Below are positions 1 through 64,000 of a DNA stretch of 64,000 nucleotides, piece after piece. The translations under genes were made by a program, and so were the position numbers. Numbering within the stretch: position 1 is the stretch's first letter; each line of letters starts with the position of its first letter. The notes beneath the pieces were generated by a model. The model ran no database searches. It was not told the origin of the DNA and was given only the letters and a program-made list of their open reading frames with translations. This DNA is from Rhodovulum marinum (lineage in GTDB: Bacteria; Pseudomonadota; Alphaproteobacteria; Rhodobacterales; Rhodobacteraceae). Location: positions 1 through 64,000 of the forward strand of contig NZ_SLXP01000013.1 in NCBI RefSeq assembly GCF_004343075.1. Direction: 5' to 3'.

Positions 1-39
1 GCCGCCGTCAACGACACAAACGCATGGCAGGACTTCTGA
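1..39 (+). CDS. C-terminal end of an upstream gene (partial)
   Basis: Frame 1 is open from the first base and ends at TGA 37-39, giving a 12-residue tail ending WQDF. A strong rho-independent terminator follows 28 bp later, which supports a real gene end here. Too little is present to name the product. Confidence 0.45.
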   Translation, partial: AAVNDTNAWQDF

Positions 40-67
40 TCCCGTCCCGCCACACCGGCAGGACCAA

Positions 68-99
68 GGGGCGCCCGGCAAAACCCGGGCGCCCCTTTT
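68..99 (+). terminator. Rho-independent terminator
   Basis: Perfect 11-bp GC stem (68-78 with 85-95), 6-nt loop, then TTTT at 96-99. It lies just after the stop codon at 37-39 and probably ends the upstream gene. Confidence 0.85.
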
Positions 100-654
100 C
101 CGAATTTCGCAAGGCGCGCCCCCCACGCAGAACAACCACCCCCGCGCCCCCTCCCCCGGCGCCTCGACCGATCCCTCCGCGAACCGGCACAACGCCGGAC
201 GCGAAAAAAGACGAGTCTTTCAGGAAAGGCACGGACGGCGCGTTTCAACCGTTCGACGGGCAACCGCGCGGGGAATCCAGTTGATCCTGATCCATCGCCG
301 CCCCCTGTCGCCGCGCAAGTCCGAATGAAACCACCCACCTGCCGCCGCCATCGCGTACGACCCGGCCAGCCGCTTCGGGCCAGAAGGAAACGCATTTTGC
401 CGCGGGCGCAGGACCGAAATCGGTGACCAAGTGTCAACCGCTGCGGTTGCGGTTGGACCGGTACGGCTGAGGGTCCGGGAAACAACCGAATTCACCACGC
501 CTTGCGCGGCCGGCACCGCAACATCATACCTGCCCGGGAAGAGGGGCTTTCTTTCGGGGCCTCGGGCCATGACCCTTCCATTGCCATCATGGGCGTGGCG
601 CGCGGCAAGCTCAACGCGCCATGCCTGACGGACCCAGCATGGCGGCCCATGAAT
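100..654. other. Intergenic region without a supported gene
   Basis: About 550 bp between the terminator and the palindrome before katG. Open frames here are short, overlap one another on both strands and look like GC-rich noise. No RNA gene or repeat was recognised. Confidence 0.5.
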
Positions 655-3065
<2,411 letters not shown>

Positions 3066-3085
3066 GCGGTTCGACCCGAAGGATG

Positions 3086-3124
3086 GGACGCGGCCCGAAA
3101 TGGCCGCGTCCTTTTCGTTTTTTA
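3086..3124 (+). terminator. Rho-independent terminator after katG
   Basis: Perfect 10-bp stem GGACGCGGCC / GGCCGCGTCC (3086-3095 with 3102-3111), 6-nt loop, then TTTTCGTTTTTT. It starts 20 bp after the katG stop. Confidence 0.9.
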
Positions 3125-3457
3125 AGGCCCCAGGCCGCCGCTGTGGCCAAGGGCATCGTCCGGGCGCGCAACGGCGCCCGATGCGATGATTACGCGATTG
3201 ATTTAAATTGATCGCATTTCGCCCAAAGGGCCCTTTGCATGGTCCGCAGATTGACCTTGGCCGCGGGCTTGTCCAACCGGACAAGGCCATCGTGCATGTG
3301 ATCGTCATCCGCGTCGCAAGCGGAAAACGCCACTGGACCCGCGGCCGACCCGGCAAGAAAAAACGGCAAAATCGAACGATCCTTCGCTTTTTAAACCATC
3401 CACAAGAAATCCCGGCGATCAGTTGGTGCACGGCCCGCAACGGACGGTGGCACTTAC
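3125..3457. other. Intergenic region katG to GGDEF/EAL gene
   Basis: About 330 bp without a credible gene. It holds a short perfect stem CTTGTCC/GGACAAG at 3268-3285 and A/T-rich patches near 3360-3400 that may carry the promoter of the next gene. Nothing else was recognised. Confidence 0.4.
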
Positions 3458-6400
3458 ATGGATCGCGGCATTCGGCAATTCGACAGTCTGATCGGCGCGC
3501 TCAGCGGGCCGGCCTGGCTGATGACGTCCGACGGGGACCTCGTTGCCGCAAACCCCGCGTTCCGTGCCGAACTGGCCGTGCCTGCGGGCCGGGCATTCTG
3601 CAGCCTTGTTTCACCACGCGACAGGGATGCACTGGCTGAGGCCAGCCGCCCATTGTTCGACGGAACTGCCAGCACCGCGCGCCTGACCCTCGCCCTTCGT
3701 CCAGGTGTCGGCCCTGACCGCAGGCTCGACTGTCTGCTGAGCGCATTGCATCTGGATGGAAAGTTCGCAGGCGTTCTCGGCCAGGGGCGACCGGTGCCAC
3801 AGGCGGACGATCCGCCGCGCGCGCATCCCCTACCCCCGCCCGACCTGCAGGGCCCGGGGTTCGACCCCGACCGCTGCGGCCTGCTGCCGGGGGGTCTTTC
3901 GCAGGCCCTGAAACAGGTGCGCGACAAGCGCGACGAAGCCCGAGCCAGGGCTGAAATCCTGCACATCGCCACCACCATGGGCAGGGTCGTGCCCTGGTAT
4001 CGCGTTCCCGACACCGGTGTTTCCTGGTTCGGCGACAACATCACGGCGCTGCTGGGTCTGCCGCCAGAGGTCAAGATGACTTCGTCCGAATTCCGCGAAC
4101 TGATCCATCCCGCCGATCTGCCGGCAGTGGCCGAAGCCCATGCCGCGATCGAGAGGGGCGAGACCGACCATTACGGCCTCGCGTTCAGGGTCAGACGCGC
4201 CGACGGCAGTTGGTGTGCCGTTACGTCCAAGGGGCAAAAGGTCGAACGCACCGGGTCGGGTCTGCCCTACATGATCTGCGGCAGCTTCGCGGAAACCAGC
4301 GAACGCATCCAGATCGAGGAACGGCTGGCCTCGGCCCTTGCCGAGGCAGAGGCGGCGCGTCTGAATGCACAGATGCGCGAGGAGATGCTGAAGATCACCT
4401 CGCTGCGGGGCGGAATCGGCCATTTCTCGGTGAACCCCGGGCGCGATCAGGGCTGGGCCACCGATGCGACATACCGGCTTCTCGGCTACGAACCCGGCGC
4501 CTTCCCCTCGACCGATACGGGCTGGCGCGGCCTTATCCATCCCGACGACCTACCCGGAGCGGTCGAAGCGATGGAGGCGCTGCAGCAGCGCCGCACCGCG
4601 CTTTACGAACATGAACACCGCCTGCGCCATGGCGATGGAACCTATCACTGGTACCGGGCGGTCGCGAGCTGGATGGAATCTTCCGACCCGTCGCAACCAC
4701 CGCTGCTGGCGGGCGCCGTGATCAGCACCGACCAAAACAAGGAGAACGAGGCGAAGCTCGCCCAGGCCGCAACTGTCGCGCGCCGGGCGCGAGAACGCCT
4801 GAACACCCTTGCCGACAACGCGCCGGGCGCGATTTTCGAATATCGCGAGGACAAGAACGGGTCCATCGACCTGCCTTATTTCAGCGCGCGCCTGTCCGAC
4901 ATCCTGGGCGTGCCACGCGAGGAAATGGAGGCCGATGGCGCAACCGCGGCGCGCAACATCCATCCCGAAGATGCCCCGATGCTGTTCGAGCGCATCCGCC
5001 ATTCCCGCGACACGCTCACGCCGCTGAGCGTGCGCTACCGGCTGGCGCATCCCGAGAAGGGGCTGTGCTGGCTCATGCTGTCCTCGATCCCCTCCGCCCA
5101 GACCGATGGTGCGGTGATCTGGTATGGCACGGTCATCGACATCACCGAGCAATGCAAGATCGAGAAGCGCGCCGAAGAGGCCGCCGCGGAAGTACGCCGC
5201 GCGCACGAACGGTTGTCCTCGGTCGCCGAGATCGCGCCTGTCGGCCTTTACGAATTCCACTGGTATGGCCCGATGAACGTCCGCTTCACCTATACCAGCG
5301 CGCATTTCGACGAGCTTATCGGATGCCCCCAAGGCGCGATGCAGGAACTGCAGGCCGAAATGGCCAAGCGCATCCATCCAGAGGACTTTGACCGCTATAC
5401 CTCCGGGGTCGACGAAAGCAGCCGGAAGTTGACCCCGCGCAACAACCGCTTCCGGTTCCTGCATCCCGAGCGTGGTACGCTCTGGCTCAACGCGACCGCC
5501 ACCCCTCGTGAGGGCGCCGATGGAGCAGTCATCTGGACCGGTGCGCTGCGTGACGTCACGGCCGACGCGGAAAGAGAGGCGGAACTTCGCCGAGCCCACA
5601 GACTCGCCGAAGAGATGCGCGCGGAGAACGAACATCAGGCGCTGCATGATGCACTGACGGGCCTGCCGAACCGACGCTGCTATGACCGGATGCTCGGCCG
5701 CAGACGCGAGGCCGCGCGAACGGGCGGGCCCACCGTCTGCACGCTGATCCGGGTCGATATAGACCACTTCAAATACGTGAATGACACCCTTGGCCACGAG
5801 GCCGGTGACCAGGTGCTCAAACACCTTGCGGACGTCCTGCGCGAAAGCCTGCGCGCCGGCGATGTCGCCGCACGCATCGGGGGCGACGAATTCTCGGTGC
5901 TGCTTGCGCCCGGCTTGGGGCGCAACGCCGCCGAAGAGCTGGTCGAACGCATTCGGACCAGGCTTGCGAAGCCCATGCTCTACAACGGCCGCCAATGCCG
6001 GTTCGGTGTCTCCTTCGGCATCGCGGAAATCGGGGACATCACCGAACTTGGGGAGGAATTGCAGCTTTTTGCCGATGCCGCGCTTTACCGTGCAAAGGCG
6101 GGCGGACGAAACCGCATCGAGTTCTTCACACCGGAACTCCATCACGGCATCCTCGAAGACCGGCGCATCGCCGCGGAATTGCAAGAGGCACTGGAGCGCG
6201 ACCAGTTCGTTCCATTCTTCCAGCCCCAGGTTTCCGCGGCCGATGGCAGCCTGGTGGGCGTCGAGACCTTGCTCAGGTGGAACCATCCCGAAAAAGGCCT
6301 GCTTGCGCCGGACGCCTTCATGCGCGTGGCCGAGCAACTGAGGATCGTGCCCGAGATCGACCGCCTGATGATGGAAAAGTCGCGGACGGCGCTGGCGCGA

Positions 6401-6928
6401 TGGCGCAGCCGCGGGGTACGGGTGCCCAAGATCAGTTTCAATGTCTCGTCGGGGCGGATGCACGACCCCGACGTGGTCAGCCTGGCCCGCGAGATGGTGG
6501 CCGAACAGACGAACGTCACCTTCGAACTTCTGGAATCGATCCTGGTCGAGGAGGAGAGCGATGCCTTCCGTTTCCACCTCGACATGATCCGCGAAGCCGG
6601 CATCGACATCGAGATCGACGATTTCGGCTCGGGTCACGCATCGATCATCGGATTGATGGAAATCGCGCCCTCCGCGCTCAAGATCGACCGCAGGATCGTG
6701 GCACCCGTGGCCCATGACGACCGTTCCTGCAACCTGCTTCTTGCCATCGTCGAGATTGCCGAAACCCTGTGCATATCGACGATCGCCGAAGGGGTGGAAA
6801 CCGAGGAACAGGCCGACATCATCCGAAAAAGCGGCTGCGACACGATGCAGGGCTATCTTTTCGCACGCCCTCTGAGCGAGGAGGATTTCCTCAGATACGT
6901 TCTGGCAACGGACCGACGCTGCGCATAG
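3458..6928 (+). CDS. PAS-repeat GGDEF/EAL cyclic-di-GMP protein
   Basis: A cytoplasmic-looking 1156-residue c-di-GMP signalling protein without clear membrane segments. Five PAS-like sensor units can be traced at about residues 10-115, 165-290, 310-430, 445-570 and 590-705; several carry PAC-type ends such as GTVIDITEQ and GALRDVTAD. A GGDEF domain follows (about 725-885), with an intact GGDEF signature near 807 and an RAGD inhibitory site five residues before it. The EAL domain (about 895-1145) keeps DDFGSGH, KIDR and AEGVE, but its name motif reads ETL. The catalytic Glu is kept, so phosphodiesterase activity is plausible. Both activities could be present; which dominates cannot be read from sequence. 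The start ATG 3458 has only a weak ribosome site, and later starts are possible. Confidence 0.9.
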   Translation: MDRGIRQFDSLIGALSGPAWLMTSDGDLVAANPAFRAELAVPAGRAFCSLVSPRDRDALAEASRPLFDGTASTARLTLALRPGVGPDRRLDCLLSALHLDGKFAGVLGQGRPVPQADDPPRAHPLPPPDLQGPGFDPDRCGLLPGGLSQALKQVRDKRDEARARAEILHIATTMGRVVPWYRVPDTGVSWFGDNITALLGLPPEVKMTSSEFRELIHPADLPAVAEAHAAIERGETDHYGLAFRVRRADGSWCAVTSKGQKVERTGSGLPYMICGSFAETSERIQIEERLASALAEAEAARLNAQMREEMLKITSLRGGIGHFSVNPGRDQGWATDATYRLLGYEPGAFPSTDTGWRGLIHPDDLPGAVEAMEALQQRRTALYEHEHRLRHGDGTYHWYRAVASWMESSDPSQPPLLAGAVISTDQNKENEAKLAQAATVARRARERLNTLADNAPGAIFEYREDKNGSIDLPYFSARLSDILGVPREEMEADGATAARNIHPEDAPMLFERIRHSRDTLTPLSVRYRLAHPEKGLCWLMLSSIPSAQTDGAVIWYGTVIDITEQCKIEKRAEEAAAEVRRAHERLSSVAEIAPVGLYEFHWYGPMNVRFTYTSAHFDELIGCPQGAMQELQAEMAKRIHPEDFDRYTSGVDESSRKLTPRNNRFRFLHPERGTLWLNATATPREGADGAVIWTGALRDVTADAEREAELRRAHRLAEEMRAENEHQALHDALTGLPNRRCYDRMLGRRREAARTGGPTVCTLIRVDIDHFKYVNDTLGHEAGDQVLKHLADVLRESLRAGDVAARIGGDEFSVLLAPGLGRNAAEELVERIRTRLAKPMLYNGRQCRFGVSFGIAEIGDITELGEELQLFADAALYRAKAGGRNRIEFFTPELHHGILEDRRIAAELQEALERDQFVPFFQPQVSAADGSLVGVETLLRWNHPEKGLLAPDAFMRVAEQLRIVPEIDRLMMEKSRTALARWRSRGVRVPKISFNVSSGRMHDPDVVSLAREMVAEQTNVTFELLESILVEEESDAFRFHLDMIREAGIDIEIDDFGSGHASIIGLMEIAPSALKIDRRIVAPVAHDDRSCNLLLAIVEIAETLCISTIAEGVETEEQADIIRKSGCDTMQGYLFARPLSEEDFLRYVLATDRRCA

Positions 6929-7034
6929 GCCGTGACCTGCCACTGAACTTTCATCCAGCCGCGACCGGAGCCCGATTGGTTCTGCTCTGCTCCCCAACCT
7001 TGGACCGCCCGTGGGCAGAGTTTTCCGGCTACGC

Positions 7035-7838
7035 TCAGGGTGACGGGCTGGTGGCGCCCCCCGATTTGGTCAGCATGATCGGAACCTTATTGCCGATCGC
7101 GCCGTGTGGCCGTTCCTCGTTGTAGTATCTACGCCAAGCCTCCAGCTTTTCGGCGGCGTCCGCAAGGGTCATGAACCAGTGCTGGTTCAGGCATTCCGTC
7201 CGGAACCGACCGTTGAATGCCTCAATGAAGGCGTTGTCCGTCGGTTTGCCTGGGCGCGAGAAGTCCAGAACTACGCCACGCTGATAGACCCAGAGATCCA
7301 TGTCGCACGACACAAACTCGGTGCCCTGATCGACCCGGACCGTCGCCGGATAGCCTGCTTTCCGGCAAACCCGATCAAGCGTCGCGACGACGTCTTCGCC
7401 GCGATAGCTGAAACGTGCATCCAGAACCGGCACGTAACGCGAGAAGGTATCGACAACGGTGAGGACGCGGATCTTCTTGCCTGTCGCCAGTTGGTCATGC
7501 ACGAAGTCCATAGCCCAGACCTGGTTTGGGCCGACCGCTTCGACCCGATCGTCGCGCAACTTAGCCTTCACGCGGCGCCTGGGTGTCTTGTTTCTCAGCT
7601 GCAAACCCAACTCCCTGTAAATGCGGTAGACTTTCTTGATGTTGATGCCCCAGCCCTCGCGCTCCAGTAGGACGTGGACGCGTCGATAGCCGTAGCGGAC
7701 CCGAGTCTCGCAGATTTCCCGGATCCGTTTCTCGACGGCTGCCTGATCGGTGCGGCGGGACTTGTAGTGAAACGTCGAGCGGTCGAATCCGATGGCCCCA
7801 CAAGCCTGACGGATCGAGACCGCCCAATCGCGGCACAT
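7035..7838 (-). CDS. IS3-family transposase OrfB (DDE integrase part)
   Basis: The catalytic half of the IS3 transposase, 267 residues from its first ATG. In the natural product it is read as an OrfAB fusion that enters this frame about 48 bp earlier. DDE residues are visible: Asp in VWAMDFVHD, Asp in VRVDQGTEF and Glu in AFIEAFNGRFRTE. The N-terminal HTH_21-type region includes STFHYKSRR. The frame is intact, so the element may be active. The stop codon lies just inside the left inverted repeat. Confidence 0.93.
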   Translation of the reverse strand: MCRDWAVSIRQACGAIGFDRSTFHYKSRRTDQAAVEKRIREICETRVRYGYRRVHVLLEREGWGINIKKVYRIYRELGLQLRNKTPRRRVKAKLRDDRVEAVGPNQVWAMDFVHDQLATGKKIRVLTVVDTFSRYVPVLDARFSYRGEDVVATLDRVCRKAGYPATVRVDQGTEFVSCDMDLWVYQRGVVLDFSRPGKPTDNAFIEAFNGRFRTECLNQHWFMTLADAAEKLEAWRRYYNEERPHGAIGNKVPIMLTKSGGATSPSP

Positions 7839-7870
7839 CCCACGAATGAGTTCGCGCGTGCGACCAGGCT

Positions 7871-8137
7871 TCAGAGCTTTCGGCGGACGACGTCCTGCAG
7901 CATCTCGCGGTCGAGCGTCAGGTCAGCCACGATCTTCTTCAGCCGCGCGTTCTCGTCCTCGAGTTGCTTCAGCCTGCGCATCTCGTCGGGCAGAAGCCCC
8001 GCATACTTCTTCTTCCAGGCAAAGGAGGTCGCTTGGCTGATCCCCGCCTTGCGACAGATCTCGGCAACGGGCGTGCCTTCTTCGCCCTGCTTCAGGATGA
8101 ACGCCTTCTGCGCGTCCGAAAATTTGCTCGCCTTCAT
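7871..8137 (-). CDS. IS3-family transposase OrfA
   Basis: An 88-residue DNA-binding protein that starts MKASKFSDAQKAFIL. It has a helix-turn-helix (VAEICRKAGISQATS) followed by a leucine-rich coiled coil (RRLKQLEDENARLKKIVADL), the usual OrfA layout. ATG 8137 is preferred over an upstream in-frame start because family members begin MKxSKF. The end overlaps the OrfB frame at a CGAAAG slip site, where -1 frameshifting would make OrfAB. Confidence 0.93.
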   Translation of the reverse strand: MKASKFSDAQKAFILKQGEEGTPVAEICRKAGISQATSFAWKKKYAGLLPDEMRRLKQLEDENARLKKIVADLTLDREMLQDVVRRKL

Positions 8138-8323
8138 TCGATTCCGCTCCTCTCCCAGCCGGGAAAGCGTAGCGGAAAACTCCAGCTTCAAACGGTCCAG
8201 TTATCGGGAATCAGATCACTGCTTCACAAATGTCAAGGGTGCAGATTTGGTCTCCAGCATGGTCTACGCCTCCAGCTCTCATCAGCGAAAACTTAAGGGA
8301 AACAGAGGCTTACCTGTTGGTAA

Positions 8324-8339
8324 TGGTGCCCGGGGGCGG
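8324..8339. repeat. Attachment site copy (distal end of island)
   Basis: A 16-bp exact copy of the last bases of tRNA-Phe (same orientation as 38694-38709). Outside these 16 bp the tRNA sequence is not continued, so this is not a second tRNA gene. A chance exact match of this length in 64 kb is very unlikely. Confidence 0.82.
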
Positions 8340-8376
8340 CATAAATTGTTGATTTTATTATAAAAAGTTACGAGGC

Positions 8377-8432
8377 GGTGGGACTTTTTTCTTTCACCAT
8401 GTTTATTGGGTTTTTTCGGATAAGTGTCCCAC
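8377..8432. repeat. GTCCCAC inverted repeat pair, left island end
   Basis: GTGGGAC (8378-8384, followed by TTTTTT) and GTCCCAC (8426-8432, followed by TTTT) face each other in an AT-rich stretch beside the attachment site. The same two motifs occur at the other island end (38612-38618 and 38640-38646). They are candidates for integrase arm-type or excisionase binding sites. Confidence 0.5.
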
Positions 8433-8556
8433 TTTTCCGATGGGGATTGAGGCCGGAGTTCACTGCTCGGGCCGGTGCCGCATCGCCGCAGCGCCTGGAC
8501 ATGACGCCGGCGATCCTTAGGAATGGTGACAGTAAAGAAGATCAATCTGGACGAGT

Positions 8557-11406
8557 GTGACTAACCCGCGCTTCACCTGCCCGATCTGCATGAACCGTGA
8601 GGCCGGACTGATCCCCGCCCCTCGGCATGTGCCGGCGTGGGATGACCTGACCCTCTCGGAGCAGATGGCGATGCTGGCCGAAGTGGGCACCGCACTTGGT
8701 CGCGGCACGGCTGGTTTTGCTGCCTCATCCGATCACGGCCATTTTCACCTGCGGGAAGCCAGTACGGCGCGTCTGACAACCGGCGGCCGCGATCCGCTTC
8801 TGCCGCTGCTCGCCGAGCGTCTCGACACCGCGCACTCGGTCGACTTGGCAATTGCCTTCGCCATGGACAGCGGCGTGGCCCTGCTTGAGCCCTGGTTCCG
8901 AGAGCTGCTGGCGCGCGGCGGGCGGCTCAGGATCGTGGTGGGCGACTATCTCGACACGACCGACCCGACGGCGTTGGCGCGCCTGCTGGACCTGGAAGGC
9001 GCCGAGCTCTTCGTGTTCGAAACGGGAGGCCTCAGCTTTCACCCGAAGGCCTGGCTGTTCCGCGCCGCCGATGCACGCGGGGCGGCGATCGTCGGCAGTT
9101 CGAACCTGTCTCAATCGGCGCTGACCGATGGTGTGGAATGGAACCTGCATTTCGAGGATGCGGCAGACAGCGTCGGAGCGGCCTTCGAGGACCTGCTGGC
9201 GCGACCTGAGGTCAAGCCGCTGACGGCGGCGTGGATCGATGCCTATGCCAAACGCCGCAGGGCAAGGCCAATGCCCGAGTTCACTGCTCGCATCGTGGCC
9301 GAGGAAGGCCCTCCACCCGAGCCGCACACGATCCAGCAGGAGGCGCTGGCGGCCCTTGCAAAAAGCCGATCGAACGGCCACCGCGCCGGGCTTGTCGTGC
9401 TGGCCACCGGGCTGGGTAAGACCTGGCTCGCCGCCTTCGACACGATCCGTGCCAGGGCGGGCCGCATCCTCTTCGTTGCCCATCGCGACGAAATTCTGAC
9501 CCAAGCGATGGCGGCCTTTCGCAAGGTGCGCCCCGAAGCCAAGCTCGGCCGCTACACTGGCACCGAGAAGGAGGCAGATTCAGAAATCCTCTTCGCCTCG
9601 GTTCAGACACTTGGCCGCGTCGGTCACTTGCGCCAATTCGACCGGGACCATTTCGACTATATCGTGGTTGATGAATTCCACCACGCCGCGGCCCGCACCT
9701 ACCAGAAGCTGATCGAGCATTTCACGCCCGGCTTCCTGCTCGGCCTGACCGCTACGCCCGACCGGACGGATGGCGCCGACTTGCTTGGCCTTTGCGGCGA
9801 AAACCTCGTCTACGAATGCGACCTGTTTCGCGGGATCGACGCGGGACATCTGTCGCCCTTCCACTATTTCGGCGTTCCGGATGACGTGGATTACGCACAA
9901 ATCCCCTGGCGTTCCGGCCAGTTCGACCCGACCGCGCTAGACGCAGCCCTGGCCACCGAGGCGCGGGCGCTAAATGCGTTGGAACAATACCGCAAGCGCG
10001 CAACCGGCCCAGCGATCGGCTTTTGCTGTTCTATGCGCCACGCCGACTACATGGCGGATTACTTCCGCACCGCCGGTCTGAAGGCTGTTGCCGTCCATTC
10101 GGGCCAAAGCTCCGCACCTCGAGCAAGTTCCCTGGCAGCGCTTGGTCGCGGCGAGATCGACATCCTCTTCGCGGTCGACATGTTCAACGAAGGCGTGGAC
10201 GTGCCCGAGATAGGCACCGTGCTAATGCTGCGCCCCACCGAAAGCGCGATTATCTGGCTGCAGCAACTCGGCCGCGGCCTGCGCCGCGTCGAGGGAAAGG
10301 TGCTGCAGGTGATCGACTATATCGGCAACCACCGCAGCTTCCTGACCAAGGTCGCGACCCTTCTGCAGGCCGGCGCAGGGGATCGCTCGATCTCGACCAA
10401 GCTGGAGGCGCTTCAAGCTGGCGAATTCCAGATGCCGAAGGGTTGCGAGATCACCTATGAGCTCGAGGTCATGGACATCTTGCGCAGTTTGCTCCGCCCG
10501 AAGGAAGGCGCGGCGGAACTCGAAGCCTTCTACGTCGATTTCAGGGACCGGAACGGGATCCGCCCGACGGCAGTCGAAGTCTTCCGCAACGGCTTCGATC
10601 CCCGCGCTTCTGGCCACGGCGGCTGGTTCGACTTCGTCCGGGACATGGGTGACCCAATGCCCGAACGTCCCTTCGCCACCCACGGCCGGTTGCTGCGCGA
10701 GTTGGAGCGTCCCAAGGGGCTGTCCCGATCCGCGTTGACCGGCTTGCACGACGTCGTAGCCGGACGCCCACCGAGCGAAGGGGCGTCAGAGCTGGCCTTC
10801 AACCCGCACCTGGCGCAGGGCCGCGGCGGCTTTCGGCTGGCGCGACCTGACTCCTCCGGCGACTTGGAACCGCTTGTGCGCGAGTTGGTCGAATGGCGTC
10901 TGGCGGAGACGCCCGCCCTGCGCGAGGCCGCCGAGGCATCCGCGACCTTTGTCGGCAAGCCGAAAGAACTGGCGCTTTGGCAGCGCTATTACGTTCCTGA
11001 CATCGCCGGGTTCTTTGGCGAAGAGTACAAGCAAAACCTCTGGCGCACCGGTATGAAGGCGCTGCCAGAAAAGAAGATCATGATCCTTTTCGCAAATGTC
11101 TCGACCCAGGACCTGACCTACGAAAACGCGTTTCTCGACCCGTCACGACTGAAATGGTTCAGCCAGAACCAGACGCGGCAGGATAGCAAGCACGGCCGGG
11201 TCATCAACGGCGAGGAAGGGCACGAAGTGCACCTTTTCATCCGCCGCGGGAACAAGGTGAACGGCAAGGTCAATCCGTTCATCTATTGTGGGCATCCCAG
11301 GTTCGCCGGATGGAAAGGTGAGAAGCCAATCGAAGTACAGTGGGATTTAGTGTCGCCGGTACCGCGCGAGCTTTGGGCGGAGCTCGGAATTCCAAATCAA
11401 GACTGA
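8557..11406 (+). CDS. PLD-like nuclease / SF2 helicase fusion with DUF3427
   Basis: A 949-residue fusion. Residues about 75-200 form a phospholipase-D-like nuclease unit with one HxK (His162, Lys164) and a following GSSN (180-183). An SF2 helicase comes next: Walker A GLGKT (285-289), DEFH (372-375), LTATPDR, and motif VI in QQLGRGLRR. The C-terminal ~150 residues look like DUF3427 (YYVPDIAGFFGEE, then GHEVHLFIRR). The first ~70 residues carry CPIC and GHFHL and resemble a shortened HIT domain. GTG 8557 is the only common start after an in-frame stop; ATG 8590 is the alternative, and neither has a clear ribosome site. Such fusions are often found among defence genes. It is the first gene of the island and is followed 58 bp later by a second PLD-helicase. 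A nucleic-acid-processing role is well supported; an anti-phage role is inference. Confidence 0.87.
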   Translation: MTNPRFTCPICMNREAGLIPAPRHVPAWDDLTLSEQMAMLAEVGTALGRGTAGFAASSDHGHFHLREASTARLTTGGRDPLLPLLAERLDTAHSVDLAIAFAMDSGVALLEPWFRELLARGGRLRIVVGDYLDTTDPTALARLLDLEGAELFVFETGGLSFHPKAWLFRAADARGAAIVGSSNLSQSALTDGVEWNLHFEDAADSVGAAFEDLLARPEVKPLTAAWIDAYAKRRRARPMPEFTARIVAEEGPPPEPHTIQQEALAALAKSRSNGHRAGLVVLATGLGKTWLAAFDTIRARAGRILFVAHRDEILTQAMAAFRKVRPEAKLGRYTGTEKEADSEILFASVQTLGRVGHLRQFDRDHFDYIVVDEFHHAAARTYQKLIEHFTPGFLLGLTATPDRTDGADLLGLCGENLVYECDLFRGIDAGHLSPFHYFGVPDDVDYAQIPWRSGQFDPTALDAALATEARALNALEQYRKRATGPAIGFCCSMRHADYMADYFRTAGLKAVAVHSGQSSAPRASSLAALGRGEIDILFAVDMFNEGVDVPEIGTVLMLRPTESAIIWLQQLGRGLRRVEGKVLQVIDYIGNHRSFLTKVATLLQAGAGDRSISTKLEALQAGEFQMPKGCEITYELEVMDILRSLLRPKEGAAELEAFYVDFRDRNGIRPTAVEVFRNGFDPRASGHGGWFDFVRDMGDPMPERPFATHGRLLRELERPKGLSRSALTGLHDVVAGRPPSEGASELAFNPHLAQGRGGFRLARPDSSGDLEPLVRELVEWRLAETPALREAAEASATFVGKPKELALWQRYYVPDIAGFFGEEYKQNLWRTGMKALPEKKIMILFANVSTQDLTYENAFLDPSRLKWFSQNQTRQDSKHGRVINGEEGHEVHLFIRRGNKVNGKVNPFIYCGHPRFAGWKGEKPIEVQWDLVSPVPRELWAELGIPNQD

Positions 11407-11464
11407 TAGCTTAGAAAAAACCAAATTTAGCTTTGCCCCCAGCGGCATAGGAAGACAACGGCAC

Positions 11465-14400
11465 ATGGCAACCACAGAGCGGCAGGGACTGATTTCACGG
11501 TTCTTCTCGCGCGGAGGCGATTCTGATCGAGATGAGCGCGCGACCGAAGTGCCTCCTGCGTCTGGACATGAGGCCTGGGGCGACAATGCAACGCGCTCGG
11601 TAAGTGACTTGGTCAAGTCCGTTCTGAGGCAACCGAGTTGTTTGATTGTCACAGGATACCAGGACTTCCTATCTTCTCTGACAATCTTGCTCGAAGCGGT
11701 CGACAAACTTGACGAGCGCCCAGAGGGCAGCATCCGCATCGTATTTGGCTCCAACTCCGAAACACGACAGGCTCTAGGCGGCAGCGGCCGGTCAGTGGCC
11801 GAAGAAGCGCGCCAGCATTTCCTTGGCGCAAGGGGCTTTTCGGTTGTTGATTTGGCCGATCTGCGCGCAGTGCTTGCGATGGACGCAATCGAGCGCGGGA
11901 TCATCAAGTTCCGTATTTTCGACCCTGATCTGGCAGAAGAAAAACTAGGGCGCCGTCCACCAATGCTTCACGCGAAGCTTTTTGTAGGTGGGGACAAGGC
12001 ACTTTCGGGAAGTGCCAATTTCTCGATCAACGGTTTGCGCCGCAATCTGGAATTCATGGACGACGCCGATGCCTGGCCCGAACTTGCGACTGCGCGTCGA
12101 ACGGCCGCTGAGCAGTATTGGGACATGGGGCGCGATTGGACTGAAACAGCGCTGGAAATCCTGCGAGCGCTGATCCGCCTTGTCTCACCCGAAGAAGCGG
12201 TGGCCAGAACAGTTCACGAAGCCACAACCTTCACCCCCTGGCGTGTCGCAGGCGAAACCAGCGCCGGACGTCCGCCTCAACCCTTCCAGGCCGATCTTGT
12301 CTATGAGGCTGCAGGAACGGTCTATGAACACGGCTTTGCCTTTGTCGAAGCGCCAACTGGTGCCGGGAAAACCGACATCGGAAAACACCTGGCGACGGTT
12401 CTACCGGTCAGCCATGGGCAGACGGTCTTTTCCTGGGGAGAGCGCGCCGATCAACAACGGCTTGGCTCGCTCGCCCTGATACCTGCCAGCGTTCTGAAGA
12501 ACTGGACAACGAACGCGCCTGCGAACTTCAAACCCATCAAGCACAGTCACCTGTCGCGGCGAGGTAAGGAGGAGACTTCAGAACTCGAAGAGATAAACCG
12601 GGCGGTCCGTTCGTCTGCATCAATGATCGTTGATGAAAGCCACCGGCTGAGCTCGCGATACCTTGCGCCTTCTGCACGCTCGCTTGTTTTCGAACGCAGC
12701 CCGGCGATCTGGACCGCCTGCTTGTCTGCCACGCTCATGGGAAACCAAGGTCTGGATGGCTTGCTCGCATTCCATGAGAAACGCGCCTCGATCTACGTGC
12801 CTCCGCCCATGACGGAGCAGATCAACCAACACATGGCCAAAGTTCGAAAGCGTGGAGAACTTGTGCGCTACCTCGAACACATGAACCGCCGGATCGAAGA
12901 TCAAAGCGTGCAGGACGACCTGTTCGACAGCGCGGAAGCACTACAGGTCGAAGTCAACAAAGTCGAACGCCAGCTAGAGACCGGCGGGCTGCAAATCAGT
13001 GCGCTTCAGGAAGGATTGGCCGACGCCCTGGCGCCGTACGTCGTGCGGCGCCAACGGGATTGCATTGGGGAGAGTGCGGATCGAAAGTCCGGCGCTTTCG
13101 TTTACCCAACGATCCGAAGCCACCGAGAGGATACGGCGTTGAGTGATCATCAGCGCCAAATTATTGAGCGAATCAAGGCATTGGCGGAATGCATTACGAC
13201 TGGGGTGACCCTTGTTTCTGCTGATCCCCAACGCGCCGCACACACAGAAATCAAATTCCACGACAAATCGCGCATTCACATCCGGAACTTCCTCGCTTTG
13301 CTGCGCGCGTCGATAACCTTTGCACGCGAAGAATGGTCCAGAGAGCGCGACAGCGAAGCCGATCAGCGAGGGCGGGCATCAATCGGAGAAAACCTAAGAC
13401 GCGCCGAGAAACAAAACGCCCGCGGCCTTGCCATTCCGGACGGAGTTTTGCCCGAGGAAGTTGATGTCGAAGCCGACGAAAGTGAAACACCGATTTGCGA
13501 TCGGATCAGTAGGCTTCTGAATCATCTCAGCCTCGACAGCATTGATGAAGCCCGGGCCGGTGCCATGCGAGACATCCTTCGAAAGCATGGCCATGCCATC
13601 TTCCTTGCTGAACGGGTCGGCGTGCTCGAGGTTTATGCCAGGCTTCTTGCTGGGCAACGCGGACGAGGGCCTGAGGTCTTCGTGGTCGCACCTGGTGCAA
13701 GGATCAAAACCGGCAAGAAGCTGCATCACATCCGATCTGGCGCAGATGCGCAGGAGTATTTCGGCATCGACGGGAAACATGTCGCCCCGCTGAAGCCCCG
13801 GGCCATGTTCCTCACATTCCAAATGGCCGAAGGAATCAACCTCCAAATCGCCTCTGCGCTTGGGATCATTGGCGTCACGTCCGACGTCAAGAGCCTCATT
13901 CAGGGGTTGGGGCGGATCGACCGGATCGACAGCCCCAACTCCCGCATCCACTACTACACCTTCGACCTTCCCGGTCTAGTTCTGTCATCAGACCACAAGG
14001 CGCGCGCTCGTGTCGCGAGCATCGCTCTCCTTTCAGGTGTTGGCGCCGAAGACCTACCATCAGAGCTGGTTGAGTTTTCTGCCGGTGATCTGACCGATCT
14101 TGTTCTAGAACAGGTCAAGAAACCGCGCATCCTCCGCCCCAACAACTACTTTGATCAGCTTGAAGCCCTTCGGCGAGAATTGCCGGCTGACGTTCTAGAC
14201 CGGGTCTGGAACGCAAACGCTCGCGGTCTTTGGGGTGCCGAACTTTGTCTTCTGTCCTCAGTTGAGCCAGTCACCATCCTCCTCTTGGGCGGTCGCACAG
14301 GCAGCCCCCATGACCCTACCGTTCTACCGCCTCGTTTGATTGCCGTTCGAGATGTTGATGGGAGCGCAGAGATCATTGGCGACCAGGTCGAAGCAGCTAG

Positions 14401-14914
14401 ACACCTATCCGCCGCCTATGCCGAAACGCGCCGGCGAGGCATGCAAAGCCACCGCCCAAAACTGAACGCGATATCAGCTACGTTCAGCAGGCTCGGCAGC
14501 ACGCTTGCGCATCTGACCCACTGGGATATCCGACCGGCTCGAACGGTTTCACTTCTTTCGTCCCTCGCAAATTTCCTGTCAGGACACGACACCGGTGATG
14601 CTGGTCAAGAGCTCTTCGGTTACTTGACTCTGCCGACACTGGAAAAGCTGGCAGAAGCATGGGCACACGAACTCGATGTGTTCTGGATCGAGGCGAAGGA
14701 AACGGTTAGCCAAAGAAGCGCGTCTGGCATTGAAATCCCTGACTATCTTGGGATCGACGCGATTTACCGAGCTTTCCAAGAGCAACCAGACGATGTCCGC
14801 TCAGCTGTAAAGAACAGGATGAGGGAACTCTTGGTTCGATGCACGGCATTGTCGGACGGGCAACCGATAGATGTTCTCAGCCGGGTAGCGGTTATCTTCG
14901 AAGCTAGACCGTAG
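11465..14914 (+). CDS. PLD-like nuclease / SNF2-type helicase fusion
   Basis: An 1149-residue protein. Residues about 45-225 are PLD-like, with HAK (169-171) and GSAN (182-185). A helicase core follows: Walker A TGAGKT (298-303), DESH (390-393), LSATLMGN, and in the second RecA domain QGLGRIDRIDS. The spacing between the helicase halves is large, with a charged, probably coiled insertion (IEDQSVQDDLFDSAEALQVE region). The C-terminal ~300 residues match nothing I know. ATG 11465 has AGGAAG upstream. It follows the other PLD-helicase after 58 bp on the same strand, so they are likely co-transcribed and act together. Its base composition is less GC-biased than that of its neighbours. No methyltransferase is present, so this is not an ordinary restriction-modification locus. 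Confidence 0.85.
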   Translation: MATTERQGLISRFFSRGGDSDRDERATEVPPASGHEAWGDNATRSVSDLVKSVLRQPSCLIVTGYQDFLSSLTILLEAVDKLDERPEGSIRIVFGSNSETRQALGGSGRSVAEEARQHFLGARGFSVVDLADLRAVLAMDAIERGIIKFRIFDPDLAEEKLGRRPPMLHAKLFVGGDKALSGSANFSINGLRRNLEFMDDADAWPELATARRTAAEQYWDMGRDWTETALEILRALIRLVSPEEAVARTVHEATTFTPWRVAGETSAGRPPQPFQADLVYEAAGTVYEHGFAFVEAPTGAGKTDIGKHLATVLPVSHGQTVFSWGERADQQRLGSLALIPASVLKNWTTNAPANFKPIKHSHLSRRGKEETSELEEINRAVRSSASMIVDESHRLSSRYLAPSARSLVFERSPAIWTACLSATLMGNQGLDGLLAFHEKRASIYVPPPMTEQINQHMAKVRKRGELVRYLEHMNRRIEDQSVQDDLFDSAEALQVEVNKVERQLETGGLQISALQEGLADALAPYVVRRQRDCIGESADRKSGAFVYPTIRSHREDTALSDHQRQIIERIKALAECITTGVTLVSADPQRAAHTEIKFHDKSRIHIRNFLALLRASITFAREEWSRERDSEADQRGRASIGENLRRAEKQNARGLAIPDGVLPEEVDVEADESETPICDRISRLLNHLSLDSIDEARAGAMRDILRKHGHAIFLAERVGVLEVYARLLAGQRGRGPEVFVVAPGARIKTGKKLHHIRSGADAQEYFGIDGKHVAPLKPRAMFLTFQMAEGINLQIASALGIIGVTSDVKSLIQGLGRIDRIDSPNSRIHYYTFDLPGLVLSSDHKARARVASIALLSGVGAEDLPSELVEFSAGDLTDLVLEQVKKPRILRPNNYFDQLEALRRELPADVLDRVWNANARGLWGAELCLLSSVEPVTILLLGGRTGSPHDPTVLPPRLIAVRDVDGSAEIIGDQVEAARHLSAAYAETRRRGMQSHRPKLNAISATFSRLGSTLAHLTHWDIRPARTVSLLSSLANFLSGHDTGDAGQELFGYLTLPTLEKLAEAWAHELDVFWIEAKETVSQRSASGIEIPDYLGIDAIYRAFQEQPDDVRSAVKNRMRELLVRCTALSDGQPIDVLSRVAVIFEARP

Positions 14915-15495
14915 GCCTGAACTTTCTCCGAGCCCTGCCAAGATTGACTATAGGGAGTTGACGCTCTCGGCCCTAACCGGCTATTGACCACCGCCTCGCT
15001 CCGCCGCGGCGCGGCCCGTCATTCCAGCCATTCGCTGCGCCCGCGAAGACACGCAGCCGGCGAACCGCACCTCGCGGGGCATTGGGGATAGCTGGCAAAA
15101 ACCGTAAGATTTCGTAGGGCAGCCCAAATATGACGTTCAAGTCAATTGCGGCACAAACCGAGCCCGTGAGGCTGGGGCTCGAATCCACCATGCGGCGGCA
15201 CGGCGATAAACCGACTCTCACGCTGTGACGCCATGAGTATGTCGGCCGACGACCGGCAGCCTAGTCGAGACATACGTGACGAGCGCAGCATCTGCGTCGC
15301 TGCAGGCTCGAGACCCGATATGCGAATCCCCTGGAGCGTGTGCCAGATTCCCGCACGTCGCCGAGGCGGGATGCGCTGCCCTCTCGTTTTTTCGGCGAAC
15401 TGCCGCGTTTCGCGGCGAAGCTTCCCACATGTCGACGGAGTTGACCGTCATGCAATCAAGGTCGCAAGAACGGGGACCGGCCTTACTGCCTTTCA
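14915..15495. other. Intergenic region after the helicase pair
   Basis: About 580 bp between the plus-strand helicase and the minus-strand anti-sigma gene. No credible gene, tRNA or terminator with a T-tract was found. The short open frames on both strands overlap each other and lack family features. Confidence 0.45.
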
Positions 15496-16302
15496 TCAGC
15501 GCATCGCACTTGCAAGCATTGACAGCCGCGCAGTTTGGTTCTCGCCGACGACGGCGTAGTCCACGCCCTCCCGCGTCCAGTAGGCGACCGGCTGCCCCGA
15601 GACCGAACTGACCGCATAGGAGTAGAGCGGCTCGCCCTCGGGATGCGGCATCATCGACAAGGTGATCTGCCTGCCGGTGTCGGTCTCTTCGTAAGTGAAC
15701 TGCGCGATCGGGCCATCCTCGCCCTTCACCAGACGCCCGCCGATGACCCGAAGGCCGAGTTCTTCGAGCCGGGGGCTTTCGATCTTGCGCTGCATCCGGT
15801 CGGATACCCAGTCGAGCGTGGCCTGCATCCGATCGTCGGAGATCTCGAATTCCTCGACACCGCTGTGGTCATAGACATTGTGAAGCACGGTCGCCTGGGT
15901 GACGAAACGGGGTTGGCCCTCGGCTGCGGGCGGACCGGAGACGTAAACCGCATGCCCTCCCCAGCCCGCGACGAAGATCGCGACACTGGCGGCGACCTGC
16001 CGGAACGCCGGCCGCATCACCATGCCGCGCACCCGCCCGGCGCGAATGCGCCTTGCCAGCTCGCGACCGAGCAGTTCGGTGCGCAGATCCGCGGGCCTGT
16101 CATCGGCGGCGGCCGCGGCTTCGCGGATCAGGTCGCGGTCGCGCGCCCAACCGGCCACCGTTTCCCGCTGCGCGGCATCGCCCGCCAGGCGCGCCTCGAT
16201 CTCGGCCATGCGGTCGGGCGACAGCTTGCCATCGACGTAGGCATGCAGGTCGGGGTCGAGCGCGATATCGAACTCGGAATTGGTGTCTGTGTCGGTCTTC
16301 AT
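15496..16302 (-). CDS. Anti-sigma factor, membrane-anchored
   Basis: A likely anti-sigma factor for the ECF sigma gene directly upstream. The cytoplasmic N-terminus has the zinc-less anti-sigma fold features LHAYVDGKLSPDRMAEIEARL, a charged linker, and one hydrophobic segment near residues 105-120 (VAASVAIFVAGWGGHAVYV). A periplasmic domain of about 150 residues follows. ATG 16302 has AAAGGCG upstream; GTG 16317 is the alternative and overlaps the sigma stop as GTGA. Either way the two genes are translationally coupled. The signal it senses is unknown. Confidence 0.85.
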   Translation of the reverse strand: MKTDTDTNSEFDIALDPDLHAYVDGKLSPDRMAEIEARLAGDAAQRETVAGWARDRDLIREAAAAADDRPADLRTELLGRELARRIRAGRVRGMVMRPAFRQVAASVAIFVAGWGGHAVYVSGPPAAEGQPRFVTQATVLHNVYDHSGVEEFEISDDRMQATLDWVSDRMQRKIESPRLEELGLRVIGGRLVKGEDGPIAQFTYEETDTGRQITLSMMPHPEGEPLYSYAVSSVSGQPVAYWTREGVDYAVVGENQTARLSMLASAMR

Positions 16303-16313
16303 GTCGTCGCCTT

Positions 16314-16820
16314 TCACGAAATCAGGCTGATCTTCGAGCGCTTGACCTCGCCGAGGATCCTGCGCAGTGCCTGCCGGCCGCGTCCGAGCCGCGACATGAA
16401 CGTGCCCAGCGGCACGTCGAGGCTTCGGGCGGCTTCGGCATAGCTCATGTCCTCCAGGGCCACGAGGACGATCGGCCGACGCTGTGCCTCGGGCAACCGG
16501 TCGAGCGCGTCCAGCACCTGCTGCAATTCGACGTGGCGGTGCTGGCGTTCGGGCGCGATCGGCTCGGGCAGGTCCGGCTCTGCGGCCTTGCGCACCTGCG
16601 CCCGGCGCAGCCCGCTGACATGCGTGTTGTGCATGATGCGGAACAGCCAGGGGCGCAGGTCGCTCGAAGGGTGCAGGCTGTCCACCTTGGCAATCGCCTT
16701 GACGAGTGTCTCTTGCACGAGGTCTTCGGCCTCGTGATGGTCGCGTGTCAGCACCAGTGCATAGCGGCGCAAACTGGCAATATGGGTCCGAACCTCCGAC
16801 TTCGGCGATGCTGGCAGCAC
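16314..16820 (-). CDS. ECF-type RNA polymerase sigma factor
   Basis: A 168-residue extracytoplasmic-function sigma factor. Region 2 is visible as RDHHEAEDLVQETLVKAI and WLFRIMHNTH; region 4 as LPEAQRRPIVLVALEDMSYAEAARSLDVPLGTFMSRLGRGRQ. It is directly upstream of its anti-sigma gene. A GGGATGA-N14-GCGT element lies 28-52 bp before its start and recurs before three other transcription units nearby, so it probably drives its own synthesis and theirs. An AAGGAGG ribosome site precedes ATG 16820. Confidence 0.92.
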   Translation of the reverse strand: MLPASPKSEVRTHIASLRRYALVLTRDHHEAEDLVQETLVKAIAKVDSLHPSSDLRPWLFRIMHNTHVSGLRRAQVRKAAEPDLPEPIAPERQHRHVELQQVLDALDRLPEAQRRPIVLVALEDMSYAEAARSLDVPLGTFMSRLGRGRQALRRILGEVKRSKISLIS

Positions 16821-16847
16821 ATTTCCCTCCTTGGTTTCAGACTACAT

Positions 16848-16872
16848 ACGCGGCCGCCCGCACTTTCATCCC
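16848..16872 (-). promoter_or_regulatory. ECF-type promoter of the sigma factor gene
   Basis: On the minus strand GGGATGA (16872-16866), a 14-base spacer and GCGT (16851-16848), 28 bp before the sigma start. The same layout is seen at 16918, 18691 and 18770. Confidence 0.65.
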
Positions 16873-16917
16873 CACGCCGTCAAAAAAAATTTCCCGCGCC
16901 GCATATTTCCCGCTGCC

Positions 16918-16942
16918 GGGATGAAAGCGCGGGCTCGCGCGT
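16918..16942 (+). promoter_or_regulatory. ECF-type promoter of the DUF2333 gene
   Basis: GGGATGA (16918-16924), 14-base spacer, GCGT (16939-16942), about 70 bp before ATG 17011. It matches the divergent site at 16848-16872 in 16 of 17 positions over its first 17 bases. Confidence 0.65.
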
Positions 16943-17010
16943 CCTTTCCGGTGAACGAAGTGCGCCGCGGCGTCATCGCCCCGCACCCCCTGCCGAACAA
17001 GGAGGACCAG

Positions 17011-18006
17011 ATGGCAAACGACGTAATCATCCCCCACCAGTCAGGAGAGGACCGACCGCCAGGGTCGCTTTCCGGCTTCGTCTTCGGACGGCAGCCGAAA
17101 ACGATCCTGAAGCGTTCCTCGATCATGATCGCCGCGGCGGTCGCGCTCTATTTCGGCGGGATGGGAACCGCCATGCAGCGCATCGACGCGAACCCGGACT
17201 TCTCGCCCACCACCGTCGAGAATGGTAGTCACGCGGTCGACATGGTGGCCTCGCTTATCGAGCGGGAGGTCGACACGCACCGCTGGGCCCCGAACGATCC
17301 GGCCTTCTATCCGACCGCCTTTCACGACAACATGGGCAACTTCCAGCGTGGCTTGATGCGCGCGGTCAGCCGGTTCACCCTTGAACTCGAGACGCAGATT
17401 GGCCGGCTGAACGGCACCTCCGCCATCGACCGCGACCTGGAACAGGCGGCGGGGCTCCTGCAATTCCCGACCGATGTCTGGCTGTTCGACTTCCAGCAAT
17501 CCATCCTGCCGGTGCAGCCGGCCGATACCCAGTACCGCGCCGCGGCGGACGCGCTGCGCGCCTACAACGCGCGCGTGGCCGCCGGCCAGGCCGCGTTCGA
17601 GACACGTCCCGACGCGCTCGTGCTAACCCTGGAACGGATGCTCGGCGAGCTGGGTGCGCGGGCCGCGGTGATCGAGCAGCACACACAGCAGGATTCCGGC
17701 CTCATGGACGGCGTCTCCGATGACATCTTCTATTTCAACAAGGGCCTCAGCTACGCCACCTACCTGCTGGTGCGGGAACTCGGCCGCGATTTCGATCGCG
17801 TGATCTCGACCATGGGGATCGAGGCAGTCTGGGCGCAGACGCTCGACAGCCTGCGCCAGGCGGCGACGCAGCGGCCGCTGGTGGTCCTGAATTCCTCGGG
17901 CGAGAGCAGCATCTTCGCCAATCACCTTCACCTTCAGGGATTCTTCATGAAACGGGCGCTGCTGCAGCTCGACGAGGTGGTGCGCGTCCTGCGCAATACG
18001 CGCTAG
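17011..18006 (+). CDS. DUF2333 family membrane-anchored protein
   Basis: A 331-residue protein with a cytoplasmic N-terminus, one membrane segment near residues 37-52 (SIMIAAAVALYFGGMG) and a helical periplasmic domain. The pattern fits DUF2333 (RDLEQAAGLLQFPTDVWLF, then SSIFANHLHLQGFFMKRA near the end). The function is unknown. ATG 17011 is chosen for its AAGGAGGA site; longer upstream frames lack one. It is divergent from the ECF sigma gene with matching promoter elements, so it is probably a target of that sigma factor and part of an envelope or ion stress response. Confidence 0.8.
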   Translation: MANDVIIPHQSGEDRPPGSLSGFVFGRQPKTILKRSSIMIAAAVALYFGGMGTAMQRIDANPDFSPTTVENGSHAVDMVASLIEREVDTHRWAPNDPAFYPTAFHDNMGNFQRGLMRAVSRFTLELETQIGRLNGTSAIDRDLEQAAGLLQFPTDVWLFDFQQSILPVQPADTQYRAAADALRAYNARVAAGQAAFETRPDALVLTLERMLGELGARAAVIEQHTQQDSGLMDGVSDDIFYFNKGLSYATYLLVRELGRDFDRVISTMGIEAVWAQTLDSLRQAATQRPLVVLNSSGESSIFANHLHLQGFFMKRALLQLDEVVRVLRNTR

Positions 18007-18221
18007 CCCGACCACCTTCGAATTGCCGCTATCCGCCCCGCGCCATGGCCGGGGCGGATCCGCTCGTGCGCGTCATGCCGTCTGGTGAGGGATGTGATTG
18101 GGGGCGCCCCGGGATCTGGACGAGCCGACGGGCAGTTCAAGTTTCGACCCATGTCACATGGAAAAGAAAAATGCGCGCCTCGGAAACGAGGGCACGCATT
18201 TCATATCGATCTTCGAGAGGA

Positions 18222-18242
18222 GGCCGGGCGAGCGGCCCGGCC
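18222..18242. terminator. GC-rich hairpin between convergent genes
   Basis: Perfect 8-bp stem GGCCGGGC / GCCCGGCC (18222-18229 with 18235-18242) with a 5-nt loop. It lies between the convergent DUF2333 and DUF1127-like genes. No T-tract follows on either strand, so its role as a terminator is uncertain. Confidence 0.4.
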
Positions 18243-18265
18243 GCCTCGTAGTTCCGGCTGACCGC

Positions 18266-18637
18266 CTACTCGGCCGCCACGCCGTGCGCCATCTCGCGCC
18301 GTTCCTTCCGGGCCTCGCTGGGTTCGACGATTTCCAGCGCCTCGCGGACGATCGCGCCGTTGCGGGTATTGGCCTCCATCATGCCCTCCACCGCCAGGAC
18401 GAGGGTCTCGCGGTTCAGGCCGATCCGGTCGAGCTGCCGGTCAGACAACCGGGACAGGGCCGCCGTGATGCTGACGGTGTCACGCGCCTCCAGCCACTCG
18501 TTATAGGCATCCTGGTCGCGGTAATGCAGGGCGGCCACGGATTCGATGATGTTGCCACGCCAGAAGCCGCGCAGCTTGGCCAGCCGGTCACGAACCGGCG
18601 TTTCGTTGGTTTCGGCAGTCGTTTCGGTGTGCGTCAT
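18266..18637 (-). CDS. Small DUF1127-like protein
   Basis: A 123-residue soluble protein. The segment ALSRLSDRQLDRIGL matches the core of DUF1127 (YjiS-like) proteins, although this one is longer and has an extra N-terminal half (RLAKLRGFWRGNIIES). The function is unknown; many DUF1127 proteins are small, Arg-rich stress proteins. ATG 18637 follows a strong AAGGAGGA site. A GGGATTA-N14-GCGT element is centred about 40 bp upstream, so it likely belongs to the ECF regulon. It is divergent from the Mrp operon. Confidence 0.72.
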   Translation of the reverse strand: MTHTETTAETNETPVRDRLAKLRGFWRGNIIESVAALHYRDQDAYNEWLEARDTVSITAALSRLSDRQLDRIGLNRETLVLAVEGMMEANTRNGAIVREALEIVEPSEARKERREMAHGVAAE

Positions 18638-18666
18638 GGCATCCTCCTTGGTTTGATGCCCGAAAA

Positions 18667-18691
18667 ACGCCCATGGCGGCATTTTAATCCC
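18667..18691 (-). promoter_or_regulatory. ECF-type promoter of the DUF1127-like gene
   Basis: Minus strand GGGATTA (18691-18685), 14-base spacer, GCGT (18670-18667), followed by TTTTCGG. It lies 30 bp before the start codon. The divergent Mrp site has GCGTTCTTCGG at the same spacing. Confidence 0.65.
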
Positions 18692-18769
18692 TCGCATTGA
18701 AGAATTCGCAGCGAAGGCGCGATGCGGCCGGGAATCCCGACCCCGCCACGCCGTTTTCGACGCTTCAGG

Positions 18770-18794
18770 GGGATTAAACCCGGACCTTGCGCGT
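18770..18794 (+). promoter_or_regulatory. ECF-type promoter of the Mrp operon
   Basis: GGGATTA (18770-18776), 14-base spacer, GCGT (18791-18794), followed by TCTTCGG. It lies 130 bp before the first Mrp start chosen here and mirrors the site at 18667-18691. Confidence 0.65.
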
Positions 18795-18923
18795 TCTTCG
18801 GAGGATCGCGGCGACATGAGGTCGGCGCAGAAATCAGGGACCCCCGCGCAGACGGCACGAAGCAGGCAAGGCCCGCTACCGCCGCAGCGTTCCGGGGACG
18901 CCCCCGCCGATGGAGAGGACGAC

Positions 18924-19586
18924 ATGCGCGAGCCAGACCGGTTGCGCCGGGCCGAGGATATGCCGACCGCCATTCGCGACGCGCGCGGCGCGGTCTCGCC
19001 GCCGCCGGTTCTGTGCCTTGCGGCTCCTTCGGCCGTGCCCGGCCCCGATCGGGTTTCGACCCCGCAAGGCGTGCGCGGCTGGCGCGGGCTTTTCCTGACG
19101 GCCGGTACGCTTGCGCTGGTCTGGGGCGGGCTGACCGGCTGGGACGCTGCGAGCTGGGTGTTCGGGGTGCCCGCGGTCGCCGCGGCGACCGCCCTGGCCT
19201 TCAGCTTTCCGGTGGCGCCGGCCTGGCGCCTGTCCGCCGTGGGCGCGCTTCACTTCGCGGGCTGGTTCGCAGTCGCCTCGGTGCGCGGATCGGTCGACGT
19301 GGCCGGTCGCGCCTTGGCCTGGCGGATCCCGCTCGCGCCCGGTTTCCGCAGCTACGAGACCGACCTGCCGCCGGGCGCGCCGCGCCTCGTCTTCGTCAAC
19401 GCGATCACGCTCTTGCCCGGCACGTTGTCGGCCGAGATCGACGGCAATCGTATCGACGTGCACATGCTCGACATCCGCAGCGATCTGAACGCGGAACTCG
19501 CGCCGCTCGAGGCGCGGGTGCGCGCCCTATTCGCGCTGCCCGAGGCCCCCGCCACCCGTTCCCCACAACCGGAGACCGCACGATGA
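18924..19586 (+). CDS. mrpE: Mrp/Mnh-type antiporter subunit E
   Basis: First gene of an eight-gene cation/proton antiporter operon. The 220-residue product has an MnhE/MbhA-like core after a ~60-residue polar N-terminal extension. Two to three membrane segments (GLFLTAGTLALVWGGLTGW region) are followed by a soluble C-terminus with FVNAITLLPGTLSAEIDG and DVHMLD, the family signature. ATG 18924 has GGAG 8 bases upstream; ATG 18816 in frame would add 36 residues. The stop overlaps the next start as ATGA. Confidence 0.85.
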   Translation: MREPDRLRRAEDMPTAIRDARGAVSPPPVLCLAAPSAVPGPDRVSTPQGVRGWRGLFLTAGTLALVWGGLTGWDAASWVFGVPAVAAATALAFSFPVAPAWRLSAVGALHFAGWFAVASVRGSVDVAGRALAWRIPLAPGFRSYETDLPPGAPRLVFVNAITLLPGTLSAEIDGNRIDVHMLDIRSDLNAELAPLEARVRALFALPEAPATRSPQPETAR

Positions 19587-19843
19587 GCCCTGTTCTTGCC
19601 GTCATCCTGACCGTTCTTCTGGCTAGCCTGCTCGGCGGCCTCTGGCGCGTGATCCGCGGCCCGTCCGACTCCGACCGGATGCTGTCGGCGCAGCTGCTGG
19701 GCACCGCCGCGGTGGCGATGACGGTGGTCCTTGCGCGGCTGCAGGACATGCCCGCGCTGCTCGACGTGGCGCTGGTGCTGGCGCTCCTCGCGGCCGTGAC
19801 GCTGGTCGCCTATGTCGCGCTTTCGGAGAGGAGGGGTCGGTGA
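19583..19843 (+). CDS. mrpF: Mrp/Mnh-type antiporter subunit F
   Basis: An 86-residue protein with three predicted membrane helices and the family motif RVIRGPSDSDRMLSAQ. It overlaps mrpE by four bases (ATGA), and its stop shares one base with the next start. It corresponds to MnhF/MbhB. Confidence 0.9.
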   Translation: MSPVLAVILTVLLASLLGGLWRVIRGPSDSDRMLSAQLLGTAAVAMTVVLARLQDMPALLDVALVLALLAAVTLVAYVALSERRGR

Positions 19844-20142
19844 TGCTCGAGATCGCCGGTACGGCTTTCATGGCCCTCGGCGCGCTGTTCTTCGTCGCCG
19901 GCACCATCGGGCTCCTGCGCTTTCCCGACGTGTTCTGCAGGCTGCACGCGCTGACCAAGGCCGACGGAATGGGCCTTGCCCTGGTTTGCCTCAGCGCGGC
20001 CATCGGTGCGCCGGACGGGGGCGAGGCGCTGCGCATCCTCCTGATCTGGGTCTTCGTGGCGCTCGCCAGTGCGACCGGTGGCCACCTTGTCGCCCGCCAT
20101 GCCCGCCGGGCCGGACCGCCGGTGCGCGAGGTGCGGCCATGA
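19843..20142 (+). CDS. mrpG: Mrp/Mnh-type antiporter subunit G
   Basis: A 99-residue protein with three membrane segments and the MnhG signature TIGLLRFPDVFCRLHALTKAD. ATG 19843 is preferred to GTG 19840 because GGAGGGG lies at good distance and the stop of mrpF overlaps it (TGATG). The stop overlaps the next start as ATGA. Confidence 0.92.
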   Translation: MLEIAGTAFMALGALFFVAGTIGLLRFPDVFCRLHALTKADGMGLALVCLSAAIGAPDGGEALRILLIWVFVALASATGGHLVARHARRAGPPVREVRP

Positions 20143-21098
20143 CCGTTCTGCTGGCCTTCGACCTGCTGCTGGCCGCGTCGATTGTCGGGCTTGCCGCCGC
20201 GACGCTGCTGATGCGCGACGCCTTCGCGATGATCGTCGCCTTCATCGTCTTCGGGATGCTCCTGGCGCTGGGCTGGGCGCGGCTGGTGGCGCCCGACGTG
20301 GCGCTGGCCGAGGTCGCGATCGGGGCCGGCCTGAGCGGTGCGCTGTTGCTGCGGACGCTTGCCCATCTGCGCGGCGGAGGCCTGTCCGCGCAAGGCGGCG
20401 CATCCGTTTCCGCGCCCACCAATGGTGCCACTCAGGGCATCAACGCGCTGCTGGCGGGGCTTGCCACCTGTGCTTTGGGGCTGGCCTATCTCGGCGCGCC
20501 GCAGAACGTGCCGGGGCTCGAGGCCCATGTGACCGATGCGATGCCCGAAAGCGGCGTCACGCATCCGGTGACCGCCGTGCTGCTGAACTTCCGCGCCTAT
20601 GACACGCTGATGGAGGTCGTCGTCCTTCTCGCCGCGGTGATCGTGGTGTGGCAGGTCGAGCGCGGTCTCGCCGAGACGCCCGCACCGGCGCTGGGTACGG
20701 TCTACCAAGGCTTTGCCCGCGTCGCCCTGCCGGTTGCGGTGATCGCCGGAGGCTACCTGCTGTGGATCGGGGCCGAGGCGCCCGGCGGGGCGTTCCAGGC
20801 CGGCGCCGTGCTGGGCGCGGTCGCCGTGCTGGGCCTCCTGTCGCGCCACGTCCGGCCCGCACCCGCTCACCGCCCGCTGGCGCGCGGCACCTTCGTCGCG
20901 GGTACGGCCATCTTCGCCCTTGTCGCACTGGGCGTTTCCGGGGCGGGCCGGGAGACGTTCGAGTATCCGCCGGCCCACGCCAAGACGCTGATCCTGCTGA
21001 TCGAGGCCATGGTCACCGTCTCGATCGCCGCGACGCTGGCCGCGCTGTTCCATGGCCGCGAGCCGGTGACCGTGGCCACGGGAAAGGAGACGACATGA
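20139..21098 (+). CDS. Fused MbhD/E-like (MrpA C-terminal) and MrpB subunit
   Basis: A 319-residue membrane protein joining two antiporter units. The first ~180 residues resemble the DUF4040/MbhD-MbhE module that forms the C-terminal end of MrpA (DAFAMIVAFIVFGMLLAL; NFRAYDTLMEVVVLLAAV). The rest is MnhB-like (GGYLLWIGAEAPGGAFQAGAVLG). In classical Mrp operons this module is part of MrpA; here it is separate, as in archaeal-type Mbh operons, and fused to MrpB. ATG 20139 overlaps the stop of mrpG by four bases. Confidence 0.85.
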   Translation: MTVLLAFDLLLAASIVGLAAATLLMRDAFAMIVAFIVFGMLLALGWARLVAPDVALAEVAIGAGLSGALLLRTLAHLRGGGLSAQGGASVSAPTNGATQGINALLAGLATCALGLAYLGAPQNVPGLEAHVTDAMPESGVTHPVTAVLLNFRAYDTLMEVVVLLAAVIVVWQVERGLAETPAPALGTVYQGFARVALPVAVIAGGYLLWIGAEAPGGAFQAGAVLGAVAVLGLLSRHVRPAPAHRPLARGTFVAGTAIFALVALGVSGAGRETFEYPPAHAKTLILLIEAMVTVSIAATLAALFHGREPVTVATGKETT

Positions 21099-21394
21099 TC
21101 GCGCTGAGCCAAGCCACGATCTACGGCCTTGCGGGCCTTGCCGTGTTCGGCCTGGGACTGATGGGCGTTCTGGGCGCGGCCGAGCGGCTGCGCCGGTTGA
21201 TCGCGCTGAACCTCTGTGCGGCCGGCGCCGGCATGGTGCTGATCGCCGCCGCCTGGCGCAGCCCGCCCGCCGTGCCCGACCCGGTGCCGCATGCCCTGGT
21301 GATCACCGGCATCGTCGTGATGGTCAGCGCCACGGCCGTGGCGCTGGCGCTGATCCGCCGCCTGCACAGCCTGGAGACCGACACCGATGACTGA
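21095..21394 (+). CDS. mrpC: Mrp/Mnh-type antiporter subunit C (NuoK-like)
   Basis: A 99-residue, three-helix protein homologous to complex I NuoK. Family features are LIALNLCAAGAGMVLIAAAW and PVPHALVITGIVVMVSATAVALAL. It overlaps both neighbours (ATGA at its start; the next start lies 8 bases inside its end), so translation is coupled throughout the operon. Confidence 0.92.
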   Translation: MIALSQATIYGLAGLAVFGLGLMGVLGAAERLRRLIALNLCAAGAGMVLIAAAWRSPPAVPDPVPHALVITGIVVMVSATAVALALIRRLHSLETDTDD

Positions 21395-22865
21395 CGTCAT
21401 GCCCGACCCGCTGACGCTTGCGATCCTGCTGCCGCTTTTCGGCGCCATCGCGGCGTTCCTGTTGCCCCGCGCAGCGCCCGCGATCGGGCTGGGGGCGGTG
21501 GTCGCCACTGCAGCGGCAATCGCGGTTCTGGGCCACTTGGTGGTGCAGGCGGGCACCATTTTCGTGCCGCTCGGCGGCTGGGGCGCGCCGCTCGGGATCG
21601 AGCTGCGCGCCGATGGCCTGGCGCTGGCGATGCTGGGCCTGACCGCGTTGATCGCGCTGGGCGTGGGGCTTGGCGCGCTGGCCGCCTTCGCGGGCGAGAC
21701 CGAGGTGGGCGGGCAGCCGATGGCGCGCCAGCGGGCCTTCTTCTGGCCGCTTTGTTTGCTGCTGCTGACGGGAATGAACGGGGTCTATCTCAGCAACGAT
21801 CTCTTCAACCTCTACGTCATGCTCGAGGTGATCTCGCTCGCCGCCGTGGGGCTTGCGGTGCTGGGTGGCACGGTCGCGGCGCTGCGGGCGGGGCTCGCCT
21901 ACATGTACGCGAGCCTTCTGGGCGCGCTGATGATGCTGCTCGGCGTGGGGTTCGTCTATCTCCAGACCGGGCGGCTCGATTTGGCGGGGCTGGCGGGCGC
22001 GCCGGACTCTGCGGCGCTGTCGGCGGCGTTTGGGCTGATGCTGGTCGGACTGGCGCTGAAGACCGCGCTCTTTCCGCTGCATTTCTGGCTGCCCGAGGCG
22101 CATGCGAACGCCACCGCGCCCGCCAGCGCGCTGTTGTCGGCGCTGGTGGTCAAGGCCGGGCTCTACATCCTGCTGCGGCTGGCCGAGGCGGGGCCCTTCC
22201 CCGGCGAGGCGATCCTGACGCTGATGGGCGTGCTCGGTACCGGCGCGGTGCTCTGGGGCGGGGTTCAGGCGCTCAGGGCCGAGCGGCTGAAGCTGCTGGT
22301 CGCCTGGTCGACGGTCGCGCAGATGGGGCTGATCTTCGTCGCGCTGGCCCGCGCCGGCCTAGAGGGGCTGTCCGACAGCTGGCGCGCCGCGGCGCTGCTG
22401 ATTCTCGCCCATGCCGTCGCCAAGGCGGGAATGTTTCTGGCCGCGGGCCGGATCAAGGACGTGATCGGCCATGACCGCATCAGCGAGCTCGACCGTAGCG
22501 CGGTGCGCCCCGCGCTGGCGCAACTTGCCTTCGCGCTGGCCGCGATCAGCCTGATCGGCCTGCCGCCCTCGCTGGGTTTCATCGGCAAGTGGTCGCTGAT
22601 GGAGGGCGCGATGATGGCGGGCAACTGGCACTGGGTCGCGGTGACGATGGCCGGCACGCTGCTCAGTGTCGCCTATTTCACCCGCGCACTCACCGGTTTC
22701 CTGCGCTTCGACCGGGTGCGCGCACCGCTCGACGAACACCGCGGCTGGGCGCTCGCCGACGCGCCGCCCGTCGTGCTGGCGGGCCTCGCCGTGGGCCTCG
22801 GGCTTGCCGCCGGGCCGATCCTCGCCGTTCTCGACCTTGGCACCCCGTTCGGAGCGATCCCATGA
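21387..22865 (+). CDS. mrpD: Mrp-type antiporter subunit D (NuoL/M/N-like), copy 1
   Basis: A 492-residue proton-translocating subunit of the Proton_antipo_M family with about 14 membrane segments. Key residues are kept: the TM5 glutamate in NLYVMLEVISL, the TM7 lysine in LALKTALFPLHFWLPEAH, the TM8 lysine in LVVKAGLY and a late lysine in FIGKWSLMEG. It is the first of three such subunits in a row. Confidence 0.92.
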   Translation: MTDVMPDPLTLAILLPLFGAIAAFLLPRAAPAIGLGAVVATAAAIAVLGHLVVQAGTIFVPLGGWGAPLGIELRADGLALAMLGLTALIALGVGLGALAAFAGETEVGGQPMARQRAFFWPLCLLLLTGMNGVYLSNDLFNLYVMLEVISLAAVGLAVLGGTVAALRAGLAYMYASLLGALMMLLGVGFVYLQTGRLDLAGLAGAPDSAALSAAFGLMLVGLALKTALFPLHFWLPEAHANATAPASALLSALVVKAGLYILLRLAEAGPFPGEAILTLMGVLGTGAVLWGGVQALRAERLKLLVAWSTVAQMGLIFVALARAGLEGLSDSWRAAALLILAHAVAKAGMFLAAGRIKDVIGHDRISELDRSAVRPALAQLAFALAAISLIGLPPSLGFIGKWSLMEGAMMAGNWHWVAVTMAGTLLSVAYFTRALTGFLRFDRVRAPLDEHRGWALADAPPVVLAGLAVGLGLAAGPILAVLDLGTPFGAIP

Positions 22866-24358
22866 TCGACATGCCGCTTCTGCCGCTGATCATCCTGATG
22901 ACCTCGCTGGGCGCCGCGCCGGTGCTGCTCGCGCTGCCCGAGCGCAGCGCACGGCTGCGCACCGGGCTGAACCTCGCCGTCGCTGCCGTGAAGGTGGCGC
23001 TGGTGATCTGGCTCGCCTGGAAGGCGGCGCACGGCGTGGTCTACGACCTGCGCCTGAGCGTGCTGCCCGGGCTCGACCTGCATTTGCAGGCGGACCCGCT
23101 GGCGCTGATGTTCGTGGCGCTTTCGGCGGTGCTGTGGCTGGTGACCACGATCTATTCGGTGGGCTATCTCGAGCGCGGGCCGCACCGGGCGCGGTTCTTC
23201 GGCTTCTTCAGCCTCTGCGTCGCCGCGACTGTCGGCATCGCGATGGCGGGCAACCTGTTCACCTTCCTGCTGTTCTACGAACTCCTGACGCTGGCGACCT
23301 ATCCGCTGGTGATCCATCGCGGCACCGCGGCGGCCCTGCGCGCGGGCCGGATCTACCTGATCTACACGCTGGTCGGCGGGCTTGCGCTGCTGCTCGGCAC
23401 GCTCGCGCTCTGGGGGCTGGCGGGAACCACCGATTTCGTCCCCGGCGGCGTGATGGCCGAGGTCGCGGCCGAGCGGCCCGCGGCCGCGCAGGCGCTCTTC
23501 GTGCTGCTGATCGCGGCGCTTGGCGTCAAGGCGGCGCTGGTGCCTCTCCATGGCTGGCTGCCGATCGCGATGGTCGCGCCGGCGCCGGTCTCGGCACTGT
23601 TGCACGCCGTCGCCGTGGTCAAGGCGGGCGCCTTCGGCATCATCCGCGTGGTCTACGAGGTGTTCGGGATCGAGCTGGCCCAGGGGCTGGGCGTGACCGG
23701 ACCGCTGATCGCGGTGGCCGCCGTGACGATCATCTACGGCTCGCTCCGCGCGCTCGCACAGGACGACATCAAGGTCCGCCTCGCCTATTCGACCGTCAGC
23801 CAGGTCAGCTACATCACGCTCGGCGTCGCTCTGGCCGGTCCGGTTGCCGCGATCGGCGCATTGGCGCACCTGATCCACCAGGGCGTGATGAAGATCACCA
23901 TGTTCATGGCGGCGGGCAACCTCGCCGAGGGGCTGGGCGTGAAGAAGGTCAGCCAGATGGACGGGGTCGGCCGCGCGATGCCGGGGACGATGGCGGCGTT
24001 TTCGCTCGCCGCGCTGGCGATGATCGGGCTGCCGCCCTTCGCGGGCTTCGTCTCGAAATGGTACCTCGCGCAGGGCGGCATCGCGGCCGGACAGGACTGG
24101 GTGATCGCGCTGTTGCTGGGATCGAGCCTGCTGAACGCGGCCTATTTCCTGCCGCTCCTGCACCGCGCCTGGTTCCGGGACGCGACGCCCGAGGCGGCCA
24201 ATGCCCCGGCCCGGCGCAAGATCAGCCTCTGGCTGGCCGCGCCGCCGATGGTCACCGCGGGCTTCGTACTGGTCATCGGCGTGTTGGCCAACGCGCCCTT
24301 CAGCCCGCTGGAATGGACCCGCTTCATCGTCACCCGCGAATTCAACGGAGGTCTGTGA
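22862..24358 (+). CDS. Mrp-type antiporter subunit (NuoL/M/N-like), copy 2
   Basis: A 498-residue Proton_antipo_M protein. It has the TM5 glutamate (LLFYELLTLATY), the TM7 lysine (LGVKAALVPLHGWLP), the TM8 lysine (AVVKAGAFG) and a late lysine (FVSKWYLAQGG), so it is probably a working proton path. ATG 22862 overlaps the previous stop (ATGA). In annotation practice such copies are often called complex I subunit 5-like or MrpD family. Confidence 0.9.
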   Translation: MIDMPLLPLIILMTSLGAAPVLLALPERSARLRTGLNLAVAAVKVALVIWLAWKAAHGVVYDLRLSVLPGLDLHLQADPLALMFVALSAVLWLVTTIYSVGYLERGPHRARFFGFFSLCVAATVGIAMAGNLFTFLLFYELLTLATYPLVIHRGTAAALRAGRIYLIYTLVGGLALLLGTLALWGLAGTTDFVPGGVMAEVAAERPAAAQALFVLLIAALGVKAALVPLHGWLPIAMVAPAPVSALLHAVAVVKAGAFGIIRVVYEVFGIELAQGLGVTGPLIAVAAVTIIYGSLRALAQDDIKVRLAYSTVSQVSYITLGVALAGPVAAIGALAHLIHQGVMKITMFMAAGNLAEGLGVKKVSQMDGVGRAMPGTMAAFSLAALAMIGLPPFAGFVSKWYLAQGGIAAGQDWVIALLLGSSLLNAAYFLPLLHRAWFRDATPEAANAPARRKISLWLAAPPMVTAGFVLVIGVLANAPFSPLEWTRFIVTREFNGGL

Positions 24359-26085
24359 TGCCCGGCCTTGCCCTGCTTGCCGCCATCGGCACACCGCTTG
24401 GCCTTGCACTGTTGCTGGCGCTGCCCGCCGCGCGCGGGCTGGTGTGGCGGGCGCTTTCCTTCGCGCCGTTGCCCGCGCTCGCGCTGGCGCTGTTCGGGAC
24501 GGTGCCGTTCACCGTCTCGAACGACTGGCTGATCCTCGGCAGCGTCCTTGGCCTCGATGCGACGGCGCGGTTGTTCCTGATACCCGCGGCGCTGGTCTGG
24601 ACGGCGGCGGCCGCGGCCGCGCGGGTCTGGATGGCCGGCGATCGGCGCGCCACCGGGTTCGGCCTGTGTTTTCTTTTCGCGATGACCGGAAACCTGGGCC
24701 TGTTCCTCGCCGATGACGCGCCCACGTTCTATGCCTTCTTCGCCTTGATGAGCTTTTCCTCCTACGGGCTCGTACTGCACGCGCGCAGCGAGGAGGCGCT
24801 GGGAGCGGCGCGGCTTTACATCGCGTTCGTTCTGGCCGGCGAGCTTGCGCTTTTCGCGGGCCTCGGCCTGGCCGTGGGCGAAACCGGCTCGCTGATGCTG
24901 GCCGATATCGCCGACACCGCGCTCTCCGTGCCGACCGTCGCGCTGCTTCTGGCGGGTTTCGGCGTCAAGCTGGGCGTGATGCCGCTGCATTTCTGGCTGC
25001 CGCCCGCCCATGGCGCGGCGCCGGTGCCGGCCTCGGCGGTCCTGTCGGGCGCAATGATCAAGGCGGGGCTCTTCGGTATCGTCGCAACCCTGCCGCTGGG
25101 AGAGGCGGCCTATGCCGATCTGGGGGTCGTGGTAACGGCGGCGGGCATGGTGACGATCTTTGCCGCGCTGTTGATGGGCGCGCGCGAAACCGCGCCCAAG
25201 ACGGTCCTGGGCTTTTCGAGCGTCAGCCAGATGGGCATCGTGGCGCTCGGGATCGGCGCGGCGCTGATGGCGCCGGGCGCCTGGGGCGCGGTGCTGCCCG
25301 TGCTGGCCTTCCTCGCCGCCCATCACGCGCTGGCCAAGGCCGGGCTGTTCCTGGGGGCGGGCGCCTTCGCGGTTCAGCACAGCCCGGCGGCTCGGATGGC
25401 GGTGACCGTGGCGCTGGTGCTGCCCGCGCTCATCCTGGCCGGGATGCCCCTCCTGTCCGGAGCGCTCGGCAAGGAGGCGTTGAAGACGGCGCTGGGCGCC
25501 GGGCCCGCGGTTTGGCTGCCCTGGATAACGCTCGCGCTCATGCTCTCGGGCGTCGCGACGACACTTCTGATGGCGCGGTTCCTCGTCCAGCTCTGGCGCA
25601 AGCGGCCCGCTGCACCGGCGGGCGTCGAAAGCGACGGGTTGGTCATACCCTTTGTTCTGCTGGCGTTGGCTGCCGCGGCGCTTCCGGCGATCTGGCCCAC
25701 CGTCGCGGGAAGCGCCGCCCAACCGATCGCCGAGGCCGCACCGGGCACGCCCTGGCCACTCGTCGCCGGGGCCCTCATTGCCACCGCGGCCGCCGTCGCA
25801 TCCCATACGAGCCGCGTCGGGTGGAGCGCGGTCCTGTCCACGCTGACGGCCCCGGCCGAACGCGCGGCTGCGCGGGTGGGTGATGCCCTGGTGCGCCGCC
25901 GACGCGCGCTTTCGCGAAAGGCGCGCGCACTGCCGCCGGCGCTGGACGGCTGGATCGCCGAGCACCGGCTTGGCCAGACCGGAATTGCGGCGCTCCTCGT
26001 CGCCGTCCTCGTCATCGGAGGAGCGCAGCATGTCGCCCCCACCGACCCCATCGCGCCGCCTGCCGCTGAGCAGAACGGCCCCTGA
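24358..26085 (+). CDS. Antiporter-like subunit, copy 3, lacking the TM5 Glu
   Basis: A 575-residue third Proton_antipo_M protein. ATG 24358 shares one base with the previous stop. The TM7 lysine (GVKLGVMPLHFWLPPAH) and TM8 lysine (MIKAG) are present. At the position of the conserved TM5 glutamate, aligned through LFNLYVMLE / LFTFLLFYE / APTFYAFFA, this copy has alanine. A longer polar C-terminus (residues ~500-575) ends with a single hydrophobic segment. It may be a structural or modified transport subunit. It is the last gene of the operon; the OLD-type ATPase follows 37 bp later on the same strand. Confidence 0.85.
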   Translation: MPGLALLAAIGTPLGLALLLALPAARGLVWRALSFAPLPALALALFGTVPFTVSNDWLILGSVLGLDATARLFLIPAALVWTAAAAAARVWMAGDRRATGFGLCFLFAMTGNLGLFLADDAPTFYAFFALMSFSSYGLVLHARSEEALGAARLYIAFVLAGELALFAGLGLAVGETGSLMLADIADTALSVPTVALLLAGFGVKLGVMPLHFWLPPAHGAAPVPASAVLSGAMIKAGLFGIVATLPLGEAAYADLGVVVTAAGMVTIFAALLMGARETAPKTVLGFSSVSQMGIVALGIGAALMAPGAWGAVLPVLAFLAAHHALAKAGLFLGAGAFAVQHSPAARMAVTVALVLPALILAGMPLLSGALGKEALKTALGAGPAVWLPWITLALMLSGVATTLLMARFLVQLWRKRPAAPAGVESDGLVIPFVLLALAAAALPAIWPTVAGSAAQPIAEAAPGTPWPLVAGALIATAAAVASHTSRVGWSAVLSTLTAPAERAAARVGDALVRRRRALSRKARALPPALDGWIAEHRLGQTGIAALLVAVLVIGGAQHVAPTDPIAPPAAEQNGP

Positions 26086-26122
26086 GTCACATGCCGCAGA
26101 CCCGCAAGGAAGGAGACTGACC

Positions 26123-28366
26123 ATGCGCTACGATTCCATTCCGCAGACGCCCGCCCCCGAGCCCGCGACGCCGCGCCCGGACTCGATGCCGACCGACCAG
26201 ATGACCCTGCTGCGCTACCGCGTCACCAATTTCCGCTCGGTCAAGGACAGCGGATGGCTCGATCTCGGCCGTGTCACCGCGCTCGTCGGGGTCAACGAAT
26301 CCGGCAAGACGAATCTTCTCCTGCCGCTCTGGAAGCTGAACCCGGTGGCCGATGGTAATCTCGACCCGGTGTCGGACTATCCCAAGGCGATGTTCGCCGA
26401 GATCCGCACCGCACCCGGCGCCTACCGCTTCATCCTGGCCGAGTTCGACACCGGCCCCGCCGCCGAAAAGATCGCCGAACTCGCCCGTATTCCGGTAGAG
26501 GCCACGCGCCGCGTTGCCGTCGGCCGACTCTTCGACGGCAGCTACACCGTCGAATTCCCGAACTACGCTCGGCCGCGGGAAACCGATGCCCGCCGTACCG
26601 CCGAGCGCCTGCGCACCGCGCGCGCCACGATCGCGGCCGCCGAGATCCCGCTCGACGAAAAGGAGCTTCACACCACCGTCCTCGATGGGATCGACGCGAT
26701 GCTGGCCGAGGTCGAGGCCGAGCCGATGTTGACTGGAAACGACATGATGCGGCTGCGCAATCGGGTCGGCGCAATGATGCCCGACGAGATCCACTTCCGC
26801 AGCGCGACGCTCGAAGAGCTTCGTGCACTCCGCCGCGACCTGGGCACCTGGATGACCGACATGCTGGCCCCCGATCCCGGCCAGCTCGCCACTGTGCGCG
26901 ACGCGGTCCTGTCGCACTTGCCGCGCTTCGTCTATTACTCGACCTGGGGCAACCTCGATTCAGAGATTTACCTGCCGCATGTGGTCGACAATCTGGGCCG
27001 CAGCGATCTCGGCCCCAAGGAGGCGTCGAAGGCCCGCACGCTGAGGGTTCTGTTCGGCTTTGTCGGGCTGGAGCCGGCCGAGATCCTGGAACTGGGCCGC
27101 GATTTCAGCGAAACGCGCAAGGAGGCGGAACGCCGCCGCCTCGCGGCAAGGGCAGAGCGCAACCCGCTCGAAAGTCTGCTCGACCTCGTGCGGCCGACGA
27201 ATGCGCCCGATCTCGGCCCCGACCCGATGGCCCGTATCGCCGAGGCCAAGCGTACCCGCTCGATCCTGCTGCAATCGGCCGGCAACCGGCTGAGCGAACG
27301 GTTCGGCGAATGGTGGCGGGTGCGCGACTATCGCTTCCGCTTCGAGGCCGACGGTAACAATTTTCGCATCTGGGTGTCGGATTCCGAGCGTGCGCAGGAG
27401 GTGGAACTGGAAGAACGCTCGACGGGACTGCAATGGTTCCTGAGCTTCTTTCTCGTCTTCCTGCACGAAAGCTCCGGGCTGCACCGGCGCGCGGTCCTGC
27501 TGCTCGACGAGCCGGGCCTGTCGCTGCACCCGCTCGCCCAGCGCGACCTGTCGGTGTTCTTCGACAAGATCGCCCTCAACCACCAGATCGTCTACACCGC
27601 GCATTCACCCTTTCTCGTCGATGCCGACCGGCTGGAACGAGCCCGCAAGGTCTTCGTCGGCGAGGACGGCTCGACCCGGGTGACCTCGGACCTCGCCGCG
27701 CCCGAGCGCGGCGGGGGCGAGAGCGGGGCGTCATACGCGGTGCGTGCCGCGGTCAACATGTCGGTGGCCCAGGCGAGCTTCGGCGGGGCCGATGCGGTTC
27801 TGGTGCCGGGTATGGTCGAACAGATCTACCTCACGGCGATGAAAACGACCCTGATCGCCGCCGGAGAGTTCGCACCGGCTCGTGATATCCTCTTCGCGCC
27901 TGCGGGCGATCCGGGTATCGCGCTGCGCATGGCAGAGGTTCTGACCGGACGAAATGACCGGCGCCCAACGCTCCTGCATGACCGACCCGGCGCAGGGGCC
28001 GATAGCGGGGTTCTCAGCCTTGCCGATCTTGTCGGCCGCGCGGGGGCGACCATCGAAGATCTGATGCCGCCTGTATTTCTCGCCGAGATCGTCGACCGGA
28101 TCGAGCGGCGTCCCGAGACGATGCTGAGCGACACGCTGCACACAGACACACCGTTCGTCCCGCAGGTCGAGGCCTGGGCCATGGCGGCCGACGTTCGGTT
28201 GCGGCCCGATTGGCGCCTCGAACTTGCCCGCCGGACCCGGGACCGCCTCCTGGCCCGCGGACCGGCAGCAGTGTCCGACGCAACCCGCGCACGCTGGCGT
28301 TCCGTGATCGAGACATGTCTCAATTCTCGCATGGCGGCTTCAGAGGGGTCGACAGCAACGGTGTGA
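26123..28366 (+). CDS. OLD-family ATPase with degenerate Toprim-like region
   Basis: A 747-residue ABC-class ATPase of the OLD/RecF type. Walker A is GVNESGKTN (near residue 55), the signature-like STGLQWFLSF and Walker B VLLLDEPGLSLH (near 460), with a switch His in YTAHSPFLVD. The middle region is helical and charged. The C-terminal ~200 residues occupy the place of the OLD Toprim nuclease, but the usual acidic EGxxE start reads VLVPGMVEQ, so nuclease activity is doubtful. ATG 26123 follows AAGGAAGGAG. It stands 37 bp after the Mrp operon and may be co-transcribed. OLD-type proteins are often phage-defence effectors; whether this one is has to be inferred. Confidence 0.87.
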   Translation: MRYDSIPQTPAPEPATPRPDSMPTDQMTLLRYRVTNFRSVKDSGWLDLGRVTALVGVNESGKTNLLLPLWKLNPVADGNLDPVSDYPKAMFAEIRTAPGAYRFILAEFDTGPAAEKIAELARIPVEATRRVAVGRLFDGSYTVEFPNYARPRETDARRTAERLRTARATIAAAEIPLDEKELHTTVLDGIDAMLAEVEAEPMLTGNDMMRLRNRVGAMMPDEIHFRSATLEELRALRRDLGTWMTDMLAPDPGQLATVRDAVLSHLPRFVYYSTWGNLDSEIYLPHVVDNLGRSDLGPKEASKARTLRVLFGFVGLEPAEILELGRDFSETRKEAERRRLAARAERNPLESLLDLVRPTNAPDLGPDPMARIAEAKRTRSILLQSAGNRLSERFGEWWRVRDYRFRFEADGNNFRIWVSDSERAQEVELEERSTGLQWFLSFFLVFLHESSGLHRRAVLLLDEPGLSLHPLAQRDLSVFFDKIALNHQIVYTAHSPFLVDADRLERARKVFVGEDGSTRVTSDLAAPERGGGESGASYAVRAAVNMSVAQASFGGADAVLVPGMVEQIYLTAMKTTLIAAGEFAPARDILFAPAGDPGIALRMAEVLTGRNDRRPTLLHDRPGAGADSGVLSLADLVGRAGATIEDLMPPVFLAEIVDRIERRPETMLSDTLHTDTPFVPQVEAWAMAADVRLRPDWRLELARRTRDRLLARGPAAVSDATRARWRSVIETCLNSRMAASEGSTATV

Positions 28367-28378
28367 AGGGCATCAACC

Positions 28379-28398
28379 GGCCCGCCGCGATGCGGGCC
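28379..28398 (+). terminator. Possible terminator hairpin after the OLD gene
   Basis: Perfect 7-bp stem GGCCCGC / GCGGGCC (28379-28385 with 28392-28398) 12 bp after the stop codon. No T-tract follows, so support is moderate. Confidence 0.4.
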
Positions 28399-28445
28399 GC
28401 GCGATGTCTTTGTGGATGCCCTGCCCGTGGCGCCAATTGCGATCG

Positions 28446-28937
28446 CTATGACAGTCTCAGTGACCTGAGACCCGACTTCCCTCCAGCCTTCGGGAGAGTC
28501 CGTCGTTTGATTTCTGGCCTCATGAAGCCCTGGTTTTTCAGTCTCGATTTCAATGCAAATTCCTGCGGCGTGAGATTGCCAAGGGATGAGTGCGGTCTGT
28601 GTCGGTTGTAGTCCTCCTTCCATGCGGAGATCTTCTCCCGGGCCTCGGCCAGCGTTGAGAACAGGGTCTCGTTCAGGAGTTCGTCCCGGAAACTGCCGTT
28701 GAACGACTCAATGAAGCCGTGTCTCGCATCCGCTTTCCCGGCGCGATGTAGTGCCAGTCGATCCGCGTTTCCTGGCACCATCTGAGCACCGCCATGTTGG
28801 TCAGTTCCGTGCCGTTGTCGCTGACAATGGTTCTGGGCCGTCCGCGTCGGGCCACGTCCATACCCAGCACCGTCAGGAGAAACCGCGCGGGGCCGCTTAG
28901 CTGCGCATCCGACAGCGGGAGTTGATCTGACCTCATA
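28446..28937 (-). pseudogene. IS3-family transposase fragment, frameshifted
   Basis: Minus-strand remains of an IS3 transposase different from the one at 7.0-8.2 kb. The 5' part reads RRGRPRTIVSDNGTELTN and WHYIAPGK, then the frame is lost near 28730. The 3' part resumes in another frame with GFIESFNGSFRDELLNE and YNRHRPHSSLGNLTPQEFA. The first catalytic Asp and the N-terminal half are missing. The piece ends right at the promoter of the exporter operon, so the insertion or later deletion probably removed a gene there. Confidence 0.85.
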
Positions 28938-28973
28938 GCGGGTTTCCTTCGATAAACCTTGGATATTTTGTAC

Positions 28974-28993
28974 AGTGAACTAAACGGTTTACA
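28974..28993. promoter_or_regulatory. Operator-like palindrome before the ABC exporter operon
   Basis: A perfect 11-bp palindrome TAAAC-G-GTTTA (28981-28991) sits within the wider near-palindrome GTGAAC-N6-GTTTAC (28975-28992), 45 bp before the first gene and close to an AT-rich TATTTTGTAC. This type of site suits a TetR-family repressor, as is usual for such exporters, but no regulator gene is present; the IS scar lies where one would be expected. Confidence 0.45.
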
Positions 28994-29035
28994 TCGGGTT
29001 CGGTCCGATGCTGGAGCTATCGAAGGAATGTCACG

Positions 29036-30046
29036 ATGCGTCTGCAAATCGGCCTCACCGCTGTTGCCATTTTTCTGGCCGCAGGCGGCTACATCCTCTG
29101 GACACAGTCGCAGGATGACGGGTTGCCGGTCGATATCGCCTACGGCAACGGCCAGATCGAGGCCGTGCAGATCGATATCTCGTCCATGGTCGCCGGTCGG
29201 ATCGAGACGGTATCCGTGCGCGAGGGGGACATGGTCACGCCGGGTCAGGTCGTCTCGACGGTCGATGCCAAGATCATCGAGGCCCAACTGGCCCAGGCCA
29301 AGGCGCAGATCGCCGCCGCCGAGGCCGAGCGCGCCGCCGCCCAGGCGCAGATCGGCCAGATGGAGGCACTGCTGGCCCTCGCCCAGGAGGAGGAGGAGCG
29401 CAGCCGCGCCCTTGTCGCACGGGGCACCTCGCCGCAATCGAACCTCGACACGCTCAGCACCAATGTCGCCGTGGCCGAGGCCAATCTCAAGGCCGCGCGC
29501 GCCGCCCTTCTGGCCCATGAGCGCGCGGTTGACGCCGCGCGCGCTGCCGCAGATCAGATCGCGGCCAATCTCGAGGACACCGAGCTGACCGCCCCCACGG
29601 TCGGGCGCATCCTGTATCGTCTGGTCGAGCCGGGCGAGATCATCAGCGCGGGCGCGCGGGTGATGACCATGGTGGATCTGAGCGAAGTCTACCTTGAATT
29701 CTACCTGCCCGCGACGCAGGCGCACCGCCTTGCCATCGGGGATGAGGCCCGCATCAAGCTCGACGTCGTGGACGCCGTGGTGCCGGCCATCGTCACCTTC
29801 GTCTCGCCCGTATCGCAATTCACGCCGCGCACGGTCGAAACGGCGGACGAGCGTCAGAACCTCGTGTTCCGGGTCCGTGCCCGCGTGCCGCAGGAACTGG
29901 TCGAGGCCTATATCGACTACGTGCGCACCGGCATTCGCGGCGTGGCCTATGTGCGTCTTGCCCCCGAACCGGGGCAGGCCCCGTCCGACTGGCCCGCAGA
30001 GTTGCAGCTTGCCGATCTGTCCGACCTGCCCCTGCCACTGAACTGA
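29036..30046 (+). CDS. HlyD/YhiI-type membrane fusion protein
   Basis: The periplasmic adaptor of an ABC exporter, 336 residues. It starts with an N-terminal membrane anchor (LTAVAIFLAAGGYILW), then a lipoyl-like half (VAGRIETVSVREGDMV), a long alpha-helical hairpin (about residues 80-185, Ala/Glu-rich coiled coil), the second lipoyl half (LTAPTVGRILYRLVEPGE) and a beta-barrel domain. ATG 29036 follows AAGGAA. It is the first gene of a three-gene unit equivalent to E. coli yhiI-rbbA-yhhJ. Confidence 0.9.
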   Translation: MRLQIGLTAVAIFLAAGGYILWTQSQDDGLPVDIAYGNGQIEAVQIDISSMVAGRIETVSVREGDMVTPGQVVSTVDAKIIEAQLAQAKAQIAAAEAERAAAQAQIGQMEALLALAQEEEERSRALVARGTSPQSNLDTLSTNVAVAEANLKAARAALLAHERAVDAARAAADQIAANLEDTELTAPTVGRILYRLVEPGEIISAGARVMTMVDLSEVYLEFYLPATQAHRLAIGDEARIKLDVVDAVVPAIVTFVSPVSQFTPRTVETADERQNLVFRVRARVPQELVEAYIDYVRTGIRGVAYVRLAPEPGQAPSDWPAELQLADLSDLPLPLN

Positions 30047-30056
30047 GGGGCGTGCC

Positions 30057-32798
30057 ATGTCGGGCCAACCCATCGTCATCGCGCAGGGGCTGACCCAAAG
30101 CTACGGCGAGACCTTAGCTTTGTCTGACGTGTCGTTGCAGGTCCCGGCAGGCCGCATGGTCGGCCTGCTGGGGCCGGACGGGGTGGGGAAATCCACGCTG
30201 CTTGACCTGATCGCGGGCGCGCGGGTGATGCAGCAAGGGCAATTGCAGGTGCTGGGCGGCGACATGCGCGACGCGCGCCATCGCCGCCTTGCCGGGCCGC
30301 GCATCGCCTACATGCCGCAGGGGTTGGGGAAAAACCTCTATCACGCGCTGTCGGTGGCCGAGAATCTGGCCTTTTTCGGCACGCTGTTCGGGCTGGATCG
30401 CGCGGCGCGGCAGGCGCGCGCGGATCGGCTGACGCGGGCCACCGGGCTGCACCCGTTCATGGATCGCCCTGCCGGAAAACTTTCTGGCGGGATGAAGCAG
30501 AAGCTGGGCCTGTGCTGCTCGCTGCTGCATGATCCCGACCTGTTGATCCTGGACGAGCCGACAACCGGGGTCGATCCGCTGTCGCGGCGGCAGTTCTGGG
30601 ATCTGATCGACACCATCCGCGCCGACCGGCCCGGCATGTCGGTGCTGGTCTCGACCGCCTATATGGACGAGGCCGAGCGCTTTGACTGGCTGGTGGCGAT
30701 GGATGCCGGCCGCGTTCTGGCCACCGGCAGCCCGGGCGAGTTGAAGGCCAGCACCGGCGCGCCCGATATCGAACGCGCCTTCGTGCAGTTGCTGCCCGAG
30801 GATAAGCGCGGCGACGGCACCACGCTGGAAATCCCGCCCTTGCGCGATGACGGGGCGGCCCCGGCCATCGCGGCGCGGGGTCTGACCAAACGGTTCGGTG
30901 ATTTCACCGCCGTCTCGGATGTCAGTTTCGACATCCGACCGGGCGAGATCTTCGGCTTTCTCGGCTCGAATGGCTGCGGCAAGACCACGACGATGAAGAT
31001 GCTGACCGGCCTGCTGCCCATTACCGAGGGCGAGGCCGACCTGTTCGGCAAGCCAGTGGATGCCAGCGACCTGTCGGCGCGCAAGCGCGTGGGCTTCATG
31101 AGCCAGGCGTTTTCGCTGTATGGCGAATTGACGGTGCGCCAGAACCTCGACCTGCATGCGCGCCTGTTCGAATTGCCCCGCGATCACGCGGCGGCCCGCA
31201 TCGACACGCTGGCGACCCGGTTCGACCTTGGCCCTTACATGGGCGCGCGGGCGGGCACCTTGCCGCTTGGCCTGCGTCAGCGCCTGTCGCTGGCGGTGGC
31301 CGTGCTGCACGAACCCGAAGTGCTGATCCTCGACGAGCCGACCTCGGGCGTGGACCCGGTGGCGCGCGACGAATTCTGGGATCTGCTGGTGGAGCTGTCG
31401 CGCGGTGACGGCGTGACGATCTTCATCTCGACCCATTTCATGAACGAGGCGATGCGCTGCGACCGCATCTCATTGATGCATGCGGGGCAGGTCATGGTGG
31501 TCGGCGCCCCCGATGACATCGCGGCCAACAGCCCCTCGGGCACCTTGGAAGAGGCGTTCGTGCAGCAGATCGAAGGCGCCATCGCCGCGCGCGCCACCGG
31601 CACCGCGCCAGACCTTGCACCGCCGCCATCGCCCGCCACGCCACACGCCGATGCAACCCCACGCCCGTCGCGGTTCAGCGCGACGCGCCTGTCGGCCATC
31701 GCGCTGCGCGAATGGCGCGAATTGATGCGCGACCCGATCCGGCTGGCCTTTGCGTTTTTCGGGTCGGTGTTTTTGACAATCGTCATCGCGCTGGGGATTT
31801 CGATGGATATCGAGGATATCACCATCGCCGCGCTGGATCAGGACCAGACCCCGGCCAGCCGCCAGTATCTACAGGCCTTCTACAGCTCGAACACCTTTCT
31901 CGAACAGCCCGAGATCCTGACCCGCGACGAGATGGTCACCCGCATGAGCGCGGGCGATCTGACCGTCGCGATCGAGATCCCGCCGGGCTTTGGCCGCGAC
32001 CTGCAACAGGGCCACGAGGTCAGCGTCTCGACCTGGCTGGACGGGGCCAACACGACGCGCGCCGGCACGATCGAGGCCTATGTCGAGGCCGCCCATTACG
32101 CCGCCCTCGAAGATGCCTATCGCCGCGCGGGCTATGACCCGGACGAACTGGCGACGTTCAACATCGAAAACCGCTATCGCTACAACCCCGCCTTTGAAAG
32201 CATCCGCGCCATCGGCCCGGCGGTGCCCGCGATCCTGCTGATGATGTTCCCCGCGATCCTGATGGCGCTGTCCGTGGCGCGCGAAAAGGAAATCGGGACC
32301 ATCACCAATTTCTACGTCACCCCCACCAGCCGGGTCGAGTTTCTGGTGGGCAAGCAACTTCCCTACGTTTTCATCACACTGATCAATGGCGTGACCCTGC
32401 TGGCGGTGGTCAGCCTCGGGCTGGGTGTCGCGTTGGAGGGCAGTCTTGCGGCGCTGGTCGTCGGCTCGCTGCTTTATGGCGCGGCGGTCACGTCCTATGG
32501 GCTGCTGATTTCCAGCGCGACGCGCACGCAGGTCGCCGCCATTTTCGCCGCCGCCATCTTGTCGATCATGCCCACGGTGCAGTTTTCCGGAATGATCCAA
32601 CCGATCTCGACCCTCGACGGGATCGGCCGGCTGATCGGCGAGGTCTGGCCCGCCAGCTATTTCATGCACCTGTCGGTGGGCGCCTACACCAAGGGGCTGA
32701 GTTTCGTCCAACTGCTGCCTGACATGCTGGCGCTGGCCGCGTTCATCCCCGTTTTCCTGATCCCCGCGCTGCTGTTGCTGCGCAAGCAGGAGCGCTAG
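30057..32798 (+). CDS. rbbA: RbbA-like double ABC ATPase / ABC-2 permease fusion
   Basis: A 913-residue protein, close to E. coli RbbA (about 911). Nucleotide-binding domain 1 has Walker A GPDGVGKST, signature LSGGMKQK and Walker B LLILDEPTTGVDP. Domain 2 has GSNGCGKTT, a degenerate signature LPLGLRQRLSL and LILDEPTSGVDP. The C-terminal ~370 residues form an ABC-2 permease with a first helix (LAFAFFGSVFLTIVIALG), a large outside loop and about five helices near the end. It starts 10 bp after the HlyD gene. It probably works with the HlyD protein and the next permease as an exporter; RbbA has also been reported to bind ribosomes in E. coli. Confidence 0.92.
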   Translation: MSGQPIVIAQGLTQSYGETLALSDVSLQVPAGRMVGLLGPDGVGKSTLLDLIAGARVMQQGQLQVLGGDMRDARHRRLAGPRIAYMPQGLGKNLYHALSVAENLAFFGTLFGLDRAARQARADRLTRATGLHPFMDRPAGKLSGGMKQKLGLCCSLLHDPDLLILDEPTTGVDPLSRRQFWDLIDTIRADRPGMSVLVSTAYMDEAERFDWLVAMDAGRVLATGSPGELKASTGAPDIERAFVQLLPEDKRGDGTTLEIPPLRDDGAAPAIAARGLTKRFGDFTAVSDVSFDIRPGEIFGFLGSNGCGKTTTMKMLTGLLPITEGEADLFGKPVDASDLSARKRVGFMSQAFSLYGELTVRQNLDLHARLFELPRDHAAARIDTLATRFDLGPYMGARAGTLPLGLRQRLSLAVAVLHEPEVLILDEPTSGVDPVARDEFWDLLVELSRGDGVTIFISTHFMNEAMRCDRISLMHAGQVMVVGAPDDIAANSPSGTLEEAFVQQIEGAIAARATGTAPDLAPPPSPATPHADATPRPSRFSATRLSAIALREWRELMRDPIRLAFAFFGSVFLTIVIALGISMDIEDITIAALDQDQTPASRQYLQAFYSSNTFLEQPEILTRDEMVTRMSAGDLTVAIEIPPGFGRDLQQGHEVSVSTWLDGANTTRAGTIEAYVEAAHYAALEDAYRRAGYDPDELATFNIENRYRYNPAFESIRAIGPAVPAILLMMFPAILMALSVAREKEIGTITNFYVTPTSRVEFLVGKQLPYVFITLINGVTLLAVVSLGLGVALEGSLAALVVGSLLYGAAVTSYGLLISSATRTQVAAIFAAAILSIMPTVQFSGMIQPISTLDGIGRLIGEVWPASYFMHLSVGAYTKGLSFVQLLPDMLALAAFIPVFLIPALLLLRKQER

Positions 32799-32801
32799 GC
32801 C

Positions 32802-33926
32802 ATGGGCGCGCTGAAACACATCTTCTGGCTAGGCACCAAGGAACTGCGCGCGGTGCTGGGCGATGCGATGATGGTGGGGCTGATCCTGTTCACCTTTACC
32901 GGCATGGTCTACATGCAGGCCACGGCGCTGCCGGAAAACGTCAACCACGCATCCATCGCCATCGTCGACGAAGACAACTCTTCGCTGTCGCGTCAGATCG
33001 CCAACGCGTTCTACCCGCCCTATTTCCAGACCCCTGTTCAGATCACGGCGGGCGAGGTCGACGCGGCGCTGGATGGGGGTGACATCCTGTTCGCACTCAG
33101 CATCCCCAATGGGTTCGAGGCCGACCTGCGCCGCGGCCATCAACCCGAGATCCAGCTCGATATCGACGCCACGGCGGTGATGCAGGCCGGGCTGGGCGAT
33201 GCCTATATCCAGAACATCGTGAATGACGAGGTGGCGCGCTATCTGTCGCGCGCCGACGCCGAGAGCGATCTGGCCATCGGCAACGAAATCCACCGCGCCT
33301 TCAACCCCAATGGCACGATGAGCTGGTTCAACGCGCTGACCGGCATCCTCGATTTCCTCAACATCATCATCATCATGCTGACCGGCGCGGCGCTGGTGCG
33401 CGAGCGCGAGCATGGCACGATCGAACACCTGATGGTCATGCCCCTGCACGCGGTCGAGATCGCGCTGGCCAAGATCTGGGCCAACGGACTGATCGTGCTG
33501 GTGGCCTTTGGCCTTTCGATGAGCGTGGTGGTCGAGGGCTGGCTGAACGTGCCGGTGGCAGGGTCACGCTGGATTCTGATGCTGGGGGCGACGCTCTACC
33601 TGTTCGCGGCCAGCGCCATCGGCATCCTGCTGGGCACGGTGGCGCGCAGCATGGCGCAGTTTGCACTGCTGGTGCTGTTGGTGGTGATCCCGATGATGCT
33701 GCTGTCCGGCGGCATCAGCCCGGTCGAAAGCCAGCCCGAGATGCTGCAACCGTTCACCGCGCTTCTGCCCTCGCGCCACTACATGGCGTTCTCGCAGGCG
33801 GTCGTGTTCCGCGGGGCAGGGCTGGACGTGGTGTGGCCCGACCTGCTGCGCATCGCCGGGATGGGGTTGGGCTTTCTGCTGTGCAGCTTGCTGGTGTTTC
33901 GCCGATCATTGAGTGCGGCAAGCTAA
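32802..33926 (+). CDS. ABC-2 permease, YhhJ-like
   Basis: A 374-residue inner-membrane permease with one N-terminal helix (GLILFTFTGMVYMQA), a large extracytoplasmic domain and five C-terminal helices, including the ABC-2 motif REREHGTIEHLMVMP. It starts 3 bp after the RbbA-like gene. It forms the second half of the transmembrane channel. Confidence 0.92.
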   Translation: MGALKHIFWLGTKELRAVLGDAMMVGLILFTFTGMVYMQATALPENVNHASIAIVDEDNSSLSRQIANAFYPPYFQTPVQITAGEVDAALDGGDILFALSIPNGFEADLRRGHQPEIQLDIDATAVMQAGLGDAYIQNIVNDEVARYLSRADAESDLAIGNEIHRAFNPNGTMSWFNALTGILDFLNIIIIMLTGAALVREREHGTIEHLMVMPLHAVEIALAKIWANGLIVLVAFGLSMSVVVEGWLNVPVAGSRWILMLGATLYLFAASAIGILLGTVARSMAQFALLVLLVVIPMMLLSGGISPVESQPEMLQPFTALLPSRHYMAFSQAVVFRGAGLDVVWPDLLRIAGMGLGFLLCSLLVFRRSLSAAS

Positions 33927-34011
33927 GCTCTCGGTCGAGCCTCGGCAGCTAGGCGCCTAGTGGTACCTGACGTCATGTCCGGCTCTCGTTACTCAAATAC
34001 AGTATCATAGG

Positions 34012-34046
34012 AAGCCGGCTGCGTGCATACAGGATACTGCCGGCTT
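34012..34046 (+). terminator. Hairpin, possible terminator of exporter operon
   Basis: Perfect 8-bp stem AAGCCGGC / GCCGGCTT (34012-34019 with 34039-34046), 19-nt loop, followed by TACTT. The large loop and weak T-run make it a moderate candidate. Confidence 0.4.
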
Positions 34047-34123
34047 TACTTCACTCGGTCACAAATATTCGGCCGCAAGGGCATGCCGCTTTTCCTTTCA
34101 ACGACACAGTGCTTCCCAGCCAA

Positions 34124-34144
34124 GACAGCTGACAGCTGACAGCT
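34124..34144. repeat. Three tandem copies of GACAGCT
   Basis: Three exact head-to-tail heptamers at 34124-34144. There is no nearby gene explanation; it may be a chance or slippage repeat, or a remnant of the replication region beside the rep gene. Confidence 0.6.
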
Positions 34145-34350
34145 CGACCAAGCGTCCAAAGGCCGCTCCGGTTGCGCATTGCGGTCATCCGTGTGACGCG
34201 CAGCGAACGACCGCTTCCCGCCCTGCGGGACTCGCATGTCAGCGAACCGGTATCATAATCGTCTGACGAAGGACGGCACGAGGACTGCCTCCGTTCAAGC
34301 TCATGTATCGTTGCGCTCCAGCAAATCGGCCAACGCCTCAATCATAGCTC

Positions 34351-35382
34351 GTGGTGTGCGATTTCGGCCCTCCGATCTTCGCACTCTATCCGTTCTTTTC
34401 CCTGTCCAAGACCCATCGCACGCGTCCCATCGAGTACGCGGTCGGGAGTGTCGAAATCCGCGTCGAGGCCGTGGCGGATCACGGAATGGCCACGATCTGG
34501 GATGCCGATATCCTGATCTGGGCCGCAAGCCAGATCGTCGAGGCGCGCGATTCCGGGCTGCGCACGTCGCGGCTCATGGCGGCGACGCCGCGTCAGATCC
34601 TCACCTTCATCCGCCGTGGCACCTCGGCCCGCGACTACGATCGATTGAAGGCCGCGCTGGACAGGTTGCAGTCGACGACGGTCTGCACGTCGATCCGCCA
34701 GCCCGCCGAAGGACGTCGTCACCGGTTCTCCTGGATCAACGAGTGGCAGGAGCAAACCGATGCCAGTGGCCGTCCAGACGGGATCGAGCTGATCGTGCCG
34801 GACTGGTTCTACCAGGCGGTGCTTGATGATGCGCTGATCCTCACGCTCGACCGGGCGTATTTCGACCTGACCGGAGGCCTCGATCGTTGGCTCTATCGGC
34901 TCGTGCGCAAGCATGCTGGTCGCCAGCGGGCCGGCTGGCAGTTCGAGTTCCGGCATCTCCACGTCAAATCCGGCAGCCTTGCACCGTTCAAGCGTTTCGC
35001 CTTCGACCTGCGGGATATCATCCGCCGACAGCCATTGCCGGGCTACCGCCTCGCCCTCGAAACCGACGCGCCGGGAGGCCCGCTGCTCGCCTTCGAGCCC
35101 TGTGGACAACCTGTGAATGGGCTCGTGCTATCGGGAACCCCGGGTATCGTGCTATCGGGAACCGGGCTATCGTGCTATCGGGAACCCAAACCGGGTCTAT
35201 CCCTTTCGAATGACAGCAGAAATCGCTCCCCTAACTTAGAGTCTAACGAAGAGTCTAACTCTTGTAGGGCCCGACCCGCTGGGGAAAACCGCGCCCGAAC
35301 CGGTTCTGGCCGCCCCGAAACAGGGTGCACAGAGGACACCCCCGGGCTGCCGCTCGGACCGTCGCGGGGACGCGGGACATGA
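34351..35382 (+). CDS. Replication initiator protein A (RepA/RPA family)
   Basis: A plasmid/ICE-type initiator that would bind its origin DNA. The body matches the RPA family of alphaproteobacterial mobile elements: PFFSLSKTHRTRPIEY, ATIWDADILIWAASQIVEA, LKAALDRLQSTTV, HRFSWINEW, WLYRLVRKHAGRQ. Family members usually have some 20-40 more residues before PFFSLSK; here the first ~14 residues look unrelated, so the N-terminus may be lost. The C-terminal region encodes repeated IVLSGT units from three 17-bp iteron-like repeats (35123-35186). The next gene starts inside its stop (ATGA). Confidence 0.85.
   Translation: MVCDFGPPIFALYPFFSLSKTHRTRPIEYAVGSVEIRVEAVADHGMATIWDADILIWAASQIVEARDSGLRTSRLMAATPRQILTFIRRGTSARDYDRLKAALDRLQSTTVCTSIRQPAEGRRHRFSWINEWQEQTDASGRPDGIELIVPDWFYQAVLDDALILTLDRAYFDLTGGLDRWLYRLVRKHAGRQRAGWQFEFRHLHVKSGSLAPFKRFAFDLRDIIRRQPLPGYRLALETDAPGGPLLAFEPCGQPVNGLVLSGTPGIVLSGTGLSCYREPKPGLSLSNDSRNRSPNLESNEESNSCRARPAGENRARTGSGRPETGCTEDTPGLPLGPSRGRGT
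35123..35186 (+). repeat. Three 17-bp iteron-like repeats in the rep gene
   Basis: TCGTGCTATCGGGAACC occurs exactly at 35123-35139, 35147-35163 and 35170-35186, i.e. at 24- and 23-bp periods, about two helical turns. Equal spacing on one face of the DNA is typical of initiator-binding iterons, and the host gene is the initiator itself. A role as origin or autoregulation site is inference. Confidence 0.65.
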
Positions 35383-35866
35383 CCCCGCATCGTCCCGACA
35401 AGGAGGCGCGCAAGGCGGCGCGCGATGACCGCCAGGCCGCGCTGACCGAGGTCGAGTTGACCTGGACGGAAGGGCGGGTCGAGCAGTGGATCCGTTTTGG
35501 CCATCCGGTCACCGAAGATCGCATTGATCATCACCGCCGCCGCTTCGGTTTCGCGCCGGGCGCCCTCTTCGGGGTCAATCGCTGGGCGGCCAACGCCTAT
35601 GGCACGGTTCTGTCGCGCTTTGACATCTTGCGAGCTTCGAAGCCCGGAACGCCCATGCAGACGCTGCCCTATCTGCGGCCCGGAGGGAATTTGCTGCTCT
35701 CCACCCATGGCTGGCCCAAGGTCGAACGCGTGTTGCAGTCCATCGACGCCATCGAGGCACTCGGCATCGACCCGGCGGATGCGGCCCCGGCGTATTGGCG
35801 ACACCTGCACAATCGCCTGGCCACCGCGCAACCGATCCATCCCTATACGCGTCTCCAGTACCGGGC
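35379..35866 (+). pseudogene. DUF2840 protein, 3' end replaced
   Basis: ATG 35379 overlaps the repA stop. The frame encodes about 162 residues of a DUF2840 protein (EQWIRFGHPVTEDRIDHHRR, then FGVNRWAANAYGT and QTLPYLRPGGNLLLS), a small protein of unknown function regularly found beside RepA in integrative conjugative elements. Near 35866 the sequence changes to lytic transglycosylase DNA in another frame. The open frame continues as unrelated sequence to 36374, so any product has a foreign tail. The usual parA and traF neighbours are absent. Confidence 0.75.
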
Positions 35867-36183
35867 CTGGGCGGCATGCTCGTTGCCTACAATGCGGGGC
35901 CGGGGCGCTACGACGCATACCTCTCCGAGGGTCGCCCGTTGCTCCCCGAGACCCGCGCCTATGTCGAGATGCTGGCTCCGCATCTGGACGGTCCGGCGCC
36001 GCTCCCGAGCGGGTCGGCCGTCTCAGACTGGCGCGAGACGGCCCTCTTCACCGACAGATCGGAGGCGCATCCACCGCACAATGGTGGCAGCCCGGGTGCA
36101 GATCTACCGCCCCGCGAAACGGCCCATCCGCCACCAATCCCGGCATTTTCGTTGTCCGGGCCGGCGCGGAGACGCGGCCATGA
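35867..36183 (+). pseudogene. Lytic transglycosylase remnant (conjugation-type)
   Basis: In frame 2 the sequence LGGMLVAYNAGPGRYDAYL, followed by LLPETRAYVEMLAP, is the C-terminal part of the lytic transglycosylase found in mating-pair gene sets. The N-terminal domain with the catalytic Glu is missing. The last part shifts frame, since GIFVVRAGAETRP ends in frame 1 at 36183. It is fused directly to the DUF2840 gene by a deletion. Confidence 0.72.
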
Positions 36184-36800
36184 ACGCGATCGTAGTTCTG
36201 CGCGTGCTGGCGGGCCGTTTCGTAGCGGCGGTGGAAGGGCGTGCCGGGGAAGCGTGCGGGAAGGGAAATGGGCAAGATAAAAGCACCTGCCACGAATGCC
36301 GCAAGTCCCTAACGGGACTAGCGTTTTCGCGTGCATGGCTTTCGGTCGTGTGCAGGTTTACAGCATTTTTGTAGTGTTTTCAGACCACTGGCATGCACAC
36401 CGCGGAATCGTGCTCTTGGCGGCTGCTTGGTTGAAGAGGCAACATCGCCGGGCATTGGAAGGGGACATCTCGCGCTCAACAATGGGAGCGCGAGATAAAA
36501 GAGGTGCCGCACGGACACCTCAAATTGCTGTTTTTCGCAGAGATTTTCCGCCGCAGTCCCACGCGTATTGGAGCAGCAACCGCGCCAAGGCATTGACCTT
36601 AAATCTATTTCTGCGCGGCACAACGCCGATTCCACGAGAATGCGCGACTACCCCAACCCAGCCAGAACACCGATCAGCAACGCCACACCCGCCACCCGCC
36701 TGTCATTCCCCGCCATAGGCCTATTCCGCCGGTTCTCGGCTTCGTTCCTCCCTTCCTTTCCGGCATCCTCGGGGCATCCAAAACCTCGACCGATCGTCCG
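36184..36800. other. Non-coding stretch before the AlpA-like gene
   Basis: About 620 bp with uneven base composition and no convincing gene. It holds a small perfect hairpin AGTCCC-TAAC-GGGACT (36304-36319) and a strong 11-bp stem at 36467-36496. Other open frames are short and feature-free. It is probably degraded ICE sequence, possibly with control sites for the excision genes. Confidence 0.45.
36467..36496. repeat. Perfect 11-bp inverted repeat
   Basis: ATCTCGCGCTC (36467-36477) and GAGCGCGAGAT (36486-36496) form a perfect stem with an 8-nt loop. AAAA follows on the plus strand, with no T-tract in either direction, so it is more likely a protein-binding site or replication/transfer structure than a terminator. 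Confidence 0.6.
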
Positions 36801-37040
36801 ATGCCCAAGCGCCCCGCCATCCTGCCGCCCACCCTCGCGCCTCGCGGTCTCTCGCGGACCGAGGCAGCGGCCTATATCGGGGTCTCGCCCACGCTCTTCG
36901 ATCACCTGGTCCGCGACCGACGCATGCCGCCGCCCAAGCGGATCAATGCCCGCACCGTCTGGGACCGGAAAAAACTTGACCGGGCGTTCGAGCTGATCCC
37001 TGATGGGGATCACTCCGACCACAATCCCTGGGACGACTGA
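36801..37040 (+). CDS. AlpA/MerR-like helix-turn-helix protein (excisionase-like)
   Basis: A 79-residue DNA-binding protein with the HTH motif LSRTEAAAYIGVSPTLFDHLV and a basic wing (RRMPPPKRINARTVWD). Small proteins of this type directly upstream of a phage-like integrase usually serve as excisionase or integrase activator. It is 25 bp upstream of the integrase on the same strand. ATG 36801 lacks a strong ribosome site. Confidence 0.78.
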   Translation: MPKRPAILPPTLAPRGLSRTEAAAYIGVSPTLFDHLVRDRRMPPPKRINARTVWDRKKLDRAFELIPDGDHSDHNPWDD

Positions 37041-37065
37041 CGGCTGACGAAAGGCAGCGCGTGCC

Positions 37066-38178
37066 ATGCCCACATTCAGGATGAGAGACGGCTCGGGCAG
37101 CATCCGCCTGAAGCACGTCATCGAGGATACCGACCGGCACGGGAACGTGCGCGTCTACCTGCGGCGGCCCGGGCACCTGAAGGTGCGGCTGAGGAGCCAG
37201 CCGGGGACGGAGGACTTCCTCGCCGAATACCGCGCCGCGATGATGGGGGCGACGCCCCGCGCACGGACCGGACCGCTGGAGCGGCGCGGCTCGAAAGGCA
37301 GCTTCAAGTGGCTTTGCGAGCAGTACTACGTCTCGGCCGAATACCAGCGCCTCAGCGGTCGCACCAAGTATGTCCGGCGGGGCATCCTCGACCGGATCTG
37401 CGAGAAGAGCGGATCTAAGCCCTACGCGCTGATGGAGCCCCGCCACGTCCGGCGCATGCGCGACGAGATGGCGGACCGGCCCGAGGCCGCGAACGGCTTC
37501 GTCAAGGCGCTGCGGCAGGTCTATACATTCGCGGTCGAATACGAGCTGGCACAGCGCAACCCGGCCCGCGATGTGCCCTACCTCAAGGCCAAGGGCGACG
37601 GCTTCCATTCCTGGACGATGGAGGAGGTCCGGCAGTTCGAGGACCATCACCCGATCGGCAGCAAGCCGCGGCTGGCGCTCGCGCTCATGCTCTACACCGG
37701 CCAGCGGCGATCGGACATCGTCCGGCTCGGGCCGCAGCACATCAAGGACGGCTGGATCACCCTGACCCAGGCCAAGAACCGCGACCGCAAGCCCGTCACC
37801 CTTTCCATCCCGGTCCTGCCCGAGTTGAAAGCGGTGCTCGACGCCACGCCCACCGGCAACCTCGCCTTCCTCGTCACGGCCTTCGGCAAGCCCTTCACCT
37901 CGAACGGCTTCGGCAACTGGTTCCGCAAGCAATGCGACGAGGCCGGGCTGATGCACTGCTCCGCCCACGGGCTGCGCAAGGCGGGCGCGGCGCTGGCGGC
38001 CGAGAACGGCGCGACCGAGCGCCAACTGATGGCGATCTTCGGCTGGACGACCATGAAGGAGGCGTCGCGCTACACCCGCGCCGCGCGCCAGAAGGTGCTG
38101 GCGGCGTCCGGCATGAAGCTGTTGTCGCGGAAGGGTGCCGGGCCGGAAAGGAAGGAGGCTCAGTGCGGCGGCGCCTGA
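37066..38178 (+). CDS. Tyrosine recombinase/integrase
   Basis: A 370-residue phage-type integrase. It has an N-terminal arm-binding-like segment (VYLRRPGHLKVRLR), a core-binding domain (about residues 80-175) and a catalytic domain. Catalytic residues visible are Arg in YTGQRRSDIVRL, Lys in TQAKNRDRKPVTL, His-x-x-Arg in SAHGLRKAG and Tyr in EASRYTRAA; Trp (FGW) stands where many relatives have His. It ends about 515 bp from the 3' end of tRNA-Phe and points towards it, as expected for an integrase of a tRNA-borne island. It is intact, so integration function may persist. Confidence 0.93.
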   Translation: MPTFRMRDGSGSIRLKHVIEDTDRHGNVRVYLRRPGHLKVRLRSQPGTEDFLAEYRAAMMGATPRARTGPLERRGSKGSFKWLCEQYYVSAEYQRLSGRTKYVRRGILDRICEKSGSKPYALMEPRHVRRMRDEMADRPEAANGFVKALRQVYTFAVEYELAQRNPARDVPYLKAKGDGFHSWTMEEVRQFEDHHPIGSKPRLALALMLYTGQRRSDIVRLGPQHIKDGWITLTQAKNRDRKPVTLSIPVLPELKAVLDATPTGNLAFLVTAFGKPFTSNGFGNWFRKQCDEAGLMHCSAHGLRKAGAALAAENGATERQLMAIFGWTTMKEASRYTRAARQKVLAASGMKLLSRKGAGPERKEAQCGGA

Positions 38179-38251
38179 GTTCCGAGACCGACCGCGACGG
38201 CCCGCTTGATGCGCCGTTCCCCATGGCTGCAAACCTGTTTCCCCTGCAGTC

Positions 38252-38266
38252 AGTATCCTGCATACT
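38252..38266. promoter_or_regulatory. Short palindrome before antitoxin remnant
   Basis: AGTAT-CCTGC-ATACT, a 5-5-5 inverted repeat, about 47 bp before the truncated antitoxin gene. XRE antitoxins often bind such sites to control their operon. Support is only positional. Confidence 0.3.
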
Positions 38267-38312
38267 CCACAGAAGCCAACGCGTCACCTGAACACCGGAA
38301 CGGACAGAGACG

Positions 38313-38447
38313 ATGTCCCGCAGCCTTAAGGAAAAGCTTGCGACCCTCGCACCCGCCCGTCGGGCAGCAATCGAGGCGGAAGCCGATCGGCTGCATGAAG
38401 AGTACCTGAAGCGCGACGAGCAGCGGACGATAGATCGGCCTACCTAA
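38313..38447 (+). pseudogene. N-terminal stub of an XRE-type antitoxin
   Basis: Encodes 44 residues starting MSRSLKEKLATLAPARRAAI and continuing EAEADRLHEEYL. This matches the N-terminal part of HigA-like XRE antitoxins, but the helix-turn-helix that should follow is missing and the frame runs into unrelated sequence. No toxin gene is left. It lies between the integrase and the attachment site, a place where stabilising toxin-antitoxin pairs are common. Confidence 0.6.
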
Positions 38448-38611
38448 CTTCCATTCGAGCTTCACACCGAACGGCAAACCGCTCGACCTCAGTTGAGCGG
38501 TGATGTCAGCCGACTTCCTATAGGCCTTCCAACTTCGAAGACTGCGACTCCCCGACTGCCGCCGAGGACGCGATTTTGCGCGCCGGAGCGCGAACGTCTC
38601 ACGAACAAAAA

Positions 38612-38646
38612 GTCCCACTTTTGCCCAAGCGCGAAAACGGTGGGAC
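38612..38646. repeat. GTCCCAC inverted repeat pair, right island end
   Basis: GTCCCAC (38612-38618, followed by TTTTGCCC) and GTGGGAC (38640-38646, followed by AATTTTGCCCC), about 50 bp from the attachment site. A one-mismatch copy GTCTCAC lies at 38596-38602. The arrangement mirrors that at 8377-8432. Confidence 0.5.
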
Positions 38647-38693
38647 AATTTTGCCCCATAACCCATTGATTTAATTAACATTTAGAGGCGATT

Positions 38694-38768
38694 TGGTGCC
38701 CGGGGGCGGAATCGAACCACCGACACGAGGATTTTCAATCCACTGCTCTACCCCTGAGCTACCCGGGC
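38694..38768 (-). tRNA. tRNA-Phe (anticodon GAA)
   Basis: 75 nt with encoded CCA. Acceptor GCCCGGG pairs with CCCGGGC, D-stem GCTC/GAGC, anticodon loop TTGAAAA, T-arm GGTGG-TTCGATT-CCGCC, discriminator A. The anticodon stem GTGGA/TCCTC has a T-T mismatch at position 28-42. Its 3' end is the attachment site of the island. CCA is on the low-coordinate side, towards the integrase. Confidence 0.96.
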
Positions 38769-38848
38769 ACGGGTGAAGCGGACTTGCTTCGGGTGGGCAG
38801 TTTGTAGACGCGGGGCGCGGGACTGTCCAGAGGGTTTTGGCGGGAAAA

Positions 38849-39031
38849 TCAGTGCGGCTTGGGCGGGGTGCGCGACAGTTCTTCGGCGGCCTCGTCGAGG
38901 TCCTCGGGGGCCTCGGCCGGGATGGCGTAGCTGCCGCCCAGCCACTTGCCCAGGTCGACATCCGCGCACCGCCGCGAACAGAACGGCCGGTAGGCGGGAT
39001 CGGCGGGTTTCTTGCAGATCGGGCAGGTCAT
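38849..39031 (-). CDS. yacG: DNA gyrase inhibitor / zinc-binding protein YacG
   Basis: A 60-residue zinc protein with CPIC (3-6) and FCSRRC (17-22) ligands and the family segment CADVDLGKWLGGSYAIP. E. coli YacG binds gyrase and inhibits it. It overlaps the end of the RNase E/G gene by four bases. It is the last gene of the housekeeping cluster before tRNA-Phe. Confidence 0.92.
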   Translation of the reverse strand: MTCPICKKPADPAYRPFCSRRCADVDLGKWLGGSYAIPAEAPEDLDEAAEELSRTPPKPH

Positions 39032-40071
39032 CGCGGCAGCAGGTCGGCCAGGGGCAGGCGTTCGCGCTTGCGGGTCAGTTCGGCGTGGCCGAGCGGCGTC
39101 CAGCCGACCAGGGTCGTCTCGACCGGGTCGGCGCGGAACGCGGATTTCAGCACCTGTTCCAGCGCACTGCGGTCCTTTTTGGGCATCGGCGCGAAATCGA
39201 CGACGACCTGCCCGGCCAGCCCGCCCAGGCGCAACAGGCGCGGCAGGGCACGGGCGGCGGCGATGTTGGCCTTGAGGCCCGCGGCGGGCGACGTATCCGG
39301 CCCGGTGTTCACGTCGACGGCGACCATCGCGCGGGTCGGTTCGGCGAACACCGATCCGCCACCCGGCAGCGGCGCCGGGCCGGCAAGCGCGTCGATCGCC
39401 TCGAGCACCCCGGTGTCCGCGAAACAGCCGGGCCGGTCGATCACCTGGTCGGGGTCGGGATCGGACCAGTCGCGCCAAGCCCGGGTATGGGCATCGGGCG
39501 CATCGAGCAAGAGTTCCGGCGCGCCCTCGGCGGGTTCGGCCAGGATGTCCTCGGCCAAGCCGCGCATGATGGCGATATCCTCGGTCACGGCCTCGGCGGC
39601 GACGCCCTCGCAGGCCGAGCGCAGGATCACGCCCAGGTGGTCCACCGACCCGGCCATCGCGGCATGCGCGGTTTCTAGCAGGCGGTCGCGCTCGTCCTCG
39701 TCGCGGATCGTGCGCGAGATGTTGAAGCCGGGCGCGTCCGGCGTGACGATGGCATAGCGGCTCTTGAACAACAGCCGCGGGGTCACGGGCACGGCCTTGC
39801 CCTCTTCGGCAAAACCCGTGACCTGGACCAGCAGGCCCTGACCAGGACGCAACCCCTTGGCCTGGCGCAAGAAGGCCCGGCCTTCGGGCAGGCGGAGGAA
39901 CACGCCGCCCTGCCCTTTCATCTGCCGGTCGACAACGGCGCGGAAGATGGCGCCCGGCGCGGGCAGGTCATCGGGCGGGTCGATCAGCAGGTCGTCCAAC
40001 CGTCCGTCGACCATCAGCGCCGCGGCCTTGCGGCCCGCGATCTCGTCGAGGATGACGCTGCGGCCTTTCAT
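39028..40071 (-). CDS. Ribonuclease E/G family protein (short form)
   Basis: A 347-residue RNase E/G-type endoribonuclease. The metal-binding aspartates are visible in MVAVDVNTG and VVVDFAPM. An S1-like region lies near the N-terminus ([20 protein letters not shown]). It is shorter than E. coli RNase G (about 490) and lacks the C-terminal zinc-link Cys pair. A short paralogue between maf and yacG is characteristic of this lineage. ATG 40071 is chosen; it overlaps maf by four bases. Confidence 0.88.
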
Positions 40072-40646
40072 GCCTGCCCCCCGTGCACGGGGTAACCCGC
40101 GCCGGACAGAAGCGCCGCGGTTTCGGCCAGCGGCAGGCCGACCACCGCCGAGAACGACCCACTGATCCACGGCACGAAGGCGCCCGCCATACCCTGGATG
40201 CCATAGCCGCCGGCCTTGCCGTGCCATTCGTTCGAGGCGAGATAGGCGTTCAGTTCCTCATCCGAGAGACGCTTGAACTTGACCGCCGTGACAACGTCGC
40301 GTTCCCAGACCCTTTCGCCCAGGCGCAAAGCGACCGCAGTGATCACCCGGTGGCGCCGTCCCGACAGGGCCAGCAGGAATTGCGCCGCCTCGCCGACATC
40401 AGCGGGCTTGCCCAGGATGCGCCGGCCCAGCGCCACGGTCGTGTCGGCACACAGCACCAACTCGTCCGGCGCGGCCTGCACGGCGCGTGCCTTTTCGATG
40501 GCCATGCGAGCGCAATAGGGGCGCGGCAACTCGCCCTTTGCGGGGGTTTCGTCGATATCGGCGGGGCGCACCGCGTCGGGCACGACCCCGATCTGCGCCA
40601 GCAACTCCTTGCGGCGCGGGCTGGCTGAGCCGAGGATCAGCCGCAA
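40068..40646 (-). CDS. maf: Maf-like nucleotide pyrophosphatase
   Basis: A 192-residue house-cleaning enzyme that hydrolyses nucleoside triphosphates to monophosphate and pyrophosphate. Family motifs are [14 protein letters not shown] at the start, [11 protein letters not shown] and [10 protein letters not shown]. It lies 3 bp after infA in direction of transcription and overlaps the RNase gene. Confidence 0.94.
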
Positions 40647-40649
40647 GGC

Positions 40650-40868
40650 TTACTTGAAGCGGTAGTTGATCCGACCCTTGGTCAGATCGTAGGGGGTCAT
40701 CTCGACCTGAACCCGGTCGCCGGCCAGAACGCGGATGCGGTTCTTGCGCATCTTGCCTGCCGTGTGCGCGATGATCTCATGGCCGTTTTCAAGCTCGACC
40801 CGGAATGTCGCGTTCGGCAGGAGTTCCTTCACGACGCCGGGGAATTCGAGCATTTCTTCCTTGGCCAT
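40650..40868 (-). CDS. infA: Translation initiation factor IF-1
   Basis: A 72-residue S1/OB-fold protein, exactly the usual IF-1 length. Motifs: [39 protein letters not shown]. The MAKEE start at 40868 is chosen over a two-residue longer one. It is first in the infA-maf-RNase-yacG unit. Confidence 0.97.
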
Positions 40869-40936
40869 GAACACTCCATCGAAGGTTACCCGGCTTGGCG
40901 CGGGCGCCAGTTAGATGCGCCCGATCAATATAATTT

Positions 40937-41830
40937 TCAAGTCGTAAATGCATCGAATGGGGTGGAAACGACCGGTACAAGCCGGTCCTTCTGTTCGGAC
41001 CAGTGGGCGCGGTTGAGAACCTGCCCCTCGGCGCGAACCCGTGCGACCGCGCCTGCATCGAGCGTGGCATAGGTCCATCCGGGCGCGTTCAGCGTGCCCT
41101 CGGCCAGGACGCCCGTGGCCGGAAAGCCCAGGTCGGGCGGGCCGTAAATGGCTGCAGCGCCGACATTTTCATCGACCGCCGGACACCAGGGGGCATCACC
41201 CACGGTCGGCGCCTGCACCACGACGCATTGCCCTTCCAGCGCGCGGGCCATGGCGCCCACCCGCACCCGCCAATAGCCCGCCAGCGCATCGGTGCAGGAG
41301 GGCACGAGCAGGATCTCGGCCCCCGCCTCGACCAGTGCGCGCGCGAGCAGCGGGAATTCGGAATCATAGCAGATCAGCACGCCCAGCTTGCCCAGCGCGG
41401 TGTCGAACAGCGTCAGCGGGCCGCCGGGGCGCACGTCCCAGGTTTCGCGCTCGAACCGGGTCATGATCTGCTTGTCCTGATAGCCGGTCTGGCCTTCGGG
41501 ACCGAAGAGGCGCGCTCGGTTGACGGGCCGTTGCCCGTGCCAGACCGGGGCCGATGCGCCGAGAATATGCACCCCGTGCGCCATGGCCAGCCGCGCATGC
41601 AGCGCGTCCGCCGCCTCGACCCGGTCGGACACCGCCCGCAGCGAGCGTTCCAGGTCGCCCGCCGCCTCGGACCCGGCCAGCGCGGCCAGTTCCATCGCCC
41701 CATATTCGGGGAAAACCAGCAGATCGGCCCCCTGCCCGGCGGCCTCGGCCACCCAGTGGGACAGCTTGTCCTCGTAGCTGGCCCAGCTGTCGTGCCAGTC
41801 GATCGGGTAAGCGGCGGCGGCCAGTTTCAT
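40937..41830 (-). CDS. Carbon-nitrogen hydrolase (nitrilase superfamily)
   Basis: A 297-residue amidase/nitrilase-fold enzyme with the Glu-Lys-Cys triad in LLVFPEYGAMEL, YQDKQIMTRFE and LICYDSEFPLLARALV. The substrate cannot be read; predicted amide or omega-amide hydrolysis. ATG 41830 overlaps the end of the GNAT gene, so both are translated together. An upstream in-frame region in that gene is a shadow. Confidence 0.9.
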   Translation of the reverse strand: MKLAAAAYPIDWHDSWASYEDKLSHWVAEAAGQGADLLVFPEYGAMELAALAGSEAAGDLERSLRAVSDRVEAADALHARLAMAHGVHILGASAPVWHGQRPVNRARLFGPEGQTGYQDKQIMTRFERETWDVRPGGPLTLFDTALGKLGVLICYDSEFPLLARALVEAGAEILLVPSCTDALAGYWRVRVGAMARALEGQCVVVQAPTVGDAPWCPAVDENVGAAAIYGPPDLGFPATGVLAEGTLNAPGWTYATLDAGAVARVRAEGQVLNRAHWSEQKDRLVPVVSTPFDAFTT

Positions 41831-42414
41831 AGCGGCTTGATCCAGAACTGCAGGTCGTGGCGGGTCGCGGCGGGCTGGTCGATGTCCTTCCACTCGAAAT
41901 GGGCGACGGCGCCGGGCAGCTTTTCATAGCCGCGCTTGCGCCAGAACGCGTCCAGCGGACGGTAGTCGGCCGGTTTCAGCGGGTGATCATCGGGCCGCAC
42001 CACGCCGCAGAAGGTGCAGAACCGCCGGCCCAGGCGGCGCGCATGCCCCTCGCGCGCATCGAAAAACGCATGCCCCGCCCCCTGCCCGCGATACCCGGGC
42101 AAGAGCACGCTTTCGGCGCAATAGAAGATGTCGGCCAGGTCGTGGCCCGTCCCCGCGAAGGCCGCGGCGAAATCATCGGCATGATCCTCCAGCGGCGTGC
42201 CGGTCGAGGCGCCGACGATCCGATCGCCGTCGAAAGCGGCGACGAGGATCGCGCGCGGGTTATCGCGATAGGTCGCGAGGTACCGGCGTTCGTAATCCAG
42301 GTCGCCGTCATAGAGATAGGGCCAGTCGTGGAACACCCGGATCCGCAGCGCGGCCAGGTCGTCGAGGGCGGATTCGACCTCCGCCCCGGTCAGGGTGCGG
42401 AAGGACAGGGTCAT
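41827..42414 (-). CDS. GNAT-family N-acetyltransferase
   Basis: A 195-residue acetyltransferase. The acetyl-CoA binding core is seen in SVLLPGYRGQGAGHAFF, where RGQGAG is the R/Q-x-x-G-x-A/G motif. The acceptor is unknown; GNAT-nitrilase pairs suggest a shared small-molecule pathway. It overlaps neighbours by four bases on both sides. Confidence 0.9.
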   Translation of the reverse strand: MTLSFRTLTGAEVESALDDLAALRIRVFHDWPYLYDGDLDYERRYLATYRDNPRAILVAAFDGDRIVGASTGTPLEDHADDFAAAFAGTGHDLADIFYCAESVLLPGYRGQGAGHAFFDAREGHARRLGRRFCTFCGVVRPDDHPLKPADYRPLDAFWRKRGYEKLPGAVAHFEWKDIDQPAATRHDLQFWIKPL

Positions 42415-42806
42415 TTCACCTGCCGCAGCCAGTCGGCCAGGTTGTAATAGGTGGTCACGCGCGCGATCTTGCCGTCCTTCAGCGTGAAGAACGACCCGGC
42501 GGGCAGGCGGTAGGTCTGGCCGCGCGCGGGCGGCAGCCCCTCGTCGGTTTCCAGGTAGGTGCCGTTGACGATGTATTCGGCGGCCGCGCGGGTGCCGTCC
42601 TCGGTCGCGAAGATCACCATGTCGGTCAGCTCCTCGCGGTAACAGCGGGACATGTGCGCGCAGAACTCGGCGAAGGCGGCCTTGCCGCGGCGGATCACGC
42701 CCTCGTTCACGTGGTGTTCCACGTCGTCGGACAGTTCGGCCAGCATCGCGTCGGTGTCACCGCGGTTGAAGGCGGCGAAATAGCGCTCGATCACGTCTTG
42801 GGTCAT
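42411..42806 (-). CDS. SnoaL/NTF2-like polyketide cyclase-fold protein
   Basis: A 131-residue NTF2-fold protein of the ketosteroid isomerase-related type (VIERYFAAFNRGDTDAML at the start, FFTLKDGKIARVTTYYN near the end). The function is unknown. It overlaps the phosphatase gene upstream and the GNAT gene downstream by four bases, forming one translationally coupled set with the nitrilase. Confidence 0.87.
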   Translation of the reverse strand: MTQDVIERYFAAFNRGDTDAMLAELSDDVEHHVNEGVIRRGKAAFAEFCAHMSRCYREELTDMVIFATEDGTRAAAEYIVNGTYLETDEGLPPARGQTYRLPAGSFFTLKDGKIARVTTYYNLADWLRQVK

Positions 42807-43270
42807 CCCTCTCTCCCTTGGGTCGGCGGCCCGAACCTGTCGATCAGCCGCTCGACGATCTGGTCCCGGGTCTGGCGATAGGCGGCCAGCTTGTCGGCGC
42901 GCGTTTCGCCCAGGCCGGTCGGGTCCAGCACCGGCCAGTATTCCACATCGAGGTGATAATAGCGCGTCAGTTCCTGCGCCCGGCGCAGGCTGGCGGGCGA
43001 CAGCGCGATGATCAGGTCGAAGCCCGACAGGTCGTCGCCCCAATCCTCCATCTCGTCGAACGAGCGGGTCTGGTGGCGGTCGATCTCGACGCCCAACTCG
43101 TCGCAGACGGCCACGGAAAACCCGTCCACGTCGCGGTCGTTCTTGACCCCCACCGACTGGACATAGGTGTCCTGGCCATAGAATTTCTTCATGATGCCTT
43201 CGGCCATCGGCGAGCGGACCGAATTGTGATCGCAACAGAACAGCACCGACGAAGGGAGCGGGCCGGCCAC
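42803..43270 (-). CDS. Low-molecular-weight protein tyrosine phosphatase-like protein
   Basis: A 155-residue LMW-PTP/arsenate-reductase-fold protein. The P-loop is CDHNSVR (Cys-x5-Arg) in LFCCDHNSVRSPMAEG, and the general acid is likely Asp in WPVLDPTGLG. GTG 43270, two bases before the UPF0262 stop codon, fits family length; an ATG at 43333 would overlap the previous gene by 62 bp. It is usually the partner of UPF0262 and hisD in this group of bacteria. Confidence 0.88.
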   Translation of the reverse strand: MAGPLPSSVLFCCDHNSVRSPMAEGIMKKFYGQDTYVQSVGVKNDRDVDGFSVAVCDELGVEIDRHQTRSFDEMEDWGDDLSGFDLIIALSPASLRRAQELTRYYHLDVEYWPVLDPTGLGETRADKLAAYRQTRDQIVERLIDRFGPPTQGREG

Positions 43271-43271
43271 C

Positions 43272-43757
43272 TCAGCCCCCGAAATGCAGGACGCAGACCA
43301 GGGTAAAAAGCCGCCGCGCGGTGTCGATATCAAGGTCGGCCTTGCCGTCGAGGCGTTCCTGAAGGATGCGCGCGCCCTCGTTGTGGATGCCGCGCCGCGC
43401 CATGTCGATGGCCTCGATCTGGCTGGGCGGCAGGCGTTTCACCGCGTCGAAATAGCTTTCGCAGATTTGCCAGTAATCCTTGACCGCCTGGCGGAAGGGC
43501 GACAGCGACAGGTGGAACTCCGCCGCCGGGTCGCCCGCCTCGGTGCGGACGTCGAAGACCAGCCGCTTTTCCCGGATCGACAGCGTCAGCCGATAGGGCC
43601 CCTCGGGCGCGGGGCGGTCGTCGCGGCCGGGCAGCGCGAAGGAATTGTCCTCCATCAGGTCGAACAGCGCGACCTTGCGCTCCTGCTCGATCTGGGGCGT
43701 GGGGGGCGGCAGGTTGGAATCGTCCAGTTCGACATGGACCAGGCGCGCGGTGCTCAT
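43272..43757 (-). CDS. UPF0262 family protein
   Basis: A 161-residue protein of unknown function restricted mainly to alphaproteobacteria. Family pieces are DLMEDNSFALPG, LSLSPFRQAVKDYWQICESY and SQIEAIDMARRGIHNEGA. It overlaps hisD by four bases and precedes the phosphatase, the conserved order for the family. Confidence 0.92.
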   Translation of the reverse strand: MSTARLVHVELDDSNLPPPTPQIEQERKVALFDLMEDNSFALPGRDDRPAPEGPYRLTLSIREKRLVFDVRTEAGDPAAEFHLSLSPFRQAVKDYWQICESYFDAVKRLPPSQIEAIDMARRGIHNEGARILQERLDGKADLDIDTARRLFTLVCVLHFGG

Positions 43758-45064
43758 GCGCTTTCCTCGTTCAGGCGGTCCAGGCGCGCGCGGACCGACA
43801 GCCCGTGCGCCTGAAGGCTTTCCGAAATCGCCAGCGTCTCGGCCGCGGGGCCGATCGCCTTGAGCGCCTGCGGCGTCATCCGTGCCATCGTCGTGCGTTT
43901 CAGGAAATCCATCACCGAAAGCCCCGACGAGAACCGCGCCGAGCGGGCGGTCGGCAGCACGTGGTTCGGCCCGCCGATATAGTCGCCGATGGCCTCGGGC
44001 GTCCACTGGCCCAGGAAGATCGCGCCCGCATGGGTGATCTTGGCCGCCAGCGCATCGGCATCGGCCATGCAAAGTTCCAGGTGCTCGGGCGCCACGCGGT
44101 TCGACAGTTCGGCCGCCTCGTCAAGGTCGCGCACGGTGATGACCGCGCCGAAATCGCGCCAGCTGGCCCCGGCGATCCCGCGCCGGTCCAGCGTTTCCAG
44201 CCGCTTGTCGACGGCGGCGGCGACGGCCCGCCCGAACGCGGCATCGTCGGTGATCAGGATCGACTGCGCGCTTTCGTCATGCTCGGCCTGGCTCAGCAGG
44301 TCGAGCGCGATCCAGTCGGGGTCGTTGTCGGAATCGGCGATCACCAGGATCTCGGACGGCCCCGCGATCATGTCGATGCCGACCTTGCCGAACACCCGCC
44401 GCTTGGCCGCCGCGACATAGGCATTGCCTGGGCCGGTGATCTTGTCGACCGGCTTGATCGTCCGGGTGCCATAGGCCAGCGCCGCGATGGCCTGCGCGCC
44501 GCCGATCCGATAGACCGTGTCGACGCCCGCCAGCCGCGCCGCCAAAAGCACCAGCGGGTTCGCCTTGCCGTCCGGCGTGGGCGCACAGATCACCAGCCGC
44601 TCGACCCCCGCGACCTGCGCCGGGATCGCGTTCATCAGGACCGACGAGGGATAGCTGGCCAGCCCGCCCGGCACGTACAACCCCGCCGCCGAAACAGGTG
44701 TCCAGCGCCAGCCCAGCGTGGCCCCCTCGGGGTCGGTCCATTGCGCGTCCTGGGGCATCTGGCGCACGTGATAGGCGCGGATGCGCTCGGCGGCCAGTTC
44801 CAGCGCATCGCGTTCGGCGTTGGGCACCTTGGCGCATTCGGCATCGATCTCGGCCTGCGAAAAGGCCAGCGTCTCGGGGCTGAGCGCCAGCCGGTCGAAC
44901 CGCGCGGTCAGTTCGATCAACGCGGCATCGCCCAGCGCGCGTACGTCGGCGATGATTTCCGACACCACCGCGTCGACATCGGGACTGTCTTCGCGCTTGG
45001 CGCCGAGAAGCGCGGCGAAGTCGGCCTCGAAACTGGCCGCCGTGCTGTCCAGGAATACCGGCAT
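43754..45064 (-). CDS. hisD: Histidinol dehydrogenase
   Basis: Catalyses the last two steps of histidine synthesis, histidinol to histidine, with NAD and zinc. The 436-residue protein has GLYVPGGLASYPSSVLMNAIPA, KITGPGNAYVAAAKR, IDMIAGPSEILVIAD, the zinc-site QAEHDESAQ and VAPEHLEL with catalytic Glu-His. ATG 45064 (MPVFLDS) is the start with family length. It is the first gene of the hisD-UPF0262-phosphatase unit. Confidence 0.96.
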   Translation of the reverse strand: MPVFLDSTAASFEADFAALLGAKREDSPDVDAVVSEIIADVRALGDAALIELTARFDRLALSPETLAFSQAEIDAECAKVPNAERDALELAAERIRAYHVRQMPQDAQWTDPEGATLGWRWTPVSAAGLYVPGGLASYPSSVLMNAIPAQVAGVERLVICAPTPDGKANPLVLLAARLAGVDTVYRIGGAQAIAALAYGTRTIKPVDKITGPGNAYVAAAKRRVFGKVGIDMIAGPSEILVIADSDNDPDWIALDLLSQAEHDESAQSILITDDAAFGRAVAAAVDKRLETLDRRGIAGASWRDFGAVITVRDLDEAAELSNRVAPEHLELCMADADALAAKITHAGAIFLGQWTPEAIGDYIGGPNHVLPTARSARFSSGLSVMDFLKRTTMARMTPQALKAIGPAAETLAISESLQAHGLSVRARLDRLNEESA

Positions 45065-45263
45065 CTCGTCCCCCGTGAGGCTATCGCGCCCGTGTGTAGC
45101 GGCAATTGCCCGCAGGGGGAACACCCCAAAACGGACCTGCCCGCGCCGGCCCGTTGCGCGCCGTCAATGCGGGGAATCGCATGGGGGCCCAGGGTCAACC
45201 CGCTGGCGCAGCATGCGGAAACGGGGCGGCCCGCCCCCGGACGCAAGACGAGGAGGAGAAACG

Positions 45264-45662
45264 ATGACCCGAACGACATGCAGCATGGCGATTCTTGCCG
45301 CGGCCCTGGCCGCCGGCACCGCCCAGGCCCAGGATCCCGGCCCGGCCGAATACATGCAGGCCTGCGCCGCCTGCCATGGCGAAAGCGGGGTGGGCGATGG
45401 TCCGCTGGCCGAATTGATGACCGTGCCGATGCCCGACCTGACACAGCTTTCCGCCGCCAACGAGGGCGAATTCCCCATGCTGGCGGTGATCCAGATCATC
45501 GACGGGCGCACCGGCGTGCGCGGCCATGGCTATCCGATGCCGGTCTGGGGCGACCGGTTCAAGGCCGAGGCGGTGCCCAGCGGCGGCGAATACGGGGCCG
45601 AACTGATGGTACGCGGGCGCGTGCTGGCGCTCGCCCAGTACCTGGAATCGATCCAGCAATAA
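45264..45662 (+). CDS. Exported class I cytochrome c
   Basis: A 132-residue periplasmic monohaem cytochrome. The signal peptide ends near AQA (residue 22), the haem site is CAACH (34-38), and a likely axial Met is in GYPMPVWG or VPMPDL. ATG 45264 has a strong AGGAGG site. It lies alone on the plus strand between hisD and the DUF2948 gene, which is unusual for this otherwise minus-strand block. Confidence 0.92.
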   Translation: MTRTTCSMAILAAALAAGTAQAQDPGPAEYMQACAACHGESGVGDGPLAELMTVPMPDLTQLSAANEGEFPMLAVIQIIDGRTGVRGHGYPMPVWGDRFKAEAVPSGGEYGAELMVRGRVLALAQYLESIQQ

Positions 45663-45665
45663 GGC

Positions 45666-45693
45666 CACGCGTCAGGAATCGGGGTGACGCGGC
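45666..45693. terminator. Hairpin between convergent cytochrome c and DUF2948 genes
   Basis: Stem CGCGTCA / TGACGCG with a 10-nt loop in the gap and end of the convergent genes. No clear T-tract, so only a modest terminator candidate. Confidence 0.35.
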
Positions 45694-46163
45694 GCCTTGC
45701 CCGAGGGGGCCTCGTAGGGGCGCGTGACGTCGTGCAGCGTCACCTCGAGGCATTCGACTGCCAACGACACCGCGCCGTCGCCGGCCAGCGTCAGGATCAC
45801 CTGGCCGGCGCCGTCTTTGCCCGGCTCGAACGTAATCGACAGCAGCGACAGCACCAGGTCCTGGTCGTCCCGGTCGAAGCCTTGGCTGGCGACGGCCAGC
45901 ACGTCCTCGACGGTCAACACCGACTGTACGCGTTCATAGGGGCGCCCGCGAAGTTCGGCGGCCTCGCGGTTTTCCCAGCGGAACCGGTTCAGCAGGATCG
46001 CAAAGCGCCGCCCGCGCCGGTCCCAGCGCATTTCGGTGACCGGAAAGACCGCGTCCTGCACCAGCGCCGAGATCACCGGCAGATCGCCGGGGTCGACGGC
46101 GATCAGGTGCAGTGGCCGTTCGGCCCCATCGGCAAAGCGCGCGTCTTCCCGCTGTCCGGTCAT
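45672..46163 (-). CDS. DUF2948 family protein
   Basis: A 163-residue protein of unknown function, typically found after murA in this bacterial group. Family parts are [12 protein letters not shown]-like ([17 protein letters not shown]), [13 protein letters not shown] and [21 protein letters not shown] 46163 overlaps murA by four bases. Confidence 0.9.
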
Positions 46164-47428
46164 TGGCCGCTGACCCGTTCGATATGCGCGCCGCAGGCGC
46201 CGAGTTTCTGTTCCACCTTCTCGTAGCCGCGGTCCAGGTGATAGACGCGGCTGACCACCGTCTCGCCCTCGGCCGCAAGCCCGGCGAGGATCAGCGACAC
46301 GCTGGCGCGCAGATCGGTAGCCATCACCGGTGCGCCCTTCAGCCGATCCACCCCGGTCACCGTCGCGCTGCCGCCATGCACCTCGATCCGCGCGCCCATC
46401 CGCATCAGCTCGGGTGCGTGCATGAAACGATTCTCGAAGATGGTCTCTTCCAGGACACTTTTTCCCTGGGCCGTGCAAAGAAGCGCCATCATCTGCGCCT
46501 GCAGATCGGTCGGAAAGCCGGGAAACGGCGCCGTGGTGACATCGACGGCATTTACCCGCCCGTTACGGCAGCTTACGCGAATGCCCCGCTCGTTCTCTTC
46601 GCAGCAGACACCCGCCTCGTCCAGCTTCTCGGCGAAGGCGGCGACAAGGTCCAGCCGCCCGCCCAGGCAGGTCACCTCGCCCCCCGTGATCGCCGGGGCC
46701 AGCATGTAGGTGCCCAACTCGATCCGGTCGGGCACCACCGCGTGGGTCGCCCCGCCCAATCGGTCGACACCCTCGATGGTGATCGTGCCCGTCCCCTCGC
46801 CCTCGATCCGGGCGCCCATCGCGCGCAGGCACTGGGCAAGGTCCACGATCTCGGGTTCGCGGGCTGCGTTGCGAAGTTCCGTGGTGCCCTTGGCCAGCGT
46901 CGCGGCCATCAGCGCGTTTTCGGTCGCCCCGACCGTCACCTGCTCGAACTCGACCACGGCGCCCTTCAGACCGCCCGGCGCCTTGGCATGCACATAGCCG
47001 TCGCGCAGGTCCAACTCCGCGCCCATCGCCTCGAGTGCCTTGAGATGCAGATCGACCGGGCGCGCACCGATGGCGCACCCCCCCGGAAGCGACACCTGCG
47101 CCTGCCCGCAGCGCGCAAGGAGAGGCCCCAGAACCAGGATCGAGGCCCGCATCTTTCGGACGATGTCGTAATCGGCGCGCTGGCTGTCCAGCGCGTGCGA
47201 GGACAGCACCAGCACCTTGCCCCGGTGCAGCGCCGACACCTCGACCCCCAGCGATTGCAGCAGCGTCGTCATGGTGCGGATGTCCGACAGCCGCGGCGCG
47301 TTGGTCAGCGTCAGCGGCGCATCGGTCAGAAGCGTCGCCGGCATCAACGCAAGGCACGCGTTCTTGGCCCCCGCGATCGGGATGTCGCCATGAAGCGGCG
47401 TGCCGCCCCGGATCATGATCTGGTCCAT
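46160..47428 (-). CDS. murA: UDP-N-acetylglucosamine 1-carboxyvinyltransferase
   Basis: First committed enzyme of peptidoglycan synthesis: it transfers enolpyruvate from PEP to UDP-GlcNAc. The 422-residue protein has [13 protein letters not shown] at the start, the active-site Cys in [16 protein letters not shown] (Cys-type, hence fosfomycin-sensitive class), and [12 protein letters not shown]. It shares one base with the small gene upstream (TGATG). Confidence 0.97.
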
Positions 47429-47580
47429 CAGCCCTGTTCTTTCTGCCCGTCGGACGCGTTAGCCCGGGCACGCGCCTGCGCCTTGCGCCGGGCCAGGTTC
47501 GCCTTCAGCGCCTGCTTCAACCGCTCTTCGCGGGTCGCGGCCCCATTGTCCGCGCCGGTTTTCGGGGGTTTTCCACTCAT
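47428..47580 (-). CDS. Small basic protein upstream of murA
   Basis: A 50-residue basic, Ala/Arg-rich protein ([13 protein letters not shown] start; [20 protein letters not shown] helix). Its stop overlaps the murA ATG. Similar short genes are commonly found at this place in Rhodobacteraceae. The function is unknown; coupling suggests it helps start murA translation or acts with it. Confidence 0.72.
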
Positions 47581-47667
47581 GGCGCCCTCTCTAGCGCAGG
47601 GTGGAAAATGCGTCCAGATAGCGCTTGCGTCGGGAAAGGATTGAGTCTAATCAGCCGCCCACGTTAC

Positions 47668-47742
47668 GCCGCAGTAGCTCAGTGGTAGAGCGCACCCTTG
47701 GTAAGGGTGAGGTCGGGAGTTCAATCCTCCCCTGCGGCACCA
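47668..47742 (+). tRNA. tRNA-Thr (anticodon GGT)
   Basis: 75 nt with encoded CCA. Acceptor GCCGCAG/CTGCGGC, D-stem GCTC/GAGC, anticodon stem CACCC/GGGTG with loop TTGGTAA, T-arm GGGAG-TTCAATC-CTCCC, discriminator A. It borders an accessory region on its 3' side. Confidence 0.97.
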
Positions 47743-48001
47743 TAAATTTTTATATTTTCATTTATTTACAACGCCGTATGCAGCTCATATCAAAGTCTGT
47801 CCACCCAATGGACCACCTTTGCGTCTATGGTCGGTAAGAATACGAACTTGACCCACTCGGTCCTGCGCGCAAGCCTGGTCAAGTCCCTGATCGTCCGGTC
47901 GGCTTATCACAGCCCCTGCGCTGCCCCCGAAAACTGGACCTTTTCAAGTTTGTTTTTCCCAGTGCGCTTTGCGGCCGCCATTGACAGGCCAAGGGGCTCA
48001 C
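47743..48001. other. AT-rich junction after tRNA-Thr
   Basis: The first 40 bp after the tRNA are strongly AT-rich, then an unremarkable 220 bp. No gene was recognised. I looked for a copy of the tRNA 3' end at the far side of the HNH-methylase region and saw none. Confidence 0.4.
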
Positions 48002-48763
48002 TTACTGGTTCTGCTCGAAGCGTTGTGCCCGGTGCCAGGCGAGGCGCCCACGGTGCTTGTCGGTCAGCGCGATTGGCTGCTGCCAGCGAAGCTCCGAGCG
48101 CGCTTGCTCGCCAAGGATAGGAGAGAGTAGCGGCTGGCCGTCGTCGTCGAAGCTCACTAGGCCGCGGTCGAACGCGGCGTCCCAGAGTGCCGAGAGAAGC
48201 AGCCCGTTATGCACGTCGAGGCGTTCGGCGTCGCTCGTGCAGTCCTTCCAGGGAATGATGTGCGAAGCACGGAGAAGGGGCTCATCTGAGATGCCCGTCA
48301 GCGGACAGCGACCCTGCCAATATTCGAGCAGTCCCGATCGGAATACATCCTGGCCGATGCGCTGAACTACCAGTCGTTCGGCCTCGGTGCTGGTCGGTAG
48401 ATCCTTCACCTTGGCGTGGAACTGCGCAAGCGGCGCGTCGGGAAGGCTGGCCGCCAGCTGATAGAACCGGGGCATCAGGGTGTAGAGGTCACCCAGCGTT
48501 GCGAATGCATAGCGGGCCAGTCCTGGTCCTTCGACGAAAGTCACAGCAATCTCAAGTTCCTCGATCACCCCCCCGTGGTCGATGGCGAGCAGCCAGCCGT
48601 CGGCAGCGTCACGAGCCAGCCAGAGCGAGCCCTGAGCCGTCGTTGAGCTGTAGCGTCGCCACCCATCGGTCTCGCCATGCGTCCGGCGGAATCCGTTCTG
48701 GAACGCGACCTTGTCGCATTCCTGGCGGGTGACGAAGGATTGGGGGCTTTCGATGACAGGCAT
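48002..48763 (-). CDS. HNH endonuclease domain protein
   Basis: A 253-residue protein. Its C-terminal half is an HNH_2-type nuclease: LLRASHIIPWKD, then LDVHNGLLLSALWDAAFDRGLVSF, supplying the His and Asn of the HNH fold. The N-terminal half (GWRRYSSTTAQGSLWLARD) may be a recognition domain. It follows the CBS-HEPN gene by 26 bp in the same operon and ends the set. Probably a restriction-type nuclease. Confidence 0.88.
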   Translation of the reverse strand: MPVIESPQSFVTRQECDKVAFQNGFRRTHGETDGWRRYSSTTAQGSLWLARDAADGWLLAIDHGGVIEELEIAVTFVEGPGLARYAFATLGDLYTLMPRFYQLAASLPDAPLAQFHAKVKDLPTSTEAERLVVQRIGQDVFRSGLLEYWQGRCPLTGISDEPLLRASHIIPWKDCTSDAERLDVHNGLLLSALWDAAFDRGLVSFDDDGQPLLSPILGEQARSELRWQQPIALTDKHRGRLAWHRAQRFEQNQ

Positions 48764-48789
48764 GCGACGTGTCTGCTTCTTCTTTTTGC

Positions 48790-49869
48790 TCAGCCAGCGA
48801 GTTGATCAAGCTGTTCAAGAAGTCGCGAGAATCTTCGAAGCTGCTCGAAATCACCATCTTCGATGACATCGGGGTGGAAATACATGATCTCGTTGCGAAG
48901 CTTGCGGACTTCATCCAGTTCCTTGCAGAACGTCTTTCGGCAGGCGACGAACCCGAGCTGAGCCCAGTTCTCCTCTCGCTCGAAGATCCTCTGATACTCA
49001 CCGAAGGTCAGCTGCGACGCCTTCGTGACGGAGGCCTTTCGTTCGGGATCATTGTCATCGCAGGCAGCGCGGAGGGTGTCGACGTCGAAGACATCCTGAA
49101 TCAGCCGCCTGATCTGGTTCTCGATCCGGCCCAGCAGCAAGAACGGCTCAGAGAGTCCCTGAAACTGCTCGCTAAGATCGGTTGCTGTCACGATGCCAGT
49201 TATCCTGCGATCCGCAGAAGCGCGCACGAAAACATATTCGCGCTGGATGACTGTTTTCGTGACCTCGAACAGGGAGTCAGCGTCTGAGACTTCGGCTGCT
49301 TGCTCCATCGCGTCGCTGACCTGCTTGAGCTCGTTGCGCTGGCTCAGGCGACTGCCAATCGATTTCCAGCTGATTGCCCCTTTCAGATCGCGCGGGCCAG
49401 TCATCACCGCGAGTTGCGAGAAGTCATAGGCAAGCATCAGGGTGACAGCCCGCTCGATCGGATCCTGCGGGTTGACAGAAATCACCTCACGGTTCGCAGC
49501 TTCGAGCATGCGTACGAGATGGGTCATGTCCGCGACGTCAGAAGGCTTCGCAGGTTTGGCGCCATCGTCTCCGGGCTCGGGGGCTACGACAGGAGCAGCC
49601 TCGGGCGCGGGAGCGGCAGCGTCGAGTTTCCTGAAGACCACTGGCGCGTCGATCCAGGTCGTGGTGAAATGCGGATCGGTGCAAAGGCCAGCGGCCTCCA
49701 GTTCCGCCTCGATGCGTTCCACGACGCCGGCTCGCCTGCGCCGAGCGCCGAACCAGCGAAGCAATTCTCGAACGCTTCGGGACGGCTCCCGGCCTTCCGC
49801 TACGTCCTTCTTCACCTCCTCGAACTCGGCGATCATCGCGTCCTCAACGGCATTGAGATCATCAGGCAT
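48790..49869 (-). CDS. CBS-pair protein with C-terminal HEPN-like domain
   Basis: A 359-residue protein. Residues ~115-240 form a CBS pair (ANREVISVNPQDPIERAVTLML; ADRRITGIVTATDLSEQF), a nucleotide-sensing module. The C-terminal ~110 residues are helical and contain RNEIMYFH (Arg325-x6-His332), which fits the R-x4-6-H motif of HEPN RNases. The fusion suggests a nucleotide-gated RNase or binding partner. It is the middle gene between the methylase remnant and the HNH nuclease, with gaps of 3 and 26 bp. Confidence 0.78.
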   Translation of the reverse strand: MPDDLNAVEDAMIAEFEEVKKDVAEGREPSRSVRELLRWFGARRRRAGVVERIEAELEAAGLCTDPHFTTTWIDAPVVFRKLDAAAPAPEAAPVVAPEPGDDGAKPAKPSDVADMTHLVRMLEAANREVISVNPQDPIERAVTLMLAYDFSQLAVMTGPRDLKGAISWKSIGSRLSQRNELKQVSDAMEQAAEVSDADSLFEVTKTVIQREYVFVRASADRRITGIVTATDLSEQFQGLSEPFLLLGRIENQIRRLIQDVFDVDTLRAACDDNDPERKASVTKASQLTFGEYQRIFEREENWAQLGFVACRKTFCKELDEVRKLRNEIMYFHPDVIEDGDFEQLRRFSRLLEQLDQLAG

Positions 49870-49872
49870 CGG

Positions 49873-50978
49873 TCACATCCCCATGGCCTTGAACTCGCAG
49901 TTCGCCTCCATTCGGTCCCAGGCTTCGAGGACGAGGCGGCGGGTGCGGTATTCGCCGTGGGTGCGGATTTCCTTTTCCTTGAGGACGCGGAAGGTTTCCG
50001 ACGGGTAATCGGGGCCCTTCACGTCGGCGGGGTCGAGGATGTAGCGCAGCTCGTCGCGGGTCAGGCCGTAGGCGCGGGCGTAGAAGGCGTCGAGCTCGGC
50101 ACGGAGGAGCGCGCGGCGGTCCTCGTCCCAAGGGAAGGGTGGGCCATCATGGCCCAGATCGCGGGCGAAGGGGGCCAGGCTGTGCGAGGTGTAGGTGAGT
50201 TCTAGAACTTTGGGTGTGATGAAGGCGAGGCGGGACGCGGTGTAAAAGTCGGGGGGGAGGATGGGGAATTGGTTGACGAAATAGAAGCTCATGTTGACCC
50301 CGCTAACTTTTTGTCTAGCGGCAAAGTCCATCGAAAGCGTGTCAAGGTTGGCAAGAAGTGCTGCCTGCGCGGGACTACTCTGTGCCGTCGATAGGCAGAA
50401 TATGCTGTCTCCGATGCCCAGCGAACCGACCAGTGGGTTCGCAATCATAGTGCGTTCATCAGTATTTCTTGCATTCCGACGCCAGCCTATCGACCAGCCG
50501 CGCTTCCAGTCCCTGGCGGTTAGCCGCGCCGTCACCTCGTCCTCGGGCACCCAGTAGCGGGGTGCTGGGTCCCATGTCGGGTCGGCTTGCCCTGACCAAC
50601 CGCGAGCCAGACATCCTGCGACGTCGGCACGGTCCGTTCGGAATCTCCGCTCGGCACCTCGTCGGTCTTCGGCAGCAGGAAGGCCGCCATGTAGAGGTTG
50701 CAGCCCATGCGCGCCCGCAGGAAGGCGTCCTGCTTGCGGAGCGAGCGGTAGGCCTTCGCCTTGGCCTCAACATCCTTGACAGTATCCTCCGGCAGGTCGC
50801 GCAGATCGGAGAACTCCGCCGAGAGCGGGGCGGTTGGCAGGTCCGACCGGCCACCGGTGAAGTCGAATGTGCCCTGGCCCTTCTTCGCGTCCTTGTTGGC
50901 GCGCTCGTAGAACTTGGCGACACCGCATGACCAACGGCAAGCCACGACCGTGAATTGGCCGTTGCTGCGATACGCCAA
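49873..50978 (-). pseudogene. N-6 DNA methylase remnant, deleted and frameshifted
   Basis: Two minus-strand open pieces belong to one large DNA methylase of the Eco57I-like class. The 5' piece (50978 to ~50560) has FDFTGGRSDLPTAPLS, YMAAFLLPKTDEVPSGD and VPTSQDVWLAV. The 3' piece (50550 to 49873) has VNMSFYFVNQFPILPPDFY, GLTRDELRYILDP and THGEYRTRRLVLEAWDR. The frame changes near 50550, the catalytic NPPY/W region is missing between the pieces, and the N-terminus is absent. It heads the operon with the CBS-HEPN and HNH genes. Confidence 0.8.
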
Positions 50979-51668
50979 GACATCCCTGCTGCTTTAACAC
51001 GCCCAATGCCCCCGCGATGGATCGTCGCCCCGGAGTCGAGCGTACATGGGGTGCAGGCAGTCCGGCCAATTCAGAGCAATTCCAGAAACCCGACCGAATT
51101 TAATCGACCATCATTAATTTCAGTATTTCATGCTGATTTCTCAGCGGCGCAGCCGCCTTGGACGACAACTTATCAAGGCACGCGCGATGGGCTCGACAAT
51201 CACCGTGTCAAATACGCCTCCCTCGCCGTATCCAAACGGACCGCGAAAGCTCGAGCGCCACATGGGAACAGGAACGCTCTCGTCAATATTTCCAGATACT
51301 TACGTGAAGTCAAAAAAGCCACTCATGGCCTGTTCTAGGGTGTTGTGCACATGCATCATCTTCCCGTGTTGTCAGGGAGCGGCAGCAATCCGCACCGATT
51401 CGCGTTTGACGAGCGCCGTTGATACCTGTGCAGTCCGTAGAGTTTTCAAACTGCATCCATCTTGGCCAGTATTTTGCGCGAAACACTCCCTCGTCCAATG
51501 CAATCGTAACAACGAAACGAAGCATACACGTTCAAAAATGAACGATTAATATTTCCTTGATTCATTCAACCCTTTCGCGATTTCTTTGCATGGGGTGCGG
51601 GTCGAACCTGCACAGGTGGCCAAACGCTATCATTCGGTGTCGTGTTTTCTCATCGCCTGGGGGTGGGC
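50979..51668. other. Intergenic region before the exopolysaccharide locus
   Basis: About 690 bp, clearly less GC-rich than the rest of the window, especially 51330-51600. No convincing gene. It probably holds the end of the accessory region and the promoter of the sugar transferase gene; no specific element was recognised. Confidence 0.45.
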
Positions 51669-52343
51669 ATGTCTTTTGACGGCTATTCGCATCTGGACTT
51701 GCGTTACGCGGATGTTCCACGCGTGCAGCGCCCCGCCCCCATCGCGCGATGGTCGCCGCGGTACCGGGTGTTCAAATTTGCTTTCGACAAGGGCATGTCG
51801 ATCGCGGCGATGCCGATCATCTTGGGCGTGGCGGTTGTGTTGCTCTTGCTGAACCCGTTTCTGAATCCCGGACCGCTTTTCTTTCGGCAGGAACGGATGG
51901 GGCTTGGTGGTCAGAAATTCCTGATGTGGAAATTTCGGACCATGCTGCCCTCCAATACGGTCGTCCGTCACCATAACGAACCGCTAGAGGAGGATCGGAT
52001 TACGCCTCTCGGTCGGTTCCTGCGAAAGACCCGGCTCGACGAGCTGCCCAACTTTTTCAACGTCCTGCGCGGCGAGATGAGCGTGATCGGTCCGCGACCG
52101 GATGCCTGGTCGCATGCGCGCAGCTATGTCGGAACGGTTCCCCATTACCAGCTGCGCTTCCGTGTGCGGCCGGGCATTACGGGTTTGGCCCAGATCCATG
52201 CCGGCTATGCCGATTGTGACCATGCCATTCGGCGCAAGGCACGTTTCGACCGACTTTACGTCAGCCGCTCGCGCATCAAGATGGAACTTCACATCATCTG
52301 GCACACGGTACGCGTGATGCTGACGGGCTGGGGCGCGAAGTAA
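51669..52343 (+). CDS. Bacterial sugar transferase (exopolysaccharide priming)
   Basis: Transfers the first sugar phosphate to the lipid carrier at the inner membrane. The 224-residue protein has one helix (MSIAAMPIILGVAVVLLLL) then the catalytic domain: GPLFFRQERMG, KFRTM, TRLDELPNFFNVLRGEMSVI and GPRPDAWSH, VRPGITGLAQ. This is the ExoY/WcaJ C-terminal type. ATG 51669 is chosen; 51642 in frame is possible. It is the first gene of the polysaccharide locus and stands alone. Confidence 0.92.
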   Translation: MSFDGYSHLDLRYADVPRVQRPAPIARWSPRYRVFKFAFDKGMSIAAMPIILGVAVVLLLLNPFLNPGPLFFRQERMGLGGQKFLMWKFRTMLPSNTVVRHHNEPLEEDRITPLGRFLRKTRLDELPNFFNVLRGEMSVIGPRPDAWSHARSYVGTVPHYQLRFRVRPGITGLAQIHAGYADCDHAIRRKARFDRLYVSRSRIKMELHIIWHTVRVMLTGWGAK

Positions 52344-52467
52344 GCGCCCGCCAGCCACGCTTCCTCAATAAGCTTCATCTGATCTACGCCGATCTCTCGG
52401 ACAAAGCCGTTTCGCGGTGACCAGGTGATGTCCTGACGATAAGGTTCATTCACGACAGTGCAACGGA

Positions 52468-52500
52468 AAACCCCGGGTCCATGAGACCCGGGGTTTGTTT
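52468..52500. terminator. Bidirectional rho-independent terminator
   Basis: Perfect 12-bp stem AAACCCCGGGTC / GACCCGGGGTTT (52468-52479 with 52485-52496), 5-nt loop, then GTTTTC. The minus strand also runs into TTTTCC, so it serves both convergent genes. Confidence 0.92.
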
Positions 52501-52560
52501 TCTACCTACCCCACCAACCAACCAGGCTAGCCAAAGATGCAAGGAACGGCTTCTCAGACC

Positions 52561-53280
52561 TCAGGCCGCGCGCGTCTTCCGCCGCATCAGGACCAGCGCG
52601 CCAAGCGCCGAGACAAGTGCCCAACCCGCCGCGGGCAGAGGCACAGGCGTGAAGGTCACCAGGTTCTGGCTTTCATGGTTTGCGGACTCGAGGAAACGGA
52701 CATTGTAATTGTCACTCACCGCAGCAGCACCCGGCGTGATCTGCGCCAGAAGCGACGCCGCGAAATTCGCGGCCTCGACCTCGCCATTGCCCGGGTCGTT
52801 CGGATCGGCAAACACCCAAAAGGCGCCGCCGTCATTTGCCAGGGAATAGACACCGCTGGTTTCATAAACGATTTCCCAAAGCGCCAGGTTCAGACCCGCG
52901 GAGTGCTTCTCTGTCCCGAAATCGAGGCTGACTGGATCCGCGATCTCGAACAGGTTTTTGATATCTCGCTGCTGCGCAAGGCTGAGCGACATACCGCCAT
53001 CTCCGAACGGCATCTCGGTAAATGAATAGGTCTTCCCCTGCAGGAAGGGCTGGTACAGGTCGACGCAATATGCGTCGATCGACTGCGTCGAGCCGTCGTC
53101 GTATTTCGCCGTCAGCGCCAAGAGACCAGCGTTCGCCGCGCCGTTCGAAAGGGCCTGCGGAACACCGAAGTTATCGTACTCGTTCGATCCAAAATTCCCA
53201 GTCAGCGTCAGCGACAATGCCGCGTCCCCTGCAAACAGGGACAGCCCGACCACAATCGCCTGGATACCGGATTTATTCAT
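52561..53280 (-). CDS. VPLPA-CTERM secreted protein
   Basis: A 239-residue exported protein. It has an N-terminal signal (IQAIVVGLSLFAGDAALSL) and a C-terminal sorting tail: VPLPAAGW, a hydrophobic helix, and RRKTRAA, the VPLPA variant of PEP-CTERM recognised by an exosortase. The mature part has the YCVDLY and SAGLNLALWEIVYE segments seen in many PEP-CTERM proteins. ATG 53280 has AGAGG at good distance; 53286 is too close. No exosortase gene is in the window. It lies in an exopolysaccharide locus, as is usual for such proteins. Confidence 0.85.
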   Translation of the reverse strand: MNKSGIQAIVVGLSLFAGDAALSLTLTGNFGSNEYDNFGVPQALSNGAANAGLLALTAKYDDGSTQSIDAYCVDLYQPFLQGKTYSFTEMPFGDGGMSLSLAQQRDIKNLFEIADPVSLDFGTEKHSAGLNLALWEIVYETSGVYSLANDGGAFWVFADPNDPGNGEVEAANFAASLLAQITPGAAAVSDNYNVRFLESANHESQNLVTFTPVPLPAAGWALVSALGALVLMRRKTRAA

Positions 53281-53707
53281 TCCCATTACCTCTTACCGCC
53301 GTTGCACCCCGCCCGACCGATCCGTCCGGACAGCGGCACATCGCCCTTCGATCCGTCATGATGGCACCCCGTAAGTTTCGCAACGACCCGTCAAATTGAA
53401 CAATAGCCGGCGCGCACGGCCTGATTGCAGCAACTTTGGAAGACTAATCCCGGTCAAGCGTGACGGACGTGTCGTCCAGCCCCGTGTCCGACGGCATCGA
53501 ACGTACACGGACGTTCAACCCCTGCAATTCCCCCAAAGCCAAACCCGCCAATCCAATCACGACACCCAGTTCAGCGTTAGCAAATGCCAGGCGATTCGGA
53601 AATGCGTTAATGAAAAATGCAAGCCTAAAACCGGCTCACGTTACGATATTAATTTGGACTGGCATATTCCAGTGGCAGCGGTCAAATCGAACGGTCGGGC
53701 TGCCGCG
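53281..53707. other. Intergenic region between VPLPA and Wza-like genes
   Basis: About 425 bp without a credible gene, with an AT-richer part near 53590-53670. It likely carries the VPLPA gene promoter and the end of the Wza-like gene. No terminator with a clear T-tract was seen. Confidence 0.4.
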
Positions 53708-54868
53708 TCAATAGTCGAAACCGGACGGTGTCGGCACGAAGGTCGACGGCACCGGGAAGAAGGTCGCGAAGGCGTCCACAGCATCCTTGAGACTGGCCGC
53801 AATGTAGAGAACGTCCCCATCCGCGACCGCGAAGGACTTTGCCACGAAGAGAGAGTCGGGTTGCGAGAGATCGAAGCGGAAGACGGTGGGCACGCTGTCC
53901 CCGGCAAAGCGCGATACGTCCACTCCCATCCGGGCGAGAACGTCGCGCTGCGCGTCACGATAGATGAATACGCCCGACCGGTCGGCGCGGCGGTTCGCCA
54001 ACCCCTCGCCATAACCAAGAACATCAACCAGGGTGCCATCGGGTTGATCCAGCGTCAAAGTCTGGTTGCGCGTCCCTCCCGCCCCCAGCACCACGATTCG
54101 GTTCTCGGGGGTCTCGACCTCGATCACGTCACCGGGGCGCAGATAGACGTTCAGCCGCGGATTCGAAAGAATGCTTTCCAACAGCGCGGTGCGGGTCACG
54201 CCGTTGCGGCTAAGCTTGACGCGCAGGTTTTCGGACCGCTCGGCGGGGCCGCCGGCCGCGGTGATCAGGTCCAGGACCCGCAGGTTCACATCGTCCAGCG
54301 AATACTTGCCGGGCGCCCCGACCTTGCCCACGACCGACACCTTGGCGCTTTGCCGATCGGCGATGCGCACGATGGCCGCGGGTTCCACCAGCACCTCGCC
54401 CAACCGTTCGGTCAGGAAGTTCTCGACTTCGCGGACGGTTCGCCCCTGCGCCCGGATGCGGCCCAGCGGCGGCACCCGGATCATCCCGTCATCGCCGACC
54501 TCCTGGGGGACCAGCGAGGTTTGCGAGATCGGCGAAATCGAGGCGGTGGTGAAATCGACGAACCCGGTCTCGGCGGTGCTGACGATCGCCACCTGGACGA
54601 TGTCGCCACGCCCGATCACCACCGGCATCGGCCCGCCGGTGCGGTGAAACGCCTCTTGTTCGGTACGGCGCTGCGCGTCGGTGAACGCTCGTGCAAGGCC
54701 GCGGTCCATTTCGACCAGAACGTAAGGGGCACGTTCGGTTTCCGACAGGCTGGCGCGCCCCACGACCATGTCCGTGCCGCTGAGGATGGCGTTGGCGCTG
54801 GGCCCGCTGCCGCCGCACCCGGCCAGCAAAAGACCACACCCCAGAACCAACGTTTTGCACTTGTTCAC
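53708..54868 (-). CDS. Wza-like polysaccharide export lipoprotein
   Basis: An outer-membrane export channel component, 386 residues. The lipobox is LLLAGC near residue 17. A Poly_export domain (VVIGRGDIVQVAIVS) and SLBB repeats follow (KVSVVGKVGAPGKYSL; RIVVLGAGGTRNQTL). GTG 54868 has GGAGCGG upstream and gives a normal lipoprotein signal; another GTG six codons earlier is possible. It works with the Wzc-like kinase further right. Confidence 0.9.
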   Translation of the reverse strand: MNKCKTLVLGCGLLLAGCGGSGPSANAILSGTDMVVGRASLSETERAPYVLVEMDRGLARAFTDAQRRTEQEAFHRTGGPMPVVIGRGDIVQVAIVSTAETGFVDFTTASISPISQTSLVPQEVGDDGMIRVPPLGRIRAQGRTVREVENFLTERLGEVLVEPAAIVRIADRQSAKVSVVGKVGAPGKYSLDDVNLRVLDLITAAGGPAERSENLRVKLSRNGVTRTALLESILSNPRLNVYLRPGDVIEVETPENRIVVLGAGGTRNQTLTLDQPDGTLVDVLGYGEGLANRRADRSGVFIYRDAQRDVLARMGVDVSRFAGDSVPTVFRFDLSQPDSLFVAKSFAVADGDVLYIAASLKDAVDAFATFFPVPSTFVPTPSGFDY

Positions 54869-55205
54869 CTGACCGCTCCGAACCAAGCCGAATTTGCATC
54901 TTGATGACCCAACGCCGCAGAGTTCGGCAAGTCACGCGATCAATTCGCTGATACGGTGCGGTTTTTCTGCATCGGTCGGCCTTTGCGCAATCGCTCATTC
55001 ACCGGGCAGGCCGGTTTCGCCAGCCGACCCGTGGCACCCTTGGGAATTCCCCCGATGCCAGGCTTAAATTCGTAACATTGCGCGGTTATTCGGTGGGAAC
55101 AGCGATGCCAAGGGCGCCCTTCCATTGGAACGGCCCCGGCGATTGACTTTCGCATCCAAAGCCGGAAACCTTTTGCCTCATGCCGCTTTGCCGCAGGTCC
55201 TGCCC
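54869..55205. other. Divergent promoter region
   Basis: About 335 bp between the divergent Wza-like and TPR-like genes. It must contain both promoters. No operator palindrome stands out; the TPR-like gene may begin as early as ATG 55125. Confidence 0.4.
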
Positions 55206-55856
55206 ATGCCGAAACGCCTTTGGTCGCTCGCCCCGCTTGCCGTTCTTGCCTTTGCGGGCTGGCAAAGCTGGGACACGCTGCGCCACACCCCCGCCTTCAA
55301 CCGCAGCCTGCAGGTGGAAAACGTCCTGGGCGGCACGCGGTCCTTCCGCGAAGGGTCGATGTATCACCGGGCGGAATACCTGTACCAGGTGGGCTATGGC
55401 TATCGGCATGCGACCCTGACCCTGATGTTCACGCAAGGGTTGGAGGCGTTCAAGAAGCGCATGGAACGAAACCGCGCGGCGACCGAGGCCGCCGGCGGCG
55501 TGGTACAGAACGAATACACGCGCGCCCGTGACCTGGCGCTGGCCAGTCTGCGCCTGCGCCCGTCCGATGCCCATACCTGGCTGCTGCTGGCCTCGGCCCA
55601 AGAGGAACTGGGCGCCCCCGACAGGGCGCTGGAGGCACTGTTGCGCGCGCAAGCCATGGCGCCCTACAGCATTGATATGGCAGAAGAAAGGCTGGACCTG
55701 GCGGCGGAGTTGCGCGGCGCGGTGGAGGCGGACGCGGCGCTGAGGCCCCTTGTCCGGGCGAATGCCGCCACCCTCGGGCGAACGGGACGGGCAATGAACG
55801 AGGTCCAGACGTCAGCGATCGTGGACTTGCTTGAGGACGTCGCCGCTTTCGAGTGA
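55206..55856 (+). CDS. TPR-like protein of the polysaccharide locus
   Basis: A 216-residue protein with an N-terminal anchor or signal (WSLAPLAVLAFAGWQSW) and a helical body with one or two TPR-like repeats (YTRARDLALASLRLRPSDAHTWLLLA and similar at 145-200). The function is unknown; such proteins often help assembly of polysaccharide export complexes. An upstream ATG 55125 would add 27 residues without a signal-like start, so 55206 is preferred. Confidence 0.72.
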   Translation: MPKRLWSLAPLAVLAFAGWQSWDTLRHTPAFNRSLQVENVLGGTRSFREGSMYHRAEYLYQVGYGYRHATLTLMFTQGLEAFKKRMERNRAATEAAGGVVQNEYTRARDLALASLRLRPSDAHTWLLLASAQEELGAPDRALEALLRAQAMAPYSIDMAEERLDLAAELRGAVEADAALRPLVRANAATLGRTGRAMNEVQTSAIVDLLEDVAAFE

Positions 55857-55951
55857 CCTAACGTCAGGCGTCTGGAACAAACGACCTGAAGAGATGTACG
55901 GAGCCTCACCCTCGAATAGAACTCGGTAACGGCACCATGGTTTCGGTCATT

Positions 55952-56290
55952 TCACTGCGTTGGCGGGCAAATACGGGAGTTACTCGGACTGGCGGTTGTG
56001 GAAGCAGTGCACAGAAGAGAGTCCTTGCTAAGGTCGTTCTGCGCACAATACACTGTGTCACCCCAAGAGTAGCTGCCATCATTGCCGAGAACGCAGCAAG
56101 CGGCGAGGCTACTCAGGTTATCAAATCCATCACATCCCTGTTCATTATTAACTCCACACCAAGTCAAAACCGCGTCGGCTTCTGCACAATATTCTTGAAG
56201 GCCAGGAACTTGGGCCCCTAGAGCACCCGCAATCGTCGCGTTGACACCGAAAGCCACCGCAAAAAAAACCTTCCTCGAAATGCGCATCAT
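55952..56290 (-). CDS. Small secreted cysteine-rich protein
   Basis: A 112-residue protein with a clear signal peptide (KVFFAVAFGVNATIAGALGA) and a mature part of ~85 residues carrying eight Cys, including a CC pair, so four disulfides are possible. GGAGAG precedes ATG 56290. Base composition is less GC-rich than its neighbours. It matches no family known to me. It lies between polysaccharide genes on the opposite strand. Confidence 0.65.
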   Translation of the reverse strand: MMRISRKVFFAVAFGVNATIAGALGAQVPGLQEYCAEADAVLTWCGVNNEQGCDGFDNLSSLAACCVLGNDGSYSWGDTVYCAQNDLSKDSLLCTASTTASPSNSRICPPTQ

Positions 56291-56496
56291 CGCAACTCTC
56301 CCCGTCCCGCGGGCAATGCCAAACCTGACTTGGTTAATACCGTCCGCCCCCCCGGCCGGTCAATCGACACGGGGGCAGAAACGGGGCAATTGGCCGACTT
56401 CGTAACGACTTCACGATTTGATCGCGGCCATTTGCCTTTTCGGGGGGCATCAGGCTAGAGGAAAGGCGTTATGCTGTATCCCGGTCCGAGTCTCAA

Positions 56497-57960
56497 ATGC
56501 TATCCATGCGCGCGTCCGTCCGCTCCCTCTCCCCTGCCCTGTCGCGGCCGGCGGACCGCACGGTCGCCGACCGGTTGCAGGGCGCGCTTGGCTGGGCGGC
56601 GCTGCTGGTCGCGATGGCGGCTGCGCTCGTCAATGGCGGGGTCTATGCGGTGGCCTCGACTCTGATGGCGCTGGCCGCGCTCGGGCTCTTTACGCTGCAG
56701 GTCGTGCTGGACATGGCGGGTGGGCTGCCGGTGGCCGCGCGCCGGGCGCTTGTGCCAGGCGCGCTGTGGTTCGCGGTGCTGGGATGGCTGCTGCTGCAGG
56801 GTGTACCGGGGCTGCCCATGGGGTTGCATCACCCGGTCTGGGCCATCGCGCCCGAAGGCGCTGCGCCCACGATCTCGGCCGATCCCGAAAGCGGGCGGCC
56901 ACTGGTGATGCGGCTGACCGCCTATGCGATGATCTTCTGGATCATGATGCGCAGCGCGCTGGACCCAGGCCGCGCCATGGCGTTCCTGCGCGCCTTCGCG
57001 CTGTTCTCGGCGGCGCTGGCGGTTTACGGCATCCTGTCGCGGCTGGCGGGGGTCAACATCCTGCTGGGCGTGGACGAACATGGGCCGGTCCGCGCGAGTT
57101 TCTTCAACCGAAATTCCTATGCCACCTATGCCGCCTTCGGCGCGCTGGCCAATATCGCCTGTTATTACCGGATGACCTTCCGGGCCGAGGGCGCCATGGC
57201 ATTGCGCGATTACCTGGAGCGGTTCTTTGCGGGCGGCTGGGTGCATGCGCTGGGGGCCTTGCTGTGTCTCAGCGCGCTGGCGATGACCGCCTCGCGCGCG
57301 GGGGGCATGGCCGGGGTGATCGGCATCCTGGTGCTGATCTGGGCGCTGCGACGCAAGCAGGGCGGCGGCGACCGGCTGCTTTGGGCGGTGCCGGCCGCGC
57401 TGGCGGGATTCGTCGCGCTGGTGCTGAGTTCGGATGTCGTCGACCGGCTGGCCGGAACCGAGGGCGACGCGCGGTTCATCGTGTTTCCCAAGGTGGTCGA
57501 GGCGATCCTGGACCGCCCGCTGCTGGGCCACGGGGCGGGGTCGTTCCTGCCCGCGTTTCGCCCCTATGTCCCCCTGGAGGCGGCCTTCGCGGAATGGACG
57601 ATGGCGCACAACACCTACCTTGAGAACGCGTTCGAATTCGGGCTGCCGGCAGCGGTGCTGTTCTTCGCGGCGCTCGGGCTGATCGGGACGCGGCTGTTGC
57701 GCGGGCTGCGCACGCGGCGCAGGTTCCAAAGCGTACCGGCGCTGGCCTTTGCCTGTTTCACGGTGGCCGCGTTCCATTCGCTGTTCGATTTCAGCCTGCA
57801 GATCCCCGCCATCGCCGCCACGTTCGCCGCGATCCTGGGCATCGGCTGGGCGCAGGCGTTCACCGCGGTCGAAACCACGCCCCGCCGGCGCCGCCGGTCG
57901 GATCTATCGCGGGGCGCACCTGGACGAGACCGCCGCGAAAAGCGCGATCCCGGCAAGTGA
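56497..57960 (+). CDS. O-antigen ligase / Wzy-like polymerase
   Basis: A 487-residue membrane protein with about 12 helices of the Wzy_C/O-antigen ligase family. The large periplasmic loop has the family signature in LLGHGAGSFLPAFRPY and NTYLENAFEFGLPAAVLFF. It polymerises or ligates polysaccharide repeat units at the outer face of the inner membrane. ATG 56497 or 56506 could be the start. Its 3' end overlaps the convergent VanZ-like gene by 57 bp. Confidence 0.88.
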   Translation: MLSMRASVRSLSPALSRPADRTVADRLQGALGWAALLVAMAAALVNGGVYAVASTLMALAALGLFTLQVVLDMAGGLPVAARRALVPGALWFAVLGWLLLQGVPGLPMGLHHPVWAIAPEGAAPTISADPESGRPLVMRLTAYAMIFWIMMRSALDPGRAMAFLRAFALFSAALAVYGILSRLAGVNILLGVDEHGPVRASFFNRNSYATYAAFGALANIACYYRMTFRAEGAMALRDYLERFFAGGWVHALGALLCLSALAMTASRAGGMAGVIGILVLIWALRRKQGGGDRLLWAVPAALAGFVALVLSSDVVDRLAGTEGDARFIVFPKVVEAILDRPLLGHGAGSFLPAFRPYVPLEAAFAEWTMAHNTYLENAFEFGLPAAVLFFAALGLIGTRLLRGLRTRRRFQSVPALAFACFTVAAFHSLFDFSLQIPAIAATFAAILGIGWAQAFTAVETTPRRRRRSDLSRGAPGRDRREKRDPGK

Positions 57961-58290
57961 GCCGGCGACATTCGCGGCCATGTCGGACAACCAGACTTCG
58001 CGCGTCGCGGTCATCCCCTGCGCCAGTTCAAGCAGCACCGCGACGGCCAGCAAGACCCCCGCGGCGGCATCCCTGCGGCGCGGCAGGGCTGCGTAAACCA
58101 GAACGGCCAAGGCCATATGCATGGCGCCATGCGCGGGCACTTGATACCCTTCCACCGCGCGCCGCACGAGGTCGGGCAGATCGTCGGTCAGGCTGAGCCA
58201 GCAGATCGCGGCAAACAGGCCCAGCGCCGAGACCGCCGCGATCCGGCGACGTGCGGAAGGTGACCATGGCGCGCCGCGACCGGCCGCCAC
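57904..58290 (-). CDS. VanZ-like membrane protein
   Basis: A 128-residue protein with four predicted helices and the VanZ pattern: VPAHGAMHMALAVLVYAAL, LLELAQGMTATREVWLSDMAANVAG. Family members are found near polysaccharide genes; the reaction is unknown. It is separated from the phosphatase gene by one base, so both are in one operon. Confidence 0.82.
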   Translation of the reverse strand: MAAGRGAPWSPSARRRIAAVSALGLFAAICWLSLTDDLPDLVRRAVEGYQVPAHGAMHMALAVLVYAALPRRRDAAAGVLLAVAVLLELAQGMTATREVWLSDMAANVAGSLAGIALFAAVSSRCAPR

Positions 58291-58291
58291 G

Positions 58292-59074
58292 CTAGTTCCA
58301 GACCGTCAGGAAACGGACATTCTCGTCGATCACGGCCGCGGTCAGCCGCCCCGAGTAATAGGCGCCCGTATCGACACAGATCCGCCGGTCGGTCAGAACC
58401 GGCTCGGACGCATCGAAATGACCGTGAACAACACGCAGCCCCGGCACGCCTTCGGCATCGAGAAAACCCGACGATCCCCAGAGGAGCGCGGCCTCGTCGG
58501 TGCTGTCCGGCTGCTGGGGATCAAGCCCTGCATGGGCACAGACGACGTCGCCCGACCGATAGACCAGGGGCATCGCCCGCAGGAAGTCCACGTGATCGCC
58601 CATCGCCTTGAGAAGGCCCAGCGCCACGGTGCGCAGCTTGTCGCTGCGCGGCTCTCCCTGGGGCGGCGGGACACCGTAGCTTGCCAATGTCTGCGCGCCG
58701 CCGAATTGCAGCCAGGACTTGCCGGCCTCGGGCGCATCGAGAAATCGCAACAGCGCCGCTTCGTGATTGCCCTTCAGAAGGACCAGTTCGTCCGCCTCGC
58801 AGACCGAGGCCAGACCGTGCAGACATTCCAGCACCTCGCGCGACTGGTCGCCCCGGTCGATCATGTCGCCCACGAAGACGATCGTCGGATCGCGACCGTC
58901 GCCGGCACGGGCCGAGATGTCGGTGGCGATCCGGTCCAGCATCCTCTCGAGAAGGTCGATGCGCCCGTGCAGATCGCCGACCACGTAAAGACGACGATCC
59001 GGCGCGGGGAGCCGCACCGGTTCGGGTTCGGCTGGCGTGTTTGTCTTTCTTCTGTTCAACCCCAGCATGGTCAC
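58292..59074 (-). CDS. Calcineurin-like metallophosphatase (PPP type)
   Basis: A 260-residue serine/threonine phosphatase-fold enzyme. Metal ligands are in YVVGDLHGRIDLL, FVGDMIDRGDQ, LLKGNHEAALL, VCAHAGLDP and VVHGHFD. A likely partner for the tyrosine autokinase gene directly upstream (39 bp), though substrate type is not certain. ATG 59074 or 59068 may be the start. Confidence 0.9.
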   Translation of the reverse strand: MTMLGLNRRKTNTPAEPEPVRLPAPDRRLYVVGDLHGRIDLLERMLDRIATDISARAGDGRDPTIVFVGDMIDRGDQSREVLECLHGLASVCEADELVLLKGNHEAALLRFLDAPEAGKSWLQFGGAQTLASYGVPPPQGEPRSDKLRTVALGLLKAMGDHVDFLRAMPLVYRSGDVVCAHAGLDPQQPDSTDEAALLWGSSGFLDAEGVPGLRVVHGHFDASEPVLTDRRICVDTGAYYSGRLTAAVIDENVRFLTVWN

Positions 59075-59112
59075 CGCCCACTCAACGGATCGTCCGGCCG
59101 CGCGAGGCGCGA

Positions 59113-61398
59113 TCAGACCTCATAGTAGTCCCGGTAGCGCCCCTTGTAATAGGCGTAGCCGTCATAGGCGTACCGGGAGGCCTTGGCCTCGTCGACCATG
59201 GTGAAGACAAGGCCGGTCAGCTTCGCATCGACAGAGGTCAGTTCCCGCAGGCCTTCGAGGACCGCGTTCCTCGGGGTCTTGTCCCAACGCACGGCGAACA
59301 CCACGGTGTCGGCCATCGACGCCAGGATCCGCGCATCGGTCACGACCAGCGTCGGCGGCGTGTCGAGGATCACCAGGTCATAGGCCTCGGACAGGTCCTG
59401 AACCAGTTCGCGGAACCGGTGCGAGGCAAGTACGTCGGCGGCGTTGATGTTCGCGCTCCGCTCGGCGGACTTCGTCATCAGCAGGTGCAGGCCGGTCTCG
59501 GGTTCCTTGTAGATCGCCTGCGCAAGCGTCGCCGTGTTGTTCATCACCGACAGCAGACCCAGTTCGTCCTCCTTGACCTTCAACACCTTGCCAAGCGCGG
59601 GCATCCTGAGGTCGCAATCGACGATGATCGCCGACTTGCCCATCTGCCGGCTGGTGAGCGCCAGCAACATCGACGTCGTCGACTTGCCCTCGCGCGGGAC
59701 GGACGAGGTGAACATGACCACCTTCGGCGGGCTGTCCACATTCGAGAACAGGATCGAGGTGCGCAGGTTGCGGATCGATTCCGCAAGCGACGAATTCGGC
59801 TTGTCGCGCAAAACCTCGACCACGTCCGACCGTTGCACCCGGCTTCCGGCCGAGGGGATCGTGCCCAGGATGCCGAGGCCGGTCATCTGCTCGAGTTGCT
59901 GGGCCGAGCGGAAGGTGTTGTTCAGCTTGTCCATCAGGAACACCAGCCCCACCCCGGTCATCAGGCCCAGAAGGGTGGACAGCATCTTGGTGCGCCGGGC
60001 CGACGTGCCGAGCGGGCCGTTGGGGATCTCGGCCGGCGAGATCACGCGGGCATCCGCGGTCTGAAGCGTTTCTTCGGCCGAGGATTCCTGAAGGCGCGAC
60101 AGCAGGTTCTCGTAAAGGATGCGGCTCGCTTCGGCCTCGCGTTCCAGCTGGCGGATTTCGACCGCTGCCTTGGCCTGTTCGGCCGCCTTGTCCTCGAGCG
60201 CACGGATCTCGGCGACCAGCTTTTCCTCGGCGGCGCGTTTCGCCTCGAGATCGATCTCGATCGACTTGAGGATCCGGGCGGCCTCGGCGCGGATGCTCTT
60301 GCGGACCTCCTCGATCTGCGCGGTCAGCCGGACACGGGCGGGATGGCCCGCCGGCACCGTGGTCTCCAGCGCGGCCAGCTGGGCCATGAATTCGCTTTCC
60401 TCGCGGCGGAACCCCGCGATGATCGGGGATTCACGGAACTCGGTCAGCGCACCCAGGTCCTGCCCTTCTTCAACCGCCTGCGACAGCCGTCGGAATTGCG
60501 CCTCCTTGGAGGACAATTCGTTCCGGGTGACCGCAAGCGCGCCGTTCAACGACTGGATCTGCTGCTTGGTCACATCCAGGCTCTGGCCCGACTCGGTGCT
60601 GAGCGTGGCATAGGCGATCTCGACCTCGCGCTCGGCCGCCGACACCCGGCCCTGCAACTGCTCGACCCGGTCGGACAGCCAGCCGACGGCGTTTCGCGTG
60701 GTCTCGAGCTTTCCTTCCAGTTGATCGACAAGGTATTGTTCGGTGATCTCGTTGGCGATACGTGCCGAAAGCCTTGGATCACCCGAGGTGAAAGACACCG
60801 AAATAACGCGGCTTTCCGGGATCGGATTCAGCGACATGCCCGCTTCGATCCGGTTGACCAGGGCAAGGCGCTTGCGCATGGCGGCCTCTTCGGGCGGCAA
60901 GGGCTGTGGCGGCGGTGATTTCAGGCCGATATCCATCATGAATTCCTGCACGCCGTCGGGAAGCGTCGTCAGGTCGCGCAACCATTGGCGCGCTCTCTGC
61001 ACCGCGGTCAGATCCTCGGGCGGCCTGGGCTGGAATTCGCGATTTTCCATCAGGCCAAGCTCGTCGATCACGCGATTGATAAGCTTGGTCGACCGCAGGA
61101 TCTCGGTATGGGTCTGGAGCGTGGTATCCCCGAAACGGGCATCCACCATCACCCCTTCGCCCTTCATCACATCGGCCCGTTCGGTCCCGATCAATAGCTT
61201 TGCCGTCGCCCGGTAACGCGGTTCGACCTGGCTTGCGGCGAGAATACCCATCACGATCCCGAACAGCGCACAGATCGCGATGATCCACTTGCCGCGCCAC
61301 ATGGTCATCGCCAGCGCGCGCAGATCGATGACGTCGTCGTCTTCGTCGAACGGTTCGGCCATTGCCGGGCCCGGGGTCCTGTTACTCGTACCTGTCAT
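59113..61398 (-). CDS. Wzc-like polysaccharide copolymerase / tyrosine autokinase
   Basis: A ~761-residue inner-membrane protein that controls polysaccharide chain length and export. It has an N-terminal Wzz domain with helix 1 (KWIIAICALFGIVMGILAA), a long periplasmic coiled coil (about 200-430), a GNVR-like helix 2 (TLLGLMTGVGLVFLM) and a cytoplasmic BY-kinase. Kinase sites: Walker A SSVPREGKSTT (near 569), Walker A' IIVDCDLRMP and Walker B LVILDTPP. The tail has a tyrosine cluster (YAYDGYAYYKGRYRDYYEV). The start may be 61419, 61398 or 61362. It pairs with the Wza-like lipoprotein. Confidence 0.93.
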   Translation of the reverse strand: MTGTSNRTPGPAMAEPFDEDDDVIDLRALAMTMWRGKWIIAICALFGIVMGILAASQVEPRYRATAKLLIGTERADVMKGEGVMVDARFGDTTLQTHTEILRSTKLINRVIDELGLMENREFQPRPPEDLTAVQRARQWLRDLTTLPDGVQEFMMDIGLKSPPPQPLPPEEAAMRKRLALVNRIEAGMSLNPIPESRVISVSFTSGDPRLSARIANEITEQYLVDQLEGKLETTRNAVGWLSDRVEQLQGRVSAAEREVEIAYATLSTESGQSLDVTKQQIQSLNGALAVTRNELSSKEAQFRRLSQAVEEGQDLGALTEFRESPIIAGFRREESEFMAQLAALETTVPAGHPARVRLTAQIEEVRKSIRAEAARILKSIEIDLEAKRAAEEKLVAEIRALEDKAAEQAKAAVEIRQLEREAEASRILYENLLSRLQESSAEETLQTADARVISPAEIPNGPLGTSARRTKMLSTLLGLMTGVGLVFLMDKLNNTFRSAQQLEQMTGLGILGTIPSAGSRVQRSDVVEVLRDKPNSSLAESIRNLRTSILFSNVDSPPKVVMFTSSVPREGKSTTSMLLALTSRQMGKSAIIVDCDLRMPALGKVLKVKEDELGLLSVMNNTATLAQAIYKEPETGLHLLMTKSAERSANINAADVLASHRFRELVQDLSEAYDLVILDTPPTLVVTDARILASMADTVVFAVRWDKTPRNAVLEGLRELTSVDAKLTGLVFTMVDEAKASRYAYDGYAYYKGRYRDYYEV

Positions 61399-61482
61399 GT
61401 AACCACTTCTGCTTGGCATGCGTGGCGCCGGCCCTGCCCATTTGCGAACGGTCAGACGGGCCGGCGCGGTCTGGATGGCATC

Positions 61483-62646
61483 TCATCCCGAACACCTCTC
61501 CACGACCCTGTCCAGCTGGCGCAGGATCGCCCCTTCGGCGGCATCGAGCCCGCCATGTTCCAGCGCGATGCCGGGTGTCGTCTCGACGAACCGCAAGAAG
61601 GCGTTGCGAAGATCGCGCTCGAAATCGACATAGCCGTCCTCGGTCAGGAACAGCCGCAAACGGTCCAGCGGCGAGAGCGTACGGCAGATGGCATGCGCCG
61701 CCGGAAAATCGCGCCGGTAACGCAGATCGACCACAAGGTCGGGCCGGACCGGATGCGTTGCGACCGCCCCCTGCGGCAAGGGCTGGTAGCGCACTTTGCG
61801 CCGGCCAAGGACATGCACGCGCGCCCCGGCAAGACCGGGGAACAGGCCTGCCAGCGCCGCGACGCTGCCCTCCTTGACGCTCAGGGCAAACGGCAAAGGG
61901 ACAACGCGCATTTCCGCATCGAAGGGCGCGCAATCCTCGGCCACCATCTGCCAGCCGCGCGCAACGAGCCCCGCGGCCAGCGTCGACTTTCCCGCCCCGC
62001 TGGGTCCGGCAAGAAAGACCGCCCGGCCATCCCGCGCAAGCACGGCCCCATGCACCATGGCGTGCCAGTCGCCGGCAAGCCGGATGAGCTCAGACACCAG
62101 AGCCCCGCGCAGCGCCACCGCATCCCGTTCCCGGCGGAACACCCTGCCCTCGAGGCAAAGCCGCCACCCCCCCTCGGGTCCCGCGACCCGCAGAACATGA
62201 CGGCGCCCCGCGCCGCCATCCGGGAACCCGGCGGTCATGTCCGCGACGGTCGCCGCCAGACCGGGGTCGTCGACCTCAAGCACCACAGAGCGCCCGGCCA
62301 CCGCGATCCCCCGCCGAAACGCGGGACATCCGACCGTTTCCCCCTCAAATGCCGGGACATCCCGGAACGGAGGCGGATCGAAAAGACCTTGTGCCCGCCA
62401 GGCGGCCAGGCAATCGGCGATGTCGGTATCGGCCTGCGCCGCGCGGTCGGGGCGGCGGGCGCGATACCGTTCGGCCAGAGTGCCGTGTCCGGGGGCGCCG
62501 GCCAGCAGGTCCCAGATCTCGGCGGCCGTGCCGTTCAGCCCGACGACGGCATTCCAGGCGGGCACAAGGCCCAGGCGCAGACCGGCAAAGTCCACGCTGG
62601 GCCGCCAGTGGCGGCAGGCCGCGACATCGGGGGCCCCTGCTGCCAT
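61483..62646 (-). CDS. PqqD-like / HprK-related kinase fusion
   Basis: A 387-residue two-domain protein. Residues ~10-95 are PqqD-like (WNAVVGLNGTAAEIWDLLAG), the peptide-binding chaperone fold of RiPP systems. Residues ~130-387 resemble HPr kinase, with Walker A GPSGAGKST near 215. In the HPr-rel-A system, known from polysaccharide and exosortase loci, the two domains are normally separate genes; here they are joined. ATG 62646 overlaps the previous stop (TGATG). Likely substrate: a peptide or small protein such as the product of 63735-63968. No HPr is encoded nearby. Confidence 0.8.
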   Translation of the reverse strand: MAAGAPDVAACRHWRPSVDFAGLRLGLVPAWNAVVGLNGTAAEIWDLLAGAPGHGTLAERYRARRPDRAAQADTDIADCLAAWRAQGLFDPPPFRDVPAFEGETVGCPAFRRGIAVAGRSVVLEVDDPGLAATVADMTAGFPDGGAGRRHVLRVAGPEGGWRLCLEGRVFRRERDAVALRGALVSELIRLAGDWHAMVHGAVLARDGRAVFLAGPSGAGKSTLAAGLVARGWQMVAEDCAPFDAEMRVVPLPFALSVKEGSVAALAGLFPGLAGARVHVLGRRKVRYQPLPQGAVATHPVRPDLVVDLRYRRDFPAAHAICRTLSPLDRLRLFLTEDGYVDFERDLRNAFLRFVETTPGIALEHGGLDAAEGAILRQLDRVVERCSG

Positions 62647-63719
62647 CACGCCGACCGCCCCAGAACGTAACGGCGATAGGCACGGCGATAGGTTTCGGGC
62701 TGGCCGAGATAACGGATGGCGCGCCGGCGTGGCTCTCCCCCGCGGGCCAGGCTGCGCAAGGTGTAACGTGCCAGGTTTGCCGCAAGCCCCACCCGGCGCG
62801 ACCGCGGATGGTCGAGTTGCCACACCCACCGCGCCGCGTCGAGCCGCGCCACGGGGCCGCAGCGCCGCACGGGCGGCGCATACCCGGTAAAGCGAACGAG
62901 ACAGCGATTGGTGATTTCAAGCACGCCGGACCACCCCGCCCCGGCGAGATGGCGTTCGAGCCAGTCCCAGTCGATACGGTCCCCGTGGCGGGCGGCAAGA
63001 AACCGGATATCGAGCAGGTCGCGCATCTGCAGCATGGGCGCGAGATAGGTGCCGCCGCCCGCGGGGCCATGCAGCATCGCGATCAGAACCCGGTCGGTCG
63101 GAGCGGGCACGCGCAGGCGCGCCTGCCCCAGCACGATTTCCTCGGATCGCGCGATGATGTCCTCGGCGGGCGCCAGGGCGCGGGCCTCTTCGGGGAGGAT
63201 CGCATGGTGCAGTTCCACCGGCGCCTGCCCCCCTGCGCCGACCACGGGCAAGAGATGCTTGTGTTGTGCCACCAGTTCCGGGTGGCCCGGGGCCTGCGCC
63301 CCCCGCCCGGCAAGCTCCAGAAGGGTGCGATGCGCCGTTTGCAGCTGCCCCTGCGGCACGAGAAGGTCGAGATCCGCCAACAGGCGTGATCCCGGCGTGG
63401 GCCAAAGATCCGTCGCCAGGTGCGACGCCCCCTTCAGCAATACGGGCACGATGCCTGCGCGGTTCAGGCAAATGCCAACGGCTTCGATCTGTCGGCGCAG
63501 ATCGGCATTACGAACGGCGTTCAGATCATGGGCAGCTTCGAACGGCGCCAGATCTGCGGCGTGGCGCGCCTTGTCGGCAGCATTCGCCGCCGGCCAGACC
63601 GCCGTCACCAGCGTATCACTTGCACGCACCAGGCGACTGTCGGACCAGTCCCAGGAAAACGCCCCGTTGCCCGCGACCAGCTTTCCGATCGCGGACAGCA
63701 TCTGCAGCCCGTCGCTCAT
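62646..63719 (-). CDS. Nucleotidyltransferase family protein (HPr-rel-A type)
   Basis: A 357-residue protein of the NTP_transf_5 type (PF14907-like). The nucleotidyltransferase core is VPVLLKGASHLATDL and RLLADLDLLVP, where the DxD pair binds metal, followed by VELHHAI. Such proteins accompany PqqD and HprK-related kinases in polysaccharide loci; the exact reaction is unknown. It starts 15 bp after the small gene and overlaps the fusion kinase gene. Confidence 0.82.
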   Translation of the reverse strand: MSDGLQMLSAIGKLVAGNGAFSWDWSDSRLVRASDTLVTAVWPAANAADKARHAADLAPFEAAHDLNAVRNADLRRQIEAVGICLNRAGIVPVLLKGASHLATDLWPTPGSRLLADLDLLVPQGQLQTAHRTLLELAGRGAQAPGHPELVAQHKHLLPVVGAGGQAPVELHHAILPEEARALAPAEDIIARSEEIVLGQARLRVPAPTDRVLIAMLHGPAGGGTYLAPMLQMRDLLDIRFLAARHGDRIDWDWLERHLAGAGWSGVLEITNRCLVRFTGYAPPVRRCGPVARLDAARWVWQLDHPRSRRVGLAANLARYTLRSLARGGEPRRRAIRYLGQPETYRRAYRRYVLGRSA

Positions 63720-63734
63720 CCCGAAACCCGGCCG

Positions 63735-63968
63735 TCAGAGTTGCGGCCTGTCGTCATCGTCGTCGTCGACATCCCCGAGATCGGGGCAATTGCTGGCGTC
63801 GACACAGGATCCGATGAATTCCGCCCTGGACGCGGACGGCGCGAGCAACAGCGCGACCGCAGGCGCCCCACCGGCCAGCGCCCCGAGACGGCGCAAAGCC
63901 GCGCGGCGCTCGCCGTCGATTTCACCGAGAGCCTCGGGGGCCTCGTCGATTTGCGTCTGCCGTGTCAT
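63735..63968 (-). CDS. Small exported protein with Asp-rich tail
   Basis: A 77-residue protein. The first ~20 residues are acidic (TQIDEAPEALGEIDGE), then a Tat-like segment (RRAALRRLGALAGGAP and AVALLLAPSASRA), then ~28 residues with two Cys (GSCVDASNCPDLG) and a run of six Asp near the end. It is the first gene of a set with a nucleotidyltransferase and the PqqD-HprK kinase, so it is the obvious candidate substrate. Whether it is exported, modified or both is inference. Confidence 0.65.
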   Translation of the reverse strand: MTRQTQIDEAPEALGEIDGERRAALRRLGALAGGAPAVALLLAPSASRAEFIGSCVDASNCPDLGDVDDDDDDRPQL

Positions 63969-64000
63969 ACCCTTTATGCACCCACCTTTGAATTTCGCAT

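What the first reader, a model, noticed from the sequence alone, without database searches (positions are those of the whole stretch)
8557..14914. Adjacent pair of PLD-nuclease/helicase fusions, a candidate two-gene defence system
Two large proteins (949 and 1149 residues), both PLD-like plus SF2 helicase but of different helicase branches and different C-termini (DUF3427 versus unknown), are encoded 58 bp apart at the edge of an island, with no methyltransferase. Paired enzymes of the same architecture suggest one complex or sequential steps on DNA.
Basis: partly seen in the sequence, partly recalled or inferred. Interest (0 to 1): 0.78.

Follow-up and report, generated by a model that had tools for sequence, protein, structure and literature searches.

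The report
Restriction enzyme with helicase-nuclease partner gene
Two neighbouring genes that one family of bacteria carries as a movable block probably form a DNA-destroying defence unit: the first resembles a known kind of enzyme that cuts chemically marked foreign DNA, and the second is an unnamed nuclease-motor protein whose relatives also sit beside other kinds of DNA-cutting defence enzyme.

Summary
Gene A (8557-11406, 949 aa) and gene B (11465-14914, 1149 aa) lie 58 bp apart on one strand; each joins PLD-nuclease and SF2-motor motifs, from different SF2 branches. A is homologous to the type IV restriction enzyme SauUSI (PDB 7clg, E 9e-95; PADLOC mREase_IV; DUF3427), so half of the pair is a known kind. 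B passes no curated cut-off in Pfam or NCBIfam; profile comparison makes it a divergent PLD-SNF2 protein, full-length only in Rhodobacteraceae here. The two form a real cassette: A is directly upstream of B in 11 of 17 B loci from one scan, plus the window, another genome and a plasmid. The pair is not obligate. Earlier-branching B proteins sit beside McrBC, GmrSD or type I R-M genes (one locus each); two B copies inside the A-paired clade lack A; and one A (94% identical) has a RecQ-UvrD fusion in B's place, the homology breaking at A's stop codon. Best reading: B is a swappable helicase-nuclease that finishes off DNA attacked by restriction enzymes. Activity and modification dependence are untested. 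New variant of a known kind.

The parts
8320..8556 (+). Upstream region of A that travels with the cassette in the window's subgroup (homology starts at 8320-8327)
   Evidence: blastn of window 7000-16500 to 20 loci: alignments start at 8320-8327 in L002, L003, L004, L014, L060 and L096, at 8219 in L011, and at the A start in L005-L010 and L062
8557..11406 (+). Gene A: SauUSI-like PLD nuclease - SF2 ATPase - DUF3427 protein, 949 aa, GTG start
11407..11464 (+). 58-bp A-B gap; 57-66 bp in the 10 other A-B loci measured; gene exchange junctions lie here or at the A stop
11465..14914 (+). Gene B: PLD nuclease - divergent SNF2-like SF2 motor, C-terminal region of unknown fold, 1149 aa
14915..14980 (.). 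3' end of the cassette
   Evidence: Homology to L002, L003, L004 and L014 ends at 14944-14980; to L060 at 14903
7035..8191 (-). IS3-type transposase ORF pair next to the left end of the cassette (neighbour, not part of the unit)
   Evidence: rve, rve_3, HTH_21 and HTH_Tnp_1 Pfam hits; 'IS3' is my reading of them

Best explanation
A-B is a mobile two-gene restriction cassette. A is a SauUSI-like enzyme: it recognises DNA through its C-terminal DUF3427 domain, probably DNA carrying a modified base, translocates with its SF2 motor and cuts with its dimerised PLD domain (inferred from SauUSI; not shown here). B is a separate PLD-SNF2 helicase-nuclease that acts on the same DNA after or alongside A: it tracks along the ends, gaps or stalled forks left by restriction and degrades them, so that the invader cannot be repaired or religated. 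B is a general accessory of restriction enzymes rather than a dedicated subunit of A: related B proteins accompany McrBC, GmrSD and a type I system, and a RecQ-UvrD fusion can take B's place. Shown: the cassette, intact motifs, exchange of neighbours at gene boundaries. Inferred: enzymatic activities, order of action, anti-phage or anti-plasmid role.
For: A homology to SauUSI. Cassette kept with varied flanks. A and B distances correlate (r 0.87 over the 66 pairs of 12 A-B loci; plain co-inheritance would give this too). B next to McrB-McrC, 13 bp apart on the same strand (L047), next to GmrSD (L013), after hsdR-hsdM-hsdS (L012 and its apparent copy L065). In L096 an A at 94% identity, inside the B-paired clade (support 86/90), has a RecQ-UvrD fusion 150 bp downstream and the homology breaks at the A stop. 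The fusion is adjacent to A in 8 of 23 A genomes without adjacent B (one partial; strand arrangement varies), and is in 12 of 28 A genomes (own genome left out) against 4 of 51 without A (Fisher p 7e-4, no correction for relatedness). B motifs invariant to 32% identity.
Against: No activity or expression data. Three of six intact close B copies without A (L015, L016, L046) have no restriction neighbour that I recognised (L015 and L016 by Pfam on some of their ORFs; L046 by eye), nor have the six intact divergent B (32-35%), whose neighbours were searched only in part; so B may work alone. L015 and L016 are metagenome-assembled contigs of 9-11 kb, where mis-assembly cannot be excluded. The McrBC, GmrSD and type I links rest on one locus each and could be ordinary defence-island clustering, a base rate I did not measure. 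SauUSI needs no partner (PMC3874153, passages). The fusion is also in 4 of 51 genomes without A, in some A genomes it is on another contig, and the window's own genome has a partial copy elsewhere.
Confidence: 0.5

Rival explanations
1. Two autonomous restriction systems that share a cassette: A cuts one kind of modified DNA, B is an independent PLD-SNF2 nuclease with its own recognition through its C-terminal region, and they are linked only because islands collect defence genes.
For: A alone and B alone both occur. B is intact in L015 and L016, which lie inside the A-paired B clade. A 32-35% B clade lives without A next to it.
Against: The 57-66 bp spacing is kept in the 11 A-B loci measured, across two subgroups, and the pair moves as a block. 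Another helicase fusion right behind A in L096 suggests a shared role.
Confidence: 0.3
2. Obligate heteromeric complex of two PLD-motor proteins, the PLD domains pairing as in SauUSI dimers or within CglI/NgoAVII-like assemblies.
For: Both carry a PLD domain, and the SauUSI PLD domain dimerises (PMC7913695, passages). Constant gene order and near-constant gap.
Against: Each occurs without the other; the two profiles align only weakly and only in the motor (probability 5.9).
Confidence: 0.12
3. The pair or B alone is a DNA repair or replication-fork factor rather than defence.
For: SNF2 and RecQ-UvrD motors occur in repair (general knowledge); one divergent B is next to SbcC- and SbcD-like genes (L051, identified by eye only).
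Against: Patchy distribution (20 of 394 family genomes); a plasmid copy; neighbours in various B loci include SIR2-HerA, Zorya, NACHT, HipA and integrase genes.
Confidence: 0.06

Closest known systems
[quoted passage not shown]
   Same: A: PLD-SF2 region aligns over residues 76-594 at E 9e-95, about the same length (949 and 953), DUF3427 at the C terminus
   Different: The alignment starts at A residue 76 and SauUSI residue 35, so A has about 40 more N-terminal residues, with CPIC and HxH motifs; the Glu of SauUSI HxK(X)4E is Arg169 in all 11 A sequences aligned; A has a linked second gene
Type-2 BREX-related (BR) system HKD + Swi2/Snf2 helicase effector (PMC12839542, passages)
   Same: B: N-terminal HKD/PLD followed by an SNF2-type motor in one chain
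   Different: No DUF499 ATPase, DUF3780 or N6-methyltransferase among the genes near B that were examined; B has no direct Helicase_C or SNF2 Pfam hit
PADLOC C3a139 (HKD+Snf2) and the PLD-SNF2 plus type ISP pair in L056
   Same: B profile aligns to the L056 PLD-SNF2 over PLD and motor lobe 1, probability 98.6
   Different: The L056 partner is a type ISP-like methyltransferase protein with a SLFN AlbA_2 domain
CglI / NgoAVII restriction systems
   Same: PLD nuclease together with an SF2 motor
   Different: There the two activities are on separate chains and a methyltransferase is present (PMC4267653, start of abstract in listing; PMC7913695, passages)
Druantia III with Zorya II synergy (PMC13192584, abstract)
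   Same: Precedent for a helicase-nuclease whose DNA intermediates link two defence systems
   Different: No relation to A or B was tested; Zorya genes were seen beside one broken B copy (L048)

Membership tests
SauUSI-type type IV restriction enzyme (gene A) | Homology across PLD nuclease and SF2 ATPase to SauUSI | tested here: met
   hmmsearch E 8.6e-95 to 7clg, residues 76-594; PADLOC mREase_IV 8.4e-116
SauUSI-type type IV restriction enzyme (gene A) | PLD HxK with GSxN | tested here: met
   H162-P-K164 and GSSN invariant in 11 sequences
SauUSI-type type IV restriction enzyme (gene A) | Glu of HxK(X)4E | tested here: not met
   Arg169 in all 11; so A is called SauUSI-like, not a proven SauUSI enzyme
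SauUSI-type type IV restriction enzyme (gene A) | C-terminal DUF3427 target recognition domain | tested here: met
   63.5 bits against cut-off 27.7, residues 802-943; the SRA fold itself was not modelled
SauUSI-type type IV restriction enzyme (gene A) | Cleavage depends on m5C or hm5C | not testable with these tools
   The window genome has one m5C-methylase (PF00145) match; of the 7 genomes with the closest A, 3 have matches and 4 none
Type-2 BREX-related system (gene B) | N-terminal HKD nuclease plus Swi2/Snf2 motor in one chain | tested here: inconclusive
   Profile match to a PLD-SNF2 protein, 98.6; no direct SNF2 Pfam hit on B
Type-2 BREX-related system (gene B) | DUF499, DUF3780 and N6-methyltransferase in the locus | tested here: not met
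   Only A and B are common to the 12 A-B loci clustered; Pfam on 10 window ORFs near the pair shows none; the rest of the window was not scanned
DISARM | drmA/drmB/drmC gene set | tested here: not met
   B has only weak DrmC-like PLD hits, best E 1.6e-5; nothing of the kind among the 10 neighbours
CglI/NgoAVII | PLD nuclease and helicase as separate subunits with a methyltransferase | tested here: not met
   Each protein carries both motif sets; no methyltransferase among the 10 neighbours
Mokosh | Mokosh proteins (recalled as RNA helicase plus PLD) | tested here: inconclusive
   None among the 9 PADLOC families listed for B, or the best 25 of 31 listed for A; whether that library holds them was not checked

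The most novel reading that the evidence does not exclude
B founds a new kind of defence component: a transferable post-restriction helicase-nuclease that plugs into unrelated restriction systems (SauUSI-like, McrBC, GmrSD, type I) and is interchangeable with a RecQ-UvrD fusion, so that restriction in these bacteria is a two-step, modular cut-and-destroy process.
Probability: 0.25. Interest if true: 0.75.

Novelty: new variant of a known kind. Interest (0 to 1): 0.55.

Why it matters
What happens to phage or plasmid DNA after the first restriction cut is usually left to host exonucleases such as RecBCD (general knowledge). A dedicated helicase-nuclease encoded next to the restriction enzyme, and swapped between enzyme families, would show that some restriction systems carry their own clean-up step, and would make that step testable with two genes.

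Tried and rejected
The whole-protein AlphaFold model of B from 17 close sequences was poor (mean pLDDT 46) and was not used. A model of the B C-terminal region (304 aa, pLDDT 57.6) gave 130 PDB matches at E <= 10 but none at E <= 0.001, so the C-terminal fold stays unknown. Searching divergent B in viral contigs gave nothing; the phage records had no match. Class (385 genomes) and phylum (398 genomes) searches at E <= 1e-8 found B only in the window's own family. A HIT-like reading of the A N terminus (pattern recalled) had no support in Pfam or PDB searches and is left as a remark. An exonuclease reading of the N terminus of the RecQ-UvrD fusion (recalled motif) had no support. L056 was dropped from the B family: it is a different PLD-SNF2 protein. 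L017, L018, L055, L058, L059 and L064 hold fragments, L057 is cut by its contig end, and L048 and L052 are broken B copies; these were not counted as intact B. L065 looks like a copy of L012 (same ORF lengths and B start). The promoter-like scan found 1 site against 1.2 expected, and 9 terminator-like sites against 7.7, uninformative. Paper searches for DUF3427 (2 papers), SauUSI with RecQ (0) and RecQ with UvrD and type IV restriction (4 papers, none on this by title) showed no description of the pair; most subscription papers are not held.
Full report
Observation. The nuclease and motor motifs that I tabulated are present in both and, apart from small substitutions beside the catalytic residues, constant in the sequences aligned (11 for A, 13 for B, the window's included).

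Gene A is not new in kind. Pfam sees ResIII, Helicase_C and DUF3427 above cut-off and PLDc_2 below it; PADLOC's best model is mREase_IV, E 8.4e-116; the best PDB chain is 7clg, 953 aa, E 8.6e-95 with the A profile. That 7clg is SauUSI rests on recall, its length and one occurrence of the code in PMC7913695. That paper (passages only) describes SauUSI as a PLD-nuclease dimer with an SF2 ATPase, a coupler and an SRA-like target domain that cuts S(5mC)NGS and shreds the DNA between two sites. PMC3874153 (passages) names DUF3427 as the C-terminal domain and says that one polypeptide is enough. One difference was tested: the Glu of SauUSI's HxK(X)4E is Arg169 in all 11 A sequences. I therefore call A SauUSI-like; modification dependence is untested.

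Gene B has no named family. It passes no cut-off in Pfam or NCBIfam, has only weak PADLOC hits (best E 3.4e-6, a DpdK PLD model) and PHROG hits (best E 0.021), and no PDB sequence match at E <= 0.1 for the single sequence or better than 0.22 for the profile. The C-terminal fold of B remains unknown.

Distribution. One genome-contig scan with B gave 17 loci, 16 with titles of Rhodobacteraceae-type genera or that family (genera placed from general knowledge) and one titled only Proteobacteria. A is directly upstream in 11 of 17 (L002-L011, L014; in L002 A is split into two frames); of the other six, L017 and L018 hold fragments. To these add the window, G035 (L060) and a 16,643-bp Neotabrizicola plasmid, on which A ends 66 bp before the record end and B begins at its start (L062); this last adjacency assumes a circular plasmid, whereas the record is labelled linear. 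That makes 14 A-B records. In the family sample B matched 20 of 394 genomes at E <= 1e-5, some by fragments only, and A 29 of 394 at E <= 1e-60. Of the seven genomes with the closest A, six have B next door (one of them the plasmid just named). Of the 22 others, B is in one (G179), on another contig. At E <= 1e-8 B was in no genome outside the family among 385 class-level and 398 phylum-level genomes. Of 5 plasmid records matched by B, 2 are Tolypothrix (cyanobacteria), with 24% identity over a fifth of the query, a distant relation at most.

A mobile block. DNA homology between the window and five A-B loci runs from about 8320 to 14903-14980 at about 90% (L002, L003, L004, L014, L060). In my clustering of ORFs (a simple caller of my own) from 12 A-B loci no third gene is common to all; the commonest other cluster, an integrase in L007, is in 6 of the 12. 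L005, L007 and L009 share an HTH gene upstream of A, and four loci share HipA-type genes. The A-B gap is 57-66 bp in the 10 other loci measured. On the window's right side the same-genus genome G363 is colinear from base 15121.

Partner exchange, the most telling result. (i) In L096 (G173) an A 94% identical to the window's, nested among B-paired A proteins (support 86/90, not decisive), has no B; homology stops at window 11393, at the A stop, and a 1710-aa RecQ-UvrD fusion follows 150 bp later on the same strand. The same fusion is adjacent to more distant A proteins: in all, 8 of 23 A genomes without adjacent B, one of them partial; its strand relative to A varies, and several contigs are too short to judge. 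Over 80 genomes it is in 13 of 29 A genomes (the window's own only as a partial copy on another contig; four others have it on another contig than A or far from it) and 4 of 51 without A; without the own genome, 12 of 28 against 4 of 51, p 7e-4. Two of the copies (G279, G330) are counted with one in-frame stop. No correction for relatedness was made. (ii) L015 and L016, both from metagenome-assembled genomes, carry intact B without A; homology to the window starts at 11444 and 11462, the A-B boundary, and both lie within the A-paired B clade. (iii) Earlier-branching B proteins have other companions: McrB-McrC (L047, 57% identity), GmrSD 132 bp downstream (L013, 63%), and hsdR-hsdM-hsdS upstream (L012, 67%, and its apparent copy L065). 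In the tree these branch outside the SauUSI-linked clade, some on long branches whose place is unsure. L046 (68%) has no restriction gene nearby that I recognised by eye; L048 is a broken B near Zorya genes. The divergent 32-35% clade (L049, L050, L051, L053, L054, L063) has no A beside it; not all of its neighbours were searched.

Interpretation. That a SauUSI-like enzyme, McrBC, GmrSD and a type I system have each been found beside B, and that a RecQ-UvrD motor takes B's place behind A, fits a helicase-nuclease that processes DNA under attack by a restriction enzyme. The weak points are single-locus links, island clustering as a base rate that I did not measure, and B copies that stand alone. 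A census with a permutation test and a two-gene phage and plasmid assay would decide.

Known or new. PLD-SNF2 effectors are described in Type-2 BREX-related systems (PMC12839542, passages), with ATPase, DUF3780 and methyltransferase genes that were not seen here. McrBC census work mentions a DISARM-like association (PMC11090510, passages). Searches for DUF3427 (2 papers), SauUSI with RecQ (0), PLD with helicase, McrBC and defence islands (20 of 35 listed), SNF2 with phospholipase D (11) and Rhodobacteraceae with such terms (10 of 16 listed) listed no paper whose title or shown abstract describes this pair.

Noticed in passing
L096:2414-7546, L097:9998-15271, L101:1883-6841, L102:10778-16366, also L106, L108, L110: A 1650-1860 aa RecQ-UvrD fusion recurs next to SauUSI-like genes in Rhodobacteraceae; in several loci a ~196-aa class I methyltransferase gene lies just upstream of the SauUSI-like gene.
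   Followed up: partly
window 8557-8781 (A residues 1-75): N-terminal segment before the part that aligns to SauUSI, with CPIC, APRH and HxH motifs; looks HIT-like by eye but has no database support.
   Followed up: partly
L056:1109-8273: A PLD-SNF2 protein next to a type ISP-like methyltransferase protein with a SLFN AlbA_2 domain.
   Followed up: no
L062 (NZ_CP069374.1, 16,643 bp): A small plasmid carries the A-B pair together with SIR2 and HerA genes, an HNH endonuclease and a Fic protein.
   Followed up: partly
L006:13913-20338: A 2141-aa NACHT protein lies next to the A-B pair.
   Followed up: no
window 7035-8191: IS3-type two-ORF insertion sequence beside the left end of the cassette; a related ORF pair follows the A-B pair in L011 (clusters c26, c27).
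   Followed up: no
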